Shown one piece after another: positions 1 to 64,000 of a DNA stretch of 64,000 nucleotides; the first letter of the stretch is position 1; each line of letters starts with the position of its first letter. The DNA is from Strix aluco (lineage: Eukaryota > Chordata > Aves > Strigiformes > Strigidae). The notes beneath the pieces are model-generated. The model saw only the letters and a list, made by a program, of their open reading frames with translations, had not been told where the DNA came from and ran no database searches. Position numbers and translations under genes: made by a program. Location of the stretch: the NCBI RefSeq assembly GCF_031877795.1, contig NC_133971.1, positions 17,829,171 through 17,893,170 on the forward strand, in the 5' to 3' direction.

Positions 1-12
1 ACATAAATGAAT

Positions 13-32
13 CTATTCTATGATTCTGTATG
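13..32 (+). repeat. 3' tail of a CR1 LINE, cut off by the window edge
   Basis: The first bases end in an ATTCTATG-type tandem followed by ATTCTGTA. This is the usual 3' terminus of avian CR1 retrotransposons. Only the tail is inside the window, so the call rests on a short motif. Confidence 0.5.
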
Positions 33-35
33 TCT

Positions 36-3000
36 GGCCATAGGGGGACATCACAACCGGAAGAACTCTCACAAAGAGCTTAACATATTCTGGGTTGTTT
101 GGAGGGTGGAAATCCCTGGGTGTTTCAAGGCTCCATGGGAAATGGATGCATACTCAGTCTGTGGCTAACTCAGCTTCTCATGCCTTCCATCTACTCAGTC
201 ACTCCAAAGCCTGGTGAGGTCTGATAAATGACTCTTGACTCAGCAAAAAATTGCCATATGACACTGTAGAGCTAGTACTGTGAATGTTTCTCCATTTCTG
301 CCATCTTCTAACTGTGTAGAAACCAATAGATTTGTAAACAATGTTTGTAAAAGAGTCACTGCCCTCAGAGTCTTTAGAGGTGCTTAATGGAATAGATGGG
401 CTTAAAAAGCTTACAGAGCCTGTGCTTGCATCTCTCAAGACTGAAATCTCTGTAGAGATCTGGCTCTTGTGTGTGAATTTAAATTCCAAGGAAGTGATTT
501 TGTTATCCCATGGGAAGGCTTTGGTGATGGGTAATAGCTCCAGCCCCTAGTTTCAAGTTGTGTCTACTCTGAAAGGACTGAGTGACAGAGACTTGCCCAC
601 AATGCCAGGGACACTGGGTGCATTTTAGAGCCCAGTATTCCCTCCCTGTCCCCTACCAGCACCAGCAACACATCAGACTCTACTTCTCCAGCAAAGCTCT
701 GTAGCAGATGTGACCAAAGCTACATCCCCTTTGCTATGAATGAATTTGTGCAGGTAGGTCAACTTCCTGGCTAGTCTCAGTTGCATGAACTGTTGTAGCT
801 GGAGGCCTTACAGTGTGATAGGCGCTGCTTCCCTCCCTTTTCTCTCCAAATTTCGATTCAGCTAGCCCTGGGCCACCTTCACTGATGGATCCAGTTTCCT
901 AGGTGAAGACCTGGAGGACCTCAACCATGTGTCCAGAAACCTGAGCAGCTCCAGTGTCAGACTCCTCGAGTGTCACTGGAGCTGCTTGGTAGGGGAACAT
1001 CCCCAACCTTGGGTACTTCTCACCGTGCCAGTCCCCCACACAGCTTTCACTACCCGAAAGCCCTGGGAATGCTTTGTCCAAGGTACAGCTGGACCTAGGG
1101 CTGGATCGTGCCACCAGGCCTGTGCCCTGGCACTGCTGGGACTGCTGTCACTGCAGATACAGCAACACCAGGCTTTGAATCTATGTATAAGTCAAAGCTC
1201 TTTACAAGCCTCAGTGGCATCTTTGTTTAGTCCTGTCTGGCATTGCTACTGCAAGGCAATATCCAGAAACCGCAGTTGTGGATGCAGCCCTGAACCAGAG
1301 GTTATTTGGTGGATCCCCATGATAAGCTGGGGGAACTACACCGCTGTCACTGTAGCAGGGTGTCAGGGCACTTCTTCCAGTTTTGTCTTGCATGGCAACA
1401 ACACAGAAGTAATTTTCAGGCTTGTCCTTCACTCCCTGACTTGAGGCAGGTTCGGGTGCAGCTTGCCTGGTTGCAACATGCTTCTCTGGGAGCAGGACTA
1501 CCAATATAACTCTGTGTGACGAACTATGGTGCCTCTAAAAGCAGATAATCCCTTCCTTCCCTGCCTTGACTGAAGCATGAAAAGATGGGAAACAGATGGG
1601 TAAATTCAACAGGCAAAACTGTATGCAAATGTGCAAATCCATGTGTGTACCCCCTGTCACAGACCAGTGCATCGCAGGCGTCTTGCTGTCCGCCAGCTGA
1701 GTCTCACCTGACCTTGATGGACACAGGTCTGCCAGGCTTCAGAGTCAGGGTCTCTGCACCAGACTGGATCCAGCCATCCTGCACCAGCCCCTGAGGTCTG
1801 TGGCAGTGTTATATCAAAGGGAGTTAGATCAAACTCCCTTTGCCTCTCCTCAGTATGCCACTTGCCCTTGACATGTGTGAAATAAACAGGCAAATCCACC
1901 AGTCCTTGAGGAGAATGGTATTGCTGAATTCTCTGTGTTTAGTGTCAACACTGACCCTGTTCTGAAGCTGCCCACACTTTGACCTTGCAGGTCTGGCCCA
2001 CAAGCGCATGCTTTAGCAGTTTCTGAAAAAATACTCCACATTGTACTGGAGCGATGCAGTTTCCCTCTTCAGAAGAGCCCCCGAATTGTCTGTGTTGGTT
2101 GTTCCTGGCCTCTGCAAATAAATAGACGTGGCTCTTGGGGATACACAGTGAGGGGCTGCAACTGCTCTGCCTATGCGGCTAAAGTCACCGCGTGGGGCTG
2201 AGATGCTGGTACTCCCCTTAGGGAGTTATGCACCATGTTATGCACCATGCTATGCTGGGCATAACCATCCCCTCAGCCCTGTCAGAGAGCTGGGACAGAA
2301 CTGCCTGAATACATCCTGCTGGTGGCTGAGTTGGCAGCAGCGGAAGCAGAAAACCCCAAGGGGGACATGAGCAATGCATTTGTGTTGTTCACGATGGAAG
2401 TGGTTTTGGAGGTGATAACCCCACCAAAGCCCTTCTCTCCAGGACAGGGGAGACACCATCTGAAGGTATGCACAGGAGGACTGGCAATGTAGAGAGCAAC
2501 ATTCAGCCAGACCACCTCTCCCTCGCTACCTGAGGACTGGAAGGGGGCAAATAGGTTTGCACAGCCCTGGGACAAATGGGCAGACGGTGTAATAGCAGAA
2601 GTTGTGGACAGGTGGGCAAGCTGTGTCCCCTCCTCTGCAGAAGTGGAAAGGGTTGGGGAAGGAAAACATGGATGAACAATGCTCTGGACAACTCTGAGCA
2701 ACCAGCCAGGCTAGGACTTTTCAGCCTGGGTAAGAGCTTCTAATGAGAGAAAAGCTTTTAATGACAGAAGCCACCTCTGGGTCAAAAACCAGTGGACGCC
2801 AGTTCAGATGGATCTCCCCTCTGACGAAGCATGGCTGTTTCATGCTCCTCAATACTATTTCCAGCTGCAGCATTAAATCTATCAGCAATGGCTTTGTCAT
2901 GCATTATGGTGCTGCGGTGTCCCACCTGGTAGTTCCAGAAAGGTGCAGAACTGGATGAGGTGGGGATGGATCACACAACCAGCAGGCCAAGCACAGTAGC

Positions 3001-4100
3001 CATGACACTGGCACAACTCCCAGACTTACAGGGTGGTCACTGACTTCAGGGAGTCGCTTGACCATATGATGCACCCCAGACCCTTACCCAGATGCCTGCA
3101 AATGAGTCATGTGAGTATAATAGCAAATCAGAGCAGTGTGAGTGAGCACAGACCTGTCCTTGGAGGGTTTCAATTCACACTGAAGCACTTTTCAAAGCTG
3201 ATCAGAAAACTCAACCAGTCATTCTGTAGAAGTACAACATCTGATGCAGGACTGAATGAATTGAAGAGGCAAATCCTGGATTAGCCAGTGCCCTCCGATC
3301 TCTGCCACTATGAGCTGTAAAACTTGCATACCCAAGTTGTGCAACCTCATTACAGGTATTTTGTGAAAGTGCAGTTGTGTTCCATCTGGTAGAAGTGGGA
3401 GACGGAAGAGCAGAGGGAACCCCAAGGACTGCTGATGCACACTTACATTATTACCTTGGTTGGACTGTGCCCTGCCACAGTCCCAAGGATGGCCCTGACA
3501 CCAGGAGAAACTGAGACCCGAAATTTGGCAACCGTCTGGGAACCTGCAGTTCCTGGAGAGCATTTTTGGGTAATTAATTAATTTCTGGGTAATTAATTCA
3601 GTTTGGAGGTTGCTCTCATGTGCTGGAGCAGAGATCCAGGGTCCCTTGCATTCAGGGTCTCCACTTGGGCTCTTTCCATGCTCCCATGTGTTATATGGGC
3701 TAATTCCTGTTGTGAAAGGCTCTTGGATAAAGAGCTGAGTAACATCTAATATGAGAAGTGCGAATGTTACTATTTTAAATTTACATCAGCTCTAGAAGCC
3801 ATAGTGTTTACTAGGGAGTCAGGGCTTTGTCCTCTCCCATGCTGAAGAAACTTTACTTCTCCTTCCCTTAATTGCCTCCTACAGAAAAAAACCTGCACTT
3901 GTTCAGCACCTTCTTCACTGGGATCTGTGTGTTTCTTGCTGCTCCCATGTGAACTTTCTCACAGGAACATGGGTGAAATAATACAGTTGCAGAGGCCTGG
4001 TTTGTGATGTGTATTTGAAATTAATCTTTTCACTACGCTTTTAGTAACCCTTTGTGGCTTGTGTTGTTTTCCCTCAACCTTGCATAAAATAATGTTGATG
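36..4100. other. No recognised gene (region downstream of SPINK4)
   Basis: Several modest open frames occur here, for example 929-1444 plus and 1211-1504 minus. None shows a domain I recognise, and they overlap on both strands. In human the next gene beyond SPINK4 is BAG1, in convergent orientation, but I see no BAG1 coding exon. Part of this stretch could be 3' UTR or intergenic DNA of that neighbour; this is inference only. Confidence 0.5.
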
Positions 4101-4121
4101 AAATAAGATTCTGCATGTCAT

Positions 4122-4127
4122 TTTATT
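4122..4127 (-). terminator. SPINK4: SPINK4 polyadenylation signal
   Basis: TTTATT on the plus strand reads AATAAA on the minus strand, about 103 nt past the SPINK4 stop codon at 4230-4232. The position suits a short 3' UTR ending near 4100. Confidence 0.65.
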
Positions 4128-4229
4128 ATTCACTATCTCTAACTTTAATGTACAATCAGCACAGAGCACACAGGATTAATTAGTCACCTGTTTCTAGGCT
4201 CAGGAATGCTACCAGAAAGTTCAGATATC

Positions 4230-7200
4230 TTAACACTCTCCATCTTTCAAAATCCAGATGTCTTGCCTGGTTTTCCTAGAGTAACAGAAAAAAGAGTAAG
4301 AGCTCAAAAAAATACTCCTGAGTCATACTTTGGCTCCTGTCCAGCCCATAGAATGGAGCCGACTATTACAAAATTGGCTTGTTCATTTTCCTGTCTAAAA
4401 ATCTGAGGTGACTGCAAGCCATCCTAGCCCATAGATGTCCCCTCCCCTGGTGTGCAGCTCTGGTGGTGGGTCTCCTGCGCAACCTGCTCACAGCAAGGCT
4501 ATCCCCAGTGTGAGGTTAAGGTGGCATGGCTCTGTCTGAGCCCTAACCACATCCCCCCAAGGATGGAGACCTCCAGTATCTCTATGGCACACCACCCTCC
4601 CGAGGAAGGGATTTCCCTTGTGTCCAACTTGTACCCTCTGGCGCTGTTGCTTGTGGCTGTTGCCCCATGTTGCATCACCTGCTGCCACCAAGAAGAGAGT
4701 GGCTCCATCCCATTTGCAACCATAGGCTGCTGCTAGATCCCCCCCAAGCCTCCCCTTCTCCAGACTAGCCAGACTCAGCTCCTCCGCACATTCTTGCCTT
4801 GCAGCTTCCCCTGACAAACTGTTCATCTCTCTCCTCCTGCAGCTCAGCACACACTTTGTGTTATTTGCCATGCAACTGCACTGCTGACATGTGTTCAACC
4901 TGATCTTCACCTTTGGTCCCTTTCTAGCAGGAACTCCTGCTCAAACAGTCAATTCCCAACCCAGATAAAATCACTGCCCCAAAGCAACCTTTGTGCTTCT
5001 CATGAGGTCCCTGTTGCCCTAGTTCTCAAGTTTATGATGGCACCTTTGGTTTGAATTTCTGCCAAAAGAGCTGTGTGGCACATAACTGGGCATCTGCATT
5101 CACAGAAGTCCCTTTGAAGGACTTAGTAGTGCTATTTGACTGTCCAGGCTAGATGCCTAGTTGACCTTTTTGCCCATTTAAATTCAACTCTCCCTTTGCT
5201 AATTGTAGGCAACAGATGGTGGGACCTTCTCCCATCCTCTACAGAGCATCTGGTTTGTTGTCAGCTTGCAGACACTCATGTTGGAGTGTCTCCTGGCCAT
5301 GGACTCCTGACCTCACCTTTTGAATCTGCTGATCATGCAGCCACAGGGTGGTCTGATTTAGCATGCTGATCCATTAGATGAATATTCAGCTCTTCTGTGG
5401 GATTAGCCTTCTGACAACACAATGAGCTAAATCCCTCAGCCTGCAGCTGCACAGTAGTCACTAAATGTGGTGCCAAGGATAGGGCAGGAACCTGCAGACA
5501 AGGGCTGGGGGCATGCCTGCACCTATCTGCAGGCACTGCCAGCAGAGGAGGGTGAAGTCACAGGTTTCACAGCCCAGCGCCTGGCTCAACTGACATGAAA
5601 AAGTCCTCTTCTACTTTGCTAGCAGTTAACACACGTGCTTCCCGTCTGCCATGGCTTTCCCCAGGCACAGGGGAGCCTGAATGACAATATTTCACAAGTG
5701 CCCAGTTTCAAACGTCCAAAATTATACCCCTGAAGGTCTCTGCCAAGGTCATGAGCTTACATTTGCTGCACACAGAGCTGGCATTCACTGGCGTAGGTGT
5801 TCCCGTCAGTTCCACAGACAGGCAAGTACAGGAGGGGGCAGGCCTGCAGCTCGACCATGTCTCCACACACCGGCTGGAAAGGAGAAACCACAGCACGTAC
5901 TTCAGTGCCAGCAGCATCCATGTCTTCCTCCCACAGCACTGCTGCAGGTGCAAGTGCCACTGGTGACCTGTTTCCCTCTGCCCCAGACAGAGCAGGGCAT
6001 GTACACAGAGTGGGAGAGCAGGGAGCAGAGGCCACCATGTCCCTCTGTGGGACTCATAACCTGGTCTTTGATGCCAGTTTGATGCTGGAGCGCCAGTACC
6101 CATAAGGCTGGTGATGATTGCGGGGAACAGCCTTCCTCCCAGGCATGACAGGCACTAAATCCCATCTCAAGCCATCAACAAGGAAAACAGAAACCTCTTA
6201 CCCTTCTCAGGCCATTCCTTTCATTCAGCTCTGCTCCTGAAACAGAGCAGAGACCTGTGAGTGTGGCACACATGTGACTGGTACCAGGAGCACAAGGCAT
6301 CAACAGAGGGTCACATCCAAACTAAGGGGAAGACAGGGTTGTGCAGAGCCCATTCAGCACCTGGATCAGTTTGCTGCATGCCACCCCCACAACCCTCCCA
6401 ACAGCACAGTGCACAGCCTCTGTCTACAGCTGAGCCAGCTGAGACAAAGCTGGGAATACCCCATTCCCGTCCCCTAATCCCTCTCCTAACAGCCCTCTCT
6501 CCCATTCTCTGGACAAGGAGCTCCAGAGAGCATCCAACACATTCCAGGAAATGTGAACTCATGCAGTGCTGCATGGGGACATGGGGTATCTTCAGAGGGC
6601 TGAGGCTGGGTGACGCTGCACAGCTGGACAACAGCCACCCCCAGGGAGAGCTGCATTTGGTGGGTTCCTTTCCTGCAGTCAGGCAGAGCAGTAGCAACAG
6701 TTCACAGCCTGTCTGTGCAGTGCATGAATGTCCTGGGAGCATGAGGGCTCGCAGGTTACTGCAGGACCACCACTACATGCACTTAGGTAGCACCAGTTTT
6801 ACAGAGCCTACAAATAACGGCTTCCCACATGAATATGATGAGCACACAGTGCTCTTGCAAAGACCTACATGTCTTCATGGAGGCATGAATGACAGTAGCT
6901 GACATCCCAGTGTATGTGCTGTCCTCCCAGATCCTGGTTCCCGTTTGCATTTTGGGCTGTCCCCTGTCCCATCCCTCTCCCGAGTGCAACACAGTTGATG
7001 AACCAGTCTGTAACCCTTTGCCCCGAACTGCTAATAAGGCATGGTGTATTTGCTCCAGTCCTTCTTCCCCACCACACTGCCAGTGTGTTTACTTGCCCTC
7101 TTCACCTGCTCTCCAAACCACAGGTTTTGGTTCTTTTTCCCCTCCCACCCATTTTTGGTCCCTCCGTGGTTCCCAACCCACCACCAAAGATCCGGCTGCC

Positions 7201-7280
7201 AACAGCAGAGCAGGCTTACCACCAGCAGCAATGAAAGTCACCAGTGCTGCCACCACCACAAGCAGCTCCCTCGCAGGCAT
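4230..7280 (-). CDS. SPINK4: SPINK4, secreted Kazal-type serine protease inhibitor (4 exons, 84 aa)
   Basis: Exons on the minus strand are 7280-7220, 6236-6202 (only 35 nt), 5873-5761 and 4275-4230. All introns are GT-AG, and the phases close exactly (61+35+113+46 = 255 nt). Residues 1-20 form a hydrophobic signal peptide. A short linker follows, then one Kazal domain with cysteines at 35, 44, 52, 63, 66 and 84. The spacing is C-x8-C-x7-C-x10-C-x2-C-x17-C, the same as I recall for human SPINK4. The central VCGTDGNTY and ECQLC motifs and the C-terminal [14 protein letters not shown] closely resemble that protein. The usual human length is 86 aa. By Kazal convention (second residue after Cys II) the P1 residue would be Leu46, suggesting chymotrypsin- or elastase-like targets; this is inference. 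In mammals the gene is expressed in gut goblet cells (known for the family). It lies head-to-head with B4GALT1, as in human. I chose the start because the peptide from it is a signal sequence about 50 nt below a TATA box. An in-frame upstream ATG at 7319 would put charged residues before the signal. Confidence 0.93.
4450..4810 (-). repeat. CR1 LINE fragment in SPINK4 intron 3
   Basis: On the minus strand this reads as the 3' non-coding part of CR1: an AGGGGAGGCTT-like block, then a GGTGATGCAACATGGGGCAA block, then a GAGGGTGG/GAGGTCTCCATCC block in the usual order. It is degenerate and lacks the terminal ATTCTATG tail. It sits between exons 3 and 4. Confidence 0.65.
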
Positions 7281-7330
7281 GGTCAGTGCAGGCGCACACG
7301 CTCGTGCACCTCGCTCCACTCGTGGCTGCC

Positions 7331-7336
7331 TTTATA
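7331..7336 (-). promoter_or_regulatory. SPINK4: SPINK4 TATA box
   Basis: TTTATA on the plus strand reads TATAAA (in the context CTATAAAGG) on the minus strand. It lies about 50 nt upstream of the SPINK4 ATG, which would put transcription start near 7305. Confidence 0.7.
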
Positions 7337-7339
7337 GAC

Positions 7340-9010
7340 GAGGGCACTGGCTTATCTCAGGAGGGCTGGGAAAAGCAGCATTTTAAGCAGTGTTTGATCT
7401 GCGCTGGGAACAGCTGGACTGTGCACCCAGAGAGATCACTTGTGCACTCTTGTGCAACTGATAAGACACCCCAGTGCCACTTGCCAGCTGGAGACTGCTT
7501 TACAATCCCTTTGCACTGTAGTCTTGGTTGGGCAATGCTGCTCTTCTCTGGTCCAGCCAGCCAGCTTACCTCTGGGTGTATCTTGCCTGAACCAGCCTTC
7601 CAGCTTTACAGCTGCTGTTCCTCATACATGACAGGTATCTCCATCTGGGTTGGGAGACTTCACATGGAAAAGCCAGGAAATTCAGACTGATTTCGGTGAC
7701 TGCACTGTGGCCTGAGCATTATTTCATGAGACCCAGCCAGGAAGATACTCAGCTGCCTGACTCAATGGACACGACCCCAGGAAGGGGATCTCAAACACAG
7801 GAGGCCTGTCATCATGCTGCAGCAAGCTCACTCCATCACTGAGTGGGATGGGACAGGCTGGGGGTGCAGGGGGGCTTGAGAGAACAAAATTCAGCTGAGT
7901 GGGAGCAGGGAGCTGCAGGTGCAGCTGCTGCCTGTGCTCCTCTATCCATTGTCATGGTCAGTTTAATACTTTGCTCTCTTTACCAGCTTGGACACATAAA
8001 CCGTTGAGCTGAGATCAACAGAGCAAAATGATCTTCATCATAAGATTCAGTGTGATGGAAGGGGGCTGTGTGCATGGGTACTCAGTTTAAATACACAGAG
8101 GTGGCACATACAGCAGGGAGGGGACAGAGAGGCTGGAGAAGATCCTCAGTGGTAAGAGACACCAACTCTTCAGTGAAGGACTTCTCAGTAAGCATCACCA
8201 CCCCAGAAGATCCCATCTGCTTTGCCTACAAGACTGGACTCTTGACGTCAGTCTTTCCATGTGAGCATCCTCATCACCTCTTTCTGAGAAGCTGAATTTT
8301 CCACATCCATCCCCACCTTCCTCTGGTCAATCAAAATCAGCTGGTGAAGGGTGAAGGATAGAAAAGAGAACCACCGGGCAGAAAGTCAGTGTCATAGCTG
8401 AAGACCAGTGTTGACTAAAAACTCCTCTGGGACAGACTTGCTGAGATGAAGTCTGGACCAGAAGAGACAGAGAGTCTCCTTCACCTTGGGAGCGGGGGTG
8501 AGATGCTGTGTGTGCAAGGGGCAGGCAGGGTCTAGGTGTCCTACAGAAACCACCAGCAGGCTGGGAGAGCTCCAGACACCCACAGCATGCACATTTGCAC
8601 TTGCTGAGGAGCTGACCATGACTGTGCTCAGGAGATTTCTTCCCCACAGTCTTACCTGAGGCTTAGGGAGGTATACACTGGCCCTGGCTGGCTGAAACAA
8701 GAGGGAATAGATTAGTGAGCATCCCCCATGGCCAGAGGGGTACAGGCCCTGCACGAGGCTGCCTCCATTCTTGCCCTTGGGAAGTCTTTCCACCCAGCTC
8801 AGCAGGGTTGTGACCAGATTTTGGGAAGGGGAAAGGTGACCAGTTCAGGGATCTCCTTGCAGAACCATTCCTCTGCTCTGCCAAGGCAACTATGTACATG
8901 TTTTATATTCCCTCTTCATGGAGTTTACACAGTTCAATAACCTTTGGCTTTTATTATTATTCCACTTTGGAAATCCCTCAACTAAAGTAAATATTTAACT
9001 GCATTAGCAG
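7340..9010. other. Intergenic, nothing recognised
   Basis: This is the upstream flank of SPINK4. Short overlapping open frames occur on both strands without recognisable domains. There are no RNA genes and no clear repeats. Confidence 0.5.
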
Positions 9011-9014
9011 TTGT

Positions 9015-9290
9015 TTCTGAGGCACATGGAGGCTTGTTGGTCTTGTTTAGTCTAGTACAGGGGAAGCCAAGGGGGGATCTGATAGCAGCCTACAGCTGCT
9101 GGAAGGGCAGTTCTTGGTAGTGCCAGATGACAGAATAAAAAAGCAACAGGGACAAACTGCAGCCCTGAGATGTTCAGGCCAGGAGTTAGGAAAGAAGTCT
9201 GACCCCAGAAGGTGAGCAACCCAGATCAGCAGGGAGGTGGGAGATCTCCATCCTCAGTGGGCCATGTACAAAGCCACGGATGCCCTGACC
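9015..9290 (+). repeat. CR1 LINE fragment
   Basis: The stretch around 9060-9110 (GGGGGGATCTGATAGCAGCCTACA) matches the CR1 3' region in order. A GGGAGGTGGGAGATCTCCATCCTCAG-like block follows near 9230. It is degenerate, 5' truncated, and has no terminal tail. Confidence 0.6.
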
Positions 9291-12149
9291 AAGCCCTGCT
9301 ATGCACCAGGGGACACAGCAGCTCTCACTCTCTGGCACACGTGGGTGTACTTTCTCAGGCACCCACCTTGCAAATCTTGTCCCAGCCAACAGTCAACTAT
9401 GTGGACAACATGGGGCCACCTCCTACAAGCTGCTCCCACACCAACACGCAGCACAGCATTGGATGAGGGCTATCATGGGTCTTTATATTCTTCCTCAAAT
9501 TTTTTACTACCAAAAACTACCAAATGCTGATCATAATGCCTCAGTCGCCACCACTGCAGAGAACCATGATCTGCTGCCAGCCCTGAGCATGGTCTGTCTC
9601 TTTGTGTCATGCTGGTGCCACTGCAGGAGCAATGGGCTGGAGCTGTGCAGCTGGGGCATGTTGCATGCACCAGATCACTCTCCTTGGATGGAGGGCAGCA
9701 GGAAATGTCTGCATCTCCTCTGTGCTGGAGGCAGCAGGTCATGTGGTGCTGTGGAAAAGCTGTTGGCTGATACAAGGCTTGATCTTCCTCCACCTGGTTC
9801 CTCAGCGGTATTCAAACACCACTGCCTTCACAAAGCAAATTAAAATGACACACTAAGAGATGATAAAGGGGAAATCACCTCTTGAAAACTGGTTTTGTCT
9901 TTTCCTGCTTTTCTCTCAAACACAGGCTTACAGACCCTGATGAAAGTCCTGCTTACTGTCCCCCTTGAAGAACAGGTGGGGAAATTCTTCCTTGGGTGGA
10001 ACAGGAGGTTTTCTGGTGGCTCTTTGCCCTCACATTGGCCATGTAGCTCCAGCTAGGTCTGAGACAGTCATGCATTTGAGCCTGGGCTTTCCTCCTCTGT
10101 GTTGCAGATACCACAAAGAGGGGCACCCTTCTGCTGTTCCCAGTAGGTTCCCAGCACTCACACATTCACCAGCACCCACCCACTGGTGTCCACACAGCCC
10201 ACCCGGTATTGTTCGTTGCATCGCATGTCGCATTTTGAGCCCTTATCATGCCTGTGCTTCCCAGGTGACTGCAGTGCTGTTTGCATGCTGTCCACGTGAC
10301 TGGGCACAGATGGCAGGAGGCTAAGCTGGATTGCATCACATCGCTCTTGCTCCACTTGCTCTTGCCTGGTGGCTTTATCTGCGGTGTGGCCTTGGTGTCG
10401 TCACCGCTCCACCCAGCACCTGCCAGTTCCTTGCTGTTATCTGTTGCCTTTCCTGGATTTCATGGCTGTTGTCAGCCTCACAGCTTGCTGCACTTGCACC
10501 GATATTTTAACTCCTGTTCTGCTGCTCCTCCCAGGGCTTTTGCATACCAGCAATACCAGGGACCCACAAACACCACAGTACCCTGGGAGCAGAGCGCTGC
10601 CTTGCTGGTGCAGCTCAAGCTCAGAGCCCACAGTCTATCGTCCGGCTGCACAAGAGGTCAAGTCATAAAGAGAAGAACGAGTACCACACTCATTTTCATC
10701 CTTAGCTCCCTCCCTGCCTCCGGATGTTTTTTACAGAGACGATGATAGCCTCTCTTCTGCCTCTCTGCTCATCCTGAGGTCTCCCCATGAGTAAGAAGGA
10801 GAAAGAACAATTTGTTCTCTTTTGCATGCAAAAAAAAGCAGAGATGTAGGTGACCAGAGGTTTTCCTTTGGATATAAGGGGAGCCAAAACCTCACATCTG
10901 ATGAGGCATCCCTGCGTAACCAGGGCAGGGATCAGCCATCACCACTTCCTGGCAGTTTCGTCAGAGTTTCTGGATCTGGAGCACACCTTTGGCTGCCTCC
11001 CTCCTCTCTTTATTACTGTGGGTAAATACTCCCACGTGGCAGGCAGTGAGTAATGCTCATTATTTCTTTGATGATTCAAAAATTTCCCAGTGACACCATC
11101 GGCTGTGAGAACACAAGACAGGGTGAATACATGGACAAGTCTTCCTGCCTGCTGACACTCCCACCAGCATAGGGGACAGGGCCAAGATGGCATTGATCTG
11201 GAGAAGATCAGAGCTTCCCACTAAGCCAGGCTGTGTGCTGGATCTCAGAGGTGCAGCAGACTAGAGCAACATCCATTGCACACCTTTTTCCCCTGCTTCA
11301 ACTGTCTGCTGGAGTCACTGTAGCTGGGCAGAAGTTGCTGTGGCTCACCCTAATCCAAGTACACCTACCTCTCTCCTTCCTTGGATTTGCCTCTGCCTGT
11401 TCAGACCTCTGGACTGCAAGGCACACTTTGAATGCATCTGCAGTCTGTAAATGCCCTGCAGCTCCTTGGCAGCTTAAGGATGGTGTTGTCCTTCCTTTTT
11501 CCATGTGCTCCCACATGAGGGACAGGCGTCCAAATCCTCAGTGCGGCACATGAAACAGCAGAAAACCATGGATTTACTTTTTCCCTAGGAAATGCTCAGC
11601 ATGGGGTAAACCAAGACACCATGCTGGTGTAAGGGAAGGGATGAGGCTGTGTGCCTGGGCTGGATGGGCACAGCTCTGAGCTAGCTGGTCTGGGACAGCT
11701 GCGGGACTGTGTCCTTCTACTCTGAGCTGACACAGTTAACCTGGATGTTAGCAGCAGGAGTACATATATCAGCTGTCCCAAGCATACTGATGGTCACTCT
11801 TTTTTATCTGGGAACTTGCACCCACTGTAATTTACCAAAAAACGGATTTTGGAGTCTCTTTCTCCCTGGAGTTTGTTTCTGGATGAATAAACCTGTACTG
11901 GGCCTCAGTCTTTAGCCTTCTGAGAACAGCACTGCTAATTCCGTCTTGTCTAGGACTGAATGCTGTCACCATCCTACATTTAGCACCAGGCTGGAGGAAA
12001 ATGGGTAGCACGTATGCCAGTCCTACCCTTTAAAGTGACAGTTGCTCTTGGCAAGTATTTGTGGAGGAAGTCGCTTGGCTTTGGCAGTAAAGGCCTGGTT
12101 TTCCCAGTCTGCCAGTTGCTAAAGCCCCCGAAGGTACCCCAGGATGAAT
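9291..12149. other. Intergenic, nothing recognised
   Basis: The open frames here (longest about 180 codons, 9301-9843 plus) overlap frames on the other strand and show no domain. I see no splice-bounded exon series. Confidence 0.45.
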
Positions 12150-12154
12150 TAATG
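12150..12154. repeat. Left target-site duplication of the solo LTR (TAATG)
   Basis: TAATG directly precedes the LTR start TGTATTGG. The identical pentamer follows the LTR end at 12750-12754. Confidence 0.85.
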
Positions 12155-12749
12155 TGTATTGGGTCTGGCTGAGATGGAGTTAATTTTTCCCCATAGCAGC
12201 CATCATAGTGCTGTGCTTTGTATTGGTAGTTAAAAAGGTGCTGCTAACACACCAGTGTTTTGGCTAGTGCTGAGCAGTGCTGGCACAGCATCAAGGTTGT
12301 CACTCCAACATTCTCCCCCCCCCGCATCAGTAGACTGGGGGGGGGTGGGCAAGATCTTGGGAGGGGACACAACCAGGACAGCTGACCTGAACTGACCAAA
12401 GGGATATTCCATACCTTATGATGTCTGCTCGGCAATAAGAGTTGAAAGAAAGGAGGAGGAAGGGGGGGCATTTGTTATTTACATTTGTCTTCTGGAGGAA
12501 CCCCTATGCATACAAAAGTCCTGCTTTCTGGGAAGTGGACAGACAGTGCCTGCTGATGGGAATTAGAGAACAAAATCTTCTGTTTTCCTTTGCTTTTGCA
12601 CATGACCTTTGTTTTTGCCTTATTAAACTGCCCTTATCTCAACCCACACATCATTCTCTGTATTTTGTCTCCCCTGTCCAGATGAGGAGAGACAGTGATA
12701 GAGCAGCTTTAGTGGGCAGCTGGTATTCAGCCAGGGTCAAACCACCACA
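12155..12749 (+). mobile_element. Solo LTR, ERV-L-like, 595 bp
   Basis: It starts TGTATTGGGTCTGGCTGAGATGG and ends in GGGTCAAACCACCACA, so it has the canonical TG...CA ends. A TATTAAA element near 12622 and a TTATCTCAACCCA block resemble the poly(A) region of avian ERV-L LTRs. It is flanked by perfect 5-bp duplications (TAATG). No internal proviral sequence adjoins either side, so it is the product of LTR-LTR recombination. It shares the 5' TGGGATAGAGTTAA-like block, the TTATCTCAACC block and the 3' AAACCACA end with the LTR at 17515-18089, but it belongs to a different subfamily. Confidence 0.88.
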
Positions 12750-12754
12750 TAATG
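12750..12754. repeat. Right target-site duplication of the solo LTR (TAATG)
   Basis: It is identical to 12150-12154 and immediately follows the LTR's terminal CA. Confidence 0.85.
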
Positions 12755-13599
12755 TAAAGAGGGATGCAATGTAAGAGAATCAGGAAAGTCCTTTTGTTTC
12801 TGTGTGCATCAAGGGGATGTTGTTCAGCAACGCTGCATTTGAATGGATCTTTGGCAGCAGCACCACCCAGTCATATCTGACCAACTTTCCACATTGCCAC
12901 TAGTAACATTCACACTTCACTTCTACACATCCAGGGGTGCAATATCCATCTGAAAAAAAAATTCAAATAATTAAACGCTCTCCAGTGTTCTGTTTATACA
13001 GTGAATATGCAGGCATACACACTGCTCAGCACTTTCCCTTTAGCTAAGTTGCCAGAGAAGGAAGAATCAGGTCTTAACACGTAGATACTAAATGCAGAAC
13101 TGTGTGTCCTTGGGGTTGCCTGCTGCTTCTGACTTCAGAGCCCACCTACTGTGCAGGTATAATTTTTCCCAAATGACCTATTAACTACTCCCGGTATGTA
13201 CAAATTAACACCAGGAGGGAGCCACAACAAATATCATCAAGCAGAAGGGCACCATCACCCCCAGTGAAACTCATCCTGTTTCTTCCAGCACATTCCTGTA
13301 GCTTTTGGTTTCTATTCTTTTTGAAAGTTGTAGAATGAACTTTGTGGTTTACAAAGTTCTCTCTGAGACATCTCATTTATGTTGAGATAGCAATATCCTC
13401 ACTTAACTCACATCTTTGCTTTATTTTTCACTCTCACACTATGACCATCTAGGTCTGTACTGGTGGATCAGAGCAGAACTAAAAGTATTGCAAGCAGCTT
13501 ACTTTTGAGTAGCCAGAGGCTAATGCAAAGTTTCTCCTTTGTGAACCTGTCAGGCAAAATGAGCTCAACAGTGGCACCAAACCACACCTTTGTACATAA
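12755..13599. other. Spacer between the solo LTR and the provirus; nothing recognised
   Basis: There is no primer-binding site or gag leader after the LTR at 12155-12749. This indicates that the LTR is not the 5' LTR of the neighbouring provirus. Confidence 0.6.
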
Positions 13600-13604
13600 C
13601 CTTC
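13600..13604. repeat. Left target-site duplication of the provirus (CCTTC)
   Basis: CCTTC directly precedes the LTR-type start TGTCCTGG. Its reverse complement GAAGG directly precedes the outer end of the inverted 3' LTR, at 17510-17514. Confidence 0.8.
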
Positions 13605-13633
13605 TGTCCTGGTTTCAGGTGGGATAGAGTTAA
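13605..13633 (+). mobile_element. 29-bp remnant of the provirus 5' LTR
   Basis: TGTCCTGGTTTCAGGTGGGATAGAGTTAA matches the first 29 bases of the 3' LTR (read on the minus strand from 18089) with five mismatches. Similarity stops abruptly where gag-like sequence begins. About 546 bp of LTR and the whole leader are therefore missing. Confidence 0.75.
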
Positions 13634-14453
13634 GGACACAAAACCTCAGTCTCTGGAGGTGACTTTTGTCAGGTGTGAGGGACAGGATCCCTTCAAGGAA
13701 GATGTTACATGTCATCCAAGTAAGTGGACCACCATGGAGAGAGGTATCCAACACTTGAGGGAACTAGCCATGTGGTTTACTATGATGTGTGGCTACCTAG
13801 AGATCCAGATGAAGTCCAATGTACCCAGCCCATGTGGCGGAAGTTTGTACAGAGCACCATCGTCATATGTCAATACATTAGCAGTAACGGACTGGAGAGA
13901 CGAAGAGGGAACTACAGTGGATGAATTGGCTCACCGTCTGTGACAATATGAAGAAAGTCTCTCTTTCTCCCTCATCACGGTTGCGGAGAGGTTGCCAGAT
14001 ATACTAGCTGACAAACTATCCTGAGAATTCCAGCAATTCTAGGAGGACATGTCCTACTCCCAACCTGCATGGACTAGGATCTCAGCTATTAGGAGCAAGT
14101 GTCTCCCTGCTCCAGAGAAACAGTATACACCATGGGGTAACCTGTGGTATTGCCAGCGTGACCACGGAGAATACATGAGAGAATGGGATAGAAAACCTAC
14201 CTACCCCCTAGAAGAGTGGGTACATGAGTTGGAAGGAAGACCAACTACAAATCAGCGTTCTTTCAGGAGAAATGCTGCTCCAGTTTCCAGTAATCAATTG
14301 CCCAAACAGAGCAGAAGTGTTGACTTTGCTCCTGATCCTATGAGAAGAACTTCTGATTTGTATTCACAAAAAGTGAGTGACCAAGATGAGACTGAGACCC
14401 ACACATATCACACTAACCCATTCATCGATAGCAGATGTTACGACCACCATTAG
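13634..14453 (+). pseudogene. gag remnant of an ERV-L-like endogenous retrovirus
   Basis: This is the plus-strand stretch upstream of the protease remnant, in the usual gag position. Two broken open frames cover it, at 13590-13943 and 14049-14453. It has a polar, Arg- and Pro-rich C-terminal part. A frame disruption lies near 13940-14050, and a stop precedes the protease region. There is no obvious zinc knuckle. The N-terminal part was lost in the deletion that fused it to the LTR start. The assignment comes from position and from resemblance to avian ERV-L internal sequence; it is non-functional. Confidence 0.7.
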
Positions 14454-14800
14454 AGGGGACCTGCCTCCAGCCAGGCAGAGGACAGGGACAACCAAGTTTA
14501 CTGGACCGTGTGGATTTGATGGCCTGGCACATCTGACCCCCAGCAGTATAAGGCTCTAGTGGACACGGGTGCCCAATGCACCCTAATGCCATCGAATTTG
14601 AAAGGGGCAGAAACCCATTTGTATTTCAGGAGTGACAGGGGCGTCTCAACAGCTGACTCTGTTGGAGACTGTGGTGAGCCTAACTGTGAATGAGTAGGAA
14701 AAGCACCCTATTGTGACTGGCCCAGACACTCCATGTATTCTTGGCATAGATTATCTCAGGAGACGGTATTTTAAGGACCCAAAAGGGTATCGGTGGGCTT
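14454..14800 (+). pseudogene. Retroviral aspartic protease remnant
   Basis: Around 14554-14595 a frame reads ALVDTGAQCTLMPS, carrying the D-T-G active-site triad of retroviral proteases. A hydrophobic ILGIDYL-like segment follows near 14739-14760, typical of the end of the protease. The frame is interrupted by stops, for example near 14450 and 14693, so no product is expected. Confidence 0.72.
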
Positions 14801-15604
14801 TCGGTATAGCTGCCTTGGAAACAGAAGGAATTAAACAGCTGTCTGTGTTACCTGGTCTATCAGAGGATCCTTCTGTTGTGGGATTGCTGAGGGTCAAAGA
14901 AAAACAAGTGCCAATTGCTACTACAACTGCACACCAATGGTAATATCGCACCAGTCAAGACTCCGTAATTCCTATCCATGAACTGATGCATTGACTAGAG
15001 AGCCAAGGAGTGATCAGCATGACTCACTCACCCTTTAACATCCCCATATGGCCACTGCAAAAGTCCAATGGAGAGTGGAGATTGACAGTAGCCTATCGTG
15101 GCCTGAATGAAGTTACATCACCACTGAGTGCTGCCATGATGGACATGCTAGAGCTTCAACACGAACTGGAGTCAAAGGCAGCCAAGTGGTACACCACGAC
15201 TGATATTGCTAACATGTTCTTCTCCATCCCTTTGGCAGCAGAGTGAAGGCCACAGTTTGCTGTCACCTGAAGGGGTGTCCAATACACCTGGAATTGACTG
15301 CCCCAGAGGTGGAAACACAGCCCCACCATTTGCCATGGACTGATACAGACTGCACTGGAACAGGGTGAAGCTCTGGAATACCTGCAATACACTGATGACA
15401 TCAACATATGGGGTAATACAGCAGAGAAAGGGGAGAAAATAGTATAAATCCTTCTGAGGTCCAGTTTTGCCATGAAGTAGGGTAAGGTCAAGGGACCTGC
15501 ACAGGACATACCATTTTTAGGAATAAAATGGCAAGATGGACGTCTGATGGATATGATTAATAAAATAACAGCTGTGATCCCACCAACTAGCAAAAAGCTT
15601 TCTT
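14801..15604 (+). pseudogene. Reverse transcriptase remnant
   Basis: Recognisable RT blocks occur in order: a template-contact region near 15035-15125 (W..L.V.YRGLNE), a D-I-A-N-M-F-F-S-I catalytic block near 15202, and the polymerase motif near 15388-15399. That motif reads Y-T-D-D where most relatives have Ile or Val at the second position. Stops interrupt the frame near 14941, 14992, 15244, 15444, 15477 and 15604. The gene is decayed. Confidence 0.85.
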
Positions 15605-16821
15605 AGGTGTTGTGGATTTCTGGAGACTTGCATATTCCAAATTACAGTCAGATTGTAAGCCCTCTCTATCAAATGACCCGGGAAAAGGATAATTTTACAT
15701 GGGGCCCTGAGCAACAACAAGTCTTTGAACAAATTAGTCAGGAAATAGTTCAGACAGTAGCCCTTGGGCTGGTTTGGGCAGGACAAGATGTTAAAAATCT
15801 GCTCTACACCACAGCTGGGAAAAATGGCTCTACCTGGAGCCTCTGGCAGAGAGCATCAGGGGAGACCCAGGGTCAACCCCTGGGGTTTTGGAGTCAGGGA
15901 TATAGAGGATCAGAGGACCGCTATACTCCAACCAAAAAGGAGATACTGGCAGCATATGAAGGGGTCTGAGCTGCTTCAGAGGTGATCGGGACTGAAGCAC
16001 AGCTCCTCCTGGCTCCCCGACTGCCAGTGCTGGGCTGGATGTTCAAAGGGAGTGTCCCCTCTACACACCATACAACTGATGCCACGTGGAGTAAATGGGT
16101 CGCATTAATCACACAACGGGCTCGAACAGGGAGCCCCAGACACCCAGGAATACTGTAAGTGATCACAAATTGGCCAGAAGGCAAAGATTTTGGAATGGCG
16201 CCAGAGGAAGAGGTGACGCGTGCTGAAGAGGCCCCATCATATAACAATTTACCAGATAACGAGAAGCGATGTGCCCTGTGTACCGACAGGTCCTGTCACA
16301 TTGTGGGGAAACATCAAAGGTGGAAGGTGGCTGTGTGGAGTCCCACACAACAGATCGCTGAAGCTGCTGAAGGAGAAGGTGAATCGAGTCAGTTTGCAGA
16401 GGTGAAAGCCACCCAGCTGGCCTTGAATATCGCTGAGAGAGAAAGGTGGCCAGTGCTCTACGTCTGTACCGACTCATGGATGGTGGCAAATGCCCTATGC
16501 AGGGTGTTACAGCAATAGAAACAGAGCTGCTGGCAGTGCAGAGGCAAACCCACATGGGTTGCTGAATTACAGCAAGATATTGATGCTCAGGTAGAGAACT
16601 TGGTTGTGAAAGTACATCACAGAGATGCTCATGTACCCAAGAGTCAGGCCACTAAAGAACATGAGAACAACCAACAGGTGGGTCAAGCTGCTAAGATTAA
16701 TGTGGCTCAAGTGAATCTGGACTGGCAACATAAGGGTAAAAAATTATAGCTCACTGGGCCCATGACTCCTCAGGCCATCAGGGAAGGGATGCAACATACA
16801 AATGGGCTCATGATGGAGGGG
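15605..16821 (+). pseudogene. RT connection and RNase H remnant
   Basis: The connection domain runs to about 15969 in one open frame (15607-15969). The RNase H region (16159-16518) shows three acidic sites in order: Asp in ALCTDRSC near 16276, Glu in SQFAEVKATQLAL near 16400, and Asp in YVCTDSWMVANAL near 16470. Stops occur near 15967, 16156, 16516 and 16747. The reading reaches the start of the integrase zinc-binding region near 16820 and is then broken by the inversion breakpoint. Confidence 0.85.
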
Positions 16822-16830
16822 TGTGTCTCA
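16822..16830. repeat. Inversion breakpoint repeat, left copy
   Basis: TGTGTCTCA lies where pol homology stops on the plus strand. Its exact reverse complement TGAGACACA is at 19397-19405, where pol homology resumes on the minus strand. Confidence 0.7.
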
Positions 16831-17509
16831 CCTTGGCAGAGAAGTGAGGATAATCCTCTGCAAGAAGCATACAGTCAGGCCTGTCAGAGCACAGAGAGGT
16901 GCCTGCAAAGCTTCAGATTTGTGCAGATTGAGAAGTACAAGCGAAAAAAACCCTTTATCTGCAGACAAACTCATCGTCAGGCAAGAAGCCATATCCTACC
17001 TGCAGTTACACTCATCTAAGTGAAGAGAAACTTTCACCATCTCTTAGTTACAGCCTTTGGCATTTTTAATGGTTCCTTTATCTGTTTCAGGGTTTTTTTA
17101 TAGCCAGATATCATGGTTCAGCCCAAGGTATAGTGCCATACACATCCCAGTCTAGCCACCAGGACAAGGTTAAATGGGCCTTGCCAAAATCTGGCTCCAA
17201 AGCCAGGTCAGGTTGAGTCACTGCTGCACTTACTCAGTTCCTTGCAAGGCTCAACTTCTGCTGGTTTGCATGGCTCCTGCTGTAGTACTTCCTACAACAT
17301 ACAGCCCGAATCATGTGTTACAGCAATTTAAACATAAATCCATTACAAGGGTGCTCAGGCTTTGTGCATGTCATTATCAGCAGCACATTTCTTCTTTATG
17401 CACTGCTTTGCCTCCTGGGACAAACAGCAGCAAGAATAGCATTTGTCCAGAGGTACCAGGACCTGGCTGGGCCCTTGAACAGTGTATTTTCCAGAGCAGA
17501 ATCCAGGAT
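16831..17509 (-). other. Right genomic flank of the provirus, carried inside the inversion
   Basis: This lies between the breakpoint and the TSD next to the inverted 3' LTR. It has no retroviral homology that I can see. By the TSD logic it was the host sequence directly downstream of the provirus before inversion. No gene is recognised. Confidence 0.6.
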
Positions 17510-17514
17510 GAAGG
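17510..17514. repeat. Right target-site duplication of the provirus, inverted (GAAGG)
   Basis: GAAGG directly adjoins the outer end of the minus-strand LTR. It is the exact reverse complement of CCTTC at 13600-13604. Confidence 0.8.
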
Positions 17515-18089
17515 TGTGGTTTAAACCCAGCTGGCAGCCAACCACCACACAGCTGCTCACTCACCCTCGCCTCACCCAGGGGATGGGTAGATAAATTGGA
17601 GAGGTAAAGAGAGACTTATAGGTTGAGATAAAAACATAACATTTCATAATTGAAATAAAATAAAACAATAAGAGAAAGTACGAACAGGTAATGCACAATG
17701 CGACTGCTCAGCACCCACTGACTGATACCCAGCCATTCCCGGCTAGTGATCCTGAAATACCAAGATCCCACAGTTGCAATCTTGGAAGCAAGAGAGAACT
17801 CCCTCCTTCCCAGCCAACCCTCCTCTATATACTGAGCATGATGTTACATCATATGGAATTGGCCAATTTGGGACCAGTGCTCTGGCCGTGTTGCCCCCCA
17901 GCTTCTTGTACACCTGCACATGGGCAGGACATGGGGAGTTGGAGAGTCCTTGATCTCTCATCAACAACTGAAAACATCAGTGTGTTATCAGCATTCTTCT
18001 CATACCAAATCCCATACTGAATCCAAAACACAGCACCACTCTAGCCACTAAGAAGAAAAATTAATTCTATCCCAGCCAAGACCAGGACA
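17515..18089 (-). mobile_element. 3' LTR of the provirus, in inverted orientation (575 bp)
   Basis: Read on the minus strand it starts TGTCCTGGTCTTGGCTGGGATAGAATTAA and ends GGGTTTAAACCACA. A TATATAG element near 17825-17832 could be the LTR TATA box. Directly upstream on the same strand is a purine-rich AATAAGGGGTTGAATAC stretch, acting as the polypurine tract. The pol C-terminus lies further upstream, so this is the 3' LTR of the same element as the plus-strand gag-pol. Confidence 0.88.
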
Positions 18090-18613
18090 GTATTCAACCC
18101 CTTATTCCATACCATTTACATTACGCTCAGGTTACATGTTTCCCAATACATTCTAATTAATCTCCATCCCTTTCCCTGGTCTTTGATGTATACACACAGA
18201 TATCACTCCCTTAGTCTACAGGCCATCCCTCCAGCATGTATAGTAACTTCATTTAGTCCATAACTTCAGGTTCCATCTGTCATGACAGTTTTTTAAGGCA
18301 GGAGGACTGAGACAGAGTTGGCTCAGTTGGTGGACTGAGTGACCTTGGTCACAGCAGGGGAATGGCATGTAATCTCTGCTACATTTGGAGCTCATAGCTG
18401 ATGTATCTGGCATGGTCCTTGCTTCCTGTCTGTGTGCCAAAGATGTCGATCTTCAGGAAGTTGCTGGGCACCAATCGCTGAAATCAGTCCTGACTCTACC
18501 AAAGTTCATTTCCTTTATATTAATGTGATGCCATTACTATAATATATATCAACCATATCGATGACAATATGCAATAACAGGGTTATTTAGCAATTAACAT
18601 CATACACTTCAAT
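18090..18613 (-). mobile_element. Provirus region between the pol end and the 3' LTR; no env seen
   Basis: About 524 bp separates the pol stop from the LTR. It holds only short frames and ends in a polypurine-like tract at the LTR border. The lack of an envelope gene fits ERV-L elements, most of which are env-less. Confidence 0.7.
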
Positions 18614-19396
18614 TCATTGGCTGTTTTCACCTAAAATCAAATCTCCCTGAGGCACACGCTGGAATTCCCCGTCCTTCTGCATTACCCACCAAGTGCACCC
18701 AGGTCCTTGGGCAAAACTATCCCACACATGGGTTTACCTTTACCTGATGCAGGAATAACTCAGACTGTCTGCCCCAGCATATTTTTAATGAGCACTACAG
18801 GGGCTTTATCCCCATCCACGGTATGTAGGAGGTTTGACTGGGCAAGGCCAGCTTGGTTGGCAGATCCTCTGGTATTGACTAACCAGGTGGCTTTTGCTAA
18901 ATGCACGTCCCAGTGTTTGAAAGTTCCACCACCTATTGCTTTCAGTAGTTTTTAGCAACCCATTGTACTGCTCAATTTTCCCAGAAGCTGGTGCATGGTA
19001 GGGAACGTGATATATCCACTCAATGCCATGTCCTTTGGCCCACATGGCTATGAGATTATTTCAGAAATGAGTCCCATTATCTGATTCAATTCCTTCTGGG
19101 GTGCCATGCTGCCACAAGACTTGGTTCTCAAGGCCCAGAACAGTGTTCCAGGCAGTGGCATGGGGCACAGCATGTTTCCAACCATCCAGTGGTTGCTTCC
19201 ACCATGGTGCGCACATAGTATTTGACATGCCAAGTTTGTTTACGTGTGATATAATCAATCTGCCAGGCCTCCCCATATCTATATTTTAACCACCATCCTC
19301 CATACCAAAGAGGTTTTAACCATTTGGCTTGCTTGATGGCAGCACATCTCACATTCATGGATTACCTGTGCAATAGTGTCCATGGTTAATGGGGCC
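18614..19396 (-). pseudogene. Integrase remnant, on the opposite strand to the rest of pol
   Basis: Read on the minus strand, the region begins with zinc-finger-type cysteines near 19340-19355. The catalytic D,D,E set then appears in order: Asp in EAWQIDYIT near 19255, Asp in IESDNGTHF near 19080, and Glu in ASGKIEQYNG near 18975. A Trp-rich C-terminal block ends at a TGA at 18614-18616. Frameshifts and stops break the reading near 19230-19270, 19060 and 18920. It begins at the point in pol where the plus-strand remnant stops, so it is the displaced continuation of the same gene. Confidence 0.88.
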
Positions 19397-19405
19397 TGAG
19401 ACACA
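19397..19405. repeat. Inversion breakpoint repeat, right copy
   Basis: TGAGACACA is the reverse complement of TGTGTCTCA at 16822-16830. Host flank resumes beyond it. Confidence 0.7.
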
Positions 19406-22400
19406 AGACACAGCTCAGCACCATTCAGTTAAAAAGATGCACACTTGCATTTGTCACAAGATAGGCTACAACTGAAATGAAAGGGGGAATCAACCCTGCA
19501 GGGCTTGTAAGGAGATACAGGCTCATGTACATTTTGTGTCACAAGTAAGGGACACCCTCAGTCTGCAGCAGGACCCATCAGTACTGTTCAGGAGGCAAGG
19601 AGGTTAGCAGAAACTTGTCCGTGTCAGCACCTATTTCAGGTCTGTTTGTCACCTTTCCCAAGCTTCTGCACTGTGCAAAACCACCCCACAAAACTGAGTC
19701 ACTGTTGGCAGCAGAAATTAAAGAGGAACTGTGCAAAAAGACTTCCAGGTTTGTAAGATGATGTCAAATGTGAGTCTCACACTCTGTCATGCTGGACCAG
19801 TTTCAAGCCTTTCTTTCAAGTAATGGGCATTGCAAATTGTAGACAAAGCTTGTTGTCTGGTCTCTCATGAGACTTCTTTCCACACAGACAGCGCTGTCCC
19901 TGATTTGACTCTTCCAGGCTTTCAGCAAAGGGCATCTGGATGTTGCTGTTGGATCTCCAGAGCTTTCTGCCTCTCTTAATTTGTTCCTCTGCTGTCTGCC
20001 TGCCTTGCCTGCTATCTGCCCCTCCAGCTGAAGCCAACCCTTCCCAACCCTCCTCCTAAACCAGTGCCTTGGCAGAGGAGCTCTGCAGCCCACACAGCTG
20101 CAAACGGTGGCCTCATGGAGCAGGATCTGGAGAGCAGGAGGCCATGCTGGGCCCAACGCTCAGCCTTGTGGCTCTGCGGCAGGGTGACCTGCAGGCAGCA
20201 CGGAGCTATGCTCTTGCCTCTGGCCCCTGCCCTGCAGAAATGCACTGCCCCACACTGCTGCCACGACAGTGCTGGGGAAAAAGCAGAGGAATGTGCCTGA
20301 ATGATGCATCACTACACACCAGTGATGCTCACTCAGCATGTCTCAGTGGGGGAGAGAGACAGACACTGGGGGTATCCCTGGGGTTTTGCATGCCTTGAAG
20401 GGAGCAATGACCTCAGAGGGGGTCCCCCCATCCCATGCCGCTGGAGAGGGACCATATGTCTGTCCTGCTGGCACTCCTGGCAGCAGTGTTGCTATTAGGG
20501 CAGCTGCACTAAATTTACCTGAGAGCGGAGCTGCAGAGCACAGGGCATGGTCTGGAGTCCAGGGCCTACCTGCATACGCAGTGTCCCTCCCCAGCACTCA
20601 GGGTGCAGGGTGCCAGCAGAGGGCACTTGCGAACCGGCACCCCAGGCACGGCCGCCCCAGGCAGCGCAGGGTGTACGGCTCCACCTGCACCCACCGCAAT
20701 CCCCCAGCCCTCTTCACCCGGCCCTTTCCCAAATCCCCACCTTACCTCCCTACCTCTCATCTTGCCTGCTTCTTGCCCAAGCTGTGCTCAATCCAAGCAC
20801 CACTTTCATGCCCCGGAGTGCATGTTTTTTGCTCTTGTGAGGAATCCGGGGCTGTGGGCTTCACCCCAGCACGGTCTGAGGCTGCTCACACGTGCGGGGC
20901 CTGCTGCTGTCCCCAGGGATGCCGAGGGCTGCTGTGACCACCCTGAAGAAGCCCAAACTCCCACTCCACCTGGAGAAGCTGACATGATGGATGCTGACCT
21001 TGGGGTAAGCTGGTAGGAGAGCTGCTGCAGGGGCTGTGCTTCTCTGTGCCCTCCCTGGCCAGAAAAGGACTTGTGAGGCTTGATACAGAGATACTCAGAA
21101 GGGCTAGACCAGCTTCTGCACCTCTATTGTTCCAACCACCTTCAGCTCCACAAGGCCATGCACACAGAGGGGCTGTGTTTTGCTGTGGACCAGGGGACAA
21201 ACTATTTCCATGTGGATACAGCCCTGCAGTGCTGGTGGTGACCACATGCTGCTCTTCAGGCAAGGAGTAGTTGCCCTGTGGCAGCAGTTGGTGTTACTCT
21301 GGCTAAAACACTGACCTCAGCATGGACCTGGAAAGCTGGATCACACTGAAACAAATCCTTCCATGAGCTGCAGGACTCGTAAAACCCCATTTGGCACATA
21401 TTCACATCCTTTACTGGATTCTGCCATGTTCCTTGAGAACATTGCTTTTCTTCTCAGAGTACGGACGGAGCTTATAACCTCCCTCTTCCCCCCCATACTT
21501 TGATGCCTAGGTACAAATGTCTCGCCACATTACCAGTGAACTTTCACTCTGTTGCACCCTGATGGCTTGTTTCAGCAAGTATTTTGGATGTTTATGATCT
21601 CTTCCAACTGCCAAGTTTGATTAAAATCAGACTTACAAGTCATTAGGCATGGTGGATGGACAGATGTATTCATGTGCAGCAAAGCAGTATAGTCACACAG
21701 CAGTTTTTTGTAGGGAGAAAAAGACTAAAAATTAGCTTCACCAAAAAAAGTACGTTACCACCACAATGAAGCCAGGGAGCTAGAATTTGATTTGGGTATA
21801 ACTGGAAAAGTGAGATCTCCAAGGACTCTTCACAGGTTGGGCTGGGTGGAGATTGCAATGGTGAAAAGCCGGAGAGGGCTGACGTGCAGCATGCGCAGCT
21901 GGACCTTGCCTAAGGACATGCACGTATGCATTTTTCCTTTAAGGTCTGTATTTCTATTTCCTCATTCACAGGTTCAGTAGGACATCTTACCTCTATACCA
22001 AAAATAGGTGTGCCACTAGATGCTTAGATTTATATACCTATATTTACCTATACACACATGACTGCACGCTTGCATGTGTGCAGAGTGCAAATGATCCCTG
22101 TCTGCAACAGAGGCTTCTTTCACCACAAAGCCCCGCTTTACTTCCAGAGCTGTGTTAAGTGCAAGCAAGACAGTGGTCTCATGGAAAAAAATGGCAATAT
22201 TTTTATACCACTCATACAAAACATAGCAGGCATTCATGCTAGGGTGCTACAAAGAACCTGTGGAAAAATGTATTAGACACCTCCTAACCCACTGATGTTT
22301 GTACTGAACACTGTGCTGTAAGTTCTTTTGCTATTGCTAGCTAAATTTAAGACGTGACATACATAATAGTGTCATGGGAAATCAAATTGACTCAACCTTG

Positions 22401-24190
22401 AGTCACAATTGAGGTCTGACTCTCAATTCGCCACAGGGAACTTTCCCTACAAGTGCCCAATTCAAAGCTGAAAGAAAGAAAAGACAAATTTTACTAGCAG
22501 AAGTCCAGGTATTGGCTGACAGCAGTGAAACATGGAAACTCTGGACCGACCTCCAAGTTCTAAAGAATGGATTTTCTGCTGAGAGTCCCATTGCTGGGTT
22601 GCCTTTTGCAGACTGATCCATAAAAGATGTTGGGAGAGCCTGGAGGCTTGAAAAGCTGGGTTTGCTCATTGAAGAAGGCAATTTAGAGCTGGTCCTTAGT
22701 TGAATATCAACTGACAATATCAGCAGTGATGGCATTAGTATCATGGACACCAGCATTCTTATTGTGATGCTCACAACATCAGGTTTAACCAAAGCACAAG
22801 GTGATTATTGGACTGACTTGCAGAAAGTGTTGGTGTCAGAAAGAACTGAGAAATATGTAAGTGAACAGAAAAGAGGAAGGAGACAGCTCTGCTCATGCAC
22901 CTTGACTTCTTGAGCTTCCTCATGGGAAAAGTGATGCCCATCTTCTAAAGGAGCTTTCAGGTGGTTAGCAGAAGCCACTTGGGAAGGGCAAAGAGACACT
23001 GAGACCTGAAGTCAACTCCTTGGCCTGCCAGAAAAAGAAAACTCCTTTGTCCTAGAGCAAGGTAGATTTGTACAGACTCAGGATTGCTCCCAGAGATCAC
23101 TGACTATTTTAGTCTTTAAAGACAAGTGCATACTGTCCCACTGATGACAACAGCCATACTTCCTGGACATTCTCATCCTGTTTGTGCTCTCTCAGCCCAG
23201 CATCACAACCTGAGACCATGCTCTGCTGGTTTTCACCATGACTACTAATAAAAAAGCATGTGTGCTTGCTTGTGCATAGCATTGAACAGCTATAGTCCGT
23301 GGGATCAGATGACAAAACATGGATCTGGTGAGGTCCAGCTGGTCCAAACCTCAACACAAACCAAGAGAAACAGCCACATGCAGCATCTGATCTCACAGAA
23401 GAGTGCCAGTCTTGAGAAAAAGAAACAGCAGTGTTGTCAGAGGTCAAAGGATGGGACATGGTACACTTCTTCAAAGACCACAGATGGCATATTAATCTGA
23501 AAGAGTAGCTGTGACATGGAATGAACATCGAAGGAGCATCCAAACATGTTGGACAAGAGCCCAGCTCCACAGACCAGCACTTTGGCGGCCCACCAAGCGG
23601 CACTGGAGGCCACTGAAATCAGCAGACCACGAGGGAAGTGGGAGTGGTGCATGCGTGTGTTGGGAAGTAGTTTTAACCAATGAGAAGAACATAGATTCAC
23701 TTCTCCTTGCAGTGACTTTGCTTTCAGAAGAGCAAGTAAACAGTAACATTAAATAGTAGCATTAAGGACTACTGGCAGGAGTTATTTACTGCACTTGAAA
23801 ACCACTTGAGTGTCACCCGGTGTCCCTGAAGCACTCTGAGGCTCACGGGGCTAACCAGATACAGACAAATCTGCCAGACTGTCAGCAGGATTTTGCCTGG
23901 TCAGCTGTCAGTCTCGCTTGCCCTGTGAGTCACTGATGCCCACTACTTCCTCTCCAGTGAGCCATCAGCAAGGTGCCTGCAGCGCTCACAGGAACCACAA
24001 GGTTAGTATTGGCTTCCTGACTGTCAGTGCTCTTACTCTTACTAAACCCTCCCACTGCCGCTGGCTGAGACAGGGTTACAGGGGAGATTCTTACTTACGA
24101 GGATGTTTCTTTCCAGGCTCATGGACATGCCACTTGTAAGAAACACACATAACTTTGAGGGACACTGGATGGTGCCCAGACCTGCTTGCC
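19406..24190. other. Intergenic between the provirus and the B4GALT1 promoter; nothing recognised
   Basis: A locally GC-richer patch lies at 20060-21000 and carries overlapping frames, the longest 199 codons on plus at 20338-20937. Low-complexity Pro/Ala/Cys composition explains them. A stretch at 22400-23750 has frames of 129 and 164 codons on minus. I recognise no domain or exon series. Confidence 0.45.
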
Positions 24191-24194
24191 CAGG

Positions 24195-24315
24195 CACTTC
24201 CACTGGCTTGCTGACGGACATGAGGAAACTCCTTCCTCAGGAATGTGGGACAGCTCTGGGACAGGGCAGCAGGGAGGTGGAGATCTCCATGCTGGGCAGC
24301 TTTCAAGGCTCGGCG
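24195..24315 (+). repeat. CR1 LINE fragment
   Basis: GGAAACTCCTTCCTCAGGAATGTGGGACAGC, then GGAGGTGGAGATCTCCATGCTGGG, follows the order of the CR1 3' region. It is short, truncated and without a tail. Confidence 0.6.
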
Positions 24316-24559
24316 GGACAAAAACCACAACTGACATCACCCACTGCTGGCAATAGTCTCACTCCAAGCAGGACGTTTGGCTGGAGACCTCCAGAAGGCC
24401 CTGCCGCCAGCACTGCTGGCATCCTGTGATTTATTCAACAAAAAGGTGGTCCTGGCCTTATTCACTTTGCAGAAAACGCGTTCCAACAAGCTCCACCGAG
24501 CTGACAGAAAACTACAGTTTATGTTTAGTCGTGCCAAGTGAAGACTACCTGCAGCCCTC

Positions 24560-25790
24560 CGAGGGGCATGAACCCAAATACAGCCGCCGCCACCCCACAG
24601 CACCTCGCAGCTGCCTCTTGCGCCCTCTGCTAAAGCCGAGCGTTTTCGCATGCCGCTACAGGGACCGGCACGAACCTGCAGCCACGGCTACGACTCGGTG
24701 CTACCGGGTACCGTGCTGGAGCGTCGGCCGGAGGAGAGGGAGGGGTGCGCTCCCAGGGGCCAGCCCGGCGGCAGGGCTGCCCGCTCCGGTGCAGGGGGAG
24801 AGGCGGCTCCGTCGCCGCTGGCGGGGGCGGGCGGGATGCCGCGGGGAGAGCGGGATGCCGCGGAGGGGGCGGGATGCCGGGGCGGGATGCCGAGGGAGGA
24901 GGGGGGTTGCCGGGGCGGGCCCGAGGGTGCTCCCCCGAATGGCGGGCGGCTGCGGGCGGGGCGCGGGGCGCCGGGCCGCCCCCCGGTGGGCGGAGCCGCC
25001 ACCGCCACCGCCCCGTCCCCGTCCCCCGTCGGCGGCGCGGCGCGGGGCGGGCGGCGCTCCCCGCCAGCGCACCGGCATGAAGGAGCCGTCGCTGCCCGGC
25101 ACCTCGCTGCAGCGGGCCTGCCGCCTCCTCGTCGCCTTCTGCGCCCTCCACCTTTCGGCCACGCTGCTCTACTACCTGGCGGGCAGCGCCCTGGGGCCGC
25201 CGGGCAGCCCCGAGCCGCCGCCGCGCCGCCCGCCGCCCGCCAACCTCTCGCTGCCGCTCTCCCGCCCGCCGCCGCCGCCCGCCGCCGCCCGGCCCCGGCC
25301 CCCGCCCGCCTCGTCGCCGCCGCCGCCGGGCCCCTGCCCCGAGCCCTCCCCGCTGCTCGGTGAGTGCCGCCCCGTCGGGGGGTGGGGGGAGGGCTCCGCT
25401 TCCTCCCCTGCTGCCGCCCGCCGGGTTCCCGCCGCCGTCCGCTCCGCGGGGTTGGGGGGGTTCCCGGGCGGCCGCCGCCCTCGCCCCGACGGCAGCGCCC
25501 GCCGCCGGGTGCCCGCCGCCGAGCGTGCGGTCCCGGTGCCCCTCGTAGGTGTCTGTCCCCGCGGGGCGGGCGCAGGTGTGACAGCGGCGCGGCTGCCCAC
25601 GCGTGCCGCCGGCCGGCCGGCGCAGCCTCGCAGCGCCCGTCGGAGGGGGATTGTGGGAGAATCCCCGGGGAGCCGGTGTTTGGGGGGACCGAGGCGCGGA
25701 TGCTCTCGCAAGGAAGGCGGCGGCGACCGGAGCCCCGGCGCTGTCGGGGAGCGCGCCCTCCCCGTCCGGCTAGGTTTCTTTCTGGTTGCC
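24560..25790 (+). promoter_or_regulatory. B4GALT1: CpG island covering the B4GALT1 promoter and first exon
   Basis: There is an abrupt rise to very high GC with abundant undepleted CpG. Several GC-box cores (GGGCGGG, for example near 24825-24835 and 24882) lie upstream of the ATG. No TATA box is evident, which fits a housekeeping-type, Sp1-driven promoter as known for mammalian B4GALT1. The island runs through exon 1 into intron 1. Confidence 0.85.
24832..24892 (+). repeat. Four copies of CGGGATGCCG in the B4GALT1 promoter
   Basis: Exact 10-mers start at 24832, 24851, 24870 and 24883, with spacings of 19, 19 and 13 nt. G-rich spacers separate them. The cluster lies about 185-245 bp upstream of the B4GALT1 start codon. 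Confidence 0.85.
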
Positions 25791-28700
25791 GGAAAGGTTG
25801 GGTAATTTCCTCTGGGAACTCTACCCAGAATACTGCTCTTGCGCAATCTCACGGGAAGGATCGGACGGGCGGTTTGTGCCGTGGAGGCTCTCGCAGCCTT
25901 TTGTGTGTGCGGACCTGCTCGATGAGCGGTGTAGGTTTAAAGAGCGCTGCGAGGCAGGGTCATGAGTGCGGTTGTTATGCATCCCAGCGGCGCTTCCCAC
26001 GTATTTGGTCCTGTGATGCAGTATCCTGATACGTGGCAGCCTGGCGTGTGTTTTATCTGCACTGGATGTGTGCTCCCCACAGGCCTTTCCCAGGACTGCT
26101 TGGGTGCTGGGGGGCTGGCCGGCTGTTGTCGGGTTTGCAGCCTGCCTGTGGTCTAATTTGTGCATTGATCACCTGTAGCTGTTTTGATCTACCGACTCTG
26201 TCACAAGCGGTGGGGGCGAGGTGAATTCCAGATTTTTTCCTCCCCTTACAAGGCTCTCGTCCACCCTGCTGCTTGTCGCTGCTGCTCCTTGAGTAGACCC
26301 TCCTATGGTGCAGGTAGAGTTCGTTACCATGACCTGCTGGTATCCCAGTTGATAGTGACCTGGTCTATTTGGCTCCTGCAGCCTGGGGATCGTCTCCTTC
26401 TTCATCAGTGTGCCACGTTACCACGGGCACCTTTGTTACCGGAGATCACAACGAGGGAAGAGACTTTCGAGAAGATACCTGTGGTTTTCAATTTATGAAA
26501 CCAACACAGAAATTCATAGTTTCTCTCCGTGCTCGCTGGTCAGCTGCTTATGGATCAATGCATCTGAGTAACAAATGACTGGTTTGTTATTTTTAGGAAG
26601 GTGGTTTTGAGGTCACTAAAAGGAACTGTGCTGTGTCTTTTTGTTGTTCTTTTTGATTCATATCTTTCACTTTTTTCCCCCTAAATCACTTTAAGTTGAA
26701 AGTGGCTGTGCAAGCCGATCCTTACAGGGTGGATGTAGGAACCCTTTATGAATATGTCTTTGCTTTAAATGGTCTCCACTTACCCTGATCCTCTCAGGAG
26801 TGAGTCATGTGCTTTTGAAATGCCTGGTTTAGAGAAATGCTCTTAGTGTCCCCAAGATTCAAAGCGTTATCAGAATTAGTTGCTGAAGGATCAATTAAAA
26901 TATTGTCTACCGTCTTTGTAACATTCTCGGTACAATTTGCTGAATCTGCCAAAGGCCAAGTGAGGCTATTGGAAGTGGTTACAGATGTTCAGAGAGCTAC
27001 AGGGCCATGTAGAAAGTAGCTCTTTATAATGCAGTAGGCAAATAGTTTCTAGCTGTGTTACCTTCAGAACTTGTGGGGTGGTGCTGTCAGATGCAGGCTG
27101 GCACCATCACTGCTTCAAGGTTTGTAGCCAGCATGTAGGTGAGAAACCTGATGGGTATTTTATTTTTTTCCTGCTCTTTTCCGGTTTTGGGAGCAAGCAG
27201 CATTTGTAAAACTATCCTGTCGTGCCTCAGATGTTGGTCAGAGCTGAATGTGCCCTGATCATCTCATGTATCTCTAAGGCTAGTGTGGGGGATGGAAAGG
27301 TGTACACTCCGCAGGTATTTCTGACACTTAATTCACCCACCCAGAATTAAAAAAAACCCTCTTATTTGTTGCACAAAGCTCCTCATCAGTATAAACATAA
27401 CAAGCAGGAACCAGCAAGGACTTTCCTGTAATTCCCACCTTCCCAAGGCCATGGAGAAGTTCTCTGATGGGAACAGGTAGCTCCAACTGCCCCGTTCCCT
27501 CAGCGTAAACCTAAATTTATTGAAGTGCACCACATCCTTTTTTTTTTTTTTTTTCTCTCCCCACCCTGCTGGCGTTGGGAAGCATGTGATGAATCATGCA
27601 GGATATGTGTGACCGTGCTGCTCCAGCTTTTTGAACGGTCAAATAGCAAGGTACTCATTTCAGAGGCCCTGAGTTTTCTTTCTAGCAATACTTGGAGTAG
27701 TTTACATGCCTGCTGTCTGCCTCTGCAGCAAATGCATTAGCTGAATGAGGTTTAGTCTTACAAGAAGCTGCCAAATTTAAAATGCTTTTATGGTTCACTT
27801 GCCATTATTTATAATTTAAAAGTATAAATTGGGGCGGGAGAAATAATACTATAATTCAACTTTGAATTAAAAGTCCTTAACAGCTATGTAATACAAGGTA
27901 ATATAAGCATTTTGGATTTATGCTTCAGTTTAGAGCTGTGCACCAACGAGTATCTTAAATGGGGTATTGAGAAACAGAGCCTGCTTGCTGCAGTGAAATT
28001 TCAGCCTCTGAGAAGTCCAAAAGCAAGTAAATCCAGATATATCCTGCAGGTGTCCATTCCCCAAACTGTTGTGTTCTTTAGGAGCTGTAGAACAGTACTG
28101 GCTTTAAAAAAAAAAAAAAGTGCTCTATAGAAGTAGTATATATGTTGGCCTAAGTGCTTTTGAAACAGTCAAAATGCACTACCTTTTCTATGAGGTCTTT
28201 GTGTTTTGGTGATGGGGTAGTTTATGTGTCTGCTGGTTTTAGGAGGAAGTGGGGAAAGGAACATGTTCTTTGGTAGTAAGATCCCTCTCCAAAAGAGCTC
28301 ATCTTAAAGCAGCTCTTATCTTTTGGTGCCAGACAAACCTCATGGAAAGGCTTATCAGTATTTCAGGGATGTCATTTTCAAGTCCAGCCTGACTGAGAGC
28401 ACGTGTTGTTTATGGAGGTTACTCTAGAATACAGCTGTCTCCTTAGCCATATTTTGACCCTCGTTTAGATACCAGGTGTGGCTGGTAAGGGATGGCAGAC
28501 CGAAGAAATATGTTCTTACCTCAGCCCCTTGAGCATCTCATGGCAAAGATGACCCAAGTATTCTAAACATGTTGCAGTAAGGTGTCTGGCTCAATAGCTT
28601 TTCATCCCCAAGTTTAAAATTGACAACCCCAAACCCTAATAATTAATGGGATATTGACAAAGCAAAAAAATCTAGGTTAATATATGAACCGGTGAACTGT

Positions 28701-31700
28701 CCAAAGCACAAACCACTAGAGATGCACTCATTTTCACTAATGTTTAAAAAGGAAAACAGTTTCCAAATGGCTATTTGCTGAGAGATCACGGGCATTCAAG
28801 AAAAACAACCGTTTCTTTGAGATGCCAGAGTGCTGGGTAGAAATTGATGCTTCCCACTGTTAGCAAGGCATGTTTAAAAAAACGAGGACTGAAAGAAGCT
28901 CCTTTGGACTGCTTATGAGTGAGCAGGCATTGCTCGGTTGGACGGGGAGGACCTATGGCATGGGCTTTCTCTTCAGTGCACCTCTTCTGATGCATCTGTA
29001 GTCAGTGCAAGCAGTCGCTCTAAACTGTAGATGCTGAAGATAAGTGATGAGGGTATTCTGATGCTTTGAGGTTTGTTTGGATGAGACAGAGGTAGCTTGT
29101 CAAATTGGTGGTGATGCTTAGTGCGTGTATTACATTAGTTCTTAAAGGTTATGTGCTGCTTGAGAGGTCAGTGAATTCACAAACTAGTTTGAGGCTTCTG
29201 TATATGTGGACATTACATGGGCAGCATAGAGGATGCTTGAGCACTGGCAGATTCCTAGCAGAGCGTAATTTGAGGCAAGAGAGTGAAAAATCTAAGAGGT
29301 GCTGAAAACACCATTTTTTAAGAAGACTTCTGGTGGTGACCGTGCTGGAGGGGTTTGGTAGGTTTGGTCTGGTTCCTGTCACATTGCCCACCTGCAGTCA
29401 TGGGCTCATTTGTCCATGTGGGGGGTTTCTGCCCCAGAAGCTGGGGGCTTCTGAATCTGTGGGATCCCTTACGATACCAAGTGGTGGAGAAAGCATTTGC
29501 TTTACATGCAGCATCTCCTCCTCCTCTCATCTGAACTTGCTGTTACCTGCTTTGCTTTTTTTTTTTTGTTTTTATTCAACCCTTTCTGATACACCCACTA
29601 CATCTACTCCCTCCGGCCTCTCCCCACCCCCAATCCGAGTGCTACAGGCATTATTTGCTGATGGCCACAAGCTGGGGTTGTGCTGTGTCCCTCTGCTACC
29701 TTTTTTCAAAAAAGTAAAACAGAAACTCAGAAGAGCATGGAGAGGGCTGGGGGAGGGGGAGCTAACACGTGGACCAGTTTGCGCAAAGTTAGGCTTTTTT
29801 TTTTGGCCTCAAAAGAGAGGTTGAGAAACTGTGTTAAACTTCTCCAAAGAATATGTTTAAGATGTTTGGCAGGGAGCAGATGTGCGATCCTGGCAATACT
29901 GCCAACAGCTACCCGTGTGGTCAGGAGCACGTCGTACCTCTGAAGCACAGGCTCTCTTGACAGGCAGGGAGTAGCCTCTGTGGCGAGAGCATCCCTAGCA
30001 TCCCCTTGCCTGGTCAAAGTGAAGGCCAAGGACTATTAATTGGGCTTGCAAACTAACTCGGAAAGATACTGTGACTTCCTGGAGAGCAGCTGTTTCAGGG
30101 GCACGGCACAACAGACCGGGGGTGCTGGGGAGAAAAGGAAAGTTTTCCATTTCGTGCATCTAGTGTTTTATAACGTGCTTGTTTCTCTGCCAGCGTTGAT
30201 CTGAGGCAACAGCTAGTTTCTTTGGAAATTGGGCCAAGTTTGTGTTTGGAAAGAGACAGATGCTTGCAGCTTCCCAAACCGCACTTGGATGGAGAATTTG
30301 GTTAAGCTCTTGACTTTCCTCCCCTGGAGTGGGGCTCCTTAGCCTGACTTCACTCAGCAGATGGATGACCTTGTCGCTGTGTTGAGGGCCTCCCCTCTCC
30401 CACAAAGGGTAGCATGCTGGGGATGCACAGTCCTCAGCAGGGAGGTGCTCTGGCTCTGGTGGCCTCGTGAGCAAGCCCAAGACACTGGGCTGCTAGACTC
30501 CACTGCTTACTTACTCTCCTCGCTGGTGGACCCTCCTCCCCAGCTACCATCCTGCAGCTACTGCTCCCCTTCCTCTCTCCTGCACACCCTTCTCCACTGA
30601 GCAGGAGGGGTTTTGGTTGCACAGGTTTTGTGGACAGAGCCAGCCAGTCCACAGCAGTGCTGCAGTGGTGGGGCAGAAGATCTGGGATTTGGTGGGATGT
30701 GGATGGAGCAGTGTCAGTGTCCAGCTTGCCCTGTATCTCTGGGCTGGAGAAGGTCTCACTGTTCAGCCCATTCCCACCAGGACAGTGTTTTCTGTTGTGC
30801 AAATCAATGCCTTGAGCCCCTGACTGCAAGGAGAGGTGGTGGCTGAGTCAGGCATGGATTAGCACCTCCAGACGGGCGGGTGGTGGCTGTGGCCCCAGTG
30901 ATGCTGGGGCACAGCAAACAGCCTTTCCAGCTGCCTCCGGGCAGCAGCTGAACTACAGGAGCTCGGGGCAGTCCCCAAGCCCCTGCAGATGTTTGTCTGA
31001 AAGAGGGCTGCTTTTGTCACCTCCCCTACTGCCGGTCCCCAGGCTGAGGTGTCACTGGACTCACTTTGAGGGCACTTACCTGCAAACGTGTCTTGCTGAA
31101 GCTGGAAACAGCCCTGTAAAGACTTTACGGGACTGGTTTCTGCAAACCTGTGCGCTCGGGGGCAGTGGGGTTTCAGCAGCCATTTCCCCAGGCATGCAAT
31201 GCCCTGCTCCTGTCCTCTCCTCCCACGTTCCCTGCTGCCGGCGGCACCCCGTGCTTTCGGGGGCGCACAAGCCCTGGCTGTGTTTCGGCCAGACAGACTC
31301 ACCTCCGCTCCACCTGGCGCCCAGCGCTCACCCGCGCTATCTGGGGAGCGCGCCCCACCCCCGGGGCAGCGCTGGGATCCAGGTGTAGCTGCCACCGGCG
31401 GGATGGGATGGGGCAGGGATCTGGGGGCTGATTTGCGATTTGGGGCTGCCCCTGGCAGAGCCACTCAGCCCTGGGATACCGCTGAGCCTGGGAGAGCTCC
31501 TGTCTGCCCATCCCATCCCGCGGCAGGCTGGGGGGTTCATGGCGGGAGGCAGCTCAGCCTTTTTCTGATCCAGGCCTCCCTGTTTGTTTGTTTTGGGTTT
31601 GCTGTTTGAGGGCCTGGAATTTAATTTCGCCGCGGCAGCGAGAAAGGCTAATCGCATGCAGATTGCCCGGCTCAAAGGGAGACAGTTCAAAGCTGCTTCA

Positions 31701-34700
31701 GTGAGCATGCGCTGGATTTGAGCCACTGATGAGGACTTTGCTTCTCTCCCAAAACTACCTTCTTGTGGAAGCAATCTTTTTAATTTTTTTTTTTTTAAAG
31801 ACACTGTGTGCTAGTGTGAGACCTTGTGTTGGAACAGGCAGCATTTGGGGTTGGAGTAAGAAATTTTTCTCTGGCTGTAGTTGCTCAGTTAATTGTGCAA
31901 ACCTGCCATCATGCAGACCCAGCGTTGCCAGTGTGTGTGATGCATCCTCATTTTTTTCAGCCTGTTTCCCTTTGGGGTCCACAGTTGCCGATGCCAGATG
32001 CCATGTGAGCTTGCCCAAGACAGGGCACGTGCTGGTGTAGCAGATGCAAGCCTTGTGTCAGCATAGCTGACATCTGTAAGGGGATGCAGTTTCACTAGCG
32101 TAGACCAGACGAAGAAAATGTATCCCAGTCCTTGGGAAGGCTTTTTTTTTTTCCTCACTGGCATGTTTCTAGCCAGACTCAAGGATTTCTTTGGGGTTTT
32201 TTTTCAGACGCTTATGGGAGAATGAGGGCTGCAGGCAGCAAGGGGCAGCAGCTGCCAGCCAGTTTGCAAGGAGACAGAGGCATCCTCGTGGCTGATTTGG
32301 CCAGTGGGTCACATGCCAGGACAGGGGGCTGCTTGGGAGACCCAGCTGGGTGAGGGGTGCTGGGGCTGTCCCTTCCACTGATCCCATCCCCCCACCATGG
32401 GGCTGAACCCTAGTTCAAGCCTGGCTGGTGCCACCTGCGTAGGCGCTGGCACAGCTCTGAAGTTTAGCTGATTTTAATAGGAAAGGCTTGCTTTTCTGAG
32501 CCGTGGGATGCAGCTACCTGCCTGCCCTGGAGCTGCCACGTGGGTCTGGGGGCTGGAGCGAGACCCCTGCTCCACAGCCTGCGGTGGGGGGACTTGCCCC
32601 CGAGTTCTCTGGGGTGGAGCTGGTTTTGTTTTTCCCAGTCAGACTTTGGTGCAGCCGACAAGCCCTTCCCTTCTGGGTCCCTGCAAAGAGAGGTTGTTTT
32701 GTTTTTTTCCTTTCAGCGAGTTCTGCTTCTCTTTTCCAGCTTTCTTTTCACATGAGGTTTGTCTGAGCATGGCAGTGCGGGTGTGCACATGGCTTGGTGG
32801 CTAGAGAGCAGTGCCCGGCTCTCAGCCAGGACGATGGAAATGTTCTTTTCTCCTCTGTTTGGGGGGACATTTTTTCAAACTTCCATGTTACATGCTTTTG
32901 CTTTCATTCTCACTAAGTTAAATACCTGAGATTTGCACCCAGCTCAAAGGATGCAGGTGAATTTTGCCATTTTTCCCAGTGAAGTGCTTGGGAGGGCGAT
33001 TCAGTCTGCTGGTTCACCTCTCCAAACCTGCCCATGAGCCCAGCTGCCCTCCTTCCCATATCCTCCTACTGGGGCTGCACCACCCTTCTGGGGAATAGTT
33101 GCCCCCACCTCCTTGTCCCATCTGAAACTCTGGGGCTGCCTTTTGTGGCTGCTGCCCTGTGTTGTATCACCCGCTAGTACCTTCGTGGATGGAGCGTGGC
33201 ACCATCCTGTTTGCAGGCGCCCTGGGCATGCAAGAGTACAGTTTTAGCTCTGCGGGGCTTTGCTGCTTGAGTTTTCCCAACACTTGTAGTATCTGTGGCC
33301 CAGGGAGGCTGGAGCAGCCTCTAGATTAATTATAGCATCAGGCTGAGTGGATTCTGGGCTTTTTGTGCATTTGGGTCACCAGGATGAGTGCTGGGGAGGA
33401 CGCATGCTGGCAGCCTCCGTGTGGCCGTTGGGAAGTGGGGAGTGTGAGAAGATCACCAGGGCTGTGGGCCGGGTTTCTGAGGCTTGAGTGCTGTGCTGCC
33501 TCTGGCTTTTTGCAAGCCTCACCTCTTGCTTTATGTGAGAAGCTGCTTCCTGTTTGTGTGTTCCATGACAGGCCACGAGCATCTGTGCTGGCACAGGGCC
33601 TTTCCTGTGCACCTTCCCTTTGAGCAGAAGTGCTTCTGAGTGTCAGAGATGGGGCCTGGCAGGGGTTGGCTTTTTTTTTGGTGTGTGTCTCTCTCTCTTA
33701 CCCTACCACTGCCAGCTAAAAGTTCCTTTTACAATCTCTGAAGTATTTGGATGTGATGCCGTGCTTTTGTGTCTTTTGCAAGCTTCCGGCAGTTGCTTAT
33801 TCGTGTTTCCGAGGTTTTGTTTTGCTAAAACATATGGTGAAGGCTCGTGAAGCTGCTCTGTTGGAGCTTTGTAACTCTGAACCCAAGGAGTGTCTGCCTA
33901 CAAATCTGGGACTGATGGGTGGTCAGAATTGCAAGTCCACATAGCTCTGTCATGCCTGTCTGTTTTTAGTAGGGGCTCAATATACAGTGGCTCCTATGTC
34001 AGGCAGTCACATTGAACAGAGCAGAAAAGATTGAGATGGAGTGAACCGGGCTGGAGAGTTTACCTAGTAAACACAGATAGGGATACAGTTTTGGCCAGTG
34101 GGACAGCACTCACAACAAACTTCACACGCTTTCTTGGCATCAGCACATCATGTCCTGAGTCAGCATCCTTGGGAGACTATGGCCTTGGGGCTGCTTACTA
34201 TCCAGGTAGTCAAATGTTGGTCAAAAGGATTTAAAGTTAGCAACTGGAACCGTGACTCTGGTCACCGGTTGGAAAGCCTGTGTTTGCAGATCTGGCTTTA
34301 GCCCTGCCCTGCTTGGGAAGTGAACTGAAAGCATTGATTTGCAGCCAGTGGTATGTTGCTGTTGCCTTTTGTCAGCCACATGGCTTTATGAGGCCTAGTT
34401 TGTTTTAGCCGTTCTGTATTTTAAAACAGCCTATTCAGGTTTGTTACGTTTTTGTATTCTTACTGACACCAGTGAGTGTATTAACTGCATGATTTGCGTC
34501 ACGCTTGTCTCAGAAGGGACTGCCTTGTTGTACATGTATGGCGCTGGTGCCTGGGGTACCTCCTCACTGACCCTCATGTTGGCTGCATCCCTCTGGGCAG
34601 CATTTGCAAGAATGTGTGCTGCCTTTAACTGATTTGATTAACTGGAGGTCGGAGCAGTACAGATAGTTTCTCACTAGTGTCCTTCAAGACTCTGAAGCTG

Positions 34701-37700
34701 TTAAATCTCTGTCTTCCGCAAATGGTTTTTATCATGAATGTGTTTTCCTCTCCCATCTTTTCCTTGCTGATATTCCAGCCTCCTGAAGACAAACAAGAGC
34801 AAGTGCTGGCAGGATGAGCAGTCCTATTTTGGCCTTGGGGTCTGATGGGTGCCAGCCTGCAAAAAGCCTTGCTTGCAGTGTCCAAACACTTGTGGCTGTC
34901 CTTGCCCAGCTGGAGCTCAGAAGCCGCCAGAGGCAGATTTCCCCTGTAAATTCGCCTAAATGGCAAACTTTCATTTCCTCCTCCCTTACGCTGTGCGCTG
35001 TGCGAGTGAGTGCGAGACATTAAAAGAGCCTTTGTTTGTTAAACCAGAAAGCATCCCCTGGCCTGATGGTGCTTGACGTTGTTTCTCAGTAGCAGCAACT
35101 GGGAGCAGAGAGCACAGCCTGCACCAGCAGGAAGGGGCTTGCTTGGTGGGACGGCAGCCGCCCGGTGCCTGAGAGCGGCTGTGCTGGCAGGGCCCCATGA
35201 AGGATGTGCTGCTTCCGCCCCACTGCTTCCTCCCACCAGGTTGGTCCCGCTACTGGCGGTGGGGAGCGAGAAAGGCAGGAAAATGGCATCCCTGGGCACA
35301 GATGCCTGGCATAATCCCATTTGCTGACCATGGTTAGGTGAACTATGCCCAGTGCAATGCCCTTTGCTGTTTTAAACACACAGAAGTGTAGCATCATCCT
35401 TACTGTGAGTGCCGGTCTCCTAATGGGGGTGACACTGGGGGACAGAGTGGTGGGCAGGGGGATGCAGGCATGGAGGTGGGTTCAGGCCAGGACTGTTCTG
35501 AGAGAGCACCCACCACCAATGACAGTGGTACCCAAATTCAGAGGAAACGATGCACTCTTTCCCCTTCCTGCCCCCACTGGCCTCACTGCTCAGGCATCTG
35601 CCCCCCTGCCTGTCCCGCTGGCATGGGGACAGCTGTGCCGGGCCCCTGAACCTGACCCCCACCAAGCCCCAGTCCCGGTCACGCCACTGGATGTTCCTTC
35701 CTGTCCCAGTTCCTCCCATTATTGCTTCTTCCTCTCGCTGCTGAGTGCCCTCTGAGCTCTCCCTGCAAGCCACTTTTCGACCCGAGAGGCTTTAGCCCTG
35801 GCCGTGCAGCCACAGGGCAGGCATCTGCAGGACCCAGCTTGCACTGTGGGGCGGAGAGGGTGTGGATCTGGGCAGACACGTCTGGGATGCAGCTGGGAAC
35901 CGTGGGAGTGCTGAGAGCATGGGCAGACTGATCCCAGTGCCTGGAGTCTGAGAAATGGCTGCCTTCTCCTTGTGTGAGAGGAGAACATGCAAACTTGTCC
36001 ATTTAATGTGTGCAAAACGCAGATTCCTTTGCATCTTGACTGTGATGCCGGTTTCTGCAAGGTTTTGTCTTGTGCCATGCAGGCAGTGAATCAGGCAGCA
36101 AAGCTTCCTCACTGCCTCTGGCAGTACACTGAGCACCTCTGCCTGTTTGGCTGGTCTCCTTCTTGCCATCTCCAGCCTGAGTGAGCACAGGTTTGTGGAG
36201 CAGCACAACCAAACTAAAGTAGCTTCTTCTAGCTAAATAACCAGCAAATGAGCCATGAGCCAGGAGCATTATTTCTGCTTTTTTAGTAGTACCTTGCTGG
36301 GATATGCACAAGGTTCATTGTGTCTTTTTAGAGCTCTAAAAATCACTTGCAACCCTTCTCAAGGGGCTCCGTACGTGCAGCGTGCCCACCATTGGCATGT
36401 CCATGCTGTTGTGTGCCATCCGATGGGCCTGGGGATTTCTTCAGCAAATGCAAAGAGGAGACAGTAGCTCCGAGACACATGTGCGACCATTGCTGGGAGC
36501 AGAACATGGCAGCAAGAGCTGCAGGCAGCTACTGCGCTCGTTAAGTTTTTGTAGCAGGCTGTTCGTCAGGGCTCGAGCACCTGGACGCAAATACTGCAAG
36601 AGGGCCAGCATGGATGTTAAAAGAGGGCATCCACAAAAAGGCTGTGGTCAGCGGTGCTGTGTTCAGCCCAGGACTCACCTACAGCTGTAAGGTAAGGGAG
36701 CCGGCATGGCAAGCAGAGAGGAGTCACACAGAGGCATGAGCTGGTGTCTTGCAAAGTAGGCCTCATCACCGCTACCAGTGCCTGGGGTTGTCGTTGCCCT
36801 CTCTCCCTGAGCTTGGCCTTGAGCAGCTCAGAGACTGCTGTCTTCTCCGTGCTGCCAGGGGGGCTTCTCAGTTTTACACACCAGCTTTGGCACAGATTAT
36901 TTTGGCAGTTTCAGAACCTGCCACTGTTGAAACCATGCGCAGGAATTGCCAACCTGCATGCAAATCTGGATGGGTTTTTTTTTTTTGCTGTTTTAATACA
37001 AGACTTCTAATAAATAATGGGGATGCCTGAAAAACACAGAAAGTATCTGTAAGAAGAAGAAAAAACAAGAAAGGGGGTGTTGTTCACTTTGCACGTGGTT
37101 AGCCTTGGTGTAAGTAATTAGGAGACCAAGACTATTTTTTAAGTGCGCAACTCACGCTGTGCGAGGTGGGTGGGAGCACAGAGGGCAACACTATTCTCTA
37201 GTCTGGTTTCATAGCTCATGTGCCAGTGGGAGCACAGCTCTTGGGTTGCCACGCAGATAGGAGGATTTTCAAGACTCATTTCATGTCAGCCACTTAGTTG
37301 GGGTCTGATACCAAGAGGCTACAGCGTTTGCTGAATGGTGTTGTGCAGTTGCTTTGGGTATGGCTGATCCAAGCTTCAACAGCTTCATGCACCTCTGGGA
37401 TTTTATTTGGCTCCAAACATTTCTTTTTAAAAAACAAAACAAAAAGCAAATGTGCGTAAAGGATGTGTGCTTAAAGAAATAGATTGCGTATGCTAACTTA
37501 CTTTGTGCTGTGCCGCTCTTCCAGTTGGTGCACTACGTGTGGAGTTTTCCCAGCCTGTGAACCTGGAAGAAGTGGCGAGAATCAACCCAGAGGTCAAAGC
37601 AGGAGGTCGTTTTGCTCCAAAGGACTGCATAGCACTTCAGAAAGTAGCAATAATCATACCGTTCAGGAACAGAGAGGAGCATCTGAAGTACTGGCTCTAT

Positions 37701-37882
37701 TACCTGCACCCAATTCTCCAAAGACAGCAACTAGATTATGGAGTATATGTTATCAACCAGGTAAGATGCTAATGACACAGGGCTTTATACCGCTCTCATA
37801 ATGGTGCCTGTGCTCCCTAAAACAGAGGAGTGGTTGCTTTATCCTGAACAGCAGTGGGCTGGGAGGCAGGGATAAGGTTGCT

Positions 37883-37918
<36 letters not shown>

Positions 37919-40900
37919 TGTAGCACCAAAAAAAAGTGAAAATGAACATGAGCAATTTTGCTTTGATGATTTTGATGGAAAACCTAAGGGTCCCCTCTTG
38001 TGGACAAGCACAATTCACTCTAAAGAGCTTCTGCTTAAAGAAATCACTTGGTGAGGAGGGAAGAAATCCCTAATAGGACAACCCAATCTAATATCTCTTT
38101 CCAAATGTTCCTTTTTCCCCAATGGCTGCAGGAATTGTATATGGAGATCTTTAAGGTTACAAGGTAGTGTTAATGGCTAACCTGGCATTGAGTGTGCCAT
38201 GAAGCCACAGGATTTCACTTATTTCTCAAGCAACTTCTGTTCATGTTAGTAATAGTGCACAAAGTGTCAGGACAGAGAAAGCAAAGCTGTGGCAGTGGAG
38301 CAGGTGAGTTACTCTCTTAAGGTGAATAGAACAGAAAAGAAACAAGTAGTGATGGGGGGGGGTGTGGGTTTTTTTTTTTTTCTTAATACCCAATGGCCTT
38401 AGATCTGTCTTTTAAAAAAAAAAAAAAAGGCATGTTTCATTCCAAACAAGCTGTCTTAATAACATAATGGTGGTTAAATAAGTGAGTGTTGTTCACACTT
38501 GGAAAAGCTTAAAATGTGTAGGCATCTGCATGGGCTGCAGCGTGAAAGGGCAGATGCAGTTCTGAGAGACCCAGCAGAGACCAGCAGCTAGACAATCTCA
38601 CAGTGCAGTTTCTCTCTTGAATATACATTTATATCCTGTTTTCTCAGCTCTGTGAAAACTGAGATTAAATAACATGCTGCTTTAAATGTACCACCTTAAA
38701 TTTGCAGATCAGCTGATGTGTTTGGGCATATCAAACACCATGAATATTTAAAACGGTCTCCCAAGAGATAAATTTCTTCACAGAATTGAAAGTAAGGGGA
38801 GACCTTTTTCTAGAGAGAAAATCAGTACTCTGTTACTACTATTTCTCTTGCTTTGCTCATTTCCAGGGTGCCAGCGATCTCAGCAAAAGTGATTTGTGGC
38901 AAATTAGCAGTAGCTCCCCAGCACAACAGCCAAGATGCTCTGGTGTCTGCGGCCAACTGTGCTCGTGGCCTGGTGGCCATGTTGCTGAGGGCACAAGGCG
39001 TTTCCGCAGCATGCGGACTGGCAGCCTGTGCCCTAAAATTAAGCCCTGTAAGGATACCCTTCCTGTGTAATGCTAAGAACAGCTGGTGCCTCTGCAGTCC
39101 AGCAACGTGGGGCTAGCCCTAGCCCTTTGTCCTTCAGACTGCATTTCCCTGCATGTGCGGCATTTGCCTGTGCAAGTTACTGGTGCCACAAGTTTGCTTG
39201 AGCCATGGTCCCCACTGGTCACTGGGATGCAGGTGGGTGAAGGTAGGAGGGCAGCATGCCTCCCTTTTCTGAGTGCAGCTTGGAAGCAAGGGTGCAATGT
39301 GGCTTCCAGCAGTGGTCCTGCGGCAGGAGCTGCTGCTTTCCTGGCCAGGCATAGCTCACCGGTTGGCTCTGCAGAGGACCAGGGAAAGCTGCCTGCCCAT
39401 GTTCTGGGGGCACCGCTCATGGGTGAGTGGCTGTCTCCATTGTAAAGAGCTGGCAGTGCTGATATTTCCCCATCAGTGATGTTCAAGGGTAAGGAAAGCG
39501 AGGGGCCCCGTCACATGGAGCTGCACCAGCATTCATAAAGGCGGGCAGTGTCCGAAGCCTGGTTGGAGTTCCTGCTGCTGCTGCAATGGTGCATGCTGGC
39601 TTGCATTGCCCTGCGTTGCTGGCTCCTCCTCTTTTCTGGTTCTGTCCTCCAGCGCTAGGGGTGTGGGGCTGGCTATCTGTGTGCTCTGAAGTTAACCCTC
39701 GCAAAAATTATTGAAGCAGGTGGTTTTTTTCAGATGCATCTCTTGAGCAAAGTTGGAGCAGGAGTGACATGCAGTACACAGGGTATATATGTCCTGGACA
39801 CATCCAGCAGTCAAATGTAGGTTAGCAAGTAAAACTACTTGACTTGTAAAATAAACATACTCCTTCTGCGTGACTCTAACAAGCTGTGTCTGGAAGACAC
39901 AGAGTGGTCAATGGTAGTAAACCCACTGGATGCATCTCTCAAGGGTGAGTGGGAACACTGAGTAGAGAGAGTTGCAGAAAATGTATTAATTCTGCCAGAA
40001 GTACAGTAAGAATACGGTCTTATTTCTTTGCTGTCTTGACAATTGCTTTTCTCTTTTTCTTGTCTGTCCTTCCCTTTGCATCTGCCCTCTTCTTTATTTT
40101 ATTTTTCCTTCTAGTGGGGAAATATTACCTTTACTTGTTAATCCTGTCTATATCAAAGCAATCACTGAAGCAAGGAGAATTACTGTGTGATCTGGTTCTT
40201 ACACGCTGCCTACGTGCTCTTCTGTGCTCTGCATCTCATAGAAAGAAAGAGGAGCGCTGAGCCCTGCTACTGCTGCACTGGTAATGTCAAACTTCTTCCT
40301 TTCAGCGCAATGTGTTTCCGTCACGAGTCCGTTGTGTCTCCACCATGCTGCTCTTGCATGCCTGAATGCCTCAGTAGGACTTGGCTGAAGTCAGGGGGAT
40401 GATGTTTGTAAAATGTCTGGTGTGTAACAGGAGCCAGTGGAAAATAGGCATTATGCTTCACCTTCCACACTCCACCCACAGCGAAACCCAAACCTCACAT
40501 GTGGAGTAGCAGTTGTAGGATCTTTCAGATAAATCTGAGATGAGGCCACGTGGCTGGGCACATTGTAGCTCCCATTCAATGCTGTGCAAGCTTGACTTCA
40601 GCAAATGAGAAGGCAGCGGTGGATTTGTGGCGTCTCCCTCAGCCCCATTTGCTCCCGCTGTTACCCACATGCTCCCTGGCTTCTTCAGCCATTGCTGTCT
40701 GGACATTCAAGTCTAGAAATCAGTTTTCTCACTGCAGTTCAGCCTGTGCGAATGCCTATGCAGCCAGACTGACTGATGTTTGGGAAAGGGGAGGCTTAGC
40801 AAATTCCCTGAAAACCGTGCAACTGTTCTACCATTTTCCACTGGCCCTTGGTGTAACCTGCAGTGTCCTCAGTAGGCAGTTTTCTGGAGAGTGTGTGTGT

Positions 40901-43900
40901 GTGTGTGTGAGAAAGTGCAGAGTGGTTGGGGCATTGCACTTATTCATGTTATTTTGCAGAGGGTATCAGTACCCTCAGGTATGTGGGTAAAGGAGGGAAT
41001 TGTGCTTGGCTCCTGCTTAACCTTGCAGTGATGGAGGAGGCAAGTTTCCCCTGTGGCTGCTCTCTCCTGCTACCCAATGTAATGGTGCTGAGGCCTCAAA
41101 ACCCCCTCTGACAGAGAAACAGTAGAGTGTCTCCTGGTGTCTCTGTTAGGCTCTGGAAATCTGTTTCTACCTGCTCAAGTCAACTGGAGCATGGACTTTC
41201 ACATAGAAGTTGTGTGTGTGGTTCAGGCTGTCTTGGGGGATCCTTGACTTCACTAGCAACCTCCCATTGGAGGTGATGGTTCCTTCCTAGCTGACCAGAA
41301 ACACATATTCTCACCATTACCTCCCTGAGACCCAGTGAGTTTAGGATCCAGGTGACAGAGATGTAGCCATGGGTGTGCTGTCTGCAGAAAGAATCACAGT
41401 ACTGCTTCCTACATGAAAGTAGGAGGCAGGACAAAATTGGGACAGATGGCTTCTTGCTGGTTTGCAAGCCCTTTAGCTTGAGTGACAGTTCCAAAAACCT
41501 CCATTTTGTCTGTCTGTTACTAAAAAAAGGTAGCATCCCTTGGTAGGTCTGGCTAAACAAACCAGATTCAGCAAAGGTAAGGGATGGGAAGTAAAAAAGC
41601 CTGGATGTTCTCTTGCTCGGACTGATCATCTCCACGTATGAGAAGGAGTCCGTGCCAGACCCTGCAGGTCTGAGGCAGCAGGTTGTCCCCCTTCAGCCAG
41701 TAGTCTGTCACGGACCAGGGAATGGGGATGGACTTGGATGTGCTGGGAGAGACAGGCTGAGTAAAATCAGCAGGCAGAAACAGGTGCTGGTCACCAGCAC
41801 TGAACTCCAACATGGGCTAAGTTTCAGGATGAGAACACAGTGGGGGAAAAATTGTCAGGAAAGAAAAAAATAGCAAAAATGTGCTTGGACTACATCTTTT
41901 CTTGTTGAAAGCCTAGGAAATAAGCGTGGAGGCTTTGTCTTGAGCTTGGCTGCATTGTCAAAGCAGCAGTCCCCTGTGCACTGCCTAGCTCTTCAGGATG
42001 ATGCTCCTCTGTCCAAGCAAGTCCAAACTGATCCATTTCCTTCTAACAAGTAACAGGGAGCCTCCATGGGATGAGGAGCTGCCAAGGAGAGGCAAGGGCT
42101 GGAGGTTTCTTCAATTCTACTTTACCTGCTCTCTCTTGGGTCGCCTGTAGTACTATGCCCTGTGCTGACCTGGAAGGGACAGCAGCACAGAAGGGAGATT
42201 TCCCAACTCTACTTTTTTTTTTTCTTTCTTTCTTTCAAAAAGTTGGGGATCAGTCAAAGATGGAAGCCTGCAGCATGTTTCTGAGTTTTGAGAGATTTGA
42301 ATTTCGGGTACTGCAAGCATGCCAGTGCTTTCACATTGCCTCAGGTAAAGAAACAGCTTTCTGCAAAAAGCAAAACCTCTTGTCAGTCTTTTTTTGCTCC
42401 AGTATACACTGTAAAGCTCTGCATACCTCCTGGGACAGAAAACCAGCCTCTTGCCCTCAAAGGAGACATAATTTGATAACAACGTGGCAAGGTTTGCTGC
42501 ATGAGCTACCTGCTCACTGTAAAGTTACTAAAAATGGCTTGGAGAGGGTGTTTTGTTCTATTTTTTTGGTTGTGATTTTCCCCCCACCCCAAGCCTTTTG
42601 GATCCCACAGTGTGAAGGTGTGTGGCCATTTGGGAGGAGAGCAGCAATGCCCATGTGAAGTGTTTGCCATGTGTCAGTTCCCTCTCCATGCATGGGGCCC
42701 CAGCGTGGGCTCTGATGGGTTCTGGTGGGTGAGGCAGCAGAATGGGTCCTGCACGCTCTTGGTCTGATCATGGCACTGTACTTCAGGGTTTTTCAGGGAG
42801 AGTTTTAAAAACACAGCTCCTTGTAGCATTGTTAATCCCTAAGTGTCACGCAGAGGAGTTAGAGGCTACCTGTGGTGTTGATTAATTATGGCTGAGACTC
42901 CGCTGGTAACAAAATCAGTGTGGAGTGCCCATTGCCTTTAAATTTCATTATGAAAAGAGCAGCCAAAGGGTGTGAAATGAGGACATTCTTCTAGACTGGA
43001 CCCAGCAGGTGCTTTGAGGTGTGAGCATATTGCACCAGCACTGGAAAAAGTCCCCCTTGGGACTATGGAGCCAGGCCTGGGTTTGGTGCCATGGGACCTG
43101 AGGAGTATTTGGCAGCAGGGGCTGGGCAGCCCCATTTGCTGGGGGAAGAAAACCCTCTGATCCCACAGCCTCAGCTGCTCCCTCTCCCTAGCCTCTTTGT
43201 TTGACTTGCCTTCATTTTCTGCACTCAAGTTTTCACTCCTCTTGCTTATCCATGATGGTGATCATCTTCCCACCACCTTAGTTATTGCGTGAACCCTTTT
43301 GTTTCGGGTGAGGATGCTGAGAATTTGCTCAGATCCTCCTCCACTAAAGCTCACTCCTCCCTGTGAAGTCATTTATGCCGGAGGCAGGTGATGAATGCCT
43401 TTGAAAACCTTGGTTTGACACTTGCATGTTAGAACCTTCATTTGAAAGGTATTTGTGGCTGTTTCAAGAACTTGCATTGGCTCTCCAGCTGCAGGTCCAT
43501 TAACCAGTCTGGATTAAACAGTTTCCAAACTGATCATTTATTAACCAGGCAGAGCCATTTGGGAGGAGGTGATGTTTTAAGCTGCTGCTCCTTGGGCACA
43601 ATATTTTATCCATCCTTGATTCGCCTTCCACGTGGGGTGTGAATACCACAGGGTGGGGGGATGGCTTGCACGGTGTGGGAGTCCTTTGGCTTGACATTAC
43701 TCAGAGGGTGTGGAGGGGGAAAGGTGGGATGTAGCAGAAGAGAAAGTATTTGGCAGTCTTGGTTTCCAGGCTAGCAAAAAACTTGAGCCTCCTTCAACAA
43801 TGCCCTGTGAGTTCCCTTCTGCCTGCTCTGTTCCCCTGCACAGGGTTTGGGTTTGAAGCTGCTGCTGCAAAGTTGGGTCCTGGATTGAAAATCCTTCTCT

Positions 43901-46900
43901 CAAGCCACCAGTATTCTTGGGTTTGTGGGTATGATCCTATTCTTCTTTGAAAGTACTCAAGCAATTTGCAAGCCTGTACTTGTGCTCAAAGCCACATGTG
44001 CTTTTGAAATGTTTCTACCTGAGAGAGGCCGAACTGATTCTCCTGGGGTATGTTGTTGTGCAGGGAGGAGAGCAAAGATTTTCCTGCCCAGTTCTCTGCA
44101 GGTCATTTCATTAACTGCACTTGGCCTGGGATAAACATGCCCTGCTGCCATGTCAGCTCTTTTCAGGTCCTTCCCATCACAGTGACAGTCCTCCTGATTT
44201 ATTTTTTCCCAGCGAGTCCCCTGGGATGGATGGTGGGTCATGCCATTCTCTGGCTGGCAGAGGAGCAGCAAAGAAGGGGCTGTGTGCTGCAGCAGATGGT
44301 GGCCTCCAGGACGGGAGCCATAGCCCTTGCAGGAAGCAGCTCGCACTGGGCTGCCATCCATAACCAAGACTGTGTGTGACAGCCACGTGCCGAAGCAGCA
44401 GCACCCTTGCCATGGCCTGGGGAGCATTCTGCTCCCGTGCATGCACGACTGCCCAGGGCTTGGCACGGGAGCAGGAGCAAGCAGCAGACCTTAGCTCCTG
44501 GTGCCACTCCATGCCTTGCAAATCGGGTCTGGCACGTGCTCACGTGTGCTGCTCAGCAGAGGCCACACCACAGTCCTGCAGCCATGTTGTGGCAGAGCTT
44601 AGGAAGAGGGTGCTGTAATCCTGACCACAGAAAGGTTGTGGTCTGTGGTCCTTGTCCTGGCTGTAAGCTAAAGCACCACCAATGTTTCTCTCTGTAGCAA
44701 GGGTTCCTTCTTCCAGAGGAGCTCAGCTTTCTTTGCTTTTCTCAGCTACTCCAGGAAGCCCCAGCTGCTTGTCCTGGCAGTCTGTTAACTTTATCACAAA
44801 ATTAAATCCCACCATGCCTGTGTGACAGGGGGACTGCTCACCATCAAACCTGCCCTCTTGGAGCCTCCCACCAAGAGAGGGGAGCTGAGCCAGGTCCAGC
44901 TTTTTCTAAGCCGTTTCGGCTGCCCCTGTGGTTTGCAGCTGGCTCAGATGCCATTGTCCTGTGGGAGGCAGTCTGGGTGGGGAGCTCATTGCAGATGTCC
45001 CATGGGTGCTGCATGGGTAGTGCTTGGGCGTAAGCTCAGTCCATCACAGACACAGCAGCCCAGTGCAGCAACACCGGCATCTGGCAACAGGTAAGAAGCT
45101 GCTGATGTCAACTGTTAAATTTAAGTCACTTAACTGTTTTTATTTGTTTTTAAATTAGGATGGAGAAGAAGAATTTAACCGTGCTAAACTGCTGAATATA
45201 GGATTCGCAGAGGCCTTGAAAGAGTATGACTATGATTGCTTTGTGTTTAGTGACGTAGACCTCATCCCAATGGATGACAGGAACACCTACAAATGTTACA
45301 GCCAGCCACGGCACCTCTCTGTATCCATGGATAAATTTGGATTTCGGTGAGACGCCTTTTGGAGGGGCATTTTGTTCCTAATATTGCCGTTAGCCTAGCA
45401 GGCCAGGCACAGCGTTAGACATCCCCACCCACCATTGAAAGCATGGGAAAATGTCTCTGGCAAAAGCCTGTTTTGGCGTGTGCATCCCTGCAGGGAGCGG
45501 GTGGCTGCAAGCAGAATCGGCTGGAGGGGAGGAAGGGGGAGAAACGCAGATGAGCAGTTTATTAAAATTCACAGCTTCTGGAAAGTGAAACGTAGGGCGA
45601 GGAAAAACTAAGAGCCCGTCATTTTGCAGATGCCCATGTATCCCTTCTTGTGTTTCAGGCTGGAAGACAGCTAGTGTTTCCACCCAGTCTGAAAAGTGAG
45701 ACACTCACACAGTGAGAATTATGTGCAGCTTTAAAAAGACCGCATCAGACACTATTTTAAGAGCAAAATGAAATATTTTTGGCTGTTCAGTTTTGGGCCA
45801 CTGAGGGACCCCTGCACTGGTATCTGAGAGCAACACAAACCTAAATGCCTTTCAGCATGCATCTGGGTTCAGTAAGCTGCTGTAAACAAAAATGTGTCTT
45901 GCTTTTCCTTTTTTTTAATTTTTTCTTTTCTGTCCTAAATCCCCAAGGGGGAGCTTAAAAGCTCATCTATAAAGTGAAAACCAGTCATGACCCCATGGTG
46001 GCCAGTAGTTCTAAAGATACAGTAGTGATGTTGGTGGCAGGACCCCTGGATGTCTCCAGTCCAGACCCAAGCTCTGCTCGGAGCAGGACTGTCACTGGCA
46101 CTGCAGCAGCTGCAGTTTTTTCTTGCAGCTAGGTGAAGCTTGGAGCAGAAATGCAGACCCAAGGGGTTTCTTCTGCTTGTGGAAGCAGAGACAAGGTCTG
46201 CTGTAGGTCCTGGTGATCCCTGCATGGGCCCTTTCCTTGTGCTGTGGGTCTGAATTTTGTCTGTCTCCGATCCCCTGGTGAGTTATTCCCTGTTTCAAGT
46301 GGGAGCTGGTTGTCTTTGTGCATGCAAGGTCATGCTGCTGGCTCAGTTTTGGGCTGTGAGCTTTCCTTTGGGGCACTGGGAGCATGGAGGCGAGCAGTGG
46401 AGCTGCAGAAAGGGAAGGCTCTGACGCACCTCCGATGCCTTGCTGAGCTCTTGCTGCTCCCAGGGCATGTATGTCACACACCTGTCCTTTGGCAAGATGA
46501 TGTGCATCTCACCAGCCTGTCTTTTGAGGACAGCGTACATCTTGGTGAAAGGCTGCAGCTGTTGCTAGTTGCAAAATAACTTCCCAGCTGCATTTGAGAC
46601 TGAGCCCACCAACTCCCCCTGCCTCGGCTGAGTCCAGGGCACCAAAACACGTCCTGCTCCCTGTTGCAGGGAGGTACCTTGCAGTGGGTGCTGGCTTGCC
46701 GTGGGCTGAGTAAAGGGCAGTGGCAGGCCTTTGTTGGGTGGGCAGGCTGCTCCTTGGCTAGTACCTCTCCTCCTCCAATGTCCTTTTCTCCCTCCTTCCA
46801 GGTTGCCTTACAATCAGTATTTCGGAGGCGTGTCTGCCTTGAGCAAAGAGCAGTTCACAAAGATCAACGGGTTCCCAAACAATTACTGGGGTTGGGGTGG

Positions 46901-49327
46901 CGAAGATGATGACATTTATAACAGGTAAATAAATACCCCCCCTTGGCACCCAGAGTGCCTCCAGGGTGGGGATGAGCACAGACCTGCTGCTTTTGCCTAG
47001 GGTGGGGCGGGGGGCACAGGGTTCCTTTTCACCCCAACCACCGGATCCTCTCCTTCGGGTGGGGGACAGAGGTGGTGCGTGGGTGACCTGCTGGCTCAGC
47101 AAAAGCATGTTCCTTCTGGGTGCTGGCATCCCATTTTGCAGCTCTCAAGGTGTGCTGGGGAGTGGGTCTGGCTGGAAAAATTCCACTCCTGCCCCACACA
47201 CTCTTAGCTCGTTTGCTGCACAGTCTTGCAAGCATCCATGCTGGTGCGCAGGTTGGAGCAGTGCGCTTCTGGCTCTCCCAGCACTGGCCGAAGGAAGGGG
47301 ATTCAGGGCATGCAGCGGGGTGGAGAAGACCTTGATCCATCTAGCCCAACACAGCCTGAGGCTTGCCTGGATCTGCAGCCTGGTAGTGGAGCTTTGTTTG
47401 TCAGACTGTAAGCGGCTCTAAATAACACTGTGAGCTGTTGCTTCCTGCCCGGAAGGCAGCCGAGCAAGGCTCAGAACTGCAGGAGAGGAGGAGGGTGTTG
47501 CACAGGGCAGGCTGGGACCACCCCTGACTGAGGGCCGGCACAGATCACAGACCTGGGGTTGTGCTACCTTATGGATTCACATCCCCGGGGCAGTCGCTGT
47601 GAGAAATCATCATGGGGAGCTCAGATTTGGGAACCCTCTTCAGTGTTTCTAAATGGCAGAACCACTCTGCATGGTCTTTTCTCTATGCTTTCCTACCTCT
47701 TTTCTTCTTCCTAAAACTGCTTGTACATTCCTGAGGTTCAGCGTTTCTGTTTAATAAACCAAGCAAGGGGCAACCTTCCAGTGGGGCAGGGCATTCAGAG
47801 CAAGGTGGTAGTCCTTCCTTTTCAGGGCACTCGGGTTTTGAGGAGCAGAAGATGCTATATAGAAATTAAAAGGGAGGCAAAAAGAGGAAGAAATGAGGTA
47901 CTTTTCCAGCATCTGTGTTCATGAACTGCAGGTACCTTGCAGAGAGCACATAAAGAAAGACAAGCGGCCCCTCGCCTTGTAGGTTGCAGCTGGGGCCACT
48001 GTGGCTCTGATCATGTGTCCCCACCATGCTGCTTCACCACCATTCGCTTCAGTTTCCACCAGCACTGCAGCTTTCATACCCTGAAAAATGAATGCTCTTA
48101 TGGCTCATTTCCAGATAGGTTAAAAGTTAGATGCCTCCCATTCAAATTCCAGTCTACAGCCTGGAGCAAGGTTGATGCAGGCTTGGGCGCTGGAGGAGCT
48201 GTCGAGGGTGCGGTGAATTAGCAGATCCTTGGTGTTGGTAGAGGGATGTGTTTTTTTTTCCCCACGGTGATGTGCCCATGTGTAAAGGGACTGGCTTTCC
48301 GCCCTTTTGGTGTTGGCAAGTTTGCAAACACACTAGTGACATCCTCAAAAAAAAAAAAAAAAAAGCCAACCCCCCCAAAACACCAGTGGTTATTTGTGGA
48401 AGGTGTGGCAGAACATCCCACATCTGCCACCTGTCATGAGTGTTTAATGTATTTCCGTTTTACAGGCTGGTGTTCAAAGGCATGGGGATATCCCGTCCGG
48501 ATGCTGTCATTGGCAAGTGCAGAATGATTCGGCATTCCCGGGACCGGAAGAACGAACCCAACCCAGAGAGGTGCGTCTCCCCTGTCCTGCAGCATATTCA
48601 AGGGGTGCCTCCCACCCTTGCTGCTTGGCTTTCTCTTTGGCATGCAAAAATCACGATTGCAGAAAGCCTGCGGCCATCTGCTGCCTTGCTGACCTCTCTG
48701 TTCCCTGCACTATAAGGTGCCCCCTTTCCCTCACCAGTTTATTACCTTATTACAGACCTTTTTGCCAAGATTTCTCTATGGCATGAATGACTCTCAGGGT
48801 TTTTTTTTCCCCTTGTTCTTAAACGCAGCAAATTAAGCTCTGACCAATTGTTTCCAGCTTGTCTTTTGCATATAAAACCTATACTCTTAACTCAGAGCTG
48901 GAAAAGGACCTGTGTGATTTAAAAGTTTGGCTGCGTTTTCCTGGCTAAAATTTGACCCTATAGGGATGTCTTTGCCCACTGCTCAGGCTGGCCAAATCTG
49001 GGAGTTTATGGGACCTGTACTGATACTCTTCTTAAAACACCGGAGGTGCTGCCTGAGAGGCTGTAAAAATGTCATGTGGTGTTCGGGTTGTTTAAACATC
49101 TTTTTTTTTTCTTTCTTTCTTTCTTCCCCCCCCCCCCCCCCCCCCTCCCCCGCCCTTCCTTCTTTGTGGATTTTTTTCCCCCCTTCTGCAGGTTTGACCG
49201 AATTGCTCACACAAGGGAGACAATGAGCTCTGACGGCTTAAATACACTATCCTACAAGGTGTTAAGAACTGACAAGTACCCTCTGTATACAAAGATCACA
49301 GTGGACATTGGCTCACCAAATAGCTAA
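25077..49327 (+). CDS. B4GALT1: B4GALT1, beta-1,4-galactosyltransferase 1 (6 coding exons, 356 aa)
   Basis: Coding exons are 25077-25359, 37525-37760, 45159-45346, 46802-46924, 48466-48570 and 49192-49327. All introns are GT-AG and the phases close (1071 nt). This type II trans-Golgi enzyme transfers galactose from UDP-Gal to terminal GlcNAc; with alpha-lactalbumin, mammals use it for lactose synthesis. Residues 1-16 are cytosolic and about 17-36 span the membrane, keeping Cys22 and His25, which match the reported Golgi-retention pair. A Pro-rich stem (41-93) carries an NLS sequon at Asn56. The catalytic domain keeps PFRNR (140-144), DVD (205-207), Tyr242, WGWGGEDDD (265-273), Met297 and His300. 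From Cys87 on, numbering is the bovine value minus 47. Disulfide pairs 87/129 and 200/219 are intact. Only the start equivalent to the mammalian short isoform is seen. The open frame continues upstream of it, but that sequence is low-complexity GC-rich promoter. Confidence 0.97.
25360..37524 (+). other. B4GALT1: B4GALT1 intron 1 (12.2 kb)
   Basis: It starts GTGAGT and ends TTCCAG. The first 430 bp are CpG-island sequence. It contains a minus-strand CR1 fragment near 33.1 kb and several poly(T) and poly(A) runs. No other exon or RNA gene is recognised, although regulatory elements could be present unseen. Confidence 0.85.
33040..33215 (-). repeat. CR1 LINE fragment in B4GALT1 intron 1
   Basis: The minus-strand reading contains GGTGATACAACACAGGGCAGCAGCCACAAA, then a CCAGAAGGGTGGTGCAGCCCC block. 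The order is the same as in the CR1 piece at 4450-4810. It is degenerate. Confidence 0.6.
37761..45158 (+). other. B4GALT1: B4GALT1 intron 2 (7.4 kb)
   Basis: It starts GTAAGA and ends AAATTAG. It holds a 27-base poly(A) run (37888-37914), further A and T runs near 38.37-38.43 kb, and a (GT)n microsatellite at 40891-40909. No gene is recognised. Confidence 0.85.
40891..40909 (+). repeat. (GT)n microsatellite
   Basis: A pure GT dinucleotide run of 19 nt inside intron 2 of B4GALT1. Confidence 0.95.
45347..46801 (+). other. B4GALT1: B4GALT1 intron 3 (1.46 kb)
   Basis: It starts GTGAGA and ends TTCCAG after a strong polypyrimidine tract. Nothing else is recognised. Confidence 0.85.
46925..48465 (+). 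other. B4GALT1: B4GALT1 intron 4 (1.54 kb)
   Basis: It starts GTAAAT and ends TTACAG. It contains a poly(A) run near 48346-48364. Nothing else is recognised. Confidence 0.85.
48571..49191 (+). other. B4GALT1: B4GALT1 intron 5 (621 bp) with a T/CTTT/C tract
   Basis: It starts GTGCGT and ends TCTGCAG. From 49101 it holds ten T, then CTTT repeats, then a 20-base C run (49126-49145). More C- and T-rich sequence continues to the acceptor, so the whole last 90 nt is pyrimidine-dominated. Confidence 0.9.
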
Positions 49328-50168
49328 CATCAGACACAAGAGAGACCTTGCCTGCGTTGCCCAGGACATCTGGCCTCACTGATGCTTTGTATCTGCTGGT
49401 TTTATAACAGTTGCAATGAAAAAAAAAAAAAAAAAAAAAAAGGCCTCTTTTGGCATGCCAAAGCTCTCCAAATTGGTTGGACAAGTGCTTTTGTTCTTCG
49501 GGTTTTCTTTAAATTCCAGACTTGACTTTACACAACCTTCTAGCTCTCCATTGTTTTGTAAGTCCAGAAGCTGTACATAAGAGTTGTAAATATTTACTTT
49601 GCCAGAAAATGTTGAATCTGATCTATTTGCTGCATTGCTCCCCACATTGAGTTGATTGCTAGACCCAAATTTTGCTGATTACAACTGTGATGCATCAGCA
49701 ATTACTGCCCATTATATTTGGTATTTTAAATGAGGTGGATGAAAACATTCCTTTTAATTAATTCCTGGTTTTACTTTATGAAGGACTGTAAAATGCTGCT
49801 AAAATTTTACAAGTTTATCCTTTGGATTCGATGTTTTCTTTAATGGAGACAATATCATATATTTTTTTTCTCATAGTGACCAAAACAAACATCATCTCTG
49901 TGTGCAGAGCAAATGTTGAACAACTAAGTTTGGATTCAATGAATGTAATTATTTCTTTTAGTCTCAAAGGAGGCTTTGAGTGAGTTGAGCCAGAGCTTGC
50001 CAGAACTTTCCAGTGAGCTCTCTGCATAGGGTGGGAGCTACACAGATGGCATCTGCAGAAACCACTGGCTTCAGATAACTTTACTTCTGGATGTGATAGT
50101 GACTTTTTGCCTCAGCACAACAGTACCTGGGTTTTTTGGGGGGTGTGGGTTTGGGTTTTTTTCACTGA

Positions 50169-50174
50169 AATAAA
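50169..50174 (+). terminator. B4GALT1: Proximal B4GALT1 poly(A) signal
   Basis: AATAAA in GAAATAAAGACG, with a TTGTGTGATG G/T-rich element about 20 nt downstream. Confidence 0.55.
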
Positions 50175-52482
50175 GACGAATTAATTTAATTGTGTGATGA
50201 AATTATGGCCATAAAATTTGCTGACACTTGTTAACAGTGGTTGAAAGTTACCACACTATTTAAACACTGTCTGAAGCTTCCTAAAAACAAAATTTTTGTT
50301 CTAAGGTCATGCATAAAACTTGAATTCACTTATTACTTTTGTTGTTGTTGTTGTAACATTTTAATAACTTTTAAAAGTAATTTGTATATTATAAGCAGTA
50401 TATTTAATACTAGATTAAACTAGGGTGCAGCATAATAGGATATGATTCAAGGCCTCTTTTATCTTAAGACTAGTAGGCTTTTTATGTGCGTCATTATATA
50501 GAAGCCATGTATTATATTTGCTCTGCTATTTGTCCATGAAATCTCCTGCGGTGCTGAGATACTCACAGCAGGGCTGACATCCAACCAATTTTTCTTTGCC
50601 TAAAGCCTGTTGCAGTGTGTGTCCTCTATTGGGAAACTCCCTTCTGATTTTCTCAGGCTTTGAGGAACATGCATGTTTTGGAGAACTACTTTTTGTCAGT
50701 GCACCAGGGCACCACCTGTACAGACACCCTGCTTTTCCTTCCCGTGACGGTATGAAAGCCTCAAGCGCTGACATCCTTGGAGCTGGTTTAAGTGATTTAA
50801 AGCTCTCAGCCAGAACTGAGAACTGAATTCCTTCTGGTGAGTACTTTGCCACCAGTTCTGACCACAGCAATTTGCACTTCCTTGGCCTGTGCTGAAGGCT
50901 GTTAAAATCAGGGATGCTTGTTGTATTGGGGATCATCTTCAGCACTGCCTCTTTTTTTTTTTTCCTTTTTTTTTTTTTTGGTGTTTTTTTTTTGGTGTTG
51001 AGACCTGAAGGTTTTGCTGAACCCTTGCACTGCAGGGGTGGGATCCTGCAGGGGCTGGGGGACAGTGTGTTTCTTTGTAGGCCAGAGGTGTCTCAAAGTA
51101 TGCACAGAGACTTTAATTACTGGGGAGACAACCAGCTGCCTTTTCAGTCTCACTTTGAAAAAGTGTTCACCCCCTTAGCTTCAAAGCTGTTGCTGGCCAG
51201 ACTTGCTGTTTCATGCTGGCAGCTGAGCAAAGGTGGGCTTGTGTGGAGCAGGAGCAAAGCACAAGGAAGTAGACCTGTGTTTAAGAGCTGCTCTCTTGTG
51301 CTTATCATTGCATTTTAAAAAAATTACTCCTTTTTGTCAGGTCAGGCTCCAGCTTTTGCTGGGTACAAGGGGGTACAAGAAGAGGATGTGTTACAGAAGT
51401 CAGGTCAAATGTCTACCTGTAAAACATCAGTGTAGCTATAGTCTGCACCAGTAATGGAGACACAGGCGAGGACTTAATTTTTTATTTTTTCAAAGGTGCC
51501 TTAGAAACAGGGCCCCACTCCCACAGGTGGCAAATCAGCACCAAAACTCATTGAGGCTCCACTGAAAATCCCAGGTCTCTGCAGAGAGCACCTCAAGTTT
51601 TGGGCTGAGCCTTCTGTAAGTTGAAGAGTTAGAACCTTCAGCTGTAGTGGTGTCTGTCTGCGAACAGGCTATGCAAGGGGGCTACCTGTTGTAATTGAGT
51701 GGTTGGTTTTGGCGGAGGGGTTTCCTTGCCTTAGGATTCTCTAAAGATTAGAAAAAAGTTAGTGTAACAACTCATTTCACTGTATGCTGAAATCATTGAA
51801 TATCATGGAGGTGGTCTGAGCACTTATTTCTGGCTGTTGCAATCAAAGGTCTCTATATATGTGCCTTGAAAGAGGGGAGCAATGGAAACTGGAAAACCAG
51901 GAAACCTGAAAACCATTTTCAGCAGAGAGACTAGCGGTACAAGAAACTGCGGCTTAGTTTCTCTTCTGCTAAAGCCACAAGCCATGTAAAAGATGAAACT
52001 GCCTTCTGTTGCTTCGGTGCTGACCCGTGATTTCCAGATCTCATTGTCCCTGTGTAAACTGTATTGCTCAAACTCACAAAAATGCTCTTGACTCAACCTG
52101 GTCATGAAATTTCTCTCCCTGGGATTTTCGGGGTGCTTTTCTACAAATGCTCATGTTGCACAGAAATGGATTCTGGCCATGACCTGTGGTGGGTGGTGTT
52201 TTTTTCTTCTCCCGTAGTGGTAGCAACACTCAAAGTGATACCATGTGTAACAGTTGAAACCCAGAACAAATAGCTGCAAAGGAAACGCTAGTGCTTGGTT
52301 TCTTTGGGATTACTGTTGCTTGTTAGGATGAGGGAGGGTCCTGGCATGCAGCTTTTCCCTGGGATGTTACTTGTATACTGGACTGCTTATGGGTTTCCTG
52401 TAGATGGTTTTGCTTTTGCATTTTTATCATTTATATATCAAGGGATGTATAATCCGATGTTCCTACTTTACTATTGATGTCA

Positions 52483-52488
52483 AATAAA
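52483..52488 (+). terminator. B4GALT1: Distal B4GALT1 poly(A) signal
   Basis: AATAAA in GTCAAATAAAGTATTTTCAG, at the end of an AT-rich block and followed by TTATGTCTGG. This is the stronger-looking 3' end. Confidence 0.65.
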
Positions 52489-52505
52489 GTATTTTCAGTT
52501 ATGTC

Positions 52506-54214
52506 TGGCAGCATTAATCTGAATTACCCATCTGGCTGGGTGGGTTTCTGGCTGATGGGGTAGACTGGGCCATGCCTTGGCCTCCTTGCCTTAACTTTCT
52601 CCAGCTTTCCCCTCTCTGTCTGCACTGCCAAATTTTTACTGGTGTTAGAGAAGCAGATCCAAGAGTCCCCAGATGACACCAGAAAACCATAGGGTGGTTC
52701 ATTTGTCTGTGTGGGTAGGGGAACAGCATGCAAACCCCTCCTGAAACCAGGCAGGGGATACAAGCCCTCATCCAGGCTGTCAGCTGCTTGCTCCCTGGGT
52801 GCTTGTGGGTTTGGCTAGAGTGTGGAAATGGAGAAGTCATTCCTGGGAAACTGATGCAAACGTTTGCCTGTGTTCCTTGGCACTTTCTCATGAAAACTGT
52901 TTCCATGGAGGAAACTGGCTTTCTGGCTGTAAGACTGTGTCTAAGGCTAGGCAGCGGGTGTGAGGTCGCCCCTCAGCAGGGAGAGGTGGGCTTGTTCCCA
53001 GCTGGGACCAGCTATCAGCCTCTGGGGCCCGGGCTGGCACAGGGAGTAGGACATCCCCAAACCCCTACAGTTGCTTGAAGGCATGCTCTGAAGACCATAC
53101 TGACAGAGGGTTCTGAAAGAGGGCACTGGCCTCTGCCTGTTTCATCCCTCCAGGGCTGGCTACCAGGGCAGTGGGGACAGTGCAGGAGCATCATTGTATG
53201 GAAGTTGCCAGCAGACCAGGGTGTAGCAGAGGACTTGGATGGGGATGCGGTGGGGGACGGTAGGTGGTCGCTGCGGCACCTTTCACTGGCTTTTGGATCC
53301 TGAAAGGTGTTGCACAGGAATTGTGGGTGGTTTTTTTCTCATGGTTTGAAGTTTGGTATCTACAGGCAGGAAAATGGTCTGAGAGGGACATTCTACTTTA
53401 TCCTACTTCTGTCCTCAGAGTACTGAGCTGTTCCTCCCCTCTTCTGCTTGGGTGGGTGAGGAATGGGCAGGAGTCACACAGTTCAGTAGCTGGAAGAAGC
53501 CCTGTGTGGAAATTTTGCCCCTTGCTGGAAGCAGAAGCTGAGAAGTGTCTGTAGGATTTCACCCTTCTCCCTACTGGTTGCCAAGGCTTCCCTAGCCTAG
53601 GTCAGCATATGGCTTGTAAAGGGTCCCTTGACCCTTTCCCTGTGAGACCATACATGCTCTAGCAGAGCTTCCTTTCCCACCTCCAGTTCCACCTGCCTGC
53701 CAACAACCAGGAAGGGTGATCAGAGGTCTCTAACATTTATCCCACATGTTTACACTGCTACACCTTCCTGTTCTCCAGCCCATGGGAAAAAACCAACAAA
53801 AAAGTGGCTGTTGTTAGAAGGAAGAAAGAGACTAAGCTGGAGTTTGCTGGCCCCTTTCACCCCCCTGGAAGGAGTCTGAAGTGGGTGTACTTGCCCTTTG
53901 CTCTTGCTCTGTGTCTTAGCACAGCAGTGCTGACACTGGATCTGTTCTTATCTGCCTACGTCCCGTTTGCAGGATGTCTATGCACTCAAGGACGATGCAC
54001 CCGTGAGAGATTTCTGTTTTCTGTCTACCCAAGGCAGCAGCCCTGCTTCTGGAGCCTGTTTTCCTTTTCCATCCACTGCTCTCAATGTTACTAGCAGCAA
54101 TGCAGATGAGTGCACAGAGACAAGATCTCTGCATAGTCAGAGGTGATGGAATTCTCAAGCCTGCACTAGATCTTGCAGTGAAGAGCTGAGAGGGGAAAAC
54201 AAGGGACTGGGGTC
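52506..54214. other. Intergenic, nothing recognised
   Basis: Overlapping short frames on both strands. No domains, exon series or RNA genes seen. Confidence 0.5.
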
Positions 54215-54760
54215 AAGTCCAAAGCCTGGACCTGTGGCTTCTTCCTGGTTACCTTCCTGCTCTTCACATGCTTGAAAATTATGTCCAAGAAGTGTTGCTC
54301 CATTATTTTTCCAAGAATGGAGGTACTGCTTACTGACTGCTGTTTCCCAAATCCTTCTCTGTGCCCTTCTTAGAGGTGGGAGCAATATTAGTTGTTTCTA
54401 TCAGCCCTTTCCCAGTTGCCATGATATTCCACTGTGATTGACAGCAGCTTCATTCACACCAACCAGCACTGTTAGCTCTTATAAGTGAGTGCCATCCATT
54501 CCAGTGATACCAGTATGTCCAGTCTCTCTAAGTAGTCCTTAAACCCCAAGCTCAGCCCTCCCATCTCCTTCCCAAACCATTCTGATGAATGCAGAGATCT
54601 GGGAGCAGGCTTTGACTGTGAAGATGCTACAAAAATCCATTGATCATTGTAGTCTTTTCCATGTTGTCTAGTACTGTCCATGCTGTCTCCCTCATCCCTC
54701 AGTGGACATGCATTTTCCCCAACTTCTAGCATGCCTGTAGAGTCCCATTGTACTACCTTT
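54215..54760 (-). repeat. CR1 ORF2 (reverse transcriptase) fragment
   Basis: On the minus strand, shifted frames read NIAPTSKKGTEKDLGN and then ILGKIMEQHFLDIIFKHVK. These match the N-terminal RT region of CR1/L3-type LINE ORF2 (P..KKG...GN and the GK.ME..... helix). Frameshifts and stops show it is dead. Confidence 0.75.
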
Positions 54761-54954
54761 GATGATCCTCACTAGTCTGAGCTATAGGTGGTCTTGGACC
54801 TGCCTGATACCACCTCTAAGTATCCAAGCAAGCAATGTTTACAGCATTTTTTGCTGTCTATTTTATTTCCCATTCTTACATGCTTTTTTTTTTTTTTTAA
54901 TTTTAGTACAAGAAGCTCCCCTTTTTAGTAAAGCAGGACTTCTACTGAAATTTC

Positions 54955-55095
54955 CTGTCTTCCTTCAGAAGGGAAGGCCTGGGAGATTCAGGGTGGACGC
55001 TGTGAGAAACCCCTTCCCCAGGAGGGTTGTGGAGCCCTGGGACAGCATACTGGGGTGGTGGGAGATCTCCATCTTTGGGAGGTTTCAAGGGTTAG
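54955..55095 (+). repeat. CR1 LINE 3' fragment
   Basis: The blocks CCCCTTCCCCAGGAGGGTTGTGGAGCCCTGGGACAG and GGTGGTGGGAGATCTCCATC are CR1 3' sequence in order. It is truncated at both ends and opposite in orientation to the neighbouring ORF2 piece. Confidence 0.75.
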
Positions 55096-57254
55096 TCAGT
55101 GGCTCCCCAGCTGTGTGACCAATACAGCAACAAAGCAGACCCTCAGGAGCACCAAGCCAGAGCCAGTGGAGCAGCAGGAGAGCACAGTCCCTCTGCAAAA
55201 GGACACTGCTGCTTCAGTGGCCAGTCTTGCTAGAGCCATGGATGATGCCAGCAAGCCCAGAGAAGCATGCAGGGCACTGCCAGGGAAAGAGCATGCAGCC
55301 AAATGGTTGCCTGTGCTTTCCAAACCCGCTTTACACTGTGTTTCAAAAGCCGAAACTTGGCATGGTATTTAACACTGTGAGTGTCTGCCCGGTTGCAAGA
55401 GAGAAAGGGAGGAGCTGTGAAAGCTTTCCACAGCTGGGTCCAACTCATCCAGAGCTGGCAAAGGGATGCTGAGCCCATGTCTGGGAGAATTTCTTCCAGG
55501 TGTCTGTGGAGGTGCTGGCATGTATGACATACATTGCAATATGAGCTCACTGACTGGGGTTTTTTTACACCCTTCAGCTTTCTCTTGAGAGGGAGAGAGA
55601 GAAACAGCTTGGTCAAAAATGCAGACTCCCATATGAAACAGAGACAGGCTGAAAAGTCGTCCCTGTAGCAGCACCCCACCTATCAATTGCCCCAATTTTC
55701 TCTTAGCAAACCATGATCTGGAACAAAAAAAAAATCTCATTTGAAACAAAACAAAACAAAAAGTCATCATCACCATATCTCTTTCCCATGGGATTTAGTG
55801 GCCACTCTAAGGGAAATGCACTGATGAGTCCTCACGGGGAAAAACAGTGCTGATGAAGGAGGTCTGGGCTCTCAGGGGCAGGATGTGCTCCATCAGTCTG
55901 GAAGGAGACATAACTATTGTCCTCCCCAGTTCCAAAAATACTCTCAGATACGTGGGCCCAGTGAAGAGCATGATGTGCCGGAGAAGAGACCAGCACTGGA
56001 GAAAATCAGCTCTGAAGGGAAAAGAGATTATTTTTCAGTTGTTTGTCCCGTTTCTTTGACTTTCTGACTACAGTACAACCCAGGCAGATGTGTTCTGACA
56101 GAGGAGGCTGTGCTAAGCTCAGCCCAGGCACTGGGGTCTGCGTGCAGTTCATGCATCCACTCTCTAAGCATCAACACCTGGGGACATGCTGGAGACAAGG
56201 AAGTGCAAAGGCTGTGTGAGGACATCAACAGCACTGGTGAGATGGGCTGTGGAGGTGAAACAAATCCACGGATACAGTTGCGCTCTCAGAATGTCTCAGT
56301 TTTGCCCAGTTCAGGTAGAAAACACTGACTTCCTGCCTGTGTCTGTACAACTCACTTTTTCACCCAGCTGCTAAAAGTTGCACCACATATTTTCCAGGTC
56401 TGGGCAGTCTTCCAAAGTTTGGTCTAAGCAGGAGTCTTAGTACGGAGCACAAAGCTGAAGGGATGGGTTGAGCATCTCTGGAAGGGGAAGACTACAGCTT
56501 CCACCTCACCTGGACAAAACCCAAAGTGACCTAACTCAGATTTACCCTGGCTTTGAGCAAAGGGATTGAGCAAGAACTCTCCAGAGATACTTCCCTGCCT
56601 AAATCATTCTAAAAGACCATCATTCCCTCAGAAAACACAGTTGATGAGACAGGAATTGACTGTGGATTGGTGACCTCTAACTTGCATGAACATTGTGGTA
56701 CTTCTCACCAGGAATCCTATAGAAACAACATCCCAGCATGCCTGTGTTGATGTAACACAGATTGCCCAGATAACATAGGGAACACGAGTGGAAATTGGGA
56801 TTACTCAGGGAGGTCCACATAGCAGCCCTCAAAGCTGTGATCTCACTGAAATGAGAATTTCTGGTGTGAAATCAGTAAGGGTACAAACCCTTAACATGTA
56901 AAAGGCAGCTGAACGTCTGTGGCAGTGGTGGCAACTGCCACTGTAACCAGCTGATGCAGCACTCTGCCTGGGAGTTTGCCCCCTGCAAAATTAGTTTGTT
57001 CGAACATCAGCATGTCTAAAACACTGCCACTGCCACTGGCCTGCTTTTGAAGCACTTTGCTAAAGACTGCTCTGTCCCACAGGGGCTAGATTATAATGCT
57101 GCCCAAAACTGTGATTAAACACGTCGAGTTGATGATAAAGCTTCACTGAGGACTGGAGTATTAGATAGGAGAAATGTGAACAAAAACCCATGTTCAGACA
57201 CACTCATAGCACCATGCACCAACCTGAGTGACACTGGCAGCTCAAAAGGGTTTG
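55096..57254. other. Intergenic, nothing recognised
   Basis: There are only overlapping short frames. The longest, 149 codons on minus at 55230-55679, lacks a recognisable domain. Confidence 0.45.
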
Positions 57255-57425
57255 GTCAGGGTTTGCAACCAGGCAGATGGTAAGAATCTCCATCCTTGGA
57301 GATTTTCAAATGCCATCTGGACGTGGTCCTGGGCAACTGGCTCTAGGTGGCCTTGCTTGAGCGGAGGGGTTGGACCAGATGATCTGCAGAGATCCCTTCC
57401 AACCTCAGCTGCTCTGTGGCTGTGT
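57255..57425 (+). repeat. CR1 LINE 3' end, 5' truncated
   Basis: The region contains GAATCTCCATCCTTGGAGATTTTCAAA and GGACCAGATGATCTGCAGAGATCCCTTCCAACCTCAGC, ending in a CTCTGTGGCTGTGTG remnant of the terminal repeats. This is the standard CR1 3' end in the plus orientation. Confidence 0.88.
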
Positions 57426-60400
57426 GTTGTCCCCAGGAGAGCAGGGCTGCATGGAGCAGGGGCACTCACCGCCCCACAGTCATCCTGCAGCAGTGATTCT
57501 GGGGACAGAAGCCCCCAGAAACACACCACATTCAGCAACCTGGCACTTCTTCAAGGTGTATGAGTTTCTAGACAGCTCTTAGCCCTCGTCGTCCACCCCC
57601 TTCCCTGCATGGTGCCAGCGGGTGTTGCTTTCCCATGCCTCAGCAGGTGCCTGACCCTGTTGTTCAAATGTGTTTCTCATTGCTCAGCTGCTGCTGCTTT
57701 TCTTTTGTACACTTAACACAGGCTTTTCCCAGCTTTTGAGGCTGCACACCTAATCGACCTCCAGCAAGTTATTTATAGTCCTGGAGCCTCTGCTTTTGAG
57801 CTGTTCCAAAACTTTCAGGGCCTCTACTGCTATCACACTTACATCACACATTAATAACAAGAGACACCTGGTACTGTGGGCCAGTTCACACACCAGGCAC
57901 TCATGACAAGCTGTCAACAAGTATGACAGGCCAGGACAGGGTCCTGGTGCAGTGAGCATTCACTGATTTAGGGTAAGGACTGGGGCTGTTACCAGCAGTG
58001 GCACAGTTGTCCCTGGTGGAGTCCTGGGCAACAGCAGCAGATGATAGAAAAGCAAACCATAAGTCTCAGAACACTACAAAAATGCTGGCAAAAGCTTATC
58101 TTGTAACAATGCAGCAAAGCTCACTGTGGGACCCTATGGGAAGGGAGAAGATTTGTTTTGAAACTAAGCTTGTTTCCTCACTGCCACCCCTCACATCCCC
58201 TTACTCACAAGGATGTCCAACATCAGAGCATCTGAGTGGTCTGTCCAGGATGCTGGCACCAAAATGCAAGCAGTCTGTCCAGGAACACTTAACAGCAATG
58301 CAGAGTAAAAGGGACACTCGCTACTGAGGTTTTACCATGTCTTCTGGATTGTTAAGGAATTGTGTGCCGATTTGAGTCTTGCCTTTTTGTACCCATTAGG
58401 AGCTGATGGTGATTGTGGTCTCCTGTCTCTCCATCCTGCTCCTCTCTGAGGAACCATTAAGACTCATTCTTGCTCTTTGCCTCCTTCTCAGAATGCTTTA
58501 TGTCTCCTACCCTCTTCCCTGTCTTCCAAAAACTATTTTTAATGGCTTCAGTATAGCCTGCTTTAGGCTGTTGCATATTTGAGACCATCCCTGATTTTGG
58601 GGTGGTCTGGAAAGCAGTAGGACCCCTGTAATCAGTTAATGCAGGTGCCATTCATGGCTGCCCACCCTGTGGCCACCCCTGCCACTTGTTCCTGCAGGTG
58701 CTACCTACCCACGCACTCTCCATCCACACCAGTCAAAGTTTTCATTGCAGTCCCTTGTAGAGAAAGAAAACCGGCACAGTATTTCCATGAAGATAAAAGA
58801 AGCAAGGGCAAGGGAACAGCTGGCCACTTACTCAAAGTCAGTTTGGCGCTCAGGATCAACAAAGAGGCTGAAAACTGCTATTAAAGTCAGCCTTGAGGCA
58901 CAGCATTGTCAAACAAACTTGTTTTCTTCTGTTTTTCTTCTTTCAAAAAAACCAGCACAGGTTTGTTGCTTCAAGCCAATAAAGGGAATGGTGTTTCTGT
59001 TACATAATCAGATTTCCTCAAAGCATTTTTGACTTAGTATCACCTGATGCTTTGGTAAGATCCATGCCTTATGCAAAAGAGACAGCTTAAAAAGTGGTTC
59101 GGTGACCTTTCAAAAGGTAGCTGTTACAAAACCTTTACGAAGTTTGCAGATGGCAGGAACATGGTGGCATAGCAAATATGGCTCTCTGTTACAGAAGGCT
59201 CTGGATTTAAATAAATCATTACAGTCTGGTGAAATTAACTTTAATAAATAAATTACAGAAATGCAACTGGAGGCCAGTAATGCCAGATGTGACATCTGTC
59301 TTGGAAAGCAGTGTTGCAGTGAGATGGAAGTATCTGTGGGTATCACCGTGAGCTCTTTGTGCTGCAGTTAACAGGGATAATGCAACCTCCAGCTGTAAGC
59401 AAGTGGATAATGGCATTAGAAACAGAGGGATCTTGCTTCTGTGCACAGGCCTGGTAGGAAAAGCACTCAGCTGCTGTCTGTATTTCCAGAGGAACAAGGA
59501 AATATGCATATTCAAAGTGGCTGCAGAAATGAGAAACGAGTGCTACAGCAGAAAGATTACCTTGTGCTGCACATCTGGGAGGGAGAGAGCATCTCTGAGC
59601 CTTGTTCAGAGGTACAGTGCAGCAAAAGGGAAGACTCTGATAGCCCCCCCTGGCTTTCAGTCTTTCCATCAATAGGGTCTCTGCTTTGCTCCTTTTTTTT
59701 CCCTGACACTGGGTGTGTCTCCAGGGAGGAGGCATCGACAATTCAGCAGGTAACTCCTGCAGCTCTGCGTTGTGACAGACTCTAAATCAGGGCTCAGGCT
59801 GCAGAGCTGGTTACATGCAGGGATCAGGAAGAATATCCCCTTTCCTGGTTAGCTGCATTTTCTGTGTCACATCCTCACAACTTCTCAGAGATGAAAGTGC
59901 TCAGCAAGTTTGGCATGACTGAGTTAAAATGACTGTGTCCAGTATGCTTGAATGGCACAGGGTGGACAAGCAAAGTTGAGCACACCTGCAACCTAGGATC
60001 AGCCTGCACATCTGAAGCTATTCCTTTGGGTAGATGATTTCACACTGAAGGGCTGAAATTTTTAATTCCTAATCTTGTGTGCACAAGCTCTTGACAGATC
60101 TCAACACTAGGGGCATCCCCTTCATTTCTGGGTGCACAGCATGAGCCCCGTGACTTGAGCGTGTCAGGGACAGCCAGGTAAATGTCCTGCATCCACCTGC
60201 CCAAGCACTGTCTGTACATCTTTCCTTCTGCTGGTTGTCCAGCCAAGGAGCCTATTTTCTCTCACCATTGATTTGCCAGGCCACAGATGTTCACAGTCCT
60301 GGGAGAGTGGCCTTGGCTCTGCCAAATCCCTTACTGCCTGTCAGCAGGAGAACAGCCTCTTCGCAAGTGTCAGGTGCGAAAGCTCCAGCATGGAGTCAGC

Positions 60401-63400
60401 AACAGTGGATGCAGACATCTGGTTTTAGCAAACCAGTTCTTCCTGAACTCCAAGCCAAGAGCAATGTAGCTTTTTCTCTGTCCCTGGGAGGAGGGGACTA
60501 GACCCTGGACCTGGGATGTTTTCCAGCAGAACATTTATACAAGGCCTTCAGCAGTCTGCCAGAGGAGTGCCACGTGGCCAGAGAGACATTAAACAGAGCT
60601 GGTCCCTGAGGGGAACTGTGGCGAGGATGGGGGAATCTTGGCAGCTGAGTGCAATACAGCCCAAGACAGGGAGAAAAGCAGATAAGCCCCCGAAAATCCT
60701 GCTGGGAGGACAGGGCAGGACAGCTGCACAGCTCTCTGAGGAAACGCCTGAAACCCACGTGTACTTTTAGTGACCACAAAGCCAGAGGGAAGCATGGCAG
60801 ATGGCTGCCGGGGAGAGGAGCTGGGGTGGCTCATACACAGAGAGGAGCAGGGATAGGTGCTGCCCTACCGCCTCGACCCCTACAGTGTATTTCTTCTTTC
60901 CCTGCCTCTGCCCCAGAGCTGCCTCCCCAGCCCTCACCAGCAGAGCTGATGTTAATGTAGCACCTGCCACCCGGGGCAGGGGGAGGTGGGCTGCAGTCCC
61001 ATCCTAAACCAGCCGGAGCCAGAGGAGTATGCTTGGTGCAGTTGTCAAGTTGACCGACTTCTTAGCTCTGTTGTCATTTCCTCCTCCTGCTGCATTCCTT
61101 GAATAGCGATATTTGTTTTGGAAATTCCTCTCCTGAACAGTTTTAGGCTGGAAATTTGGGAGGATGAAGGAGCTGGATGGGGCCAAAGGTTGCACTTGCC
61201 CTGGTCCTGTGTGACAGGCTGCCCATGTTGATTCATATGGCACCCCCCGAGGCGGCTGGGGGAAGCACTGCCCCAGTCACACAGCTGCTAAGCTTGTGGC
61301 TTATGTTCTACCATTTATGGTCCCTCTGTGGTTCAGCACTTTGCTCCACAGCAGTGGTGGCCAACAGAGCAGCCCACTCCTTCCACCCTTGCTGCCCCAA
61401 ATCCCAACCCCTGACCTGGCTTCAGACTGTGCAAGTTGAAGGAGAAAGTGCTTCCTATGGCAGGACTGCAGCTTAACAGAAGGGATCAGGTAGCAGTGCT
61501 GCCAAGTCCTTTGGCATGTTTTGCTTTCTCTGGTGGCCACCATACTCTATTTCATGTTGTCACACACTAAGACATTCATAGCTGTGCTGGATGAGGGAAG
61601 CCATGCAATCACAGATGAGTGTGAACACAGGTGTTTCGGAGGACAGCTAGTGATGAAGGGGCTCCTGGCCTGTGTTTGAGCACGCTGAGAGGGAGACTAG
61701 TCTTTGGGCTGAAAACCGCAACCTGGAAAGTCAAGAATTAAGGGAGGGAAAGGGGTTGTGGCACAGCTGTACGCTTTTCACCCCTGGACAGCTGCTTGGC
61801 ATCCTGGCCCCCTCAAGAGACAGTTGCAAATCAAGTACATGGAGAACATCCTAACCCAAACAGGACTCGACAGAGGAAAGGGTTGTCGGCACCAAACTGA
61901 GCAGCTGTGCTGTTAACCTCAGCCTGATGCCAGCAATATCTTGCCTGACTAGAGAGTAGATCAGTGTCACAGATCAGGCACTCATCTGCCACACTTCTGG
62001 GAAGCAGAAGGCACTTCAGTGTGCTCATGCATAGGACAGAGCCATGGCATGGCAGATACAAAACACCTCCCCAACTCTGAAACCCTGGGCAGGCTGAAGG
62101 AGGGAATCCAGCTCTGTCACTATGCATATGCAGATGTCTACATGCCAGACAGCCTGGAGGCATTGCTACTGGGATCCCCAAAATCTGCGTGCTACAAAGC
62201 TGTGATCTTTTCAGCGGGCTGTGGGCTTTTTCTTCAGCCACAGAGGCACTTCATCTGCCAGAAAGGTTCTTAAAGTAAGAGGACAAGTTCTCTGAACTGC
62301 AGACTGACCCCATTGAGCGAGCAAGAGAAGGGAAACAACCTGCAGGATGCCCCAAAAGCTGGGCAGCACGGGGGTGGATCAGAAGCTGAAAACCCACACT
62401 CTCACCTGCCCAAATACTGCATTGTGCAGTGGGTCCACACTGTGTCTGGAGTAACATCTGTGTGTAACTTACGCTGGATCTACCACACCTCGCAAAAACA
62501 TCACTCCAAGGATCATGTATGTCTCTGTTCACGTATGCACTTCTGCAGGGTCCTAGTATGTAAAAAGGCAGCAGACATCTTGCACTGGACCACAGGACAG
62601 AGAATAAGGCTGCTGGGCTGGGGAGCTGCCATTTTCATGACTCCAGGCAAACCTAGGTAGTTCTGGAGAGTCAAACCCCCACACAGGAGGGTCAGTCCTG
62701 TGGGTCAATGCATAGAAGAGAAACAACACCCTGCACAACACCAAAATCCTATGGCAGAGAAAGCCTGAGTTGCAACATTTTTTGGGCAATCTCCAGGAAT
62801 TAAATTAGCCTTGCTTCACTGCAAACAGAGATTTACATACATATTGAGAGACAGCTGATGAGTGCCTGGAGCAGTGGCTGTACTGGGGAGAGGAGCTCCG
62901 GCTGTTCTGGCCCCAAGGGCAGGCTCTGATGTTGTTTGGGACAGATGTCCTCTGTGGCAGACAGGGTCAGGAGGCTGCTCACAGTTTACAGGAGTTCAAG
63001 GCAGTTTGGCCACAACTTCGGGCATGGGGAAGTGTGAAACCAGCAGGCTGAGGGGCAATGGTCCCTTGGAAGCGAGGTGCCAATGCGTTCATAGCAGAGA
63101 GGGACAGGGACCACAGGCCCAAGAAGGGTGGCAGCAGGTGGGGGGCAGCAATGTCTTGGGGGATGGACATGGGACAGGTTTTTCCACCTTGTGCTTCGTT
63201 TGGGCTGGTTCCTGCTAGCAATCCTGCGATGCACCCAGAGGAAGCACATGACCTTTCTCAGAGGAGTTTCATGTTTCAAGCACAGCTTGCTCCCAGCACA
63301 CCAGTATTTACACAGCACTTACTGGTCTCAAAACAGAGCACTTAAAGAAACACTGGGGGACTTCCCCTCATCCTCACAGTGCCATTTGTCACCCGGACCT

Positions 63401-64000
63401 GCTTGCCCAGGTGGAGACAATGAACTGGTAATTTGAATATGTTCACACAGTCTCTGGGTGGGGACCGAATACTTCAGCCAGCCCCCCCCCCCCCCCCCCC
63501 CCCCCATCAGAAGAGAACATATTTTGCTGCACATGTAAGACTGATGACTACCTTGAATTCCAGAAAGGTCGATGGCGCCCAGATGACTAGTGAATGACTT
63601 ATGCCTTTTCCTGGCCCAGGAAGGGAGAATAGCCTATCATTCTTTATTGGCTTGACTTTGGCTCCTTGCACGTCCTTGCATGAATCAAATCTCTTCTGGC
63701 ACCCAAACCTTGCACAGTGACTGCTGAGCATACTCAGTGGATGCATAGCCTGGGCAGGGAGGTCCAGCGTGGGTGGCTACATGCTGGGTGAAGTCCTGTC
63801 CTTCCAGCCCCACTTTCTCCTGACCCTCCTGTTCCTTTGTTATAAGCAGATGCTCACAGGCCAGGGCTGCATGGTGAACTGCCTGGGAGCTTCTATGCCC
63901 TTTGACTCCCACAGATGCAAAAGATAGAGTTAGCATTGCTGCTGCTAACAGTAATTTGCAGCTCCCAGCTCCATGCAGGGCCTCAGCTGCAGTGGGATAT
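57426..64000. other. Intergenic, nothing recognised
   Basis: This lies downstream of B4GALT1. In human the next gene on this side is SMU1, but I see no SMU1 exon and no CpG island here. A pure C run lies at 63482-63505. Open frames are short and overlap on both strands. Confidence 0.5.
63482..63505 (+). repeat. Poly(C) tract, 24 nt
   Basis: An uninterrupted run of 24 C. Its length is likely unreliable in any assembly. Confidence 0.95.

Follow-up and report, generated by a model that had tools for sequence, protein, structure and literature searches.

A Single ERVL-Type Provirus in Strix aluco With a Probable Post-Integration Inversion

In the window, the 64,000-nucleotide stretch of the Strix aluco genome analysed here (C41:17829171-17893170), an ERVL-type provirus lies partly on the plus and partly on the minus strand. 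This arrangement very probably arose through a single insertion in plus orientation, followed later by the inversion of 16824-19389 (2,566 bp), a piece that contains most of the integrase region, the 3′ LTR, one copy of the target-site duplication (TSD), and 686 bp of host flank (Table 1). One insertion with a later inversion accounts for every junction of the locus. The earlier note on this DNA had proposed the same order of events, and the proposal stands, as the pol halves abut, the TSD is of family length, and the flank is non-ERV. The history of the inversion is well resolved, and the kind of event is ordinary.

The assembly comprises 1.41 Gb in 202 contigs. C41 measures 97 Mb, and C40 (49 Mb, 3.5% of the genome) carries 26 of the 40 scored matches to a pol piece of the provirus, these being the best 40 of 1,126 candidates with the window's own copy among them. 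This excess of pol-piece matches suggests that C40 is a W chromosome, with C41 possibly the Z.

Table 1. Features of the provirus and its junctions, in window coordinates.
Feature	Position	Strand	Evidence or remark
TSD, 5′ copy, CCTTC	13600-13604	+	Reverse complement at 17510-17514
5′ LTR remnant, 29 bp, starts TGTCCTGG	13605-13633	+	Match to LTR start of L069
gag region remnant	13634-14519	+	DNA matches to L073, L074, L075, L076
Protease remnant	14520-14693	+	Pfam gag-asp_proteas, E 0.0032, below cut-off
Reverse transcriptase remnant	14995-15444	+	Pfam RVT_1 pieces, E 8.5e-5 and 9.5e-4, below cut-off
RNase H remnants	15607-16518	+	Pfam RT_RNaseH_2, E 1.3e-9, above cut-off; RNase_H, E 1.4e-4, below
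Integrase zinc-binding domain, first part, to breakpoint 1	16740-16823	+	Pfam Integrase_H2C2, E 0.0018, below cut-off
TGTGTCTCA, one arm of 9-bp inverted duplication, breakpoint 1	16822-16830	+	Sequence
Host flank, 686 bp, carried in inversion	16824-17509	-	Without match in ERV loci
Fragment of another, older ERV family, 155 bp	17193-17348		Within host flank; at least 40 other matching places in genome
TSD, 3′ copy, CCTTC on minus strand (GAAGG on plus)	17510-17514	-	Sequence
3′ LTR, TG...CA, 575 bp, inverted	17515-18089	-	Genome search and TSD scan
Remainder of integrase and stretch to 3′ LTR, inverted	18090-19389	-	rve fragment and DNA homology to relatives
Putative filler, 7 bp, breakpoint 2	19390-19396	.	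Outside relatives' pol and outside the inverted duplication
TGAGACACA, other arm of 9-bp inverted duplication	19397-19405	+	Host DNA continues onward

Sequence Organization of the Provirus

The placement of gag, protease, reverse transcriptase, and RNase H remnants on the plus strand to about 16.82 kb, as first described, agrees with both Pfam and DNA matches, and the plus half ends at 16823. The gag region matches other copies at the DNA level from 13632 onward, and its pieces gave no Pfam match in a scan that took in 19 pieces of the provirus in all. Reverse transcriptase is matched in two pieces (14995-15246 and 15298-15444), as is RNase H (15607-15969 and 16159-16518). The Integrase_H2C2 match at 16740-16822 covers profile positions 9-30 of 59, such that the first half only of the zinc-binding domain lies on the plus strand. 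Every Pfam match except RT_RNaseH_2 falls below the curated cut-off; the firm evidence for the two halves is the DNA comparison, not Pfam.

On the minus strand, DNA homology to relatives begins at 19389, and a fragment of the integrase core is recognized at 19128-19361 (Pfam rve, E 0.016, below cut-off). The first piece of the minus strand (19282-19389) drew no Pfam match, and the zinc domain's second half is accordingly recognized by DNA homology. Integrase and the 3′ LTR had been assigned to the minus strand; this holds for the rve fragment and the LTR and is refined for integrase as a whole, since the first part of the zinc domain is on the plus strand and only the remainder runs on the minus strand from 19389. 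In this provirus family the LTR starts with TGTCCTGG and ends with CA. Copies of the LTR elsewhere in the genome are 82-87% identical in 39 cases, with one short copy at 78%, among the best 40 of 3,603 candidates. The 3′ LTR of the window is nearly whole, ending 3 bp short of most relatives' LTRs. Scans for Rfam families (gathering scores) and for tRNAs were empty.

Comparison of the Two pol Halves

Relatives were collected with the pol piece 16560-16822; from the best 40 of the 1,126 candidates, 30 loci including the window's own were excised, leaving 29 (L010-L038), to each of which the plus and minus halves were aligned separately with both strands compared. Of the 29 relatives, 24 carry the minus half (from 19389) on the same strand exactly 3 bp after the end of the plus half (at 16823), which bears out the earlier observation that the pol reading stops and resumes at matching positions. 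With each of the near-identical pairs L013/L014 and L036/L037 taken as one relative, the figure is 22 of 27. In L018 and L022, the halves lie within 20 bp of each other, with small local deletions, and in the remaining three relatives the minus half is absent after the break: L025 has other repeated sequence directly after the plus half, and in L026 and L038 pol runs about 15-18 bp past the break and then diverges. DNA homology of the plus half stops at 16823 in most relatives. Its alignment extends to 16836 in L011 and L024, an extension that was judged by eye to be chance because neither shows a shifted start of the minus half.

Two separate insertions of one family, pointing in opposite directions and both truncated, would also place pol on both strands. 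Copies of the family are plentiful (1,126 preliminary candidates for the pol piece and 3,603 for the LTR), and the halves are somewhat unlike in private divergence and do not have their nearest relatives in common. Even so, a second copy would need to start no more than 3 bp from the end of the first and would need a matching 5-mer outside its LTR, and this explanation is accordingly given very little weight. The plus half is privately divergent at 70 of 1,227 columns and the minus half at 23 of 623 (Fisher P 0.07; 42/533 versus 24/564 in an earlier cut), and private divergence also varies among 300-bp blocks inside the plus half (P 0.015). Terminal branches measure 0.117 and 0.065, respectively, and ranking the relatives by identity gives uncorrelated orders for the two halves (rho -0.13, 20 loci). 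These differences neither prove nor break a single origin. At an assumed neutral rate, private divergence of 5.7% (plus) and 3.7% (minus) suggests an age of tens of millions of years and nothing finer, as measured against relatives picked by similarity to the plus half, which is a bias. As dates, the two terminal branches disagree.

Target Site and Family

CCTTC at 13600-13604 and GAAGG at 17510-17514, directly outside the inverted 3′ LTR, are both present where the earlier note had described them. Scanned by the same rule with five offsets, exact 5-bp TSDs are found at 12 of 29 LTR loci and in 7 of 812 mismatched pairs. The 29 loci derive from the best 40 of the 3,603 LTR candidates (30 loci excised, one being the window's own); they include proviral LTRs, where no TSD is expected at a single LTR, as well as two pairs with identical ends (L050/L051 and L060/L061). 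In the window, CCTTC or GAAGG occupies 0.0015 of strand-positions (194/128,000), and this low rate of chance matches upholds the argument that two independent insertions would not be expected to share the pentamer, with the 7 of 812 as the corresponding figure when five offsets are allowed. Reading the pair as a TSD requires granting a 3-bp loss at the LTR end, and most of the leeway in the match lies there.

The ERVL/ERV3 superfamily is recognized by a TSD of 5 bp in PMC6523648. Two ERVL/ERV3 characters, the 5-bp TSD and TG...CA LTR ends, are found in the window provirus, which is assigned to the ERVL/ERV3 type by these; its Pfam domains are only generally retroviral. Bird ERVL/ERV3 elements such as TguERVL2 (PMC6523648) share the LTR ends and TSD length, and they have a pol with protease, reverse transcriptase, RNase H, and integrase, as does the window provirus. 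Unlike them, the window copy is broken, with 29 bp of 5′ LTR and 16824-19389 inverted.

Breakpoints and Formation of the Inversion

The joint at 16823/16824 reads GGGGTG/TGTCTCACC, and the joints at 19389/19390 and 19396/19397 read TTAA/TGGGGCC/TGAGACACAAG. A 9-bp inverted duplication is thereby present, with TGTGTCTCA at breakpoint 1 and TGAGACACA at breakpoint 2; among 20,000 pairs of randomly drawn places, 51 had an inverted repeat of at least 9 bp. The first two bases of the 16822-16830 arm overlap pol, a possible microhomology of 2 bp, and comparison with relatives shows that 3 pol bases were lost at the break. Searched against the genome, 19397-19800 matches the window only. The inverted interval had been set at 16831-19396; the inversion itself holds and its limits move to 16824-19389, the difference consisting of the 9-bp inverted repeat and the 7-bp filler.

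The duplication, filler, lost bases, and microhomology are what end joining after staggered breaks should leave. The provirus would have integrated once, in plus orientation, at the site now marked by CCTTC. Two later breaks would then have fallen, one inside the region coding for the integrase zinc domain and the other in host sequence some 690 bp past the 3′ LTR, and rejoining with the intervening piece turned round would have given the present 16824-19389. A staggered host break is probable; fill-in would then have left TGAGACACA at both new joints, and end joining would have added the 7-bp filler at one joint and lost the 3 pol bases. That insertion preceded inversion is indicated by the TSD copy and host flank, as both sit inside the inverted piece. 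Among the models reviewed in PMC7584159, simple inversion by staggered-break NHEJ leaves an inverted duplication at both ends, as in the window. Unlike the inversions described there, which are chromosomal, that of the window spans 2.6 kb with a duplication of only 9 bp, has one breakpoint inside a provirus, and is ordered after insertion by a TSD. Inverted duplications at inversion breakpoints could also arise by repair alone (PMC7584159), so the staggered-break mechanism is one that we infer.

Assemblers can be misled by repeats, and the segment could in principle be flipped in the assembly only. The ends are joined by a 9-bp inverted repeat only, in a window that has no N, and an assembly error would have to invent both the 7-bp filler and the 3 missing bases. 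Long reads probably underlie the assembly, given its 202 contigs over 1.41 Gb. An artifact of this kind is thus considered highly unlikely.

Host DNA Within the Inverted Piece

About 680 bp of host flank had been predicted within the inversion; 686 bp were measured, and these are non-ERV except where a 155-bp piece of a different, older family intervenes. No match to 16824-17192 or 17349-17509 was found among 29 ERV loci, and genome searches with 16824-17192, 17350-17509, and 13205-13604 returned the window only. The 155-bp fragment (17193-17348) lies near LTRs of the second, older family in six of seven loci examined, with the same orientation as the neighboring LTR in six of seven; L006 shows no LTR. 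L003 also carries a 59-bp partial copy of the fragment in opposite orientation. Un-inverting the piece would restore this relation between the fragment and an LTR remnant at 12152-12749. Because 13205-13604 and 17350-17509 matched the window alone, the fragment and the remnant may be unrelated, and the older repeat, taken as an orientation marker, argues only weakly for the inversion.

In its own genome, no paralog of the predicted empty site was found, in that the flanks joined at the TSD and at breakpoint 2 matched the window only in a search that skips very common words. No paralog or W-linked copy therefore bears on the empty-site prediction. The prediction itself is amended, since joining 16831 directly to 19406 drops both 9-bp copies, and one TGAGACACA, presumably a single ancestral copy, should stay.

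Inversion before or during integration, by autointegration or template switching, is very improbable: among defective HIV-1 proviruses, those with an internal inversion are counted as a class of their own (PMC11014653), with a proviral segment reversed as in the window, but the window inversion, unlike those, takes in host flank and a TSD copy and so happened after integration. The non-ERV sequence next to the 3′ LTR speaks strongly against inversion within viral DNA, which cannot carry host flank, and a second TSD copy, predicted from 19390 onward under pre-integration inversion, is absent from the sequence there.

Deletion at the 5′ End

The 5′ LTR is reduced to its first 29 bp, a near-total loss that is absent from the earlier note and is added here. 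The segment 13604-13633 matches the LTR starts of other copies (L069 at 93% and L070 at 90%), and when 13605-14020 was searched, the remaining 39 of the best 40 of 860 candidates all had matches starting at 13632-13644, none spanning 13605-13631. In L076, the homologous gag base is about 1.2 kb past its LTR match. The junction 13633/13634, at which AA is common to both sides, is a deletion of the remaining 5′ LTR and leader and is separate from the inversion. This separate deletion would have fused LTR bases 1-29 to gag, at a presumed place in the order of events.

Position Relative to a Neighboring Gene

A CpG island is present at 24.5-26 kb, about 6 kb downstream of the provirus, and Pfam finds nothing in its ORF. 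Inversion may have turned a promoter-bearing 3′ LTR from facing this CpG-island promoter to facing away from it, and would also have moved 686 bp of upstream host sequence. That the inversion was kept because it relieved interference of the 3′ LTR with a gene at this promoter, perhaps exon 1 of B4GALT1 on Z, is very doubtful.

Implications

In literature searches on ERV inversions with TSDs in birds, internal provirus inversion, and post-insertion inversion, none of the titles and abstract openings listed concerned such a locus. On its own, the locus leaves existing knowledge unchanged. It provides a clean worked example in which a TSD orders two events, insertion and then inversion, and it yields the breakpoints of a small inversion at base level together with an end-joining footprint. 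Loci of this sort can act as controls when small inversions and nested repeats are called in assemblies of bird genomes.

Older ERV family and other ERV loci

The LTR remnant of a second, older ERV family is ~65-74% alike over longer stretches to the copies in six other loci of the genome (L002-L005, L007, L008). Inside the inverted piece of the main ERV, an ERVL-type provirus, lies a 155-bp fragment. Of seven other loci, five (L002, L003, L004, L005, L007) carry a second-family LTR ~245-290 bp downstream of this fragment. Likeness to other loci is 77-80% for the fragment, versus ~65-71% for the second-family LTRs.

Further features of the window
Feature	Position	Strand	Basis
LTR remnant, second, older ERV family	12152-12749	+	likeness to copies in other loci
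155-bp fragment	17193-17348		found ~245-290 bp upstream of second-family LTR in other loci
GC-rich block with ORF	24357-25805	+	GC content and ORF reading

In another main-ERV copy, a different repeat breaks pol (L025, 1765-1766) at the position of the window's breakpoint. This was the case in one of 29 pol relatives, examined from the best 40 of 1,126 candidates, and is perhaps chance. Separately, three ERV loci (L030, L049, L072) contain sequence to which 57269-57426 matches over short lengths.

GC-rich block

GC content reaches 0.765 at 25-26 kb. The N-terminal stretch of the ORF resembles B4GALT1 exon 1, a candidate identity, and the ORF had no Pfam match. In chicken, B4GALT1 is a Z-chromosome gene (PMC6351704).

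Local LTR relatives

At least five relatives of the main-ERV LTR (L040, L041, L043, L056, L068) lie at 16.97-18.63 Mb of the window's contig, each ~0.9 Mb or less from the window, and include the two most similar among the best 40 of 3,603 candidates. Comparison of their 1.5-kb flanks with the window's flanks revealed only LTR sequence in common. The group is a local clustering of one LTR subfamily.
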